49,515 bases of DNA from Sphaerotilus hippei (GTDB taxonomy: Bacteria > Pseudomonadota > Gammaproteobacteria > Burkholderiales > Burkholderiaceae_C). Made by a program: the position numbers and the translations under genes. This document shows, piece by piece, positions 1 through 49,515 of this stretch (within the stretch, counting starts at the first letter, position 1; the number at the start of each line of letters is the position of its first letter). The stretch spans positions 83,366-132,880 of the forward strand of contig NZ_QJJS01000012.1 of assembly GCF_003201595.1 (NCBI RefSeq), read 5' to 3'. The notes beneath the pieces were generated by a model. That model was not told where the DNA came from and made no database searches. It was given only the letters and a program-made list of their open reading frames with translations.

Positions 1-974
1 GCCCCGAGCACGTCGGCGCCCCCGGCCGGGCTGTTGCCCACGGCGGAGATGACGTTGCCCGAGGCCGAGGCGAGCGTGGCGTCCTCGGTGACGGTGTTGG
101 TGTCGGCCACGGCGGCCGGTCCGGTGTCGGTGATCGAGACCAGCAGGTCGCCGGACGACGAGTTGCCCAGCACATCGGTCACCGTGACGGCGAAGCTGTC
201 ACCGATCGCCGCACCCGAGGTGTGCGTGGCCGTGTTCGGGTCGTAGGTGTAGCTGATGGTGCCGGTCGCGGCGTCGTAGCCCGACAGCACCAGCGTGCCG
301 GCGGTGGTGACCAGCGTCACTGGCGAGGTCGTGAGCGTGGCGAGCTGGGCGGCGGTCAGCGTCGTGCCCCCGACCGTCACCGAGGCCAGCCCTTCGGGGG
401 CCGTGACGATGAAGCTGCCCGGCGTGGCGGCAGCCGACTCCGGCACCGACAGCGTCGCGGCGGTCACGCCCAGCACGGGAAAGCTCAGCGTTGCGGTGTC
501 ACGGCTCTCGACCAGCGAGCTGCCCGTGGCGGTGTCGTAGCTGTATTCGGATGCACCGACCACCTCGGTGATGCGGGTGATGCGCAGGCCTTCCAGCAGG
601 CCGCCGCTGTCACCGCCGGTCAGACCGGCGGCCGGAGCGATGTCGAGCGTCGCGTCGTCGAGGGCGGCCAGCACCGGCTCCAGCTCGTCGCCGGCGGGGC
701 CTCGTGCCAGGCGGGTGCCATCGGCCTCGATCTGCACGATGCCGTCCTGCGACGTCATGATCACGTCGCCCTTCTTGATGAACTCGCCGACCTGCAGCTG
801 GTGCACCTCACCGTCCGGCGTGCGCACCAGGGCCACGCCCCAGACGCCGACCACCTTGCCGGCGGGCAGCCGGGCCGGGACATAACCGGGCTTGAGCGTG
901 ACGGACTTGAGGCCGGGCATGGCGTTCAGGTCAAGCGACGGGGTGGTGTTCGAAGGGGTCGAGCTGGCAGCCAT
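1..974 (-). CDS. LapA-type giant surface adhesin (retention-module protein), N-terminal part
   Basis: Seen: an open frame from ATG at 974 that runs off the left edge, giving 324 residues. Residues 25-95 form a small beta-rich module (VVGVWGVALVRTPDG ... VGEFIKKGDVIMTSQDG ... IEADGTRLARG) like the N-terminal retention module of LapA adhesins. PAAG follows at residues 114-117, then Ser/Thr/Gly-rich Ig/cadherin-like repeats (YTYDPNTATHTSG, FAVTVTD). There is no Sec signal peptide, as expected for type I secretion. Known: in LapA-type proteins the module plugs the outer-membrane pore and anchors the adhesin until LapG cuts at [T/A/P]AAG. The LapC- and LapB-like genes lie directly upstream on the same strand, which supports the assignment. 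The length and C-terminal secretion signal are outside the window. No strong ribosome site precedes the ATG. Confidence 0.85.
   Translation of the reverse strand, partial: MAASSTPSNTTPSLDLNAMPGLKSVTLKPGYVPARLPAGKVVGVWGVALVRTPDGEVHQLQVGEFIKKGDVIMTSQDGIVQIEADGTRLARGPAGDELEPVLAALDDATLDIAPAAGLTGGDSGGLLEGLRITRITEVVGASEYSYDTATGSSLVESRDTATLSFPVLGVTAATLSVPESAAATPGSFIVTAPEGLASVTVGGTTLTAAQLATLTTSPVTLVTTAGTLVLSGYDAATGTISYTYDPNTATHTSGAAIGDSFAVTVTDVLGNSSSGDLLVSITDTGPAAVADTNTVTEDATLASASGNVISAVGNSPAGGADVLG
624..635 (-). other. Predicted LapG-type cleavage motif (PAAG) in the adhesin
   Basis: The codons CCG GCC GCC GGT encode Pro-Ala-Ala-Gly at residues 114-117, between the retention module and the first repeat. 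The LapG periplasmic protease family cuts [T/A/P]AAG at this place in LapA-like adhesins. Residues 1-324 contain no other copy. Neither lapG nor lapD is in the window, so cleavage is inferred. Confidence 0.65.
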
Positions 975-1052
975 GGCGGTTCTTTCGGAGGTTCGGACCG
1001 GTGGGGGATCGGGTTCGGCTGCTGCCTTATCGATCCAGTTGGCGGGTTTTTC

Positions 1053-1066
1053 GTGAAGCGCTTCAC
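1053..1066. promoter_or_regulatory. 14-bp perfect palindrome upstream of the adhesin
   Basis: GTGAAGCGCTTCAC is a perfect palindrome about 80 nt upstream of the adhesin start, in the gap between the adaptor terminator and the adhesin. The position suits an operator for a dimeric regulator. I do not recognise the regulator, and the motif could also be chance. Confidence 0.35.
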
Positions 1067-1206
1067 TGCTACAGCGCCATTCCCGAGGATAACGCGGCAC
1101 CCGGATCAGGGGAAACGGGTGGCTGCCAGTTTTGTCACATCCGGGCCCGCGTTGCGGTGCCCGGCCTCCAGCATCCGGGGGTGTGGCGTCCGTTCGTGCC
1201 GGCCGC

Positions 1207-1249
1207 AAAAGCGGGAACGCCGCGCGACCTGTCGGTCGGCGCGGCGTTC
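1207..1249 (-). terminator. Intrinsic terminator after the type I secretion adaptor gene
   Basis: Read on the minus strand, an 11-bp perfect stem (arms 1239-1249 and 1215-1225) continues after one bulged G into a further 4 bp (GACC/GGTC) with a TGTC loop. A short T4 run (CTTTTGC) follows. It lies just past the stop codon at 1271 and separates the secretion genes from the adhesin. The short T run makes it less than ideal. Confidence 0.6.
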
Positions 1250-1270
1250 AGCAGCGGGTGACGAGGCGTT

Positions 1271-2698
1271 TCAGCGTTCGCTCAGCGCGTAGGCCTTGGC
1301 CTTCAGGATGGGCTTGAGCAGGTAGGACAGCACTGTCTTGCGGCCCGTCAGGATGTCGACCTCGGCCGTCATGCCCGGGATGATGGGCAGGTTGTCGGCG
1401 AACTGGGCATGCCTCGTGCGCACCCGCACCAGATAGAAGGCGTTGCCTTTCTCGTCGACCTGGGTGTCGGGACTGATGTTCTCGACCATGGCCTCCAGGC
1501 CGCCGTAGATCGAAAAATCGTAGGCGGTGAACTTGACCGTGGCCTTCTGGTTCGGGTGGATGAAGGCGATGTCCTTGGGCAGCACCTTGGCCTCGAGCAC
1601 CAGCGCGTCGTCCAGCGGCACGATCTCGACGATGTCCTTGCCCGCCGTGACGACCCCGCCCACGGTGTTGGCCAGCAGGCGCTGGACCCGTCCGCGCACC
1701 GGGGACTTGACCTGGGCCTTGTCGACCCGGTCGGTCAGGGCCACCGCGCCCTCGCGCAGCGTGTTGAGCTTGCCCAGCACCTCGGACAGCTCCTTGCGGG
1801 CCTCGTTGCGGAAGGCCAGCGAGGTTTCCTGCATCTTGCGCTCGGCCTCGTTGATCGCGGCCTCGACCCGCGAGATCTGCGCGGTCGACTGCTCCAGGTC
1901 GCCGCGGTTGCGGCTCACGTCACGTTCCAGGCGGATCACCTCGACCTCGGAGATGGCGCCCGAGGCCAGCAGTGGCCGGGTGCGCGTCAGCTCCTGCTGT
2001 GCGCTCTCGAGCGCCCGCTGGGCGGTCGAGCGGCGCGAGCGGGCTTCGCTGAGCTCCTGCTGCCGCTGCACCAGCTGCTGGCGGTTGATCGAGATCATCG
2101 CTCCCAGCTCCGAGGTGCGCGACAGGTAGAGGTTGCGCTCCTCGTCGATGATGTGCAGCTCCTGCGGATCGCCGGAGGAGGGCGGCGGCGGGATGAAGCT
2201 GGTGCCTTCGGCCAGCGCCTTCAGGCGGGCCTGCTTGACCTTCAGCGCGAAGGACTGCGCCGCGCTCTCCCGCACGCCGGAGGTGGCCCGGGTCTCGTCG
2301 ATGCGCAGCAGCAGCTGGCCGGCCTCGACCTCCTGGCCCTCGCGCACCAGGATCTCCGAGACCACGCCGCCGTCGAGCGACTGCACCACCTGCAGCTGGC
2401 GCGACGGGATGACCCGGCCGTCGCCGCGGGTGACCTCGTCGATCGAGGCGAAGGCGGACCAGACGATCAGCAGCACCACCACGATGGAGGCGGTGCGCAC
2501 GATGCGCTGCGCGCGTGCGGTCCGGCGGGTGGAGAAGAGCTCCTCGGCCTCGCCTTCGAAGGTCACGACCGCGCCCGGCGGGGGCTGGTCGGCGACGGTG
2601 CTGCCCAGCAGGCGGCGCGTGAGCGGCTCGAGCCACAGGCGCAGGCGTTCGAGCGTGGCGAGCAGCCTGCGGCCCAGCGTGATCAGGGTGCTGTTCAT
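1271..2698 (-). CDS. lapC: HlyD/LapC-like type I secretion periplasmic adaptor
   Basis: Membrane-fusion component that links the inner-membrane ABC exporter to an outer-membrane channel. Seen: 475 residues; one membrane segment at about 67-85 (IVRTASIVVVLLIVWSAF) after a cytoplasmic N-terminus; lipoyl-like halves (GGVVSEILVREGQEVEAGQ and SPVRGRVQRLL) around a long coiled coil at about 190-330; and a C-terminal HlyD-type domain ending in a basic tail. The start at 2698 is chosen because GAGGGGG precedes it with good spacing; the frame stays open 24 codons further up, but those codons overlap the ABC gene. It begins 10 nt after the ABC transporter stops, so the two are cotranscribed. The symbol follows the neighbouring adhesin. 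The family call is certain; LapC rather than another HlyD subgroup is inferred. Confidence 0.9.
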   Translation of the reverse strand: MNSTLITLGRRLLATLERLRLWLEPLTRRLLGSTVADQPPPGAVVTFEGEAEELFSTRRTARAQRIVRTASIVVVLLIVWSAFASIDEVTRGDGRVIPSRQLQVVQSLDGGVVSEILVREGQEVEAGQLLLRIDETRATSGVRESAAQSFALKVKQARLKALAEGTSFIPPPPSSGDPQELHIIDEERNLYLSRTSELGAMISINRQQLVQRQQELSEARSRRSTAQRALESAQQELTRTRPLLASGAISEVEVIRLERDVSRNRGDLEQSTAQISRVEAAINEAERKMQETSLAFRNEARKELSEVLGKLNTLREGAVALTDRVDKAQVKSPVRGRVQRLLANTVGGVVTAGKDIVEIVPLDDALVLEAKVLPKDIAFIHPNQKATVKFTAYDFSIYGGLEAMVENISPDTQVDEKGNAFYLVRVRTRHAQFADNLPIIPGMTAEVDILTGRKTVLSYLLKPILKAKAYALSER

Positions 2699-2708
2699 CG
2701 GGACCCCC

Positions 2709-4928
2709 TCACGCGGCCCGGGCGATGCGCCCGGACTGCAGTGCTTCCATGATGCGGTCGCGCGGGCCATCGGCCACCACCCGTCCGCCGTCGATGACGA
2801 TGACCCGGTCGACCAGCGACAGCATCGAGGTGCGGTGCGTCACCAGCACCACCGTCTTGCCGGCGGTGAACTCGGTCAGCTTCTTCGTGATCTGCGATTC
2901 GGTGGAGAAGTCCATCGCGCTGGTGGGTTCGTCGAGCAGCAGCACCGGCGCATTGAGCAGCACCGCGCGTGCGATGCCCACGCACTGGCGCTGGCCGCCG
3001 GAGAGGAACTCGCCGCGCTCGCCGACCTGCAGGTCGAAGCCGCGCGGGTGGCGGTTGACGAACTCCTGCAGGTGGGCGATCTCGGTGGCCGCCAGCACCG
3101 CCTGCTCGTCGGCGTAGGGCAGGCCCATCGTGATGTTCTCGCGCAGCGAGCCGTAGAAGAGGGTCACGTCCTGGGAGACGCAGGCGATGTTGCGCCTCAC
3201 GTCGGCCGGATCGAGCTGCCGCAGGTCGATGCCGTCGAGCAGCACCGCGCCGTCCCGGGGCTGGTAGAGGCCCAGGATCAGTTTCTCGATCGTCGACTTG
3301 CCCGAACCGACCCGACCGATCAGCGCGACCCGTTCGCCGGGCTGGATGCGGAAGCTCAGGTTGTCGATGATCGAGTCGTCCCGGCCGGGGTAGGCGAAGC
3401 TCACCTGCTTGAACTCGATCGCGCCCTGCAGCTCGCGCCGGTGCAGGAAGTTCGAGCCCTGTTCCCGCTCGACCGGCTGGGCCATCACCTTGTTGAGCGA
3501 CTCGAGCGCGGTGCGCGCGCCCTGGTACTGCATCAGCAGGCCGACGATCTGGCCGGCCGGGGCCAGGGCCCGCGAGGCCAGCGTGGTGCAGGCGATCAGC
3601 GCGCCCATCGTCAGCACCCGCTCGGAGATCAGGTGCACGCCGATGATCAGCACCGACAGGCTCACCATCTGCGACAGGAACTGGGTGCCGTAGCTGGCCC
3701 GGCTGGTCAGCGCACGCATGCGCATGCTGGTCTGCGCCAGCACCTGATTGCCCCGCTCCCAGCGCGACTGGATCACGCCTTCGGCCGCCTGGGTCTTGAG
3801 CGTCTCGATGCCCGACAGCGCCTCGACCAGCGTGGCGTTGCGCTGCGCGCTGATCTGGTAGGTCGACTGCGCCAGTTCGTGCAGGCGGTGCTGCAGCACG
3901 AAGCCGGCGATCAGCACCACCGCGAACACCAGCACCACCGGGATCACCAGCAGCGGCGAGATCCAGGCCATCGCCAGCATGAAGACCAGCGCGAAGGGCA
4001 GGTCGATCAGTGTGGTGACGGTCGACGAGGTGATGAAGTCGCGCACCTGCTCGAAGCCGCGCAGGTTGGAGGCGAAGGAGCCGACCGACTGCGGCCGGTT
4101 CTCCAGCCGCATGCCCAGCACCCGCTCCATCAGCGAAGAGGAGAGCTGGATGTCGATGCGCGCGCTGGCCTCGTCGAGGAAGTGGCTGCGCAGCAGCCGC
4201 ATCACGAAGTCCGCGCCCAGCACCATGGCCAGCCCGGCGGCCAGCACCCACAGCGTCTCCAGCGCGTGGTTGGGCACCACGCGGTCGTAGACGTTCATCG
4301 TGAAGATCGGGAAGGCCAGCCCGAACAGGTTGATCAGGAAGGCGGCCCACAGCACGTCGCGGTAGACCAGGCGCTGGCTCGAGATGGCGCTCCAGAACCA
4401 GTGCTTGCCGGCGTTGCTGGGCAGGTCGGCGGTGCGGTCGTCGAAGCGGAAATGCGGCCGCACGAACAGCGTCAGGCCGGTGTAGCGGCGCGCCACCTCC
4501 TTGCGCGGCATCAGCACCGAACCCTGGCCGGTCTCGGGCAGCAGCACCCGTGCGTCACCTTCCTTGGTCCAGCCCAGCAGCACGCAGGCTTCGTTGTTCT
4601 TCAGCAGCAGGATGGCGGGCAGGGCGGTGGCGTCGATGCGGTGCGGCTTGACCCGCTGCAGGCGGCTGAACATGCCCACCCGCTGGCAGGCGCGCTCGGC
4701 CAGCTTCAGCGTCAGGCGGCCACCCTCGAGCGGCAGGCCGGCCGACAGCGAGGCGCGCGAGGCCCCGACGCCGTTGAGGCGGCAGACCTCCAGCAGGCAG
4801 TCGAGCAGCGGATCGGGGTGGACCAGGTCCTCGCGCACGTGGGGGGCGCCGTGGTCGTCGGGGGTGTCGGTGGGCGGCGTGTCGGACATGTCGTCAGGCC
4901 CGCGGTCGGCAGCAATGGAAGGGGTCAT
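2709..4928 (-). CDS. lapB: Type I secretion ABC transporter with inactive C39-like domain (LapB-like)
   Basis: Inner-membrane permease/ATPase that powers export of the adjacent adhesin. Seen: 739 residues. An N-terminal C39-like domain (about 30-155) appears to lack the catalytic DCG cysteine motif (HPDPLLDCLLEVC instead), so it should bind substrate rather than cut it. Six transmembrane helices lie at about 165-460. The ATPase has Walker A GRVGSGKST near 537, signature LSGGQRQ near 641 and Walker B VLLLDEPTSAMD near 657. Internal ATG codons such as 4889 (MSDTPPTD) are alternative starts and give a length closer to the family norm. It follows the Nudix gene by 15 nt and precedes the adaptor by 10 nt. 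The outer-membrane TolC/LapE partner is not in the window. Confidence 0.92.
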   Translation of the reverse strand: MTPSIAADRGPDDMSDTPPTDTPDDHGAPHVREDLVHPDPLLDCLLEVCRLNGVGASRASLSAGLPLEGGRLTLKLAERACQRVGMFSRLQRVKPHRIDATALPAILLLKNNEACVLLGWTKEGDARVLLPETGQGSVLMPRKEVARRYTGLTLFVRPHFRFDDRTADLPSNAGKHWFWSAISSQRLVYRDVLWAAFLINLFGLAFPIFTMNVYDRVVPNHALETLWVLAAGLAMVLGADFVMRLLRSHFLDEASARIDIQLSSSLMERVLGMRLENRPQSVGSFASNLRGFEQVRDFITSSTVTTLIDLPFALVFMLAMAWISPLLVIPVVLVFAVVLIAGFVLQHRLHELAQSTYQISAQRNATLVEALSGIETLKTQAAEGVIQSRWERGNQVLAQTSMRMRALTSRASYGTQFLSQMVSLSVLIIGVHLISERVLTMGALIACTTLASRALAPAGQIVGLLMQYQGARTALESLNKVMAQPVEREQGSNFLHRRELQGAIEFKQVSFAYPGRDDSIIDNLSFRIQPGERVALIGRVGSGKSTIEKLILGLYQPRDGAVLLDGIDLRQLDPADVRRNIACVSQDVTLFYGSLRENITMGLPYADEQAVLAATEIAHLQEFVNRHPRGFDLQVGERGEFLSGGQRQCVGIARAVLLNAPVLLLDEPTSAMDFSTESQITKKLTEFTAGKTVVLVTHRTSMLSLVDRVIVIDGGRVVADGPRDRIMEALQSGRIARAA

Positions 4929-4943
4929 CCAGGATGGGGTTCT

Positions 4944-5489
4944 TCAGGGGATATCGGCGCAATGCACGCCGAATTGACCGCTGCGGCGGTCGGCGAAGTA
5001 GCGCTCGAGGGTCACCCGGACCGTGCGGAACGCCAGCTCGTCCCAGGGCACCTCGTCCTCGCGGAACAGCTGCGCCTCGATGGTCTCCGGGCCGGGGTCG
5101 AAGCGGGTGTCGAGCAGCCGGGCGCGGTAGAACAGGTGGACCTGGCCGACCCGGGCGACGTTGAGCACCGTGTAGAGCCCGCCGAGCTCGATGCGCGCGC
5201 CGGCCTCCTCGATCGTCTCGCGCAGCGCGCCTTCGGCGGTGGTCTCGCCGAGCTCCATGAAGCCCGCCGGCAGCGTCCACAGCCCGCGCCGCGGCTCGAT
5301 GTTGCGGCGGCACAGCAGCACCTGGTCTTCCCACACCGGCAGGGTGCCCACCACGTTGAGCGGGTTCTCGTAGTGGATGGTGGTGCAGGCCAGGCAGGTC
5401 GCCCGTTCGCGGTTGTCGTCGTCCGGGACCCGGTACGTGACCGGACTCCCGCATTCACGGCAGTGTCTGATGCGGCGCTGGAGGGGCAT
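4944..5489 (-). CDS. Nudix hydrolase with N-terminal zinc ribbon
   Basis: Probable cytoplasmic hydrolase of a nucleoside diphosphate linked to another moiety; the substrate cannot be read from the sequence. Seen: 181 residues. An N-terminal four-cysteine ribbon (CRECG ... CLAC) at about 13-40 is followed by a Nudix fold with the box GFMELGETTAEGALRETIEE then AG, matching GX5EX7REUXEEXGU apart from one Thr. The ATG at 5489 sits just before the ribbon, the usual start for this subgroup. It is the first gene of the minus-strand run into the secretion genes (15 nt gap) and diverges from maiA. Nothing in the sequence links it to adhesin export, so the neighbourhood may be incidental. Confidence 0.88.
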   Translation of the reverse strand: MPLQRRIRHCRECGSPVTYRVPDDDNRERATCLACTTIHYENPLNVVGTLPVWEDQVLLCRRNIEPRRGLWTLPAGFMELGETTAEGALRETIEEAGARIELGGLYTVLNVARVGQVHLFYRARLLDTRFDPGPETIEAQLFREDEVPWDELAFRTVRVTLERYFADRRSGQFGVHCADIP

Positions 5490-5592
5490 CCGACGAGTGT
5501 AGCCTGCCGGTTTTGCATGGCATCATCGACTTCGCCCGGCCTGCGCCCAGGCGCGCTCACCAGTCGACAAAATGCACGAGGAGTCACGCTCG

Positions 5593-6231
5593 ATGGAGCT
5601 CTACAGCTATTTCAGGTCTTCCGCCTCCTTCCGTGTGCGCATCGGCCTGGCGCTCAAAGGCCTGGCCTTCGACTACCGGGCGGTCCACCTGGTGCGCAAC
5701 GAGCAGCTCGAGCCGGATTTCGAGGCCCTGTCCCCGCAGCGGCTGGTGCCCCTGCTGATCGACGGGCCGCACACGGTGAGCCAGTCGCTGGCGATCCTCG
5801 AATACCTCGACGAGCAGCACCCCGAGCCCGCGCTGCTGCCGGCCGATGCGCCCGGGCGGGCCCGGGTGCGCTCGCTCGCGCTGGACATCGCCTGCGAGAT
5901 CCATCCGCTCAACAACCTGCGTGTGCTGCGCTACCTGACGCAGCAGCTGGGCGTGAGCGAAGACGCCAAGAACGCCTGGTACCGGCACTGGACCGAAAAC
6001 GGCCTGCTGGCCGTCGAGCGGCGCCTGGCCCGCGACGAGGCCACGGGCCTGTACTGCCATGGCGACCAGCCCGGCCTGGCCGACTGCCTGCTGGTGCCGC
6101 AGATCTTCAACGCCCAGCGTTTCGAGTGCCAGCTCGATGCCGTGCCGACCGTGATGCGCATCTTCGAGGCCTGCATGGCCCTGCCGGCGTTCCAGAGCGC
6201 CCAGCCGTCGGCCTGTCCCGATGCGCAGTGA
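5593..6231 (+). CDS. maiA: Maleylacetoacetate isomerase (zeta-class glutathione S-transferase)
   Basis: Isomerises maleylacetoacetate to fumarylacetoacetate in the tyrosine/homogentisate route, using glutathione. Seen: 212 residues. The N-terminal thioredoxin fold carries the zeta-class motif YFRSSASFRVRIGLALKG (about 5-22), followed by LVPLLID and SQSLAILEYLDE (glutathione contacts), then the helical C-domain (ACEIHPLNNLRVLRYL; GLADCLLVPQIFNA). The start at 5593 follows a GAGGAG site at 5578-5583; an in-frame ATG at 5572 lies upstream of that site and is less likely. Its end overlaps pgeF by 11 nt. No other homogentisate-pathway gene is in the window, so a general zeta-GST role is possible. 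Confidence 0.9.
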   Translation: MELYSYFRSSASFRVRIGLALKGLAFDYRAVHLVRNEQLEPDFEALSPQRLVPLLIDGPHTVSQSLAILEYLDEQHPEPALLPADAPGRARVRSLALDIACEIHPLNNLRVLRYLTQQLGVSEDAKNAWYRHWTENGLLAVERRLARDEATGLYCHGDQPGLADCLLVPQIFNAQRFECQLDAVPTVMRIFEACMALPAFQSAQPSACPDAQ

Positions 6232-7084
6232 CCTGCCGGTGCGCCCGCACGAGGCCGGGGACCCTGCCGGCTGGAGCCGGCCGCCGTCGTGGCTGCAGCC
6301 CTCGTTCTCCGGCCCGGGCGTGCGCGCCTTGATGAGCGACCGCCAGGGCGGCGTCAGTGGCGGCGCCTTCGGCAGCTTCAATCCGCGCCCCGGCATCGGG
6401 GACGACGAACGCGCCGTGTCGATCAACCGCGAGCGCTTGCGCCTGGCCGCCGGCCGGCCGCCGCTGCTGTTCCAGCAGGTCCACGGGACGGCGGTCGCGG
6501 TGCTCGACGAGCTGCCGGCCGGCGTCGACAGCCTGTCGATCGCCGCCGATGCCGTGGTCTCGTCGGGCACGGCCCACGCCTGCGAGATCCAGGTGGCCGA
6601 CTGCCTGCCCGTGCTGTTCGCGCACCGGGACGGTCGGGTCGTCGGTGCGGCCCATGCCGGCTGGCGGGGCCTGGCCGGCGGGGTGCTGGAGGCGACGCTG
6701 GAGGCCCTCGGTCGCCTCGGTGGCGACGCCGCCCCCGACGCTTTTGAGGCCTGGCTGGGGCCGTGCATCGGCCCGGCCGCCTTCGAGGTCGGCGAGGACG
6801 TGCGTGAGGCCTTCTGCCGGCCCGATCCGGGCGCGGCGTCCCACTTCGTCGCCGGCCCGGGCCCGGGCAAGTGGCTCGCCGACCTGCCGGCGCTGGCCCG
6901 GCGCCGGCTGAGGGCCGCCGGCGTGCTCGAGCTCGCCGGCAACGACGGCAGCGATCGCTGGTGCACGGTCAGCCAGCCCGAGCGCTACTTCTCCTACCGG
7001 CGTGACCGGCACTGCGGCCGCATGTCGGCGCTGATCTGGCGCGAGCCGGAGGCGCCGGTTGGCTCAGGTGCGGGACTCGGCTGA
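6221..7084 (+). CDS. pgeF: Peptidoglycan editing factor / multicopper-type purine nucleoside phosphorylase (YfiH family)
   Basis: The family was once called laccase-like or DUF152. Members act on purine nucleosides, and the E. coli protein is linked to removing mis-incorporated residues from peptidoglycan precursors. Seen: 287 residues with the three metal-site segments: QQVHGTAVAVLDE, CEIQVADCLPVLFA and VGAAHAGWRGLAGGVLEATL, then a GPCIGPAAFEVGEDV loop. The N-terminus is somewhat longer than usual. The start at 6221 overlaps the maiA stop, so translation is probably coupled. The 3' end overlaps the convergent small membrane gene by 21 nt. Confidence 0.9.
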   Translation: MRSDLPVRPHEAGDPAGWSRPPSWLQPSFSGPGVRALMSDRQGGVSGGAFGSFNPRPGIGDDERAVSINRERLRLAAGRPPLLFQQVHGTAVAVLDELPAGVDSLSIAADAVVSSGTAHACEIQVADCLPVLFAHRDGRVVGAAHAGWRGLAGGVLEATLEALGRLGGDAAPDAFEAWLGPCIGPAAFEVGEDVREAFCRPDPGAASHFVAGPGPGKWLADLPALARRRLRAAGVLELAGNDGSDRWCTVSQPERYFSYRRDRHCGRMSALIWREPEAPVGSGAGLG

Positions 7085-7330
7085 CGGCGGGGCGGGCACC
7101 GGCCCGGCGGCCGCCTCGAGGTCACGTTGTGCCTGTTCGGCCGCCTCCTGCGCCTTGCGGGCGCGGCGGCGTGCCGGCGTGCGCAGCAGGTAGAGCACCA
7201 GCGCCAGCGGGCCGACCCCATAGAGCAGCAGCGTCACGACGGCTCCGAGCACGCTCCCGTCGGGGTGCATCAGCTCGGCCGCGGACATCATCACTGCGAC
7301 GTACATCCATGCGATGGCAACCAGGTACAT
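7064..7330 (-). CDS. Small two-helix membrane protein, unknown function
   Basis: Not recognised beyond a conserved-hypothetical look. Seen: 88 residues with two hydrophobic segments (MYLVAIAWMYVAVMMSA at 1-17 and LGAVVTLLLYGVGPLALVLYL at about 31-51), then a basic, Ala-rich cytoplasmic tail (RTPARRRARKAQEAAEQAQRD). The start at 7330 is chosen because AGGAGAG lies just upstream; the longer frame to 7477 runs into the phaC leader. It is divergent from phaC and overlaps the end of pgeF. A role with polymer granules would be speculation. Confidence 0.72.
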   Translation of the reverse strand: MYLVAIAWMYVAVMMSAAELMHPDGSVLGAVVTLLLYGVGPLALVLYLLRTPARRRARKAQEAAEQAQRDLEAAAGPVPAPPSAESRT

Positions 7331-7465
7331 CCACTCTCCTGCGTGTGGTGATCTTTCGACAGCGGACGCCATGGACCCGGCGTCATAATGAATCTGCAGG
7401 ATAAGGGCTGTCACCCGATCCGCATCAAAAAGACCGGCCCCGCACGGGGCAACCGGAGGAGCTAC

Positions 7466-9223
7466 ATGACAGAACAAGCAGCGAACGCGGGCGGCGCCAT
7501 GCCCGGCACCCAGGCTTTTGAAGAGGCCATGCGTTCAGCCTGGAAAATGCCGGCCTTCAGCCCGTGGGGCGCCTCGGCTCCGACCGGTCAGGCCCCATCG
7601 CCCACGTTCGAATCCGCCTTGCGTTCGCTGAGCGGATTGAAGATCGATCCGGCCGAACTGCTCGCCATCCAGACCGATTATCTGCGCGAGGCCGCGCAGG
7701 TCTGGAATCAGCGCCTGAGCGCCGATGCCGCGGCCACGCCCATCAAGGACCGGCGCTTTGCCGGCGAACAATGGCTGTCCAATCCGGTTGCGGGTTATGC
7801 CGCAGCCGTCTATCTGCTGAATGCGCGCACACTGGCCCGCATGGCGGAGGCAGTCCAAGGTGATGAAAAGACCCGTGCCCGGGTGCGTTTTGCCGTGCAG
7901 CAGTGGATCGACGCGGCGGCGCCCTCGAACTACCTCGCCCTCAATCCCGAGGCGCTGCAGAAGGCGATTTCCACCCAGGGCGAGAGCCTGGTCAGCGGGG
8001 TGCGCAACCTGATCGGCGACCTGCGCCAGGGGCATGTGTCCCAGACCGACGAAAGCGTGTTCGAGGTCGGGCGCAACGTGGCGACCAGCGAAGGGGCGGT
8101 CGTCTTCGAGAACGAGTATTTCCAGCTGCTCGAATACAAGCCGCTGACGCCCAAGGTCCACGCCCGGCCGATGCTGTTCGTGCCACCGTGCATCAACAAG
8201 TTCTACATCCTCGACCTGCAGCCGGAAAACTCGCTGATCCGCTATACCGTCGAGCAGGGCCACCGGGTCTTCGTGGTCAGCTGGCGCAATCCCGACGACG
8301 GCATGGCCGCGCGCACCTGGGACGATTATGTCGAGCACGGCGTGATCCAGGCGCTGCGCACCGTGCAGGACATCTCCGGCTCGGCCCAGGTCAATGCGCT
8401 CGGCTTCTGCGTCGGCGGCACGCTGCTGGCGTGCGCGCTGGCCGTGCTGGCCGCGCGGGGCGAGCAGCCGGCCGCCAGCGTGACGCTGCTGACCACCTTC
8501 CTCGACTTCAGCCGCACGGGCGTGCTCGACCTGTTCATCGACGAGGACATGGTGCGCCTGCGCGAGATGAGCATCGGTGCCCAGGCGGCCCAGGGCCCGA
8601 AGTTGCTCAAAGGCAAGGAGCTTGCAACAACTTTCAGTTTTTTACGTCCCAACGAGCTGGTCTGGAACTATGTTGTCGGAAACTACCTGAAAGGGGAGCT
8701 GCCGCCCCCGTTCGACCTGCTGTACTGGAATTCCGACAGCACCAACCTGCCCGGCCCGATGTACTGCTGGTATCTGCGCAACACCTATCTCGAAGACAAG
8801 CTCAAGCAGCCTGGCGCCCTGACGGTGTGTGGCGAGTCGGTGGACCTGCGCACGATCCAGGCGCCCGTCTACCTCTACGCCTCGCGCGAGGACCACATCG
8901 TGCCCTGGGAATCCGCCTACCTGAGCACCGGCATCCTGTCGGGTCCGAAGCGTTTTGTGCTCGGGGCTTCGGGACACATCGCCGGCGTGATCAACCCGCC
9001 GGCCAAGAAGAAACGCAATTACTGGCTGTGCGACGCACAGCCCGACAGCGCAGCCGAATGGTTCGCGCAAGCCCAGGAACATCCCGGCAGCTGGTGGCCG
9101 GACTGGGCCGGCTGGCTGCAGGGACATGCAGGTGCACTCAAGGCCGCGCCCAAGGCGTTCGGCAACAAGACCCATCCGGCCATCGAGCCGGCCCCGGGGC
9201 GCTACGTTCAGCAGAAGGCCTGA
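7466..9223 (+). CDS. phaC: Class I polyhydroxyalkanoate synthase
   Basis: Polymerises (R)-3-hydroxyacyl-CoA, chiefly 3-hydroxybutyryl-CoA, into storage polyester at the granule surface. Seen: 585 residues, the class I length. The variable N-domain is followed by an alpha/beta-hydrolase core with the lipase-like box GFCVGGT (nucleophile Cys315), Asp476 in SREDHIVPW and His504 in [13 protein letters not shown], close to the positions in the Cupriavidus enzyme. The start at 7466 follows a strong GGAGGAG at 7455; the frame stays open 26 codons further up with no supporting site. It leads the phaC-phaA-phaB operon, with 73 nt before phaA. A CATAAT sequence at 7384 could be a -10 element, but no good -35 is visible. 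Confidence 0.97.
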
Positions 9224-9296
9224 ACCTCTGGCGGCAGATGAAAAGATCGACCCACAGATTGACAGACAGCTGACTCATCAGCGAGGAGTGCATGAA

Positions 9297-10475
9297 ATGA
9301 CCGATATCGTGATCGTTGCAGCCGCCCGGACGGCGGTGGGCAAGTTTGGCGGCAGCCTGGCCAAGGTGTCTGCCCCGGATCTCGGCGCCGCCGTGATCCG
9401 CAGCCTGCTGGAGCGCACGGGCGTCGCCGGCGAGCAGATCAGCGAAGTGATCCTCGGCCAGGTCCTGCAGGCCGGTTGCGGCCAGAACCCGGCACGCCAG
9501 ACCGTCATCAAGGCCGGCCTGCCCCAGGGCGTGCCGGCGATGACCATCAACAAGGTGTGCGGCTCGGGCCTGAAGGCCGTGATGCTGGCCGCCCAGGCCA
9601 TCCGCGACGGCGACAGCGAGATCGTCATCGCCGGGGGCCAGGAGAACATGAGCGCCAGCCCGCACGTGCTGCAGGGCTCGCGCGACGGCCAGCGCATGGG
9701 CGACTGGAAGATGGTCGATTCGATGATCGTCGACGGCCTGTGGGACGTCTACAACCAGTACCACATGGGCATCACGGCGGAAAACGTCGCCAAGCAGTAC
9801 GGCATCAGCCGTGCGATGCAGGACGAGCTGGCCCTGGCCTCGCAGCAGAAGGCCGCCGCCGCGCAGGATGCCGGCCGCTTCCGCGACGAGATCGTCCCGG
9901 TCAGCATCCCGCAGCGCAAGGGTGATCCGGTGATCTTCGACACCGACGAATTCCTCAACCGCAAGACCGGTGCCGAAGCGCTGGCCGCGCTGCGTCCGGC
10001 CTTCGACAAGGCCGGCAGCGTCACCGCCGGCAACGCGTCCGGCCTGAACGACGGTGCCGCCGCGGTGATGGTCATGTCGGCGGCCAAGGCGGCCGAGCTG
10101 GGGCTCAAGCCGCTGGGTCGCATCGCCAGCTACGCCTCCGCGGGCCTGGATCCGGCGCTGATGGGCATGGGCCCGGTGCCGGCATCGCGCAAGGCGCTGC
10201 AGCGCGCCGGCTGGTCCCCGGCCGACCTCGACCTGCTCGAGATCAACGAAGCCTTCGCGGCACAGGCCTGCGCCGTCAACCAGGAAATGGGCTGGGACCT
10301 GAACAAGGTCAACGTCAACGGCGGGGCCATCGCGATCGGACACCCGATCGGTGCGTCCGGCTGCCGCATCCTGGTCAGCCTGCTGCACGAGATGCAGCGT
10401 CGCGGCGCCCACAAGGGCATCGCCTCGCTGTGCATCGGCGGCGGCATGGGCGTGGCCCTCACCATCGAACGCTGA
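9297..10475 (+). CDS. phaA: Acetyl-CoA acetyltransferase (beta-ketothiolase)
   Basis: Condenses two acetyl-CoA to acetoacetyl-CoA, the first step of polyhydroxybutyrate synthesis. Seen: 392 residues of the thiolase II type, with active Cys88 in [11 protein letters not shown], the [10 protein letters not shown] motif, His349 in [10 protein letters not shown] and Cys379 in [10 protein letters not shown]. The start at 9297 follows GAGGAG at 9283-9288; an ATG five bases upstream is closed at once by TGA. It sits between phaC and phaB on the same strand. Confidence 0.97.
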
Positions 10476-10508
10476 GGCGGCACACGCCGTCACCGCTCGA
10501 GATCTTTC

Positions 10509-10530
10509 GACCCGCGGATCCCCGCGGGTC
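10509..10530 (+). repeat. Perfect 9-bp hairpin between phaA and phaB
   Basis: Arms 10509-10517 and 10522-10530 (GACCCGCGG / CCGCGGGTC) enclose an ATCC loop. No T tract follows (TCCCTTC), so it is a weak terminator at best. It could set phaA/phaB ratios by partial termination or by protecting mRNA ends. That role is inferred. Confidence 0.5.
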
Positions 10531-10565
10531 TCCCTTCAAGAAACTGATCGTCAGGAGACATGGTC

Positions 10566-11303
10566 ATGACACAGAAAGTCGCATACGTCACGGGTGGCAT
10601 GGGTGGCATCGGAACGTCCATCTGCCGCCGGCTGCACGCCGACGGCTTCAAGGTGATCGCCGGTTGCGGCCCGAGCCGTGACTTCAACAAGTGGCTCGAC
10701 GAGCAGAAGGAGCTGGGCTACACCTTCTACGCGTCCGTGGGCAACGTCGCCGAGTGGGAATCGACCGTCGAGGCCTTCGCGCGCGCCAAGGCCGAGCACG
10801 GCCCGATCGACGTGCTGGTCAACAACGCCGGCATCACCCGCGACCGCATGTTCCTGAAGATGTCGCGCGAGGACTGGGACGCGGTCATCAGCACCAACCT
10901 GACCAGCATGTTCAACGTCACCAAGCAGGTGGTCAGCGACATGGTCGAACGGGGCTGGGGCCGCATCATCCAGATCAGCTCGGTCAACGGCGAGAAGGGT
11001 CAGGCCGGCCAGACCAACTACTCGGCCGCCAAGGCCGGCATGCACGGCTTCACGATGGCCCTGGCCCAGGAAATGGCGGCCAAGGGCGTGACGGTCAACA
11101 CCGTCAGCCCCGGCTACATCGGGACCGACATGGTGCGAGCCATCAAGCCCGAAGTGCTGGAGAAGATCGTCGCGACCATCCCGGTCAAGCGCCTGGGTTC
11201 GCCCGAGGAGATCGGCTCGATCGTCGCGTGGCTGGCCGGCCCGGACTCGGGCTTCACCACCGGTGCCGACTTCAGCTGCAACGGCGGCCTGCACATGGGC
11301 TGA
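10566..11303 (+). CDS. phaB: NADPH-dependent acetoacetyl-CoA reductase
   Basis: Reduces acetoacetyl-CoA to (R)-3-hydroxybutyryl-CoA, the monomer used by PhaC. Seen: 245-residue short-chain dehydrogenase with cofactor loop TGGMGGIG, NNAGITRD, catalytic Ser in ISSVNG, Tyr/Lys in NYSAAKAG, and the PhaB C-terminus FSCNGGLHMG. The start at 10566 (MTQKVAYVTGG) matches the family N-terminus and sits 8 nt from AGGAG at 10553. The ATG at 10560 is only 2 nt from that site, so it is rejected. It is the last gene of the operon and is followed by a strong terminator. Confidence 0.97.
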   Translation: MTQKVAYVTGGMGGIGTSICRRLHADGFKVIAGCGPSRDFNKWLDEQKELGYTFYASVGNVAEWESTVEAFARAKAEHGPIDVLVNNAGITRDRMFLKMSREDWDAVISTNLTSMFNVTKQVVSDMVERGWGRIIQISSVNGEKGQAGQTNYSAAKAGMHGFTMALAQEMAAKGVTVNTVSPGYIGTDMVRAIKPEVLEKIVATIPVKRLGSPEEIGSIVAWLAGPDSGFTTGADFSCNGGLHMG

Positions 11304-11348
11304 TGCGGGGCCCAGGCCACCGCGGTACCGGTCCTTGACGGACTGAAG

Positions 11349-11379
11349 GGCGACAGGCTTCTGGCCTGTCGCCTTTTTT
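11349..11379 (+). terminator. Rho-independent terminator of the phaCAB operon
   Basis: A perfect 10-bp stem (GGCGACAGGC at 11349-11358, GCCTGTCGCC at 11364-11373) with loop TTCTG is followed by six T at 11374-11379. It is a textbook intrinsic terminator 45 nt after phaB. The T run touches the stop codon of the convergent small gene. Confidence 0.95.
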
Positions 11380-11729
11380 CATGCCGCGTCGATCATCAGG
11401 TCCAGCGCGTCGCAGACATCCTTCATGCGCCCGCTGATGACCGTCAGCTGCTTGTCGCCCGGGGCGACTCGCAGGCGCAGGGGCTGGTGGGCGGCGGCGC
11501 TGGCCGGCTGGACCTCGGCGTGATTGACGACCAGGGCCAGGCGCGGGCGCTCCAGATCGAGGCCGGTGGTGTCATGGGCGACGGTGGTGGCCTGGGTGGC
11601 CCGGCGGCGTGCCGTGACCATCATGGCCACGCTGCAGCGCCGGGTACCGCGGGCCTTTTTCGGCCGGTGCGCCGAGGCGGGTTTCAACTGGTCGATGATC
11701 AGGCGCATGGTGTTTCTCAGTGAGAGCAT
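11379..11729 (-). CDS. Small basic protein of unknown function
   Basis: I do not recognise this protein. Seen: 116 residues, with a basic N-terminal half (QLKPASAHRPKKARGTRRC, VTARRRATQ), a mixed middle (LDLERPRLALVVNH) and a C-terminus ending GRMKDVCDALDLMIDAA. There is no membrane segment or signal peptide. The start at 11729 has GGAG five bases upstream; an in-frame ATG at 11708 is an alternative. It converges on phaB and shares the terminator edge. It lies downstream of lexA on the same strand, separated by a long imperfect hairpin. The opposite strand is also open here, so the call is moderate. Confidence 0.5.
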   Translation of the reverse strand: MLSLRNTMRLIIDQLKPASAHRPKKARGTRRCSVAMMVTARRRATQATTVAHDTTGLDLERPRLALVVNHAEVQPASAAAHQPLRLRVAPGDKQLTVISGRMKDVCDALDLMIDAA

Positions 11730-11743
11730 CTGTGACTCCAGTT

Positions 11744-11790
11744 GAATCGGTATCCGCGGCTCGAAGTTGAAAAATCAATCGAGCCGATTC
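11744..11790. repeat. Long imperfect hairpin between lexA and the downstream small gene
   Basis: The right arm 11779-11790 (TCGAGCCGATTC) is the complement of GAATCGG (11744-11750) plus CTCGA (11760-11764), with extra bases between the two left segments. An inner TTGA/TCAA pair closes around AAAA. On the minus strand the T-rich loop makes it an unconventional candidate for lexA termination or for regulating the small gene. Confidence 0.4.
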
Positions 11791-11823
11791 TGCGAATACT
11801 TCACGGCCGACCCCGGCGGCGGC

Positions 11824-12513
11824 TCAGGTGAGCATGGTGTTGCGGATCAGGCCGACCGCCAGGCCCTCGAGCACGAAGTCCTCGGCGTCCGGGGCGACGT
11901 GGATGATCGAGAAGTCCGGGTTCTCCGGGATCAGCTCGATGCCCTGGCGCGTGCGCTGGAAGCGCTTGACCGTGACCTCGTCGCCGAGCCGGGCGACGAC
12001 GATCTGGCCGTTCTTGGCCTCGCTCGACCGCTGCACGGCCAGCAGGTCGCCGTCGAGGATGCCGGCGTCGCGCATGCTCATGCCACGCACCTTCAGCAGG
12101 TAGTCCGGCCGGCGGGCGAACAGGTGGGACTCGACCGTGTACTGGCGGTCGATGTGCTCCTGGGCCAGGATCGGATGACCCGCGGCCACCCGGCCGACCA
12201 GCGGCAGGCTGAGCTGGTTCAGGGCCTGCAGCGGCAGGTCGAACTGCTGGCCGATGCCACGCAGCCGGGATTCGTTGAGCGTGCGCAGCGTGTCGCTGCG
12301 CAGCCGGATGCCGCGCGAGGTGCCGCCGATCAGCTCGATGACGCCCTTGCGGGCCAGCGCCTGCAGGTGGTCCTCGGCGGCGTTGGGTGAGCGGAAGCCG
12401 AGCTCGGCGGCGATCTCGGCGCGGGTGGGCGGGGCGCCGGTGCGTTCGATGGTGCTCTGGACCAGCTCCAGGATCTGTTGCTGCCGCGGGGTGAGTTTGG
12501 GGCTCTTGTCCAC
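11824..12513 (-). CDS. lexA: LexA SOS repressor
   Basis: Represses DNA-damage genes and undergoes RecA-stimulated self-cleavage. Seen: 229 residues. The N-terminal winged helix contains [13 protein letters not shown] and [21 protein letters not shown] (trimmed: [12 protein letters not shown] then RSPNAAEDH). The cleavage bond is Ala111-Gly112 in VAAGHP, with Ser146 in GMSMRDAG and Lys183 in TVKRFQR forming the dyad. It is longer than the 202-residue E. coli protein because of the linker. It is divergent from an asparaginase gene, and the shared upstream region carries two perfect SOS boxes about 100 nt before this start, so it is very likely autoregulated. Confidence 0.97.
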
Positions 12514-12615
12514 AAAAGGGTCCTTCAGGGGTGCGCTCGGCTAAGCTGGCGGCTCACCGGGCATGAGGTCCGGCGACGCGCCACGCAACGACCGATGTGA
12601 ACGGGCGGGTCGGGG

Positions 12616-12631
12616 CTGTGAATTCATACAG
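12616..12631. promoter_or_regulatory. SOS box 1 (LexA operator)
   Basis: CTGTGAATTCATACAG fits CTGT-N8-ACAG exactly. On the minus strand it contains TATGAA, a plausible -10 element for lexA. It lies in the lexA/asparaginase divergent region. Confidence 0.9.
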
Positions 12632-12635
12632 AACA

Positions 12636-12651
12636 CTGTGATTTTAGACAG
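12636..12651. promoter_or_regulatory. SOS box 2 (LexA operator)
   Basis: CTGTGATTTTAGACAG is a second exact CTGT-N8-ACAG match, 20 bp from box 1, the kind of tandem arrangement expected for cooperative LexA binding at a lexA promoter. It ends 10 bp before the asparaginase ATG, so bound LexA could also affect that gene. Confidence 0.9.
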
Positions 12652-12661
12652 CATTCCATCC

Positions 12662-13633
<972 letters not shown>

Positions 13634-13639
13634 AGGTGC

Positions 13640-13677
13640 CCCCGGCGGGCGGGCGCCGACCGGGCCGGCCGCCGGGG
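13640..13677. terminator. GC-rich convergent hairpin, possible bidirectional terminator
   Basis: CCCCGGCGG (13640-13648) and CCGCCGGGG (13669-13677) are exact complements between the convergent asparaginase and ABC-F genes. There is no T tract on either side, so termination is inferred only from position. Confidence 0.35.
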
Positions 13678-13684
13678 ACCGGCT

Positions 13685-15694
<2,010 letters not shown>

Positions 15695-15751
15695 GGCGGC
15701 GTGCATTGTCGCCGCCCCGGCCCGCTTCCGGTCAACGCGGGGTCGGACCCG

Positions 15752-16906
15752 TCACGGCCGGGCCTGCCGTGCCGTGTCGATCAGCGTGATCGTGCGGGCC
15801 AGCTCGATCACCGCCATCGCGTAGTAGGCAGACCAGTTGTAGCGGGTGACGGCCCAGAAATTGGCGGTGCCCGCGACGTGGCTGGGTGGCTGCTCCAGGC
15901 CGTTGCGCAGCTCGACCAGCGCGAGCGGCCCGGTGTGCGCCAGCGCGGCGGGCTCGAGCACGGCCCCCAGCCGGGTGAACTCCGCCGCGGTGAAGCTGGG
16001 CAGGATGTCGGGCTTGAGCAGCGTGGCCAGCGAGGCCGGATCGGCGGGGGGCTGCACCGCGTAGTGGGTCGGCACGCCACGCTGCCAGCCGGCGTTGGCC
16101 AGGTAGCGGGCCACGCTGCCGATCGCGTCGACCGGGTTGCGGTGCAGGTCGATGCGGCCGTCGCCGTCGAAGTCGACCGCATGCTGCAGCCAGCTGCCGG
16201 GCATGAACTGCGGCAGCCCGAGCGCACCGGCGTAGGAGCTGCGGATCTCCGCGGCGTCCACGCCCTCGCGGGCGGCCAGCACCAGCAGCGCCTCGAGCTC
16301 GTCGCGGAAGAAGGCCGAACGGTCGCTGCGCCCGCTCGGAAAATCGAAGGCCAGCGTGCTCAGCGCGTCGATCGCCCGGAAGGTGCCGGTGTGGCGGCCG
16401 TAGAGCGTCTCGATGCCGATGATGGCCACCACGATGTCGGCCGGCACGCCGTACTGCTGCTCGGCGCGCTGCAGCGCGCCCGCATGGCGCTGGCGGAATT
16501 CGACCCCGGCGCGCACCCGCACCGGATCGACCATGCGGCTGCGGTAGGCCGACCAGTTGCGGGCATTGCTCTGCGCGGCCGGCATGATCAGCCGCGCCAC
16601 GCTGGGCTGGTAGTTCGCTCCGGCCAGCGTGCGCAGCACGGCGGCGGGCTCCAGCTCGGGGTGGCGGGTGCCGACCGCCGCGGCGAAGGCCTGCACCTCG
16701 GCCCGTTCGCCGTAGGGCAGCTCGACCGGGCGCTCCTGGGTCGTGCCGCCGCTCGGCGGGGCGCTGCCGCCGTCCTGCGCCCGGGCCATCCAGGGCAGGG
16801 CGAGCAGGACCGACAGGGCCAGTGCACGGGGGGCGAGGGTCCGCCGGCGGGGCGAGCGGGAGGGGCGTTCGGCGCGTCGCAGGCGCGGGAGAGCGTGGCA
16901 GATCAT
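15752..16906 (-). CDS. mltB: Lytic murein transglycosylase B
   Basis: Periplasmic GH103-type enzyme that cleaves peptidoglycan glycan strands to 1,6-anhydro products. Seen: 384 residues. The N-terminus is a long basic stretch, then a hydrophobic core ending WMARAQDGG, a Sec-type signal with no lipobox, unlike lipoprotein E. coli MltB. Catalytic Glu166 lies in IIGIETLYGRHTG, and the family signature GALGLPQFMPGSW is followed by FDGDGRIDL. The basic N-terminus makes a later start possible, but no better ATG is visible before the signal. It sits alone between the ABC-F gene and the chemoreceptor, all on the minus strand. Confidence 0.9.
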   Translation of the reverse strand: MICHALPRLRRAERPSRSPRRRTLAPRALALSVLLALPWMARAQDGGSAPPSGGTTQERPVELPYGERAEVQAFAAAVGTRHPELEPAAVLRTLAGANYQPSVARLIMPAAQSNARNWSAYRSRMVDPVRVRAGVEFRQRHAGALQRAEQQYGVPADIVVAIIGIETLYGRHTGTFRAIDALSTLAFDFPSGRSDRSAFFRDELEALLVLAAREGVDAAEIRSSYAGALGLPQFMPGSWLQHAVDFDGDGRIDLHRNPVDAIGSVARYLANAGWQRGVPTHYAVQPPADPASLATLLKPDILPSFTAAEFTRLGAVLEPAALAHTGPLALVELRNGLEQPPSHVAGTANFWAVTRYNWSAYYAMAVIELARTITLIDTARQARP

Positions 16907-17038
16907 GGCGCGATTGTCGCGGCCCGGCCGCCTCCGGGCGGGCCCGCCGGCGTCGCGCGGAACACAGGGCGCGCGAAAGATCGGGAAAGATCGGAAAACG
17001 GCAAAAAGGTCGCCATGGGGCCGAGACGGTACAGGGCC

Positions 17039-17074
17039 AAAAAAAGGGGGCGCGGACCTGCCGGTCCGCGCCCC
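17039..17074 (-). terminator. Rho-independent terminator of the chemoreceptor gene
   Basis: A perfect 12-bp stem (GGGGCGCGGACC, 17047-17058; complement 17063-17074) with a 4-nt loop is followed on the minus strand by one C and seven T (17045-17039). It lies 55 nt past the chemoreceptor stop. The 150 bases between it and mltB hold no recognised feature. Confidence 0.92.
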
Positions 17075-17128
17075 TGTGTGAGGTGCGATGTGAGATGCGG
17101 CCGTGTGCTGCGGCCGCGCGTGGCCGCT

Positions 17129-18679
17129 TCAGGCGTGCACGCGGAAGGCCGACACGGTGTGGCTGAGCGTGGAGGCCTGCTGGCGCAGGCTCTCCGCGGC
17201 GGCGGCGGTCTGCTCGACCAGCGCCGCGTTCTGCTGCGTGGCGTGGTCGAGCTGGCTGACGGCCGCGTTGATCGCCGTCACGCCGTCGTTCTGCTCGCTG
17301 CTGGAGGCGGTGATCTCGCCGATCAGGTCGGCCACCTTGCGCACCTGGGCGACCACCTCCTCGATGCTGCTGCCGGCGGCGCTCACCTGGTCGGTGCCGG
17401 CGTTGACCTTCTCGACGCTGTCGGTGATCAGGGTCTTGATCTCGCGGGCCGCGTTGGCGCTGCGCTGGGCGAGGTTGCGCACCTCGCCGGCCACGACCGC
17501 GAAGCCGCGGCCCTGCTCGCCCGCGCGGGCGGCTTCCACCGCCGCGTTCAGCGCCAGGATGTTGGTCTGGAAGGCGATGCCGTCGATCACGCCGATGATG
17601 TCGGCGATCTTGCGCGAACTGGTCTGGATCTCGGCCATCGTCGAGACCACCTTGCCCACCGCCGCGCCGCCGGTCACCGCCATCTCCGACGCGTGGCCGG
17701 CGAGCTGGTTGGCCTGGCGTGCGGTGTCGGAGTTGGCGCGCACGGTGGTTGACATCTGCTCCATCGAGGCGGCGGTCTCCTGCAGGTTCGAGGCCTGCGT
17801 CTCGGTGCGCGAGGACAGGTCGGAGTTGCCCTGGGCGATCTGCGACGACGCGGTCGCGATCGCGTCGGTGCCCTGGCGCACGTCGCTGACCATGCGCGCC
17901 AGGTTGTCGGTCATGTGGGCCAGCGTGCGCTGCAGCTCGCCGATCTCGCCGGTCGCGGTCACCTCCACGCGGTGCGTCAGGTCACCGTCGGCGATGCTCT
18001 GCAGCGCCTGGACCGACTGGCGCACCGGCCCGGCGATGGCCGACGACAGCGTCAGCGCCAGGCCCAGCCCGGCCAGCAGCGCCACCGCCAGCGTGATGCC
18101 CAGCATCCAGAGCGCGCTCGCGTAGAGCTGGTTGACGTTTTCGCTCGAGGCCTTGGCGCCCTGGTTGTTCAGGTCGACCAGTTTCTGGAGCGAGGCCGTC
18201 ATCATCTGGAACGACGGGACGGAGGCGACCTGCAGCAGCTCGCTGGCCTCGGCGTTGTTGTTGGACCGGGACAGCGCCAGCATCTTGTCGTGAATGGCCA
18301 TGTACTGCTGCCGATGTTCGACGTACTGCTGGTAGAGCTTGCGCTCCTCCGGGCTGCTGATCAGCGGCTCGTAGGCCTGGTCGTGCGAGGCGGCTTCGGC
18401 CAGCAGCGCCGTCATGGCCTTGTCGATCTCGGCCATCTTGGCCTCATCGGTGCTGAGCACGTGCTGGGCCTCGGCGATGCGCAAGTCCGAGGTCAGGCTC
18501 CTCATCGTGGACACGTGGGTGACGCTGGGCAGCCAGTTGTCCGCCAGCTCGCCGGCTTCGCGGCCCATGCCCGACAGGCTGTGGAAGCTGGCCGCCGCAA
18601 TGGCCAGGGCCAGCGCCAGCATGACGCCGAACGACGCCAGCAGTCGGCTGCGCAGCGTCAGGTTCGCAAATGCATTCAT
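17129..18679 (-). CDS. Methyl-accepting chemotaxis protein
   Basis: Transmembrane chemoreceptor that controls CheA through CheW. Seen: 516 residues. Membrane helix 1 lies at about 11-33. A periplasmic four-helix ligand domain (about 34-184) contains the typical [15 protein letters not shown] segment. Helix 2 is at about 185-207 ([19 protein letters not shown]), followed by a HAMP domain and a long signalling coiled coil. The conserved tip is at about 360-386 ([20 protein letters not shown] then RAGEQGRGF). The C-terminus FRVHA lacks a CheR-binding pentapeptide. The start at 18679 has AGGAG upstream, and a sigma-28-like promoter lies about 65 nt before it. The ligand is unknown. Confidence 0.95.
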
Positions 18680-18743
18680 CAATCGTCTCCTCTGGAATGT
18701 GCGGCGGCAGGCAGGGCGCTGCACACCGGGCGGGGCATGTCTA

Positions 18744-18770
18744 TCATCGACACGCTTGCGGAAAACTTCA
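18744..18770 (-). promoter_or_regulatory. Sigma-28 (FliA)-type promoter for the chemoreceptor
   Basis: On the minus strand TGAAGTTT (18770-18763), an 11-nt spacer, then GTCGATGA (18751-18744). The flagellar sigma consensus is TAAAGTTT-N11-GCCGATAA, so 7 of 8 and 6 of 8 positions match with exact spacing. A near-perfect palindrome (TTCAGCCCGA/TCGGGCCTGAA) overlaps the upstream edge. Confidence 0.7.
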
Positions 18771-18846
18771 GCCCGATTCGGGCCTGAATCACCCGCCTGT
18801 TCGTTTGGCAGGCGACCCCGAGAGCCCCGATCTGAGAAAAGCTGCA

Positions 18847-19254
18847 ATGCGCCCTGGTTTTGTCGACCTGCAGGACCTGTTGTCCATGCCCCGCACGGTG
18901 GCGGTGGTCGGGCTGTCGGACCGTGCGTCGCGGCCCAGCCATCGGGTGGCCACCTATCTGCGCGAGGCCGGCTGGACCGTGGTGCCGGTCCACCCGCTGC
19001 TGCAGACCTGGGAAGGCCTGCCCTGCTGGCCCGACCTCGACCAGGTGCCGGTGCCGATCGACGTCGTCGATGTCTTCCGCCGCACCGAGGACGTGCTGCC
19101 GGTCGCCCGGGCCGCCGTGCGCATCGGGGCCCGCTGCCTCTGGCAGCAGCAGGGGGTCGTCAACACCGAGGCGGATCGCCTGGCGCGTGCGGCCGGCCTG
19201 CTGTCGGTGATGGACCGCTGCCTGCTGGTCGACCATGCCCGCCGGCTCGCCTGA
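18847..19254 (+). CDS. CoA-binding domain protein (YccU-like)
   Basis: Single-domain Rossmann protein of the CoA_binding_2 family; the physiological role of these small proteins is not settled. Seen: 135 residues, with [20 protein letters not shown] (nucleotide loop, about 14-33), then [30 protein letters not shown] adjusted to the seen [17 protein letters not shown], and [15 protein letters not shown]. The start at 18847 has only a weak purine-rich site (GAGAAA). It is divergent from the chemoreceptor across 167 bp. The acyl-CoA ligase follows 143 bp later behind its own operator. Confidence 0.85.
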
Positions 19255-19336
19255 GCCGCGGTGCCCGTGATCGCTTAAGCGTCTCCGCCGCGCCCGGCTG
19301 TCAAGCTGGGGCAAGGCAGCCGGCTTCAAAATGGAA

Positions 19337-19364
19337 GTTTCCGCACGATCGTTCGTGCGGAAAC
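19337..19364. promoter_or_regulatory. 12-4-12 inverted-repeat operator upstream of the acyl-CoA ligase
   Basis: GTTTCCGCACGA (19337-19348) and TCGTGCGGAAAC (19353-19364) are perfect complements around TCGT, ending 33 nt before the ligase ATG. The length, symmetry and ACGATCGT-like centre suit a TetR-family dimer or dimer pair. The regulator is not in the window. A hairpin role is less likely because no T tract follows. Confidence 0.7.
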
Positions 19365-19397
19365 CGGTCACGATCCCTGGAGCAGACCCGTCCTTCC

Positions 19398-21047
19398 ATG
19401 AACAACCTCTACGACCTCGACCTTCCACGCACGCCGGCCAACCATGTGGCGCTGTCGCCGATCAGCTTCGTCGAGCGCAGCGCCGAGGTCTTCGGTGCCC
19501 GCACGGCCGTCATCCACGGTGCGCGCCGCTACACCTGGGCCCAGGTGCGCGAGCGTTGCGCCCGCCTGGTCGCCGCGCTGAAGGCGCTCGGCGTGGGCCG
19601 GGGCAGCACCGTCAGCGTGATGCTGCCCAACACGCCCGAGATGGTCGAGGCGCACTACGGCGTGCCGGCCACCGGCGCGGTGCTCAACACGCTCAACACC
19701 CGCCTGGATGCGGCGCTGCTGGCCTGGCAGATGAACCACTGCGAGGTGCAGGTGCTGATCACCGACAGCGAGTTCGCGCCGCTGATGGACAAGGCGCTGG
19801 CGCTGCTCAAGAGCACGCACGGCCGCGAGCCGGTGGTCATCGATGTCTGCGACAGCGAGTTCGCCGGCCCGCACGAGCGGCTCGGCGCCCACGAGTACGA
19901 GGCGCTGCTGGCCGCCCATGCGCCGGTCGAGCGCCTGCAGGGCCCGGCCGACGAGTGGGACGCGATCGCGGTGAGCTACACCTCGGGCACCACCGGCGAC
20001 CCCAAGGGGGTGGTGACCCACCACCGCGGCGCCTACCTGAACGCGGTCGGCAATGCGGTGACCTGGACCATGCCGCATTTCCCGGTCTACCTGTGGACGC
20101 TGCCGATGTTCCACTGCAACGGCTGGTGCTTCCCGTGGACCATCGCCTCGCTGGGGGGCACGCACGTGTGCCTGCGCAAGGTCGATGCCCGCCTGATCCT
20201 CGAGGCGATGAGCGAGTACCGCGTCGATCACTACTGCGCCGCGCCCATCGTGCACAGCCTGCTGATCGCCGCGCCCGCCGAGCTGCGCCAGGGCATCGGG
20301 CACCCGGTGCGCGGCCTGGTCGCGGGCGCCGCACCACCGGCCTCGATGATCGAGGGCATGGCGCAGCTGGGTTTCGACATCACCCATGTCTACGGCCTGA
20401 CCGAGGTCTACGGGCCGTCCAGCGTCGCGGTCAAGGACCCGGACTGGGCCGCCCAGAGCCTGGCCGAGCAGACCCGGCTGAACGGCCGCCAGGGCGTGCG
20501 CTACCTGCTGCAGGAGGGCATGACCGTGATGGACCCCGAGACCCTGGCCGAGGTGCCTGCCGACGGCAGCACCATGGGCGAGATCATGTTCCGCGGCAAC
20601 GTGGTGATGAAGGGCTACCTGAAGAACCCGGCGGCGACGGCGGCCTCGTTCGCCGGCGGCTGGTTCCACACCGGCGACCTCGCGGTCATGGAGGCCGACC
20701 GTTACGTCAAGATCAAGGACCGCAGCAAGGACATCATCATCTCCGGGGGCGAGAACATCAGCTCCATCGAGGTCGAGGATGCGCTCTACCGCCACCCGGC
20801 GGTCGTCGCCTGCGCGGTCGTGGCCAAGCCCGATCCGAAGTGGGGCGAGACGCCGATGGCCTACGTCGAGCTGAAGGCGCCGGACGCGGCCACCGCGGAA
20901 GAACTGATCGCGCATTGCCGCGGCCTGCTGGCAGGCTACAAGGTGCCGCGTGACATCCGCTTCGAGCCCATCCCGAAGACGTCGACCGGCAAGATCCAGA
21001 AGTTCCAGCTGCGCGAGCGGGCCCGCTCCGGCAGCGCCTGCGACTGA
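19398..21047 (+). CDS. AMP-dependent acyl-CoA ligase
   Basis: Activates a carboxylic acid to its CoA thioester through an acyl-adenylate. Seen: 549 residues, with AMP/P-loop motif SYTSGTTGDPKGVVTHH, YGLTEVYGPSSVAV, HTGDLAVMEADRYVKIKDRS, GENISSIEVEDALYRHPAV, and the C-terminal catalytic lysine in TSTGKIQKFQLR. The N-terminus (LDLPRTPANHVALSPISFVE) resembles medium- or broad-chain acid ligases of the AlkK/DmdB type, but the substrate cannot be fixed by eye. The ATG at 19398 has no strong ribosome site. The perfect 28-bp operator upstream suggests control by an acyl-CoA- or acid-responsive repressor. Confidence 0.9.
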   Translation: MNNLYDLDLPRTPANHVALSPISFVERSAEVFGARTAVIHGARRYTWAQVRERCARLVAALKALGVGRGSTVSVMLPNTPEMVEAHYGVPATGAVLNTLNTRLDAALLAWQMNHCEVQVLITDSEFAPLMDKALALLKSTHGREPVVIDVCDSEFAGPHERLGAHEYEALLAAHAPVERLQGPADEWDAIAVSYTSGTTGDPKGVVTHHRGAYLNAVGNAVTWTMPHFPVYLWTLPMFHCNGWCFPWTIASLGGTHVCLRKVDARLILEAMSEYRVDHYCAAPIVHSLLIAAPAELRQGIGHPVRGLVAGAAPPASMIEGMAQLGFDITHVYGLTEVYGPSSVAVKDPDWAAQSLAEQTRLNGRQGVRYLLQEGMTVMDPETLAEVPADGSTMGEIMFRGNVVMKGYLKNPAATAASFAGGWFHTGDLAVMEADRYVKIKDRSKDIIISGGENISSIEVEDALYRHPAVVACAVVAKPDPKWGETPMAYVELKAPDAATAEELIAHCRGLLAGYKVPRDIRFEPIPKTSTGKIQKFQLRERARSGSACD

Positions 21048-21190
21048 GCGCCTTCGACCGAGGCCGTCCGACGCAGGCGCCCCGGGCCCGGGCGCCTTGC
21101 CTTGCCTGGCCTGGCCGGGGCGGGTCCGGGGCGGTGTGACAGGGTGTGCCGCGACGGTCTGCGCCGCTGTTCCAGCGACCCGTCCCAGGA

Positions 21191-21205
21191 TGTGACAGTG
21201 TCCCA
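21191..21205. promoter_or_regulatory. Possible enhancer-binding-protein site
   Basis: TGTGACA-G-TGTCCCA is a palindrome with one mismatch, about 110 bp upstream of the -24/-12 element, a normal distance for a sigma-54 activator site. A second TGTGACAG lies 56 bp further up. The identity of the activator (AcoR-like?) is inferred only from the target gene. Confidence 0.4.
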
Positions 21206-21304
21206 GGTGTACCCGGCGCCACGCAGCCCCCTGCCGCAGCACCGGGCTCAGGTTTCTACCCGGTTGGGCGGTCTTTTTGACGCTGTTCCGGCGATCGAAC
21301 GGGG

Positions 21305-21319
21305 TGGCACGCGGCATGC
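21305..21319 (+). promoter_or_regulatory. Sigma-54 (-24/-12) promoter for the aldehyde dehydrogenase
   Basis: TGGCAC at 21305-21310, then GCGGC, then ATGC at 21316-21319. The invariant GG and GC are separated by exactly 10 nt, as sigma-54 requires; the -12 box is ATGC instead of TTGC. Transcription would start near 21331, about 60 nt before the ATG. Confidence 0.65.
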
Positions 21320-21389
21320 GATAGGAGGTGGGAGCGCGACGCAGGCCCGGCCTGCATCTCTCTAACCACCCATTGTTCAGGAGACAGAC

Positions 21390-22910
<1,521 letters not shown>

Positions 22911-22943
22911 TCGATCGACGGTTTTTCATTGCAGCCTGAATTT

Positions 22944-22975
22944 CGGGGGGGCCCACCGGCCTCCCCGTTTTTTTT
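22944..22975 (+). terminator. Rho-independent terminator after the aldehyde dehydrogenase
   Basis: A 10-bp stem (22944-22953 with 22958-22967, one G-T pair) and CACC loop are followed by eight T (22968-22975). It lies between the aldehyde dehydrogenase and the DUF779 gene, so DUF779 is either expressed by read-through or has its own start. Confidence 0.9.
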
Positions 22976-23007
22976 GGGCCGGCCGTGCGTGCCGGCAGGA
23001 GATGGAC

Positions 23008-23382
23008 ATGGTTGACAGAGTGGTGGCCACGCCGGCGGCGCTGGCCCTGATCGAGCGCCTGTCGGCGCAGCATGGCGAGCTGCTGTTCCACCAGTCGGGT
23101 GGTTGCTGCGACGGCTCGACCCCGATGTGCTTCAAGCCGGGTGAGCTGGGGCTGTCGCAGGACGACGTGCTGCTCGGGCGCCTGGGCGGCCACCCCTACT
23201 ACATGCACCGCTCGTCGTTCGAGTTCGCGCGCAACACGCAGCTGCTGATCGACGCGATCCCGGGCGAGGGCGGGGCGTTCTCGCTCGAGAACGGCACCGG
23301 GCTGGGCTTCCACGCCACCTCGCGCCTGTTCACCGATGCGGAGATCGCCGAACTGGCGGCGCTCGAGGACCGGCAGGCCTGA
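23008..23382 (+). CDS. DUF779 family protein
   Basis: Function unknown. Seen: 124 residues with the family's cysteine-rich centre, ELLFHQSGGCCDGSTPMCF (about 25-43), and a C-terminal ENGTGLGFHATSRLF. The two adjacent cysteines plus a third suggest metal or thiol chemistry. The start at 23008 is set by AGGAG at 22997-23001; an ATG at 23002 abuts that site. It lies 97 nt after an aldehyde dehydrogenase and is likely to act with it, but a strong terminator separates the two. Confidence 0.85.
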   Translation: MVDRVVATPAALALIERLSAQHGELLFHQSGGCCDGSTPMCFKPGELGLSQDDVLLGRLGGHPYYMHRSSFEFARNTQLLIDAIPGEGGAFSLENGTGLGFHATSRLFTDAEIAELAALEDRQA

Positions 23383-23403
23383 GATCGGCCCGGGCGGCAT
23401 CGT

Positions 23404-23445
23404 CCCGGACCCCGGGGCGGCGCGGTGCGTGCCGCGCGGTCCGGG
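23404..23445. terminator. Compound GC hairpin between convergent DUF779 and nadC genes
   Basis: An outer stem CCCGGACC/GGTCCGGG (23404-23411, 23438-23445) encloses an inner stem GCGCGG/CCGCGC (23420-23425, 23432-23437). No T tract is present. The convergent position suggests a bidirectional transcription block. Confidence 0.4.
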
Positions 23446-23455
23446 CCGGGAAGCT

Positions 23456-24313
23456 TCAGGCGGCCACGCGCATCGACAGGTCGATGGCCCGCAGGTGCTT
23501 GGTCAGCGCGCCCACGGAGATGCGGTCCACGCCGGTCTCGGCCAGGCTGCGGATGGTCTCCAGCGTGGCGCCGCCGGAGTACTCGACCAGCGTGCGGCCG
23601 CCGCAGGCGCGGTGGTCGCGCACCAGCGCCACCGCCTCGCGGATCTCGGGCAGCGTGAAGTCGTCGATCAGCAGCAGGTCGACGTCCTCGTCGATCGCGA
23701 TGCGCGCCTCCTTCATGTTCTCGGCCTCGGCCATCAGCGGCACCGGCGCGCCCAGCGCCCGGGCGGCGTGGATGGCCTGGCGCAGCCCGCCGGCGGCGGC
23801 GATGTGGTTCTCCTTGATCAGGAAGCCGTCGTAGAGCCCGATGCGGTGGTTGAGCCCGCCGCCCACCACCACGGCGTACTTCTGCGCGTTGCGCAGGCCG
23901 GGCAGGGTCTTGCGGGTGTCGACGATGCGGCAGCCGGTGCCGGCGACCGCCTCGACGTAGCGCTGCACCGTCGTGGCCGTGCCCGACAGCGTCTGCAGGA
24001 AGTTCAGCGCGCTGCGCTCGCCGGTCAGCAGCGCCCGGGCCGGGCCGGCGATGGTGCACAGCAGCTGGTCGGGTTCGACCCGGGCACCCTCGGCCACCGA
24101 CCACTGGATGCTCACGCCCGGCTCGATCAGCCGGAATACCAGGTCGAACCACGGCTGGCCGCAGATGACGGCGGCCTCGCGGGTGATCACCCGGGCGCGG
24201 GCGTACTGCCCGGCCGGCACCAGGTAGGCGGTGACGTCGCCGGTGCCGATGTCTTCGGCAAGGGCGTGTTCCACGGTGTAGTGCAGGTCGTCGGGCAGGC
24301 GGGAGAGGGACAT
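23456..24313 (-). CDS. nadC: Nicotinate-nucleotide pyrophosphorylase (carboxylating)
   Basis: Converts quinolinate and PRPP to nicotinate mononucleotide in de novo NAD synthesis. Seen: 285 residues, with LAEDIGTGDVTAYLVP near the N-terminus, LNFLQTLSGTATTV, DTRKTLPGLRNAQKYAVVVG (substrate-binding Arg/Lys), GGLNHRIGLYDGFLIKENHI, and C-terminal VEYSGGATLETI ... RISVGALTKHL. The ATG at 24313 gives the usual N-terminus; an upstream open stretch to 24469 runs into the neighbouring gene and is not used. It is the last of four minus-strand genes, 49 nt after the glycosyltransferase. Confidence 0.96.
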   Translation of the reverse strand: MSLSRLPDDLHYTVEHALAEDIGTGDVTAYLVPAGQYARARVITREAAVICGQPWFDLVFRLIEPGVSIQWSVAEGARVEPDQLLCTIAGPARALLTGERSALNFLQTLSGTATTVQRYVEAVAGTGCRIVDTRKTLPGLRNAQKYAVVVGGGLNHRIGLYDGFLIKENHIAAAGGLRQAIHAARALGAPVPLMAEAENMKEARIAIDEDVDLLLIDDFTLPEIREAVALVRDHRACGGRTLVEYSGGATLETIRSLAETGVDRISVGALTKHLRAIDLSMRVAA

Positions 24314-24362
24314 GGCGGGCGCGTCGTGTTGTGATCCGCCACGATTGTCGCCTCTGCCGCGT

Positions 24363-25403
24363 TCACTTTTCTTGCACGGCGGTCGCGAGCGCCTCCCGGC
24401 CCGCGCCGACCGGTCGCAATGCCTGCACGAACTGCGCGGACGCGGCCGCCCAGGTGTACTGCTGCGCATGGCGGTGCACCGCGTCGCGCGGCAGCTCCAG
24501 CGCGGCCAGGCAGGCCCGGCGCAGGTCGGTGTCGAGCACCCCGCCGGCGCTGTCGCGCCCCACCACGTCGATCGGCCCGGGCACCGGATAGGCCGCCACC
24601 GGCGTGCCGCAGGCCATGGACTCGACCAGCACCAGGCCGAAGGTGTCGGTGAGGCTGGGGAAGACCATCACGTCCGCGCTGCGGTAGAGCGTGGCCAGCT
24701 CCGGGCCGCCCAGCACGCCCAGCCAGCGCACGTCCGGGTGGGCGGCCTCGAGCCGGGCGCGCTCCGGGCCTTCGCCGGCGACCCACTTCTCGCCGGGCAG
24801 CTCGAGCTTCAGGAAGGCGTCGAGGTTCTTCTCCACCGCCAGCCGGCCGACGTAGAGGAAGACCGGGCGGCGGCCACCGGCCTCGCGCGGTCCGTCGGGG
24901 TGGAAGGTGCCGTGGTCGACGCCGCGGCTCCACAGCCGCGGGCGGGTGAAGCCGCGCTCGCGCAGCACGTCGGCCATCGCCGGCGTGGGCACCAGCGTGG
25001 CCCCGCCGGCGTTGTGGAAATGCCGCAGCAGGCGGTAGCTCCAGTCCAGCGGCAGCCGCACCCGGGCGTGCACGTATTCCGGAAAACGGCTGTGGTAGGC
25101 CGTGGTGAAGGGCCAGCCGCGCTCCTGGGCGATGGCGCGTGCGGTCCAGCCCAGCGGGCCTTCGGTGGCGATGTGCAGGCAGTCCGGGCCGAAGGCGTCG
25201 ATGCGCTGCGCCACGCTGGCGCGTCCGGCCAGCGCCAGGCGGATCTCCGGATAGGTCGGGCAGGGGATGGAGCGGAAGTCGCCCGGCGCGAGCACGCCGG
25301 TGTGGTGGCCCATCAGGCCGAGCTCGCGGCAGGTCATCTTCAGCGTGCGCACGACGCCGTTGACCTGGGGTTCCCAGGCATCGGTCACGATCAGGATTCG
25401 CAT
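24363..25403 (-). CDS. GT4-family glycosyltransferase
   Basis: Probably transfers a sugar to a lipid or glycan acceptor at the inner membrane. Seen: 346 residues with a GT-B fold. The N-terminal half starts MRILIVTDAWEPQVNGVV, the acceptor-side motif typical of mannosyl/glucosyl transferases acting on lipids. The C-terminal half carries FLYVGRLAVEKNL and the donor motif MVFPSLTDTFGLVLVESMAC. The start at 25403 has GGAG upstream and overlaps the end of the lplT-like gene by 13 nt, so translation is probably coupled. A role in glycolipid synthesis is inferred from the family and from the lysophospholipid carrier next door. Confidence 0.9.
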   Translation of the reverse strand: MRILIVTDAWEPQVNGVVRTLKMTCRELGLMGHHTGVLAPGDFRSIPCPTYPEIRLALAGRASVAQRIDAFGPDCLHIATEGPLGWTARAIAQERGWPFTTAYHSRFPEYVHARVRLPLDWSYRLLRHFHNAGGATLVPTPAMADVLRERGFTRPRLWSRGVDHGTFHPDGPREAGGRRPVFLYVGRLAVEKNLDAFLKLELPGEKWVAGEGPERARLEAAHPDVRWLGVLGGPELATLYRSADVMVFPSLTDTFGLVLVESMACGTPVAAYPVPGPIDVVGRDSAGGVLDTDLRRACLAALELPRDAVHRHAQQYTWAAASAQFVQALRPVGAGREALATAVQEK

Positions 25404-26659
25404 GGAGGCTCCAGAGGATGGGCGGGGGACGTGGTCGGTTGGCGTCGGCGGGCGGCGTGGCCCGGGCGGTCGTGGTGGTGCTGCCAGGCGACCCGCGACA
25501 CCACCGCGGCGATCGACAGGCCGAAGCCCCACAGCAGCGCCTGCAGCGGCAGGTCCGCCGCCACCAGGGCCGAGTACAGGCCCAGCATCAGCAGCACGCT
25601 GGCGTTCTCGTTGAAGTTCTGCACGGCGATGGAGCGCCCGGCACTCAGCAGCGTGCAGCCGCGGTGCTGCAGCAGCGCGTTCATCGGCACCACGAAGAAG
25701 CCCGCCAGCGCACCGACGGCGCCCAGCAGCAGCGCGGCGGCGGGCACGCCGTCGACCAGGGTCATCAGCGGCATCAGCAGGCCCATCAGCAGGCCCAGCG
25801 GCAGCACGGCGGTGGCCCGCGACAGCGGCACCAGCCGCCCGGCCAGCACCGCGCCCAGCGTCACGCCCAGCGCGGTGACGCCCTGCAGGTAGGCGGCCTG
25901 GTCCAGGCCCAGGTCCAGGTGCTCCTGGGCCCAGCGCAGCACCAGGAACTGCAGCGTCGCGCCCACGCCCCAGAACAGCGTCGTCACCGACAGCGTCACC
26001 CGGCCCAGCGCGTCGCGCCACAGCGTCAGGTGGCTGCGCCAGAAGTCGCCCACCTGCAGCGCCGGCGAACGTGGCGCGGGCGGGTAGCGGCAGCCGCTGT
26101 CGGGAATGCGCAGGTTCAGCAGCCCGGCCAGCAGGTACAGGCCCAGCACCAGCGCCATCGGCGTTTCCAGCGGGCTCGTGCCCAGGGCCGGCAGCCGCTG
26201 CAGCAGCGCCGGGCTGACCAGCAGGCCGCCGGCCACGGTGCCGAGGATGACCGCGCAGACGGTGGACACCTCGATCCAGCCGTTGGCCCGCACCAGCTGC
26301 CCGGCGGGCAGCAGCTCGGTGACCAGGCCGTACTTGGCCGGCGAGTAGGCCGCCGCGCCGAGCCCGGCCACCGCGAACGCCAGCAGCGGGTCGCCGCCGG
26401 TGATCAGCATCAGGCAGCCCGCCGCCTTGACGCCGTTGGCCAGCAGCATCACCCGGGCCTTGGGCCGGGCGTCGGCCAGCGGGCCGACCCAGGGGGCGAG
26501 CAGCACGTAGGCCAGCGTGAAGCCGAGCTTGAGCAGCGGCACCTGCCACGCCGGTGCCGCCAGCTCGCCCAGGCGGGCGATCGTGACGATCAGCAAGGCG
26601 CTGTCGGCCAGTCCGGAAACGAACTGGGCCAGGAGGAGGGGGAGGAAGCCGGGGGTCAC
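25391..26659 (-). CDS. lplT: LplT-like lysophospholipid transporter (MFS)
   Basis: Inner-membrane carrier that flips lysophospholipids inward for re-acylation. Seen: about 422 residues with roughly 11-12 hydrophobic helices. LplT signatures include QFVSGLADSALLIVTIA near the start, APWVGPLADARPKARVM, GLGAAAYSPAKYGLVTELLP and ANGWIEVSTVCAVILG. No ATG lies between the upstream gene's stop and the first helix, so the start is set at GTG 26659, immediately before the conserved N-terminus; this is uncertain. The acyltransferase partner Aas, fused or adjacent in enteric bacteria, is absent here. It overlaps the downstream glycosyltransferase by 13 nt. Confidence 0.85.
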   Translation of the reverse strand: MTPGFLPLLLAQFVSGLADSALLIVTIARLGELAAPAWQVPLLKLGFTLAYVLLAPWVGPLADARPKARVMLLANGVKAAGCLMLITGGDPLLAFAVAGLGAAAYSPAKYGLVTELLPAGQLVRANGWIEVSTVCAVILGTVAGGLLVSPALLQRLPALGTSPLETPMALVLGLYLLAGLLNLRIPDSGCRYPPAPRSPALQVGDFWRSHLTLWRDALGRVTLSVTTLFWGVGATLQFLVLRWAQEHLDLGLDQAAYLQGVTALGVTLGAVLAGRLVPLSRATAVLPLGLLMGLLMPLMTLVDGVPAAALLLGAVGALAGFFVVPMNALLQHRGCTLLSAGRSIAVQNFNENASVLLMLGLYSALVAADLPLQALLWGFGLSIAAVVSRVAWQHHHDRPGHAARRRQPTTSPAHPLEPPCES

Positions 26660-26753
26660 GGAGCGGTCAGGGCGAGTGACCGCGATTGGAGTGGGCTTGT
26701 GTGCCAGGGCTGTGACAGGGGCCGCGATCGTGGCGGCCCCGCCGGCGGGGGCG

Positions 26754-28316
26754 TCAGCGCCGGCGGCTGCCCCCGCCCAGCAGCGAACCCAGCACGCCGC
26801 GCACGATCTCGCGGCCGACCGACGAGCCGACGGTGCGCACCGCCGACTTGGCCAGCGTCTGCACCAGGCCGTCACGCTGGCCACCGCGCGGGCCGGTCGA
26901 GCCGAACAGCAGGCCGCCCAGCGCGCCCGACAGCATGCCCGACAGGCCGTCGCCGCCGGCCTCGGCGGTGGCCGAGCGGGCGCCGTCGCCCAGCGCCTTG
27001 CCGGCCTCGCCGCGCAGGCCGTCGGCGGTGTCGGCCGAGGTGGCCGCGCGGCCCTTGATCTTCTCGTAGGCCGACTCGCGGTCGACCGCCTGCTCGTACA
27101 CCCCCGCGACCAGCGAGCCGGCGATCAGCGCCTGCCGCTGGGCGGCGGTGATCGGGCCGATCTGGCTGCCCGGGGGCAGCACGTAGACCCGCTCGGTCAC
27201 GCTGGGGCGGCCCTTCTCGTCGAGCAGGCTGACCAGCGCCTCGCCCACGCCCAGCTCGGTGATCGCCGCGGCGATGTCCAGGCCGGGGTTGGGCCGCATC
27301 GTGTCGGCCGCCGACTTGACCGCCTTCTGGTCGCGCGGGGTGAAGGCGCGCAGCGCATGCTGCACGCGGTTGCCCAGCTGGCCCAGCACGGTCTCGGGGA
27401 TGTCCAGCGGGTTCTGCGTCACGAAGTACACGCCCACGCCCTTGGAGCGCACCAGCCGCACGACCAGCTCGATGCGCTCGGTCAGCGCCGCCGGCGCGTC
27501 CTTGAACAGCAGGTGGGCCTCGTCGAAGAAGAACACCAGCTTGGGCTTGTCGAGGTCACCGACCTCGGGCAGCGTCTCGAACAGCTCCGAGAGCATCCAC
27601 AGCAGGAAGGTCGCGTACAGGCGCGGCGAGTTCATCAGCCGGTCGGCCGCGAGGATGTTGATCACGCCACGGCCGTCGACCGTCTGCATGAAGTCCTCGA
27701 TCGACAGCATCGGCTCGCCGAAGAAGCGGTCGCCGCCCTGCTGCTCGATCTGCATCAGGCCGCGCTGGATCGCCCCCACCGAGGCCGAGCTGATGTTGCC
27801 GTACTCGGTGGTGAACTCGCTGGCGTTGTCGCCCACGTGCTGCAGCATCGCGCGCAGGTCCTTCAGGTCGAGCAGCAGCAGGCCGCGGTCGTCGGCGATC
27901 TTGAAGACCAGCTGCAGCACCCCCTGCTGCGTGTCGTTGAGCGCGAGCATGCGCGACAGCAGCAGCGGGCCCATGTCGGAGACGGTCGCGCGCACCGGGT
28001 GGCCCTGTTCGCCGAAGACGTCCCACAGCGTGGTCGGGCAGGCGGTCCACCCGGGCTCGGGCAGGCCGCGCTCCTGCAGCACCTTGGCCAGCCTGGGGCT
28101 CGCGCTGCCGGTCTGGCTGATGCCGGTCAGGTCGCCCTTGATGTCGGCCAGGAACACCGGCACGCCGATGTTCGAGAGGCTCTCGGCCAGTTTCTGCAGG
28201 CTGATCGTCTTGCCGGTGCCGGTGGCCCCGGTGATCAGGCCATGCCGGTTCGCCAGGGCCGGCAGCAGGTGGCATTCGACCGTGCCGTGTTGCGCCAGAA
28301 GGATGGGATCGGACAT
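26754..28316 (-). CDS. HerA-like ATPase (DUF853/YjgR family)
   Basis: Predicted DNA-translocase-like ATPase of unknown role. Seen: 520 residues, with N-terminal [11 protein letters not shown], Walker [17 protein letters not shown] (about 27-41), [12 protein letters not shown], Walker [34 protein letters not shown] (arginine-finger region) and TPRDQKAVK. The C-terminal 120 residues become low-complexity Gly/Ala/Arg with a GGxxxG-rich hydrophobic stretch, ending [10 protein letters not shown]. The start at 28316 agrees with the family; a longer frame to 28472 is rejected. It diverges from yebC. Confidence 0.92.
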
Positions 28317-28474
28317 GGGTGGGCTCCGCTGGGCCCGCGTCGCGGGGGACGGGGCGCTGAAAAAGTAAAATGCCAGTCTAGCGAAGAAAACCCCTGCTGC
28401 CGGCACGAGCGCCGGAGCGGGCCGAAACACGGGTGCGAGCGCGGCGCGCGGCACCGACCGAGGAGAAAACAAGC

Positions 28475-29200
28475 ATGGCCGGACATTCCAAGTGGGCCAA
28501 CATCCAGCACCGCAAGGGCCGCCAGGACGAGAAGCGCGGCAAGGTCTGGACCCGCATCATCCGCGAGATCACGGTGGCGGCGCGCCAGGGCGGAGCCGAT
28601 GTCAGCGCCAACCCGCGCCTGCGTCTGGCCATCGACAAGGCCAAGGCGGCCAACATGCCGGCCGACCGCATCAAGTACAACGTCGACAAGGCCTCGGGCA
28701 ACCTCGAGGGCGTGAACTACGAGGAGATCCGCTACGAGGGCTACGGCATCGGCGGGGCGGCGATCATCGTCGACACGATGACCGACAACCGCGTGCGCAC
28801 CGTGGCCGACGTGCGCCATGCCTTCTCCAAGTACGGCGGCAACCTGGGCACCGACGGTTCGGTGTCCTTCCAGTTCAAGCACTGCGGCCAGCTGGTGTTC
28901 GCGCCCGGCACCGACGAGGACCGGGTCATGGAGCTCGCCCTCGAGGCCGGGGCCGACGACGTGGTCACCGGCGAGGACGGCTCCATCGAGGTGCTGACGC
29001 CGCCGCACGACTTCGAGTCGGTCAAGGACAGGCTGCAGGGCGCCGGCCTGAACGCCGAGATCGCCGAGGTGACGATGCGTGCGGAGAACACCATCGAGCT
29101 GACCGGCGAGGACGCCCAGCGCATGCAGAAGCTGCTGGACGTGCTCGAGGACCTGGACGACGTGCAGGAAGTTTTCCACAACGCGGCAATGGACGAATGA
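28475..29200 (+). CDS. yebC: YebC/PmpR-family regulatory protein
   Basis: Members have been described as DNA-binding regulators and, more recently, as ribosome-associated factors that help translate proline stretches. Seen: 241 residues beginning with the invariant [18 protein letters not shown], then [59 protein letters not shown] and [10 protein letters not shown]-like [12 protein letters not shown]. The length matches the family. The start has AGGAG at 28461. It is the first gene of a plus-strand run; its stop overlaps the next ATG in an ATGA. Confidence 0.97.
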
Positions 29201-30507
29201 ACTCCCGTATGAAAGTCATGGTGATCGGCGGCGGTGGCCGCGAACACGCGCTCGCGTGGAAACTGGCGCAATCGCCGCGTGTGCAGAAGGTGTTCGTGGC
29301 CCCCGGCAACGGTGGCACGGCGCTGGACCCGCGCATGCAGAACGTCGCGCTCGGCGACGTGCAGGCGCTGGCCGACTTCGCCCAGGCCGAGAAGGTCGGC
29401 CTGACCGTGGTCGGGCCCGAGGCGACGCTGGCCGCCGGCGTGGTCGACGAGTTCCGCAACCGCGGCCTGCGCATCTTCGGCCCGAGCCGGGCCGCCGCGC
29501 AGCTCGAGAGCTCGAAGGCCTTCGCCAAGTCCTTCATGAAGCGCCACGGCATCCCGACGGCGGCCTACGACACCTTCACCGATCCGGTGGCCGCCCACGC
29601 CTACATCGACCGCATGGGCGCGCCCATCGTGATCAAGGCCGACGGCCTGGCCGCCGGCAAGGGCGTGGTCGTGGCGATGACGCTCGACGAGGCCCACCAG
29701 GCGGTCGACTGGATGCTGGCCGACGAGGCCGACAACAAGCTCGGCGTGCAGCACAACGCCGGTGGCGCGCGGGTGGTGATCGAGGAGTTCCTGCAGGGCG
29801 AGGAAGCCAGCTTCATCGTGCTGTGCGACGGCCGCAACATCCTGCCGCTGGCCACCAGCCAGGACCACAAGCGCCTGGGCGATGGCGACACCGGCCCGAA
29901 CACCGGCGGCATGGGCGCCTACTCGCCCGCGCCGGTCGTCACGCCCAACGTGCACGCCAAGGCGATGCAGGACATCATCCGCCCGACCATCGAGGGCATG
30001 GCACGCGATGGCATCCCGTTCACCGGCTTCCTCTACGCCGGGCTGATGATCGACGCCAAGGGCCAGCCGAAGACGCTCGAGTTCAACACCCGCCTGGGCG
30101 ACCCCGAGACCCAGCCCATCCTGATGCGTCTGAAGAGCGACCTGCTGGAGGTGCTGCTGCGGGCCACCGACGGCCAGCTCGACCAGGTGCAGCTCGACTG
30201 GGACCGCCGGGTCGCGCTGGGGGTCGTGATGGCCGCCGCCGGCTATCCGCTCGATCCGCGCAAGGGCGACGTCATCCGCGGCCTGCCGGCCGAGGCCGAC
30301 GACTGCATGGTCTTCCACGCCGGCACGGCCCCCGCCGGCACCGGCGTGAGCACCAGCGGCGGGCGGGTGCTGTGCGTGACCGCGCTGGGCGACTCGGTGC
30401 GCACCGCGCAGCAGCGTGCCTACCTGACCACGCAGCAGGTGCAGTTCGATGGCGCGCAGTACCGCCACGACATCGGCCATCGGGCCATCAAGCGGCCGGG
30501 CCACTGA
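29197..30507 (+). CDS. purD: Phosphoribosylamine-glycine ligase (GARS)
   Basis: Joins glycine to phosphoribosylamine, using ATP, in purine synthesis. Seen: 436 residues, an ATP-grasp enzyme with N-terminal [65 protein letters not shown] and [13 protein letters not shown]. The ATG at 29197 overlaps the yebC stop by 4 nt; the ATG at 29209 gives the exact family start (MKVMVIG) and is equally possible. It lies directly before hemF with no gap. Confidence 0.97.
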
Positions 30508-31491
30508 ATGCAGCCGACCCCGCACGAGGCTGCCCAGCCCACCGTCGAGGCGGTGCGTGACTACCTGACCGGCCTGCAGCAGCGCATCTGCGCGGCCGTC
30601 GGCGCGGCCGATGGCCAGGCCTTCGGCATCGACGCCTGGGAGCGTCCGCCCGGCGGGCGCCTCGAGGGCTCGGGCATCACCCGGGTGCTCGAGGGTGGCG
30701 AGCTGATCGAGCGGGGCGGCTGCGCCTTCTCGCAGGTGCGCGGACCGGCGCTGCCGGCCTCGGCCACGCAGCACCGCCCGGAGCTCGCCGGCGCGCCGTT
30801 CGAGGCCATGGGCGTGTCGCTGGTGTTCCACCCGCGCAACCCGCATGTGCCGACGGTGCACATGAACGTGCGCATGCTGGCGGCCACGCCCACCGAGGGC
30901 CCGCTGGCGGGCCGCACGGTGCGCTGGTTCGGTGGCGGCATGGACCTGACGCCCTACTACGGCGTCGAGGCCGACGCGGTGCATTTTCACCGCACCTGCG
31001 CGCAGGCGCTGGCGCCGTTCGGCGACGGGCTCTACCCGCGCTTCAAGCAGTGGTGCGACGAGTACTTCTTCCTGCGCCACCGCAACGAGGCCCGCGGCGT
31101 GGGCGGCATCTTCTTCGACGACTTCGCCGAGCTGGGCCCGGCGCGCGACTTCGAGCTGCTGCGCAGCGTCGGCGACGCGCTGCTGGCCGCCTGGCTGCCG
31201 ATCGCCCAGGCGCGCCGCCACCAGCCCTACGACGAGGCGCAGCGGCGTTTCCAGGCGCTGCGGCGTGGCCGCTACGTCGAGTTCAACCTGGTCTGGGACC
31301 GCGGCACGCTGTTCGGCCTGCAGTCGGGCGGGCGCACCGAGTCCATCCTGATGTCGATGCCGCCGCAGGCCGACTGGAGCTACCAGTGGGCACCGGTGCC
31401 CGGATCGGCCGAGGCGCGCCTCTACACCGACTTCCTGCCGGTGCGTGACTGGCTGGGCCTGCAGTCCGGCGTGGCGCCTGCCGGTGACTGA
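30508..31491 (+). CDS. hemF: Oxygen-dependent coproporphyrinogen III oxidase
   Basis: Oxidatively decarboxylates coproporphyrinogen III to protoporphyrinogen IX, so the cell makes haem aerobically. Seen: 327 residues, with [53 protein letters not shown], the catalytic [20 protein letters not shown] and [20 protein letters not shown]. The start ATG follows the purD stop with no spacing, so translation is coupled. The stop lies inside the nadD start region. Confidence 0.97.
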
Positions 31492-32167
31492 GCCCGTGCG
31501 CCGGCCCGCGGCGCGGCGCATCGGCCTGCTCGGCGGCAGCTTCGATCCCGTGCACCGCGCCCACCGGGCGCTGGCCGAGGTCGCGCTGGCGCAGCTCGGC
31601 CTGGACGAGCTGCGCTGGGTGGTGGCCGGTCGGCCCTGGCAGAAGCCGGCGCAGCAGGCCGATGCGATGCACCGGGCAGCGATGGTCGGCCTGGCCATCG
31701 CCGACGAGCCGCGCTTCGTGCTCGAGCGCTGCGAGCTCGAGCGTGACGGGCCCAGCTACACGATCGACACCGTGCGCTCGCTGCAGGGCGGCCGCCCGCC
31801 CGAGGCGCTGCCCGACGACTGGTTCCTGGTGCTCGGCCAGGACCAGTACGCCAACTTCGCCACCTGGCGCGAGTGGCCCGAGCTGCTGGCGCGCGTGACG
31901 CTGGCCGTGGCCGGTCGTGCCGGCCAGCCGGTCGAGGCGCCCGCGGCCCTGGCCAGCGTGGCGCACCGTGTGGCCACGCTGCCGATGCCGGCCTCGACGC
32001 TGTCGTCCACCGACATCCGCCGCCGCCTTCGCGACGGCACTTCCCCCGATCTGCTGGCACCCCGAATGGTGGAGCCGGCCGTGGCAAGCTATATTGCGCG
32101 CCTTGGTCTCTATCGAGATCCCCCTATCCCCGAACCGCGTCATTCGCGCATTGAACCCCGGAACTGA
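31484..32167 (+). CDS. nadD: Nicotinate-nucleotide adenylyltransferase
   Basis: Adenylates nicotinate mononucleotide to deamido-NAD. Seen: 227 residues, with the nucleotidyltransferase motif [44 protein letters not shown] and the C-terminal ISSTxIR-type motif seen as [10 protein letters not shown]. No ATG fits; GTG at 31484 (overlapping the hemF stop by 8 nt) is chosen, with GTG at 31496 as an alternative. It shares the pathway with nadC in this window. It is followed immediately by rsfS, the usual nadD-rsfS-rlmH order. Confidence 0.94.
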
Positions 32168-33007
32168 ATGGACATCCGCAAGCTGCAACGAGCCATCGTC
32201 GATGGACTGGAAGACGTGAAGGCCCAAGACATCGTGGTCTTCAACACCGAGCACCTCTCACCGCTGTTCGAACGGGTGGTGATCGCCTCGGGCACCAGCA
32301 ACCGTCAGACCAAGGCCCTGGCCGCCAGCGTGCGCGACCAGGTCAAGGCGCTGGGCGGCCAGATCCTCAGCATCGAAGGCGAGGACAACGGCGAGTGGAT
32401 CATCGTCGACTGCGGCTCCGCCGTCGCCCACATCATGCAGCCGGGCATTCGCCAGTACTACCACCTCGAGGAGATCTGGGGTGGCAAGACGGTGAAGGTC
32501 AAGCTGGCCAGCGAGGTGCGTCTGCTGCCCAAGGCCTCCGAAGGCCCGGCCGAGGACGACGAGGACACGCCGAAGAAGCCCGCCCGCAAGACCGCCCGCA
32601 AGGCGGTCGAGGTGGAAGCCTCGACGACGTCGGCCAAGGAGAAGCCGGCCCGCAAGCGTGCGCCCCGCAAGACCGCGGCCCCCGCTCCGGTCGCTGCACC
32701 GGTGCGCCGCTCGAGCTCGACCCGCAAGGATCCCGAGGCGCTGGAACAGGCCAAGGCCGGTGCCGTGCGCGCCGCCAAGGCGGCGGCCGTGGCCGCCGGC
32801 CAGAAGGTGGCGGCCAGCAAGGCCCGCGCCGCCAGCCCGGTCGAGGCCGAGCTGGCGCCCAAGGCGGTCAAGCCGGCGGCCCGCAAGTCCGCGGCCGGCA
32901 AGACCGCCGCGGTCAAGGCCGTCAAGACGCTGGTCATCCAGCCCGAGACGCGCCGCACCGCGCCGAAGAAGACGGCCGCCCGCAAGACCTCCAGTCGCGC
33001 GAAGTGA
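32168..33007 (+). CDS. rsfS: Ribosome silencing factor RsfS with histone H1-like tail
   Basis: RsfS binds uL14 on the large subunit and blocks subunit joining in starved cells. Seen: 279 residues against about 105-130 for most family members. Residues 1-118 are the canonical domain ([59 protein letters not shown]). Residues 125-279 are a low-complexity tail of Lys/Arg/Ala/Pro repeats ([37 protein letters not shown]), preceded by an acidic [10 protein letters not shown] hinge. The reading frame is continuous, with no intervening start, so it is one protein. The tail resembles bacterial H1-like proteins and would bind RNA or DNA non-specifically; its role is inferred. The ATG abuts the nadD stop. 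Confidence 0.93.
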
Positions 33008-33065
33008 GCCCCGCGTCCGCCGGTCGAGCCGGTCCGGTGGCGCAAGCCATCGGGCGGGGTCCGCG

Positions 33066-33536
33066 ATGAAGCTGTGGATGGTGGCCGTCGGCCAGCGCCT
33101 GCCGGCCTGGGCCGACACCGCCTACGACGACTACGCCAAGCGCTTTCCGCCCGACCTGAGGCTCGAGCTCAAGGCGGTCAAGACCGAGCCGCGCACCCAG
33201 GGCAAGCCGGTCGAGGCGCTGATGGCGGCCGAGCGGCAGCGCATCGAGGCCGCGCTGCCGCGGGGCTGCCGCAAGGTGGTGCTCGACGAGCATGGCACCC
33301 GCCTGACGACGACCGCGCTGGCCCAGCGCCTGCAGGCCTGGCAGCTCGACGGCCGTGATGTCGCCCTGCTGATCGGCGGCCCCGACGGGCTGGACCCGGC
33401 CCTGCGTGAAGGGGCCGATGAGCGCATCCGCCTGTCCGACCTGACGCTGCCCCACGCCTTCGTGCGCGTGATGCTGGCCGAGGCGCTCTACCGCGCCTGG
33501 TCGGTGACGGTCGGCCATCCCTACCACCGGGAGTGA
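33066..33536 (+). CDS. rlmH: 23S rRNA pseudouridine-1915 N3-methyltransferase
   Basis: SPOUT enzyme that methylates pseudouridine 1915 in 23S rRNA on assembled 70S ribosomes. Seen: 156 residues, with N-terminal [28 protein letters not shown], the knot motif [11 protein letters not shown], and C-terminal [18 protein letters not shown] plus HPYHRE. The length is normal. It follows rsfS by 58 nt and precedes maf by 3 nt. Confidence 0.97.
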
Positions 33537-33539
33537 GCC

Positions 33540-34145
33540 ATGCCGGCCGACTGGATCTACCTCGCCTCCCAGAGCCCGCGCCGGCGCCAGCTGCTCGACC
33601 AGCTCGGCGTGCGCCACGAACTGCTGCTGCCCCGTCCGCATGAGGACGCCGAGGCGCTCGAGGCCGTGCGCCCCGGCGAGGCGCCCGGGGTCTACGTGCG
33701 GCGTGTCACGCGCGCCAAGCTGGCCGCGGCCGTGGTGCGGCGCCGGGAGCTCGGCCTGGCCGAAGCCCCCATCCTGTGCGCCGACACCACGGTGGCCATC
33801 GACCGCCAGATCCTGGGCAAGCCGGCGGATGCCGAGGACGCCTGCCGCATGCTGGCGCTGCTGGCCGGGCGCGAGCACCGGGTGCTGACGGCCGTGGCGC
33901 TGGACCACGCCGGCGCCACGACGCTGCAGGTGAGCGCCTCGCGGGTGCGCTTCGAGCCGCTCAGCCGGGCGCAGATCGAGCGTTACGTCGCCAGCGGCGA
34001 GCCCATGGGCAAGGCCGGTGCCTATGCGATCCAGAGCCAGGCGGGCGCCTGGGTGGTGCGCATCGCCGGCAGCTATTCGGGCATCATGGGATTGCCGCTG
34101 CACGAGACCGCGGCCCTGCTGCGTCCCTGCGGCTGGGACCTGTGA
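33540..34145 (+). CDS. maf: Maf-family nucleoside triphosphate pyrophosphatase (YhdE-type)
   Basis: Hydrolyses dTTP/UTP and modified nucleotides, a house-cleaning role. Seen: 201 residues, with [16 protein letters not shown] at the N-terminus, [30 protein letters not shown] and [17 protein letters not shown] (catalytic Asp region). The GKAGAYAIQ segment is typical of the YhdE rather than the YceF branch. It starts 3 nt after rlmH and is followed by rng, a common order with rlmH-maf-rng in betaproteobacteria. Confidence 0.95.
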
Positions 34146-34185
34146 AGCCAGGCATGACCGGCGCGAGCCAAGGGAGACAAGAACC

Positions 34186-35667
34186 GTGCAGGACATCCTG
34201 ATCAACTGGGCGCCGCAGGAAACCCGGGTGGCCATCGTCGAGAACGGGGCCATCCAGGAGCTGCACCTCGAGCGCACGCTCGAGCGTGGCCTCGTGGGCA
34301 ACATCTACGCCGGCAAGGTCGCGCGCGTGCTGCCCGGCATGCAGAGCGCCTTCGTCGACATCGGGCTCGAGCGGGCGGCCTTCCTGCACGTGGCCGACGT
34401 GCACGTGAGCGGCCAGATCGGCCGGGGCCACCACCCCGACGGCCAGCCGCAGCAGCCCATCGAGAAGCTGGTCTTCGAAGGCCAGACCCTGGTGGTCCAG
34501 GTCATCAAGGACCCGATCGGCACCAAGGGCGCGCGGCTGTCCACGCAGATCAGCGTGGCCGGGCGCCTGCTGGTCTACCTGCCGCAGGACGAGCACATCG
34601 GCATCTCGCAGAAGATCGGCTCGCCCGAGCTGCGCGAGCAGCTGCGCGTGCGCATGGCCGCGCTGGTGGGCACCCGCGACAGCGGCGGGGGCGGGGGGTT
34701 CATCCTGCGCACCAATGCCGAGGATGCCACCGACGTGCAGCTGGGCGAGGACATCGCCTACCTGCGCAAGACCTGGGCGAACATCCGCGGGCTGGCGCTC
34801 AAGTCGCCGCCGGGCAAGCTGCTGCACGAGGACCTGAGCCTGGTGCAGCGCGTGCTGCGCGACCTGGTCGACGAGCGCACCAGCACCATCCGCATCGATT
34901 CACGCATCCAGTTCGAGGCCCTGCAGGCCTTCGGCCAGCAGTTCATGCCCGGGGCCACCGGGCGCCTGCAGCTCTACAACGGCGAGCGGCCGATCTTCGA
35001 CCTGCACAGCATCGACCAGGAGGTCGAGAAGGCGCTGGCCCGCCGGGTCGACCTCAAGAGCGGCGGCTACCTGGTGATCGACCAGACCGAGGCGCTGACG
35101 ACGATCGACGTCAACACCGGCGGCTTCGTCGGCGCGCGCAACTTCGACGACACGATCTTCAAGACCAACCTCGAGGCCGCGCAGGCCATCGCGCGCCAGC
35201 TGCGCCTGCGCAACCTGGGCGGCATCATCATCCTCGACTTCATCGACATGACCCGCGCCGATCACCAGGACACGGTGCTCGGCGAGCTGCGCAAGCAGCT
35301 CGGCCGGGATCGCACCAAGACCACGATCAGCGGCTTCACCCAGCTCGGCCTGGTCGAGATGACCCGCAAGCGCACCCGCGAGTCGCTGGCCCACATGCTC
35401 TGCCAGCCGTGCCCGACCTGCGGCGGCCGCGGCCAGGTCAAGACCGCCCGCAGCGTCTGCTACGACATCCTGCGCGAGATCCTGCGCGAGGCGCGCCAGT
35501 TCAACCCGAAGGAATTCCGCGTCATCGCCGCCGCCCCGGTGGTCGAGCTGCTGCTCGACGAGGAGAGCCAGCACCTGGCCGGCCTCTCCGACTTCATCGG
35601 CAAGCCGATCTCGCTGCAGGCCGAGGCGACGATGAACCCGGAGCAGTACGACATCGTGCTGATGTGA
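34186..35667 (+). CDS. rng: Ribonuclease G
   Basis: Endoribonuclease that matures the 5' end of 16S rRNA and decays some mRNAs. Seen: 493 residues. An S1 domain (about 38-120) starts at GNIYAGKVARVLPGMQSAFVD. RNase H-like and DNase I-like regions follow. Metal-binding Asp308 lies in TTIDVNTGGFVGARN and Asp351/Asp354 in IIILDFIDMTRADH. The zinc-link region is LCQPCPTCGGRGQVKT. It starts with GTG at 34186 behind AGGGAGA at 34171. It lacks the long C-terminal scaffold of RNase E, so the RNase G assignment is firm. It is the last gene of the housekeeping run. Confidence 0.96.
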   Translation: MQDILINWAPQETRVAIVENGAIQELHLERTLERGLVGNIYAGKVARVLPGMQSAFVDIGLERAAFLHVADVHVSGQIGRGHHPDGQPQQPIEKLVFEGQTLVVQVIKDPIGTKGARLSTQISVAGRLLVYLPQDEHIGISQKIGSPELREQLRVRMAALVGTRDSGGGGGFILRTNAEDATDVQLGEDIAYLRKTWANIRGLALKSPPGKLLHEDLSLVQRVLRDLVDERTSTIRIDSRIQFEALQAFGQQFMPGATGRLQLYNGERPIFDLHSIDQEVEKALARRVDLKSGGYLVIDQTEALTTIDVNTGGFVGARNFDDTIFKTNLEAAQAIARQLRLRNLGGIIILDFIDMTRADHQDTVLGELRKQLGRDRTKTTISGFTQLGLVEMTRKRTRESLAHMLCQPCPTCGGRGQVKTARSVCYDILREILREARQFNPKEFRVIAAAPVVELLLDEESQHLAGLSDFIGKPISLQAEATMNPEQYDIVLM

Positions 35668-35719
35668 GGTTTCAGCAGGTCCCGCAAGGGCCCGTTTTGT
35701 TCTTTTGAAGGCAGGCCAG

Positions 35720-35842
35720 CCACTCGCGTCGGTACTCCGCGCCGTGCTTCTTGCGCTTCCATTCGCCTTCGCCGAGGAACTTGACTCCAGTGCGGTCGAC
35801 CAGCCGCTGCAAGGGCTGGACTTCAATTGCACGAAAATCCAT
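35720..35842 (-). mobile_element. Remnant of an IS5-type transposase
   Basis: On the minus strand the frame reads MDFRAIEVQPLQ, then RLVDRTGVKFLGEGEWKRKK and HGAEYRREW. The VD[S/R]TG-K-GEGEWK-KHG-RR-W block is the region around the first catalytic Asp of IS5-family DDE transposases. The flanking sequence does not continue the family on either side, and no terminal repeats are visible, so this is a scrap of about 40 codons. It sits between rng and a decayed hipA and marks past insertion or deletion events here. Confidence 0.65.
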
Positions 35843-35890
35843 GCAATAAATGATCGCTGGATCAAATGTTGTCGCTAGAATTTCGTGCAA

Positions 35891-36474
35891 ATGGCCTCGA
35901 GCTGCACGATTCAACTCCACGCTCACGGCGATTGGCACGACGTTGCCAGCGTGAGCTTGCACGGCGCGGAAAACGAGGGCTGGACATCCCGCTCCTACTC
36001 AGGCTACGCCGTCGATTGGGCGTTCCAGCACCCTGGCGCGGCGGACGCGCACGCCCTGTGCGCCCGATGGCCCGTCGGTCTGGAACCCCTGCAGGTGCCG
36101 CATTGGCCGGTGCAGGCAGTCCCATCAGGCATCTGCGCATCGCGCTCACCCCGCTGTACGACTTCGCACCGATGTACCTCCACCCGGACGGTATCGCGCG
36201 GCGCATCCGCTGGGAAGGCAACGACGCCGGTCGACCGGACTGGGCCCGCGTGCTGGACCGTGTCTGCGAACTCGGCGTGCAGGTTCAGAAAGCCCGCCGC
36301 AAGAAAGGGACGGACCTGCAACGTGCGCTGCTGGTCGAGGGCCTGAAGGCCATGGTGCCCGCACTGGAGCGCACCGCCACCGACGGTCAAGTCCTGGGTC
36401 TGGAGGCTGACGTTCTCAACCATCTGCGTCCCGGCATCCTGGCCCAGGCCCGGCAACTGGCCGCGCTGGCCTGA
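35891..36474 (+). pseudogene. hipA: Decayed HipA-type toxin kinase (internal deletion plus frame change)
   Basis: HipA toxins are Ser/Thr kinases that phosphorylate targets such as glutamyl-tRNA synthetase. Seen: the N-terminal subdomain reads from ATG 35891 in one frame (SCTIQLHAHGDWHDVASVSL, GYAVDWAFQHPGAADAHALC, VGLEPLQVPHWPV) to about 36118. A different frame then carries the HipA C-terminus (LRIALTPLYDFAPMYLHPDG, ARRIRWEGNDAGRPDW, LVEGLKAMVPALE) from about 36115 to a stop at 36474. The whole kinase core between them is missing, leaving about 190 of roughly 430 residues. Loss by a single deletion is the simplest reading. The gene cannot encode an active kinase. A hipB-like gene follows 7 nt later. 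Confidence 0.75.
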
Positions 36475-36481
36475 ACCGATC

Positions 36482-36805
36482 ATGGACAAACGCTTCAACA
36501 CCCTCTCGATCCCCGAGCAGCTGGAGTTGCGCAGGCAGGCCATCGACGATGTGCTTGCACATCCGGAATGGCCACTGGCGCAGGCCGTGCGCCACCTCAA
36601 GAAGACCATGCGACTGACCACGGCGGAAATGGCCAAGCTCTCAGGCATCGGCTACCGGACCATGCAGGACATCGAGCAGGAGCGCAGTGACGGCAGCGTC
36701 CAGACCATGAACCGCATCTTCGGCATGCTGGGGCTCAAGCTCGGCGTGGTGCGAATGGGTGGCGAGCTGGGTTCGGTGCTGGGTGATGAGACTGACCCGG
36801 ATTGA
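36482..36805 (+). CDS. hipB: HipB-like helix-turn-helix antitoxin
   Basis: Probable DNA-binding antitoxin/autoregulator of a hip toxin-antitoxin pair. Seen: 107 residues; an N-terminal helical part (MDKRFNTLSIPEQLELRRQA) and an XRE-type helix-turn-helix at about 43-85 (RLTTAEMAKLSGIGYRTMQD, IEQERSDGSVQTMNRIFG), then GLKLGVVRMGG. The start at 36482 is 7 nt after the hipA remnant's stop, keeping the toxin-then-antitoxin order. The frame is intact although its toxin is destroyed, so it is now an orphan antitoxin. The opposite direction of rgpF-like DNA follows after 165 bases with nothing recognised. Confidence 0.75.
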   Translation: MDKRFNTLSIPEQLELRRQAIDDVLAHPEWPLAQAVRHLKKTMRLTTAEMAKLSGIGYRTMQDIEQERSDGSVQTMNRIFGMLGLKLGVVRMGGELGSVLGDETDPD

Positions 36806-36970
36806 CCGGGGTGCTCTGACCGCGGCGAGTGGCTGCCGGTCGACTGAGCCACGTCTGGGTGTGGACCCTGGACCGTGACCTGGCCGGCCTCGAGCGTCCG
36901 GCACGGCGCACATCGCCATGGCTCGGCGAGCAGCGCCAGCACCTTGCCAGCAGGCGGGCGCCTCGGCCGC

Positions 36971-37915
36971 TCACTGCTCGTGCTCCCACTGCGCCAGCAT
37001 GTCGGCCGACAGCGCGGCGCGCACCTGGGCATCGTCGATCTTTTCCTTCAGCAGGCTGATCTTCAGATAGGGGAAGCCCTTGGCGACCAGTTCGTCCCAG
37101 CGGAAATAGGTGTCGTTGGCGCTGTAGCAGTCGCTCGACAGCATCGGGAACAGCGCCTCGACCCGCAGGCCGCCATCCTTCAGCCGCTGCGTCAGGCGCG
37201 TCTCGTAGACGTCGATCACCATCTCCTTGGTCCGGAAGTTCTGGATCGAGGCCATCGTCTGCTCGAAGACGCCGCGGTGCAGCGCCTCGTTCTGGAACAC
37301 CAGGAAGAAGCTCTGCAGATGGGGGATGGGCGCGATGCTCTCGGTCGTGCCGAGCACGTCGGCCGGGCTGCGGCGGATGCGCTGGATCAGCTCGAGGAAA
37401 TGCGCCTGCTGCAGCGGCCCGATGATGCTGTCGTTGACCAGCACGACCCGGTCGAAGCGCGAGCGTTCATACAGCCGCGAGGCCAGGTGTGACCAGGCGG
37501 CGAAGTCGTAGCCCTGGTTCTCGCGCACGAAGACGGCCATGCAGTCCCGGCGCAGCGCGTCATCGAGCGTGAAGCGGTCGGCGGGGCAGGGCGTGTTGAG
37601 CACCAGCGCGACATCGAAGCCGGCGGCCGCGAACGCGGCGATGTGGCGCCTGACGTGTGCCTTCACCATCGGCTGGGCGGTGAAGCTGACGAACAGGCAC
37701 AGCTCGCGCCCGCTCGGCGCTCGCTGGTGGAGCGCCGTCATCGCCACGGACGTGGCCAGCCGGGGCGCGTCGCCCAGCATGTCGAGCAGCTGGTCGTAGC
37801 GGTTCTGGACCTTGCGGAATTCCCGCCTGCGCACATAGGGCAGTCGGGCCTTGAGGCCACGGCGCCAGGCGCGCAGGCGATGCTTGAAACGGATCCAGGG
37901 GCTGTTCTCGGGCAT
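36971..37915 (-). CDS. RgpF-like rhamnan/polysaccharide synthesis protein
   Basis: Belongs to the rhamnan synthesis F family, glycan-assembly proteins found in O-antigen and cell-wall polysaccharide loci. Seen: 314 residues. A basic N-terminus leads to ELCLFVSFTAQPMVKAHVRR, FDVALVLNTPCPAD, RENQGYDFAAWSHLASRLYE, VVLVNDSIIGPLQQAHFLEL and DVLGTTESIAPIPHLQSFFL. The NQGYD-AW and NDSIIGP motifs identify the family. The start at 37915 lies 8 nt after the methyltransferase stop. It ends the minus-strand glycan operon. The precise sugar and linkage cannot be told. Confidence 0.85.
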   Translation of the reverse strand: MPENSPWIRFKHRLRAWRRGLKARLPYVRRREFRKVQNRYDQLLDMLGDAPRLATSVAMTALHQRAPSGRELCLFVSFTAQPMVKAHVRRHIAAFAAAGFDVALVLNTPCPADRFTLDDALRRDCMAVFVRENQGYDFAAWSHLASRLYERSRFDRVVLVNDSIIGPLQQAHFLELIQRIRRSPADVLGTTESIAPIPHLQSFFLVFQNEALHRGVFEQTMASIQNFRTKEMVIDVYETRLTQRLKDGGLRVEALFPMLSSDCYSANDTYFRWDELVAKGFPYLKISLLKEKIDDAQVRAALSADMLAQWEHEQ

Positions 37916-37923
37916 GTCGGGAG

Positions 37924-38616
37924 TCAAGGGTTGCAATCTCGGTCGTTCAGGGCGGCGGGCTTGACCGCCTCCAGCTCCCACAGGAACCAGGCGTGCGGAC
38001 CGCGGACGGGTCGACCTCGGGCCCGCCGCAGGCTGTCGCGGATCCGGTGCGCGCACCGCCGCGGCCACGACACCGGCTCCGGCGGCTCGGGGGGCGAGTC
38101 GTCCGGTCGTGCGCTCGTGTGCTGCGACGGGTCGACCCACTCGGCCCGCCGCACCGAAAAACGGCCGGCGAAGCCGTACATCCGCGCCATCGGCTGCTCG
38201 CCGCAGAAATACGCGTGGGTGCGCTCGGTGATGATGTTGACGTGGGTGGGGTCCTGGAAGGCCTCGATGCTGGGGTAGGTCGGCGTGATGGCGTAGAAGC
38301 GTCCGCCCGGGGCCAGCACCCGCCAGACCTCGTCCATCAGCCGCACGAACGGAAACAGGGTGGAGGTTCCGCTGGGCGTGACGATCAGCCGGGGCACGTG
38401 CTCGATGAAGTCGAAGGCCGAGACCGAGGCAAAGCTGTGGTCCGGCCAGGGGATCGGGTGGAGCACCAGGTTGGCGACGCGGTACTGGATCGACGGGTCG
38501 GGCAGGTCGGCCGGATCCAGCGCCTGCAGGTCGACGCCGCACAGCTGCCGGCGACCGTAGGGGTTGCGCGGACAGCGGCCGCAGCCGAGGTCCAGGTGTC
38601 GATCGGGGAGCGTCAT
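37924..38616 (-). CDS. Class I SAM-dependent methyltransferase
   Basis: Probable methyltransferase acting on a glycan or glycan precursor. Seen: 230 residues, with motif I HLDLGCGRCPRNPYG at the N-terminus, GVDLQAL (acidic ribose contact), SVSAFDFIEHVPR (motif IV region) and VWRVLAPGGRFYAITPTYP. The C-terminal 60 residues are Pro/Arg-rich. The short lead before motif I suggests a compact enzyme of the type 11 kind. It lies within the glycosyltransferase run, so a capping methylation of a surface sugar is a reasonable inference. Confidence 0.82.
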   Translation of the reverse strand: MTLPDRHLDLGCGRCPRNPYGRRQLCGVDLQALDPADLPDPSIQYRVANLVLHPIPWPDHSFASVSAFDFIEHVPRLIVTPSGTSTLFPFVRLMDEVWRVLAPGGRFYAITPTYPSIEAFQDPTHVNIITERTHAYFCGEQPMARMYGFAGRFSVRRAEWVDPSQHTSARPDDSPPEPPEPVSWPRRCAHRIRDSLRRARGRPVRGPHAWFLWELEAVKPAALNDRDCNP

Positions 38617-38670
38617 CCGCGGATTATTGCCCCCGGACCCGGCCGTGGCGCCTCGCCATGTGGCGCTGGC

Positions 38671-39495
38671 TCAGACGGGTCGCCAGCGGCTGCCGCTGCG
38701 CAGCATGTGCAGGCTGCTGCCGTGCTGCGCCATCTCCTCGCGGGACCAGCGCTCGCGCTGGCGCTCGCGCTGCAGCTTGAAGCGCTTGCGCCCCAGCCAG
38801 CCCAGGCCGAGGCGACTGTAGAAATAGTGCCGGTCGCCCAGCGTCTTGGCGCCGGTCTCCTGCTTGATCGCCTTCTGGGTGATCGAGCCGAAGTGGTGCA
38901 GCACGGCGTCGCCGACCGTGCCCACCGGGAGGCCCGAGCGCAGGCAGCGCACCAGGAACTCGATGTCCTCGTGGCCGCCCAGGCGCCGGTCGGTGTCGGG
39001 GAAGCCGATCTGCTCGAACACGCTGCGGTGCACGGCGAAACACACGCCGTGGAACCAGCCGCGCCGCACCGTGCCGGCCATGCGGCGCTGGTAGTCGGGG
39101 GCGAAGGTGGCGAAGCCGTAGTCGTCGTCGCCCTCGAGCAGCGCCGGGCTGACGACCTTCAGGCCTTCGCGCTCGGCCGCGTCGAGCATCGTGTCGATGG
39201 CGCGCGGCCCGCTGAGGATGTCGTTGTTGAGCAGCACGACCCAGTCGGCGTCACCGCACAGGAAGGCGCCTTGCGCCCAGGCGCCGCCGCAGCCCAGGTT
39301 GACGCGGTTGTGCACCGAGCGCAGGGCCGGGGTGTCGGCCAGCCAGCGGGGCGTGTCGTCGGTGCTGGCGTTGTCGATCACCAGGATGTCGCCGGGGGCC
39401 ACGCCGTGCTCGATCAGGCTCTCGACGCCCTGGCGGGTGTAGCGCAGCTGGTTGAGCACGGGGATGACGATGCGGTAGCGGGAGAAGACGCTCAT
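38671..39495 (-). CDS. GT2-family glycosyltransferase
   Basis: Probable surface-glycan glycosyltransferase. Seen: 274 residues with a GT-A fold: IVIPVLNQLRYTRQGVESLI, DILVIDNASTDDTPRWL (nucleotide-sugar Asp), NLGCGGAWAQGAFLCGDADW and VVLLNNDILSG (DxD-like NND), then GVCFAVHRSVFEQIGFPD and GGHEDIEFLVRCLRSG. These match rhamnosyl/galactosyl GT2 enzymes of the WbbL sort. It begins 6 nt after the upstream GT2 gene. The donor and acceptor are unknown. Confidence 0.88.
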   Translation of the reverse strand: MSVFSRYRIVIPVLNQLRYTRQGVESLIEHGVAPGDILVIDNASTDDTPRWLADTPALRSVHNRVNLGCGGAWAQGAFLCGDADWVVLLNNDILSGPRAIDTMLDAAEREGLKVVSPALLEGDDDYGFATFAPDYQRRMAGTVRRGWFHGVCFAVHRSVFEQIGFPDTDRRLGGHEDIEFLVRCLRSGLPVGTVGDAVLHHFGSITQKAIKQETGAKTLGDRHYFYSRLGLGWLGRKRFKLQRERQRERWSREEMAQHGSSLHMLRSGSRWRPV

Positions 39496-39501
39496 CGGGA
39501 T

Positions 39502-40383
39502 TCAGTTCTCGACCAGTCGATAGTGCTTGTGGCTGAGGTCCCAGCCGAACCAGCGCTCCAGCCGCATCGCATGGCGGTGCTTGCGCTCGCGGCGCGTCAG
39601 CGCGTGGTCCGGATCGGGTTCGAAGAAGGGTTCGGCGTCGCTGGCCAGCCAGGGCTGCACCACCGCCGGGTGGCTGCCCTCGAAGCGGCGCAGCGCCTGC
39701 GGGTCCAGGCTGTAGCGCATCTTCGGGGCGGCGCTCGACCAGTACTTGCTGACCTGGTCCATCTTGGCCTGCATGTAGTCGAGCCGGCGCACGTGGCCGT
39801 AGTGGTAGATGTGGGCGTTGGCCAGCGCGGCCTTCGGGTGGCGGCCCTGGCGGTGGCGGTCCATCACGACCCAGAACTGGCCGTCGGGCGCGTAGGTGCG
39901 GATGGTGTTGCGGATCAGCCGGCATTCGCGCCGGTACCAGGCCGGGCTGACGGCCAGCCACTGCGGCGAGCCGTAGAAGTGCAGGTAGTCGAACACCAGC
40001 GCCTCGACCTCGGGGTTGCCGTGGTGGCGATCGACCGACGCCCGGATGGCGGCCAGCTCGCCCTCGTGCAGCACCTCGTCGCCCTCGAGGTAGAAGGCCC
40101 AGTCGCCGGTGCAGGCGTACTGCGCGATCATCTTCTGCTGGGCATAGACGAAGCCACGCTCGGCCATGCGCTCGTTCCAGAGCGTGTCGATGATGCGCAG
40201 CTTGGGCTCGCGGGCGGCCAGCGCCCGCACGCGGGCGACGGTGTCGTCCTCGCCCGCGCCCAGCGCGATCACGAACTCGTCGACCAGCGGCAGCAGCGAG
40301 CGGATCGAGGCCTCGAACGGAAAGCCGAGCTTCACGCCGTTGCGCAGGAAGGTGAAGCCGCTGATGACGGCGCGCGCGCTCAT
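39502..40383 (-). CDS. GT2-like glycosyltransferase next to msbA
   Basis: Seen: 293 residues; AVISGFTFLRNGVKLGFPFE, LVDEFVIALGAGEDDTVARV (nucleotide Asp pair), YACTGDWAFYLEGDEVLHE (metal site as EGDE), FDYLHFYGSP and HIYHYGHVRRLDYM. The family is GT2-like with an aspartate-poor metal motif. Its ATG overlaps the msbA stop in an ATGA, so it is translationally coupled to the lipid A exporter, which points to LPS core or O-antigen work. The C-terminus is rich in Arg/His (RRERKHRHAMRLERW). Confidence 0.85.
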   Translation of the reverse strand: MSARAVISGFTFLRNGVKLGFPFEASIRSLLPLVDEFVIALGAGEDDTVARVRALAAREPKLRIIDTLWNERMAERGFVYAQQKMIAQYACTGDWAFYLEGDEVLHEGELAAIRASVDRHHGNPEVEALVFDYLHFYGSPQWLAVSPAWYRRECRLIRNTIRTYAPDGQFWVVMDRHRQGRHPKAALANAHIYHYGHVRRLDYMQAKMDQVSKYWSSAAPKMRYSLDPQALRRFEGSHPAVVQPWLASDAEPFFEPDPDHALTRRERKHRHAMRLERWFGWDLSHKHYRLVEN

Positions 40384-42107
40384 GACTGGAACTGCAGCGC
40401 GTGCAGTCGGGCGAACAGGCCACCACGGGCCAGCAGTTCGGCGTGCGTGCCCTGCTCGGCGATGCGCCCGCCGTCGAGCACGACCACCCGGTCGGCCCGC
40501 TCGATGGTCGACAGGCGGTGGGCGATGACGATCGAGGTGCGCCCGGCCATCAGGCGCTCGAGCGCGCCCTGCACCAGGTGCTCGGACTCGGAGTCCAGCG
40601 CCGAGGTGGCCTCGTCGAGGATCAGCAGCGGCGCGTCCTTGTAGACCGCGCGCGCGATCGCCAGGCGCTGGCGCTGGCCTCCGGACAGGCGCTGGCCGTT
40701 GTGGCCGATGACGGTGTCCATGCCCTCGGGCAGGCTGGCGACGAAGTCCTGCAGGTTGGCCGCCACCAGCGCGGCCTGCACCCGCTCGCGGTCGAGCTCG
40801 AAGCCGAGCGAGACGTTGGCCGCGACGCTGTCGTTGAACAGCACCACGTCCTGGCTGACCAGCGCGAACTGGCGCCGCAGCGCCTCGATGTTCCACTCCT
40901 GCAGCGCGACGCCGTCGATCTCGACCCGCCCGCTGGTGGCCTCGATGAAGCGCGGCAGCAGGTTGATCAGCGTGGTCTTGCCCGCGCCCGACGGGCCCAC
41001 CAGCGCCAGCACCTGGCCGGCCGGGATGTCCAGGCTGATGCCGTCGAGCGCGGCCGCACCCTGTTCGCCGTAGCGCACGCCCACGTCCTTCAGCGCGATC
41101 GTGCCGGTCGCGCGGGCCGGGGCGTAGGGGCCGTCCTGCTCCTGCGGCACGGTGTCGATCAGGTCGAGCGCCCGGTCCAGCGAGGCCAGGCCGCGCGTGA
41201 TGGGCACCGCCACCTCGGAGAGCTTCTTGATCGGGCTGACCAGCATCAGCATCGTGGTGATGAAGGCGACGAAGCTGCCCACCGACTGCTGCTCCTGCCC
41301 GCTCTGCCACATGGCGGTGACGATGACCGCCGACAGCGCGATGGCCGCGAGGATCTGCGTCAGCGGGGTCATCGTCGAGGCGGCGGCGACCGACTTCAGC
41401 GCCAGGCGGCGCATGTGGTCGCTCATGCGGAAGAAACGTTCGGTCTGCTGCGCCTGGGCGCCATGCAGGCGCACCACCCGCCAGGCCTGCACGTTCTCCT
41501 CGACCGTGTAGGCGAGGTTGTCGGCGGCCCGCTGGCCCTCGTGGGTCAGGCGGTGCAGCCGGCGGCTGAGCGTGCGCATCACGTAGGCCAGCGCCGGGAA
41601 CAGCACGGCCACGAACAGCGTGAGCTTCCAGTTCATCCAGATCAGCGAGCCCAGCAGCGCCACCACGGTCAGCAGGTCACGGAACAGCGACAGGCCCGAG
41701 CTCGACAGCTGCAGCGCGCCGCTCTGCACCTCGTGGGCGAGCATGTTGGTCAGCATGCTGGCCGAGTGGTCGGCGTAGAGGCGAGGGTGGGCGTCCATCA
41801 GCCGGGTGAACAGGGTCTGGCGCAGCTTCTGCGTGCCCTCGTAGGCCACCCAGGCCAGGCAGTACTGCGCCACGTAACCCGCCAGGCCCCGGATGAAGAA
41901 CAGGCCGACGACGACCACGGGCACCTGCCACAGCGGCACGCCGCCCTTGAAGCCTTCGTCGAGCAGGTACTTCAGCAGCTGCGGCACCAGCGGCTCGCAG
42001 CCGGCGACCACGACCGTGGCCACGGTGGACAGGATGAAAGCCCGTCGGGTATGGGAAAAATACGGCCAGATGCGGCCCAGGCGGCTGCGCAGATGCGAAA
42101 ACGACAC
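40380..42107 (-). CDS. msbA: Lipid A export ABC transporter MsbA
   Basis: Flips core lipid A across the inner membrane. Seen: 575 residues, a half-transporter with six helices (about 20-310) and one ATPase domain: Walker A VGPSGAGKTTLINLLPRF, signature LSGGQRQRLAIARAV, Walker B LLILDEATSALDSESE and switch IAHRLSTIERAD. The start is GTG at 42107 (MSFSHLRSRLGRIWPYF). It leads five minus-strand genes of glycan assembly, and the next gene overlaps its stop by 4 nt. Divergent from the WaaE-like gene. Confidence 0.94.
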   Translation of the reverse strand: MSFSHLRSRLGRIWPYFSHTRRAFILSTVATVVVAGCEPLVPQLLKYLLDEGFKGGVPLWQVPVVVVGLFFIRGLAGYVAQYCLAWVAYEGTQKLRQTLFTRLMDAHPRLYADHSASMLTNMLAHEVQSGALQLSSSGLSLFRDLLTVVALLGSLIWMNWKLTLFVAVLFPALAYVMRTLSRRLHRLTHEGQRAADNLAYTVEENVQAWRVVRLHGAQAQQTERFFRMSDHMRRLALKSVAAASTMTPLTQILAAIALSAVIVTAMWQSGQEQQSVGSFVAFITTMLMLVSPIKKLSEVAVPITRGLASLDRALDLIDTVPQEQDGPYAPARATGTIALKDVGVRYGEQGAAALDGISLDIPAGQVLALVGPSGAGKTTLINLLPRFIEATSGRVEIDGVALQEWNIEALRRQFALVSQDVVLFNDSVAANVSLGFELDRERVQAALVAANLQDFVASLPEGMDTVIGHNGQRLSGGQRQRLAIARAVYKDAPLLILDEATSALDSESEHLVQGALERLMAGRTSIVIAHRLSTIERADRVVVLDGGRIAEQGTHAELLARGGLFARLHALQFQS

Positions 42108-42198
42108 GCGATTTGTACTTTCTGCAGGAGGGGACGGAGCGGGCGAGATTATGGCCCGCGCGCCCGGCCGGCCTTCGCGGCGGCGGGGCGTCTCTACA

Positions 42199-43074
42199 AT
42201 GCGCGGGTTCGAACCACGCCTTGATGCAATCGCCTTGACAGCTCCGATCGTTACCCCGCCGAGCGTGCCGGCCCTTCGCCCCAGGATCTCGGTCTACGTG
42301 ATCGCCTTCAACGAGGCCGAGAAGATCCGCGACGCGGTGTCGAGCGTGCTGTGGGCCGACGAGATCATCGTGGCCGACTCGCACAGCACCGACGGCACCG
42401 TCGAGATCGCCGAGGGCCTGGGCGCCCGGGTGGTGCAGATCGACTTCCAGGGCTTCGGCGACCTGCGCAACCGCGCGATCGCCCAGTGCCGCGGCGACTG
42501 GATCTTCAGCCTCGATGCCGACGAGCGCTGCACGCCCGAGGTGCGCGACGAGGTGCTGGCGCTGGTCGACGGCGCGGCGCGCCACGACGCCTACTGGGTG
42601 CCCCGGCGCAACTACTTCATGGGCCGCTGGATCCGCCACTCCGGCTGGTACCCGAACTTCCGCCAGCCGCAGCTCTTCCGCCGCGGCGCGATGCGCTACA
42701 CGATGGAGCCGGTGCACGAGGGCTACGAGATGCTGTCGGGCGGCCAGCCGGGCGTGCTGCGCCACGCGATCTCGCAGTTCCCCTTCCGCAACCTCGACGA
42801 GGTGATGCGCAAGGCCAACCGCTACTCCACGCTGGGGGCGGCCAAGGTCAGGCCGGGCCGCGCGTCGATGTCGCGCGCGCTGGTCAGCGCCACCTGGGCC
42901 TTCGTCAAGCACCTGGTCTTCAAGCGCGGGCTGCTCGACGGCTGGGCCGGATTCATCATCGCCTTCGCCTATTTCGAGCAGACTTTCTACCGCTACGCCA
43001 AGCGCTGGGAACAAGACATGGACTTTCAGCGTCCACCCCAGGCGCCCGTGCGGCGCACCGACCGGCCGGCGTGA
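42199..43074 (+). CDS. WaaE/LgtF-like LPS core glycosyltransferase (GT2)
   Basis: Probably adds a hexose to the inner LPS core. Seen: 291 residues, with ISVYVIAFNEAEKIRDAVSS, WADEIIVADSHSTDGTVEIA, FGDLRNRAIAQCRGDWIFSL followed by DADER, NYFMGRWIRHSGWYPNFRQP, QLFRRG and VHEGYE. These blocks are those of the beta-1,4-glucosyltransferase WaaE/KdtX group. The start is uncertain: ATG 42199 overlaps a TACAAT sequence (42195-42200) that looks like a -10 box, so TTG 42235 or GTG 42265 may be the true start. It is divergent from msbA. Confidence 0.88.
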   Translation: MRGFEPRLDAIALTAPIVTPPSVPALRPRISVYVIAFNEAEKIRDAVSSVLWADEIIVADSHSTDGTVEIAEGLGARVVQIDFQGFGDLRNRAIAQCRGDWIFSLDADERCTPEVRDEVLALVDGAARHDAYWVPRRNYFMGRWIRHSGWYPNFRQPQLFRRGAMRYTMEPVHEGYEMLSGGQPGVLRHAISQFPFRNLDEVMRKANRYSTLGAAKVRPGRASMSRALVSATWAFVKHLVFKRGLLDGWAGFIIAFAYFEQTFYRYAKRWEQDMDFQRPPQAPVRRTDRPA

Positions 43075-43128
43075 CGCCGCCGCTCACCGACACGACCTTC
43101 CATCCGTTCCATGCCACCACTGATCGAC

Positions 43129-44412
43129 ATGACATTGAACCGACGCTCGTTGCTGGGCACCCTCGGAGCCGGCACGCTGCTGGGCAGTCCGCTCGCGGCG
43201 CTGGCCCAGTTCCGTGTCGAGGTCTCGGGCATCGGCGCCACGCAGGTGCCCATCGCGATCGCGAAGTTCAAGGACGAGGACCGCGCGCCGCAGCCGATCT
43301 CGGCCATCGTGCGCGCCGACCTGGAGCGCAGCGGGCTGTTCAAGATGATCGATGCCTCGTCGGCCAACCTCGACGAGAGCGCCAAGCCGGTGCTGTCGGA
43401 GTGGCGCTCGCGGGGCACCGACGCCTTGCTGGCCGGCTCGGTCACCCGCCTGGCCGACGGCCGCTTCGACCTGCGCTACCGGCTCTGGGACGTGGTCAAG
43501 GGCAGCGAGATCGGCCTGCAGAGCACGGCCGTGCCCAAGGACGACCTGCGCCTGCATGCCCACCGCATCGCCGACGAGGTCTACCAGCGCCTGACCGGCG
43601 ACAAGGGCATCTTCTCGACCCGCATCGCCTACGTCTCCAAGGCCGCCGGCCTCTACTACCTCTGGGTGGCCGACGCCGACGGGCTGGGCGCCCAGGAGGC
43701 GCTGCGCAGCGCCGAGCCCATCATCTCGCCGGCCTGGTCGCCCGACGGCCGCGAGCTGGCCTACGTGTCCTTCGACACCCGCAAGGCGGTCGTGGTGGTG
43801 CAGGACGTCTCGAGCGGCAAGCGCCGGGTCGTGGCCAACTTCAAGGGCTCCAACAGCGCCCCGGCCTGGTCGCCCGACGGCGAGCGGCTGGCGGTGACGC
43901 TCACGCGCGACGGCATCTCGCAGCTCTACGTGATGAACCGCCGCGGCGAGGGCCTGCAGCGCCTGACCAGCAGCGGCGCGATCGACACCGAGGCCGCCTG
44001 GGCGCCCGACGGTCGCAGCCTCTACTTCGTCAGCGACCGGGGCGGCGGCCCGCAGGTCTACCGCATGCCGGCGGGCGGCGGGGGCGCCGAGCGCGTGACC
44101 TTCTCCGGCAACTACAACATCAGCCCGGCGATCAGCCCGGACGGCCGCTACATGGCCTACATCACGCGCCAGGGCGGCGCCTTCAAGCTGATGCTGATGG
44201 ACCTGGCCGGGGGCAGCGTCACCGGCCTGACCGAGACGAGCGAGGACGAGAGTCCGTGCTTCGCCCCCAACAGCCGCCTGATCATCTACGCGAGCCGCGC
44301 CGGTGGCCGCGACGTGCTGATGACCACCAACCTCGACGGCACGGTGCGCGCACGGCTGGCCGCGCCGCAGGCCGACGTGCGCGAGCCCGTCTGGGGCCCG
44401 TTCCAGCGCTGA
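43129..44412 (+). CDS. tolB: Tol-Pal system beta-propeller protein TolB
   Basis: Periplasmic component that links Pal to the TolA-Q-R motor during division. Seen: 427 residues. The signal NRRSLLGTLGAGTLLGSPLA ends ALA-QFRVEV. An N-terminal domain (about 30-150) binds TolA, and a six-bladed propeller carries repeated SPAWSPDGRELAYVS, APAWSPDGERLAVT and EAAWAPDGRSLYFVS motifs. The start at 43129 (MTLNRRS) is preferred to 43111 (MPPLIDM) because it gives a shorter n-region; neither has a strong ribosome site. tolQ, tolR and tolA are not in the window. The Arg-Arg pair before the hydrophobic core is notable. Confidence 0.95.
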   Translation: MTLNRRSLLGTLGAGTLLGSPLAALAQFRVEVSGIGATQVPIAIAKFKDEDRAPQPISAIVRADLERSGLFKMIDASSANLDESAKPVLSEWRSRGTDALLAGSVTRLADGRFDLRYRLWDVVKGSEIGLQSTAVPKDDLRLHAHRIADEVYQRLTGDKGIFSTRIAYVSKAAGLYYLWVADADGLGAQEALRSAEPIISPAWSPDGRELAYVSFDTRKAVVVVQDVSSGKRRVVANFKGSNSAPAWSPDGERLAVTLTRDGISQLYVMNRRGEGLQRLTSSGAIDTEAAWAPDGRSLYFVSDRGGGPQVYRMPAGGGGAERVTFSGNYNISPAISPDGRYMAYITRQGGAFKLMLMDLAGGSVTGLTETSEDESPCFAPNSRLIIYASRAGGRDVLMTTNLDGTVRARLAAPQADVREPVWGPFQR

Positions 44413-44437
44413 TCCCTCGATCCCTGTGGAGAAACTG

Positions 44438-45031
44438 ATGCAAACACGAACTGCTCATTCGACGGCCTGGCGGGCCTGCTGTGTCTGGATGGCGGCCGCG
44501 TCGGTGCTCGCCCTGGCCGGATGTGCGTCCAGCACCCGGCTGGATGGTCCGGCGCCCGTGGAGTCCCGCGGCGCGGGCGGGGCCGGGGCCGACGGGGCCG
44601 GTGGCACCGGTTCCGGCGTCGACGGCGCGGGCGGCAGCGCCTCGCAGGTCGCCCGCGTCGACCTGGCCGGGGGCGCCGATGCCGCCGGGGCGGCTGCCCA
44701 GGCGGGCGGTCGCATCGTCTACTTCGACTACGACAGCTACGTGGTGCGCCAGGATGGCCAGGCCATCGTGGCCGCCAACGCCCGACGCCTGAGCGCCGAC
44801 CCGAAGCGCCGCCTGCTGGCCGAGGGCCACACCGACGAGCGTGGCGGGCGCGAGTACAACCTCGCGCTGGGCCAGAAGCGGGCCGACGCGGTGGTGCAGG
44901 CGATGCTGCTGCTGGGCGTCAAGGACGGCCAGGTCGAGGCGGTCAGCTTCGGCAAGGAGCGCCCGGCCGAGACCGGCTCGGGTGAGGCGGTGTGGGCCAG
45001 GAACCGCCGCGTCGAACTGAAGGACCGCTGA
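44438..45031 (+). CDS. pal: Peptidoglycan-associated lipoprotein Pal
   Basis: Outer-membrane lipoprotein that binds peptidoglycan through an OmpA-like domain. Seen: 197 residues. The signal peptide has lipobox LALAGCAS, with acylated Cys29. A Gly/Ala-rich linker (about 45-88: GAGGAGADGAGGTGSG) precedes the OmpA domain, with IVYFDYDSYVVRQDG, LLAEGHTDERGGREYNLALG and QKRADAVVQAM. The start at 44438 follows GGAGAAA; GTG 44426 sits on that site. It lies 25 nt after tolB. Confidence 0.95.
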   Translation: MQTRTAHSTAWRACCVWMAAASVLALAGCASSTRLDGPAPVESRGAGGAGADGAGGTGSGVDGAGGSASQVARVDLAGGADAAGAAAQAGGRIVYFDYDSYVVRQDGQAIVAANARRLSADPKRRLLAEGHTDERGGREYNLALGQKRADAVVQAMLLLGVKDGQVEAVSFGKERPAETGSGEAVWARNRRVELKDR

Positions 45032-45032
45032 C

Positions 45033-45839
45033 ATGTCCACCGTCCACCGACTGCGCGCCGTGGCCGCCTCCGCCCTGGTGGCGCTGGCCTGCACGGCCGC
45101 CTGGCAGCCGGCGCATGCCGGCCTGTTCGACGACGAGGAGGCCCGCAAGGCCATCCTCGACCTGCGCAACCGCATCGACCAGAACCAGAAGGCGGCGCTG
45201 GCCCGCGAGGCCGATTTCAACGAGCAGATGGCGACCACGCGCCGCAGCATGCTCGACCTGAATGCCCAGATCGAGACGCTGCGCGCCGAGGTGGCCCGCC
45301 TGCGTGGGGCCGACGAGCAGTCGACCCAGTCGATCAAGGAGCTGGCCAGGGACCTGGCCGAGGTGCAGCGCAAGCAGAAGGACCTGAGCTCCGGCGTCGA
45401 GGACCGCCTGCGCCGCTTCGAGCCGCAGAAGGTCAGCCTCGACGGACGCGAGATCACCGTCGACCCGCAGGAAAAACGGGCCTACGACGACGCGATCGCC
45501 GTGCTGCGCAAGGGCGAGTTCCCGGCCGCGATCCAGGCCTTCCAGGGCTTCGAGCAGCGTTTCCCGTCCAGCCCGTACGCCGGCCATGTGCAGTACTGGC
45601 TGGGCAATGCCTACTACGGCAACGGCGACGTGAAGGCCGCGATGGGCTCGTTCCGCAGCATGCTGTCGGCCACGCCCGACCACCCGCGCGCTGCCGAGGC
45701 CATGCTGGCGCTGGCGAACTGCCAGATCGAGCTCAAGGACCCCAAGACCGCCCGCAAGACGCTGGAGAACCTGGTCAAGAGCTTCCCGCAGTCCGAGGCG
45801 GCCCAGGCGGCCCGCGACCGGCTGGCCCGGCTCAAGTGA
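45033..45839 (+). CDS. cpoB: Cell-division coordinator CpoB (YbgF)
   Basis: Periplasmic partner of TolA and PBP1B that couples peptidoglycan synthesis to outer-membrane constriction. Seen: 268 residues. Signal peptide ALVALACTAAWQPAHA-GLFD, N-terminal coiled coil at about 35-120 (LRNRIDQNQKAALAREADF; LRAEVARLRGADEQ), a short linker, and three TPR-like repeats from about 145 (YDDAIAVLRKGEFPAAIQAF, AGHVQYWLGNAYYGNGDVKA, AMLALANCQIELKDPKTA). The start is one base after the pal stop, so it is cotranscribed with tolB and pal. Confidence 0.94.
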   Translation: MSTVHRLRAVAASALVALACTAAWQPAHAGLFDDEEARKAILDLRNRIDQNQKAALAREADFNEQMATTRRSMLDLNAQIETLRAEVARLRGADEQSTQSIKELARDLAEVQRKQKDLSSGVEDRLRRFEPQKVSLDGREITVDPQEKRAYDDAIAVLRKGEFPAAIQAFQGFEQRFPSSPYAGHVQYWLGNAYYGNGDVKAAMGSFRSMLSATPDHPRAAEAMLALANCQIELKDPKTARKTLENLVKSFPQSEAAQAARDRLARLK

Positions 45840-45864
45840 GGCGGCGTTGCGCGTGAGCGAGGCG

Positions 45865-46614
45865 ATGGAGGCCGATCTCGAGCGGCGTTTCGGCGGCCTG
45901 CGCCGACTCTGGGGCGACGAGGCCTACGCCCGCCTGCGCGGCGCGTCGGTCGGTGTGGTCGGGGTCGGCGGGGTCGGCTCCTGGGCGGCCGAGGCGCTGG
46001 CGCGCTGCGGCGTTGCCGAGCTGCTGCTGGTCGACCTGGACCAGGTCGCCGAGTCCAACATCAACCGCCAGGTCCAGGCGCTCGGGGCCACCGTCGGTGC
46101 CGCCAAGGTCGACGCGCTGCGGGCGCGCATCGCCGACATCCATCCCGGCTGCCAGGTCCGCGTCGTCGAGGACTTCGTCGAGCCCGACCGTTTCCCGCAG
46201 ATGCTGCCGGTGCGTCCGCAGGTGCTGATCGACGCCTGCGACGACCGCCAGGCCAAGCGGGCCATGGCCCGCTGGGCGCTGGCCGGCCCGCACGCGCTCG
46301 TGATGGTCGGTGCCGCCGGCGGCAAGAGCGAGGTGCAGCGCATCGACCTGGCTGACCTGGCCGATGTCACCCACGACCCCTTGCTCGGGCGCCTGCGCCG
46401 GCAGCTGCGGCAGGAGGGGCTGGCTCCCGCGTCCGGCCCGATCGGCCTGCGCTGCGTGTTCTCCCGCGAGACCGTGCAGCAGCCCGACAGCAGCTGCTCG
46501 ACCGACGGCAGCCTGAACTGCCACGGCTACGGCTCCTGCGTGATGGTGACCGCCTCGTTCGGCATGGCCGCCGCGGCTGAAGCCGTGCGCCTGATCCGCA
46601 CCGGCGCGGCCTGA
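45865..46614 (+). CDS. tcdA: tRNA threonylcarbamoyladenosine dehydratase (TcdA/CsdL)
   Basis: E1-like enzyme that cyclises t6A to ct6A at position 37 of ANN-decoding tRNAs, which include the lysine tRNAs found just downstream. Seen: 249 residues, with N-terminal RRFGGLRRLWGDEAYARL, nucleotide loop GVVGVGGVGSWAAEALARCG, DLDQVAESNINRQVQALGAT (Asp and Arg finger), VLIDACDDRQAK, MVGAAGGKSEVQ and C-terminal VMVTASFGMAAAAEAV. There is no rhodanese or ubiquitin-like extension. GTG 45853 and TTG 45847 are alternative starts. It follows cpoB by a short gap. Confidence 0.93.
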   Translation: MEADLERRFGGLRRLWGDEAYARLRGASVGVVGVGGVGSWAAEALARCGVAELLLVDLDQVAESNINRQVQALGATVGAAKVDALRARIADIHPGCQVRVVEDFVEPDRFPQMLPVRPQVLIDACDDRQAKRAMARWALAGPHALVMVGAAGGKSEVQRIDLADLADVTHDPLLGRLRRQLRQEGLAPASGPIGLRCVFSRETVQQPDSSCSTDGSLNCHGYGSCVMVTASFGMAAAAEAVRLIRTGAA

Positions 46615-46647
46615 GCCCGGCATTGGCGGAATTTTGGCGCGCAAGTG

Positions 46648-46677
46648 TTGACACCCAACAATTTCATTGCTTAAAAT
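46648..46677 (+). promoter_or_regulatory. Sigma-70 promoter of the tRNA-Lys cluster
   Basis: TTGACA (46648-46653), 18 nt, then TAAAAT (46672-46677), giving a start near 46684, about 13 nt before the first tRNA. The -35 is a perfect consensus match. The AT-rich spacer stands out from the surrounding GC-rich DNA. Confidence 0.88.
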
Positions 46678-46696
46678 CTAAGGCTTCACTGGTTCA

Positions 46697-46772
46697 GGGT
46701 TGTTAGCTCAGTTGGTAGAGCAGCGGACTTTTAATCCGTAGGTCGCAGGTTCGAGTCCCGCACAACCCACCA
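46697..46772 (+). tRNA. tRNA-Lys (anticodon TTT)
   Basis: 76 nt with acceptor stem GGGTTGT/ACAACCC, D arm TAGCTCAGTTGGTAGAGCA, anticodon loop CTTTTAA (TTT), T arm with GGTTCGAGTCC, and an encoded CCA. First gene of the cluster. Confidence 0.97.
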
Positions 46773-46820
46773 AATCTGTGATATAGTGGAAGGCTCCGGT
46801 TAAGTCGGAGTTGATAAGTG

Positions 46821-46896
46821 GGGCTCTTAGCTCAGTTGGTAGAGCAGCGGACTCTTAATCCGTAGGTCGAGTGTTCGAGTCACTCAGGGCCCACCA
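46821..46896 (+). tRNA. tRNA-Lys (anticodon CTT), copy 1
   Basis: 76 nt with acceptor GGGCTCT/AGGGCCC (one G-T pair), anticodon loop CTCTTAA (CTT), T-loop GTTCGAGTC and encoded CCA. It is separated from the first tRNA by 48 nt, and its body is closely related to it. Confidence 0.97.
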
Positions 46897-46958
46897 CCCA
46901 CACCAGTTTCATTTCGCCCTGGCGAACACGCTGAAAAGCGGATTCATCAGGACGAGAC

Positions 46959-47034
46959 GGGCTCTTAGCTCAGTTGGTAGAGCAGCGGACTCTTAATCCG
47001 TAGGTCGAGTGTTCGAGTCACTCAGGGCCCACCA
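46959..47034 (+). tRNA. tRNA-Lys (anticodon CTT), copy 2
   Basis: Identical over all 76 nt to the copy at 46821-46896, 62 nt downstream of it, with an unrelated spacer. It is the last tRNA before the terminator and so the copy nearest the accessory gene. Confidence 0.97.
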
Positions 47035-47052
47035 AAATTTAAGAACGAAAAC

Positions 47053-47082
47053 AAGGACTTAGCGAGAGCTAGGTCCTTTTTT
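47053..47082 (+). terminator. Rho-independent terminator of the tRNA-Lys cluster
   Basis: AAGGACTTAGC (47053-47063) pairs with GCTAGGTCCTT (47068-47078) around GAGA with one G-T pair, and T continues to 47082 (six T in all). It ends the tRNA transcript 18 nt past the last CCA. Confidence 0.93.
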
Positions 47083-47460
47083 CATTGGGCATCGGACTTT
47101 TGATGTCCGTTGCTCGGTGCATGTCCGGGGTGGGGAGGTCAGGTCCGCTTGAGGGGCTGGTCTTTCGGGCTCGTGGACCTGCTGCCGTGACGTCGTGCCC
47201 CGGGGTTTTGATGCTCCTGTGCCAGATGCGATGTGAGGCGGCGTCGACGAGGCACCACAGTGCGGTCTTGTCGGTCCTGGACGCACGAGGTCCGAGCGGA
47301 GCGGTGCGTTCCGCGTGTGACTTCGACACGTGCACTTCTGTGAGCCCCCAAACCCCCCCAAGGGCTTCAAGAACTTGAGTCGCACCGACGTTGGGTGGGG
47401 AGGAACCGCGCTCGGTCCTTCTCGATCCCTCCGTGCCGCTGTCTTGATCGTGCGGCTGCA

Positions 47461-47488
47461 GGCGTACTGAAGCGTTCCTTCCGTGCCG
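47461..47488. repeat. Direct repeat, left copy (flanks the NYN gene)
   Basis: A 28-nt segment starting GGCGTACTG and ending CCTTCCGTGCCG. It recurs at 49352-49379 with 25 of 28 positions identical (differences at A/G, T/A and G/A). The two copies are 1,891 bp apart and bracket the NYN-LOTUS gene. Confidence 0.7.
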
Positions 47489-47671
47489 TCTCCAGTTCAG
47501 GGGCTGGGCTGGATTCCGCCTCACGCCTCACTGAGTTTCAAACTCATGACCACGTCTCTGTCAGATCTTCCGGACCGTTCGTCCAATTGGAGCTGCGTCT
47601 GGCAATGTTGTGAACGAGTACCGCGCCGACGTCTGTTCGGTTGCGTGGCGAGCAGGAGGGGTGGCTACATT

Positions 47672-47706
47672 TTGTCCCACAGTAATCAAACCATGGGGCG
47701 GGACAA
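47672..47706. promoter_or_regulatory. Inverted repeat before the NYN gene, possible operator
   Basis: TTGTCCC (47672-47678) and GGGACAA (47700-47706) are exact complements 21 bp apart, centred about 50 bp before the ATG at 47741. The spacing suits binding on one helix face at a promoter. No clear -35/-10 pair is visible. Confidence 0.4.
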
Positions 47707-47740
47707 CAGCAGGTTGTGGAGGCTCGCCCCCCCAGCATCA

Positions 47741-49273
47741 ATGCGATCAGCCCTCTTCGTCGACTTCGACAATGTTTACACCGGACTGCGCAGCCTAAGC
47801 CCAGCCTACGCCGACACCTTCGCCGCAAATCCGTCGCGCTGGATGGCCTGGTTGACCGATGCTCTTCAGCGCCCAGCTGGTGCCGACGGCAGCGCGGCGC
47901 GGCGCATCTTGGTCCGGCGCTGCTATCTCAACCCGGTGGTTTACCAGCGCCATCGAATTGGCTTTAGCCGAGCCGGCTTCGAGATTGTCGATTGCCCACC
48001 CATGACGAAGGCCGGCAAGACCAGCACGGACATCCACATGGTGCTGGACATCATCGACGTCCTTCAGGCCAGCACCCGCTACGACGAGTTCATCGTCTTT
48101 TCGGCAGATGCGGACTTCACCCCGGTGCTGCGCAAGCTCCGGCGAGAGGACCGGCGAACGACGATCTTTGCGGCCGGTGCTACCTCCGCGTCCTACGACG
48201 CTTCCGCCGACCTGATCGTCGACTTGGACGCCTTCATCCATGATGCACTCGGCTTCGATGATGAAGAAGCTGCTCGCGAGACCCCCAATCTGGAAAGCCT
48301 GCTCGCGCAGGCCGAAGGGCTGGTTTGGGAGACGGTCGACAACGCAGACCAGCCCGTCCCATTGCCGGGACTGACCAAGATACTGGCCACGCGCATTCCG
48401 GCGCTGCCAGCAACTGAATGGGCCGGCAAAGGAACGTTCTTTGCGCTGCTCAAGAGCCTGCCGCTGGATCCACTGCGCATTGATCGAGAAGAGAACACCT
48501 TGCTCGATCCTCGCCGTTTGAATGGGCATGCAAACGGCACGACGGCCGCTAGAGTCGTCATGCCGTCAGGCTCGCCGAACAAATCGGACCCTCGGCAGGC
48601 TGCGCAGGTTGCCGACCAGCTTTCTCGGCTCATCGCCGACGAGGTGGCCGAGTCCAACCGCCCGATCGCGGTGGCGCGGCTCGCCCAACTCGCCCGTGCG
48701 GAGTTCCCCGGCATCGAGGTGACTTGGCTCGGTCACGGCAGCTGGAAGAAGCTGCTGGAGTCACTTCGCCCACCCCATGTCAAGATCGTCTGGCAGCAAT
48801 TGGCTGGCTGGGCGCTCGATCCCGATCGGCACACACTGGACCTAGCGGCGGCTGGCACGGTTGCCCACGTCTCAGCGGCCGACAGTGCGCGTGCCGCGAA
48901 GGTTTCCCGCCTGCTGGAAGCGGTTGACCTTCCTTTGTTGGAGCCTGCCAAGTACCGTGCACAACTGGAAGCGTTGTCCATGGCTCTGGACGACCAGCCC
49001 TACGTGCTGACCAACGTCACCAAGTCAATGCGCGACCACTGCCAGCGCTTGGGGCAGCCGGTCAGTCGTGAGCAATGCCTGCGGCTGTTGCGCACATTGG
49101 TGTACGACGGCTTCAACCCTGAAGCTGATCCCCACGGCTTCGAGGATCTTGTGGCGATGACCTGCGGGGTGATCGTCTCGGCTTGTGATCGTGAAGGTGT
49201 GCCTGTAGACGACGCCGACCGCTTCGAGCTTCTGCAGTGGATGACAGATCAAGAGGCTGAAGCGGTTGAGTGA
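47741..49273 (+). CDS. NYN-domain nuclease with two LOTUS/OST-HTH-like domains
   Basis: Predicted RNA-acting nuclease; substrate unknown. Seen: 510 residues. An N-terminal NYN (PIN-like) domain (1-155) carries the acidic set FVDFDN (Asp8, Asp10), KTSTDIHMVLD (Asp97) and SADADFTPVL (Asp123, Asp125). Two winged-helix LOTUS-like units follow, at about 186-260 (ILATRIPALPATEWAGKGTF, FALLKSLPLDPL) and about 283-366 (LAQLARAEFPGIEVTWLGHG, SWKKLLESL). The last 140 residues are helical (SRLLEAVDLPLLEPAKYRAQ ... LVAMTCGVIVSACDREGVPV) and match no domain I know. ATG 47741 begins right at the NYN strand; ATG 47693 would overlap the inverted repeat. No strong ribosome site. NYN-LOTUS architecture is established in bacteria, but function is mostly unknown. 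Confidence 0.85.
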   Translation: MRSALFVDFDNVYTGLRSLSPAYADTFAANPSRWMAWLTDALQRPAGADGSAARRILVRRCYLNPVVYQRHRIGFSRAGFEIVDCPPMTKAGKTSTDIHMVLDIIDVLQASTRYDEFIVFSADADFTPVLRKLRREDRRTTIFAAGATSASYDASADLIVDLDAFIHDALGFDDEEAARETPNLESLLAQAEGLVWETVDNADQPVPLPGLTKILATRIPALPATEWAGKGTFFALLKSLPLDPLRIDREENTLLDPRRLNGHANGTTAARVVMPSGSPNKSDPRQAAQVADQLSRLIADEVAESNRPIAVARLAQLARAEFPGIEVTWLGHGSWKKLLESLRPPHVKIVWQQLAGWALDPDRHTLDLAAAGTVAHVSAADSARAAKVSRLLEAVDLPLLEPAKYRAQLEALSMALDDQPYVLTNVTKSMRDHCQRLGQPVSREQCLRLLRTLVYDGFNPEADPHGFEDLVAMTCGVIVSACDREGVPVDDADRFELLQWMTDQEAEAVE

Positions 49274-49351
49274 GAGGGAATCTCCACATCTCTTGCGGCA
49301 AACGTAGCTGTCCAGTCCCGAATGTTTATGAGCCCGCCGACAAAAAGCTTG

Positions 49352-49379
49352 GGCGTACTGGAGCGTACCTTCCGTACCG
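49352..49379. repeat. Direct repeat, right copy (flanks the NYN gene)
   Basis: The second copy of the 28-nt element at 47461-47488, with three mismatches. It lies 78 nt after the NYN gene stop codon, in non-coding DNA, in the same orientation. Confidence 0.7.
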
Positions 49380-49473
49380 CCGTCGGAATTCGAAGAGTAC
49401 ATCCACTTCAGAGGCAACATCAGGGCGATTGCATGAAGCCACGGTCTCAACATATGGCAGGAGGCTGAGCGAC

Positions 49474-49515
49474 ATGGGAGCGTCATCGCGGCTGCAAGCC
49501 CAACAGGAACTGCAG
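49474..49515 (+). CDS. Start of a further gene, cut by the window edge
   Basis: ATG 49474 is preceded by a perfect AGGAGG at 49459-49464 with 9-nt spacing, and the frame is open for the remaining 14 codons (MGASSRLQAQQELQ). The strong ribosome site is the only support. The product cannot be guessed. The 200 bases before it, after the NYN gene, hold only the right repeat copy. Confidence 0.45.
   Translation, partial: MGASSRLQAQQELQ

Follow-up and report, generated by a model that had tools for sequence, protein, structure and literature searches.

The question raised by this locus in Sphaerotilus hippei is why a gene for a probable RNA-cutting enzyme should stand directly downstream of three lysine tRNA genes, and whether that position says anything about what the enzyme cuts. 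The stretch of DNA analysed, referred to below as the window, is 49,515 nucleotides long and carries the gene close to its right end; the features discussed here are collected in Table 1. The original prediction was made from the sequence of the window.

Table 1. Features of the nuclease gene and its surroundings (window coordinates)
Feature	Coordinates	Strand	Evidence
tRNA-Lys (TTT)	46697..46772	+	ARAGORN; Rfam
tRNA-Lys (CTT)	46821..46896	+	ARAGORN; Rfam
tRNA-Lys (CTT), inferred integration target	46959..47034	+	ARAGORN; Rfam; 3' half recurs on contig C10
Attachment-site-like repeat: tRNA-Lys 3' half and 65 nt downstream	46990..47099	+	second copy G000:C10:2167-2276, 109/110 identical
28-nt direct repeat, left copy	47461..47488	+	brackets gene; two copies in genome
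NYN, LOTUS-like, LOTUS-like, ROQ-like protein, 510 aa	47741..49273	+	ORF, relatives' alignment, Pfam, models
NYN nuclease domain, residues 2-161	47744..48223	+	PF01936 E 1.2e-16; acidic columns
LOTUS-like unit 1, residues 184-262	48290..48526	+	hhalign vs OST-HTH 85-86%, decoys <=1.5%
LOTUS-like unit 2, residues 288-366	48602..48838	+	hhalign vs OST-HTH 71%, decoys <=3.4%; model
All-helical C-terminal domain, ROQ-like predicted fold, residues 379-505	48875..49255	+	models, Foldseek, helix order, conserved basic residues
28-nt direct repeat, right copy	49352..49379	+	89% like left copy
96-nt stretch common to ends of contigs C13 and C27	49420..49515		assembly break; probable start of multicopy element

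The gene and its NYN nuclease domain

The gene is an open reading frame of 510 codons with an intact frame, and its start coincides with that of its relatives in the alignment. Pfam NYN (PF01936) is the sole convincing Pfam domain in the protein, matching with 61.9 bits against a curated cut-off of 24.2; two further matches, at E 0.15 and E 0.22, fall under the cut-off. The same Pfam scan gave no second nuclease domain above cut-off, and no RRM, RING, HEPN or zinc finger. PF01936 matches all 59 proteins of the family alignment, which consists of the protein itself and 58 relatives (34 two-unit proteins, including this one, and 25 one-unit proteins). Across these 59 proteins D8, N11, D97, D103, D123 and D125 are invariant, while D10 is aspartate in 55 and glutamate in four, bearing out the earlier claim of an intact acidic site.

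In a whole-protein model (mean pLDDT 80.3, pTM 0.40) the best PDB match found by Foldseek is 2qip, and the NYN structure of mouse MARF1, 5yaa, appears at rank 11 (E 0.068). We infer from its domains that the protein binds and cleaves RNA. Several sequence matches to solved structures were judged to be due to chance; these include enterovirus VP1 chains (E 0.0015–0.012 with a single sequence, gone with a profile), yeast Gln-tRNA ligase (E 0.18), an adenylation protein (E 1.2) and TTHA1432 (E 0.96).

The LOTUS-like units

The nuclease domain is followed by two homologous winged helices, which match each other at 99.8% in hhalign (a comparison using 32 of the 34 two-unit rows, L101 and L109 being omitted). 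The Pfam OST-HTH model (PF12872) matched none of the 59 family proteins at E values up to 10, a search in which the HMMER filters drop most weak matches, and it matched nothing in the strain's own genome at E 0.001. An OST-HTH profile was built from loci in related genomes that pass Pfam's cut-off. With a first profile of 16 sequences hhalign gave 71–72% for unit 1, 37–56% for unit 2 and 31–45% for the one-unit relatives; with 30 sequences these values were 85–86%, 71% and 78–83%, respectively, and all units merged reached 91–92%. Winged-helix decoys of the ArsR and MarR families, fetched in the same way, scored at most 4.1% against the units, and the NYN and C-terminal parts of the protein scored below 1% against OST-HTH. 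Solved LOTUS domains were absent from the best 50 of 487 Foldseek matches of the whole-protein model and from the best 50 of 386 of a model of residues 281–510. The tandem units of the original prediction thus hold in profile comparison (71–91% overall), and because these matches exceed the decoys while the Pfam model misses, LOTUS homology of the two units is supported but remote.

The C-terminal domain

The remainder of the protein, which the original prediction had left unassigned, contains a conserved domain (residues ~379–505) that is all-helical in the model and has no convincing Pfam match, either in this protein or in its family; structure prediction gives it a ROQ-like fold. The model of residues 281–510, built from 49 sequences including the protein's own, has a mean pLDDT of 91.6 and a pTM of 0.62. 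Against the PDB, Foldseek ranks 1–21 are all the ROQ domain of Roquin (prob 1.00, E 0.008–0.23), as repeated depositions rather than independent matches; the single-domain ROQ chains give prob 1.00, TM 0.54–0.60 and E 0.008–0.12. ROQ or Roquin entries make up 25 of the best 50 of 386 matches (E up to 10), the first other protein among these 50 being a spider-silk domain (E 0.34); an E value below 0.001 was not reached by any match. With the whole-protein model, ROQ ranks directly after the NYN structure 2qip. The aligned range of the ROQ match was reasoned from alignment length and helix order: the alignments span 120–149 columns, which exceeds a unit of ~79 residues, and the helix order fits, so the match is assigned to the C-terminal domain.

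The available text of PMC4346627 gives the order of the ROQ fold as alpha1-alpha2-beta1-alpha3-alpha4-beta2-beta3-alpha5-alpha6-alpha7, the second and third strands being printed there as alpha2-alpha3 and described in the text as a beta-hairpin. Its authors call the fold new, with no other example in the PDB in 2015. The helix order of residues 379–505 in the model is the published one, and no beta strands are assigned in the C-terminal part of the model where ROQ has its strand and hairpin. At the level of sequence, the ROQ profile PF21206, searched in eight genomes at E up to 10, found nothing at the gene; its single match (E 0.41) lies elsewhere in one genome, and three of 14 control genomes also give matches. 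Similarly, a sequence profile of the C-terminal region found no ROQ chains among solved structures. Basic residues at positions 428, 431, 443 and 451 are conserved in 39–45 of the 49 sequences. The C-terminal domain, as modelled, therefore resembles ROQ in its predicted fold; homology is not proven.

Relatives and distribution

A scan of a genome collection yielded 76 loci, 40 of them two-unit as counted from length. Within the genus, the full-length two-unit form occurs in two of 13 genomes, one other genome having a fragment only, and the full-length genus relative is 71–74% identical. In a tree of the NYN domain (75 of 77 loci, L039 and L083 being dropped, with units labelled by length) the number of units changed at least six times, counted as forced changes. 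Two clean families divided by unit number are ruled out by these changes, and one-unit and two-unit proteins therefore form one family. The shortened L068 is labelled one-unit in this tree and two-unit in the neighbour scan below.

Relatives had no match in 50,697 phage records, and 219 stretches of viral contigs matched the search pattern, none of them a relative. Nine of 72,556 plasmid records matched, one of which spanned 98% of the query; the gene table of that stretch contains no defence gene. Synteny with the MsbA-TolB-Pal-YbgF-ThiF genes of the window was considered and rejected: outside the strain's own genome, the only matches are TolB-Pal at L082, 5.6 kb beyond the NYN gene there, and MsbA, weakly, at L132.

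The tRNA-Lys array and a probable island

The three tRNA-Lys genes described in front of the nuclease gene were recovered by ARAGORN (46697–47034). The region of the array is matched in all 13 genomes of the genus, this one included, and the 12 others carry 1–4 tRNA-Lys genes each, the single-gene case lying at a contig edge; the array is ancestral in the genus. The DNA 3' of it comprises several different gene sets among these 12 genomes, and none of them has the nuclease gene downstream of the array in the stretch read (up to ~8 kb, once less than 1 kb). By eye, the genes found there (L150–L161) include argininosuccinate synthase-like, ClpB-like, LysR-like and TonB-system genes, among others.

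Islands integrated at tRNA genes have a repeat of the tRNA 3' end at both ends and a lower G+C content inside. Both features are found here. The 110-nt repeat that begins within the third tRNA gene has a copy on contig C10, flanked on one side by 2.2 kb at 53% G+C and on the other by DNA at 70% G+C with genes that look by eye to be of siderophore type; the nuclease gene itself has 62.5% G+C compared with 70.3% in window positions 1–46600, so that G+C is lower inside both visible ends. No integrase was seen among the ORFs read in the two visible ends of the putative island, the interior of which is unassembled. The earlier description of the gene as lying in accessory DNA is upheld. Given an ancestral array and, on another contig, a 110-nt copy of the third tRNA's 3' half with the DNA that follows it, the gene looks like tRNA-proximal cargo carried by an island that entered at tRNA-Lys. 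A second, independent example is found in Methyloversatilis (L065), where the homologue lies together with an integrase (Pfam 7.7e-14) and the 3' half of a tRNA-Lys within 4.5 kb. The other end of the present island (L178, positions 1–2166, G000:C10; 53% G+C) holds two minus-strand ORFs, 132 and 350 aa long, of no recognised function, and the first 216 nt of L178 recur at the end of contig C22.

The special link to tRNA-Lys that had been proposed does not survive these comparisons. A tRNA of any kind is found in nine of 77 loci, some of the stretches being short, and within 1 kb in only three, and adjacency to tRNA is therefore not a trait of the family. As an indication of substrate it is rejected in view of an ancestral array that also bears the attachment-site repeat. 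The 28-nt repeats were correctly described as bracketing the gene. A search of the genome allowing as many as 3 mismatches finds these two copies and no more, and they were rejected as the ends of a mobile element on account of that number and of a 16-nt core present in 7 of 240 loci, all from this genome.

Genes next to the relatives

Loci for the neighbour survey were chosen by similarity to the query. The two-unit scan comprised 31 loci, leaving out L038, L039, L043, L049, L051, L054 and L064 as near-duplicate or short, and L101 and L109 as distant Acidobacteriota. Their 118 neighbouring proteins (two per side where present, 100–1500 aa) were searched with Pfam; 25 of 90 families are listed, and because this listing names no members the defence cases were tied to their loci by scans of single proteins.

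A strong defence gene can be named in seven of the 31 two-unit loci. In five of these it lies directly upstream on the same strand: PglZ followed by BrxL, which ends 25 nt before the gene, at L042; the C-terminal part of BrxL, 13 nt upstream, at L044; a BrxHI-type helicase, 145 nt upstream, at L060, matched by the BrxHI model over its full length and also SngC-like; Dsr1, 62 nt upstream, at L067; and Abi_2, 156 nt upstream, at L069, with HsdM two genes further up. The remaining two lie near type I methyltransferase genes: at L062 HsdM is the second gene upstream, the intervening gene having a marginal PADLOC match only, and at L036 HsdM is on the opposite strand. A BrxC/BrxD match in the scan presumably represents the next gene of L060. 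Just outside the scanned set, L043 has gene lengths similar to L042 and the same gap. The seven cases fall into three separate parts of the NYN tree. BREX genes are present in three of the 31 loci (L042, L044 and L060), and the nuclease gene does not regularly accompany BREX.

Weaker candidates comprise HNH_2 (L050), an SNF2 helicase (L073), a recombinase (L061) and, after L063, a large protein resembling helicases. PADLOC, run on ten single neighbours, gave one marginal match and no match at 1e-10 for four (those of L068, L070, L080 and L088). In the other 24 of the 31 loci no strong defence gene could be named, and several have core genes; the nearest two-unit clade (Aquabacterium and Ideonella) sits mostly at core-like loci, judged by eye. 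No defence gene is visible beside the window's own copy, where the contig ends 242 nt after the gene; this is also the right end of the window, and the isolation of the gene can be judged on the left only.

As a contrast, 113 neighbours of 30 one-unit loci were searched with Pfam. Among the 25 of 110 families listed, where single weaker matches may be hidden, AAA_21 occurs three times, AAA_15 twice and RhuM once, and there are no BREX or restriction families. Read by eye, one-unit relatives lie mostly among housekeeping, metabolic and regulatory genes. Pfam on 85 direct neighbours of both kinds gave one member of N6_Mtase and two of BrxL, explained by L036, L042 and L044; PADLOC on the same 85 gave 177 families (BrxL 2, viperin 1 and others), which were not counted since the output is not tied to loci. 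No partner family recurs beside the gene across many loci. With respect to random core loci, the original prediction had expected homologues to lie elsewhere. That expectation failed in part: most of the one-unit loci read by eye and several two-unit loci are core-like.

The homologues at L061 and L063 lie close to gene pairs that look by eye like ParB/RepB (the two-unit scan lists two RepB members), L061 also having a large serine recombinase, and this context is perhaps one kind of mobile element. The closest relative (L034, 6545–7925) lies 3' of a cold-shock-like gene (by eye) and a gene for a trypsin-like protease (Trypsin_2), for which PADLOC offers the candidate PDC-S45 at E 5e-22.

Possible function and alternatives

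The reading we favour, to which we would give an even chance, is that the protein is an RNase guided by structured RNA and recruited by defence islands. In this model, the NYN domain would act as a metal-dependent RNA endonuclease tethered to three putative RNA-binding modules, two LOTUS-like and one ROQ-like. Structured RNA, be it a stem-loop, double-stranded or G-rich, would be bound by these modules and brought to the active site of the NYN domain. The gene would be island cargo at tRNA-Lys in this strain, and in related bacteria would be carried repeatedly on mobile DNA or behind defence operons. Its likeliest role would be that of an RNA-directed arm of antiviral defence, which may cut phage transcripts, or host RNA so that the infected cell is stalled. 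That relatives recur behind defence operons of unrelated kinds suggests a common downstream task, such as destruction of phage or host RNA. The role in defence raised by the original prediction may thus be real, some relatives adjoining BREX, Dsr1, Abi or restriction genes; any such role is one that we infer.

The main alternative is a general nuclease of RNA turnover or regulation which has spread laterally and rides on islands outside defence. The mostly metabolic and regulatory surroundings of the one-unit relatives and the core-like loci of the Aquabacterium and Ideonella clade speak in its favour, as do the changes in unit number that unite both kinds of protein in one family; the available text of a 2010 survey (PMC2848206) likewise saw no conserved linkage to RNA-processing systems. 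Against it speak the tight same-strand position behind several different defence operons and the presence of the full-length two-unit form in two of 13 genus genomes; we regard this alternative as plausible, if on balance doubtful.

PrrC stands near type I methyltransferase genes. By analogy with it, the protein could be an anticodon nuclease directed at tRNA-Lys, as the adjoining array and the type I methyltransferase genes near some relatives might suggest; this is very improbable given an ancestral array bearing an attachment-site repeat, the 68 of 77 loci with no tRNA in the stretch examined and a Pfam scan with no other nuclease domain above cut-off. It is just as hard to credit that the gene is decaying island cargo with no present function: it does adjoin a multicopy stretch at an assembly break, but its frame is intact, its acidic residues are conserved and a full-length relative persists in the genus.

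A bolder extension of the structure-guided RNase would make the C-terminal domain a true bacterial relative of ROQ, and the protein a prokaryotic all-in-one counterpart of the NYN nucleases and LOTUS or ROQ RNA binders that are separate in animals (MARF1, Regnase-1 and Roquin). BREX, Dsr1 and restriction loci would have taken it up as a mobile module for cutting RNA. We consider this extension unlikely. If it were true, the origin of these animal RNA-decay parts would lie in antiviral defence.

Relation to known systems

Bacterial proteins with NYN and OST-HTH domains are already known. Those described as LK-nuclease (DUF88/NYN) with OST-HTH by Anantharaman, Zhang and Aravind (2010; PMC2848206) likewise begin with a nuclease of NYN type and continue with one or two LOTUS/OST-HTH units, and 2qip is a structure named in that paper. 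In its available text they are possibly standalone RNA-degrading enzymes, with no conserved RNA-processing linkage. Unlike them, the present family is missed throughout by the OST-HTH Pfam model, has an extra conserved C-terminal domain (which may be drawn in a figure of that paper) and has defence-operon neighbours in some relatives.

As far as the sources available describe them, the animal proteins MARF1 and Limkain b1 likewise combine an NYN-like endoribonuclease with several LOTUS domains; the protein studied here is bacterial, has no RRM by Pfam and has the additional C-terminal domain. The ROQ domain of Roquin, a mammalian immune regulator, as described in the available text of PMC4346627, resembles residues 379–505 in predicted helix order and Foldseek match. 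Roquin and Regnase-1 divide a ROQ part and an NYN/PIN-type nuclease, both kinds of which would here be in one chain; in contrast to Roquin, this protein is without RING, HEPN and zinc finger (Pfam), detectable sequence similarity or assigned beta strands.

Judging by the searches made, three points are new: that the C-terminal domain can be read as ROQ-like, that some relatives adjoin defence operons, and how the tRNA-Lys site is explained. No earlier description of any of the three was found in the titles and abstract openings of the open-access literature, nor do those found name an RNA target for bacterial NYN-LOTUS proteins. The defence-operon neighbours supply a concrete setting for these proteins, which were hitherto without informative neighbours in the available text of PMC2848206. 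If the C-terminal domain is ROQ-like, the ROQ fold would also exist in a family of bacterial proteins, fused there to a nuclease of the type that in animals acts on stem-loop RNAs.

The contig end

The last 96 nt of the window also occur at the ends of contigs C13 and C27. The assembly was therefore probably interrupted by a multicopy element that begins immediately beyond the nuclease gene. On C13 (L239; G000:C13:121000-127351), a long CRISPR-like array, which we take to be type I-F, runs from position 1145 to near the contig end, with 85 copies of a 28-nt repeat at a period of ~60 nt, and ends a little short of that contig's copy of the 96-nt stretch.
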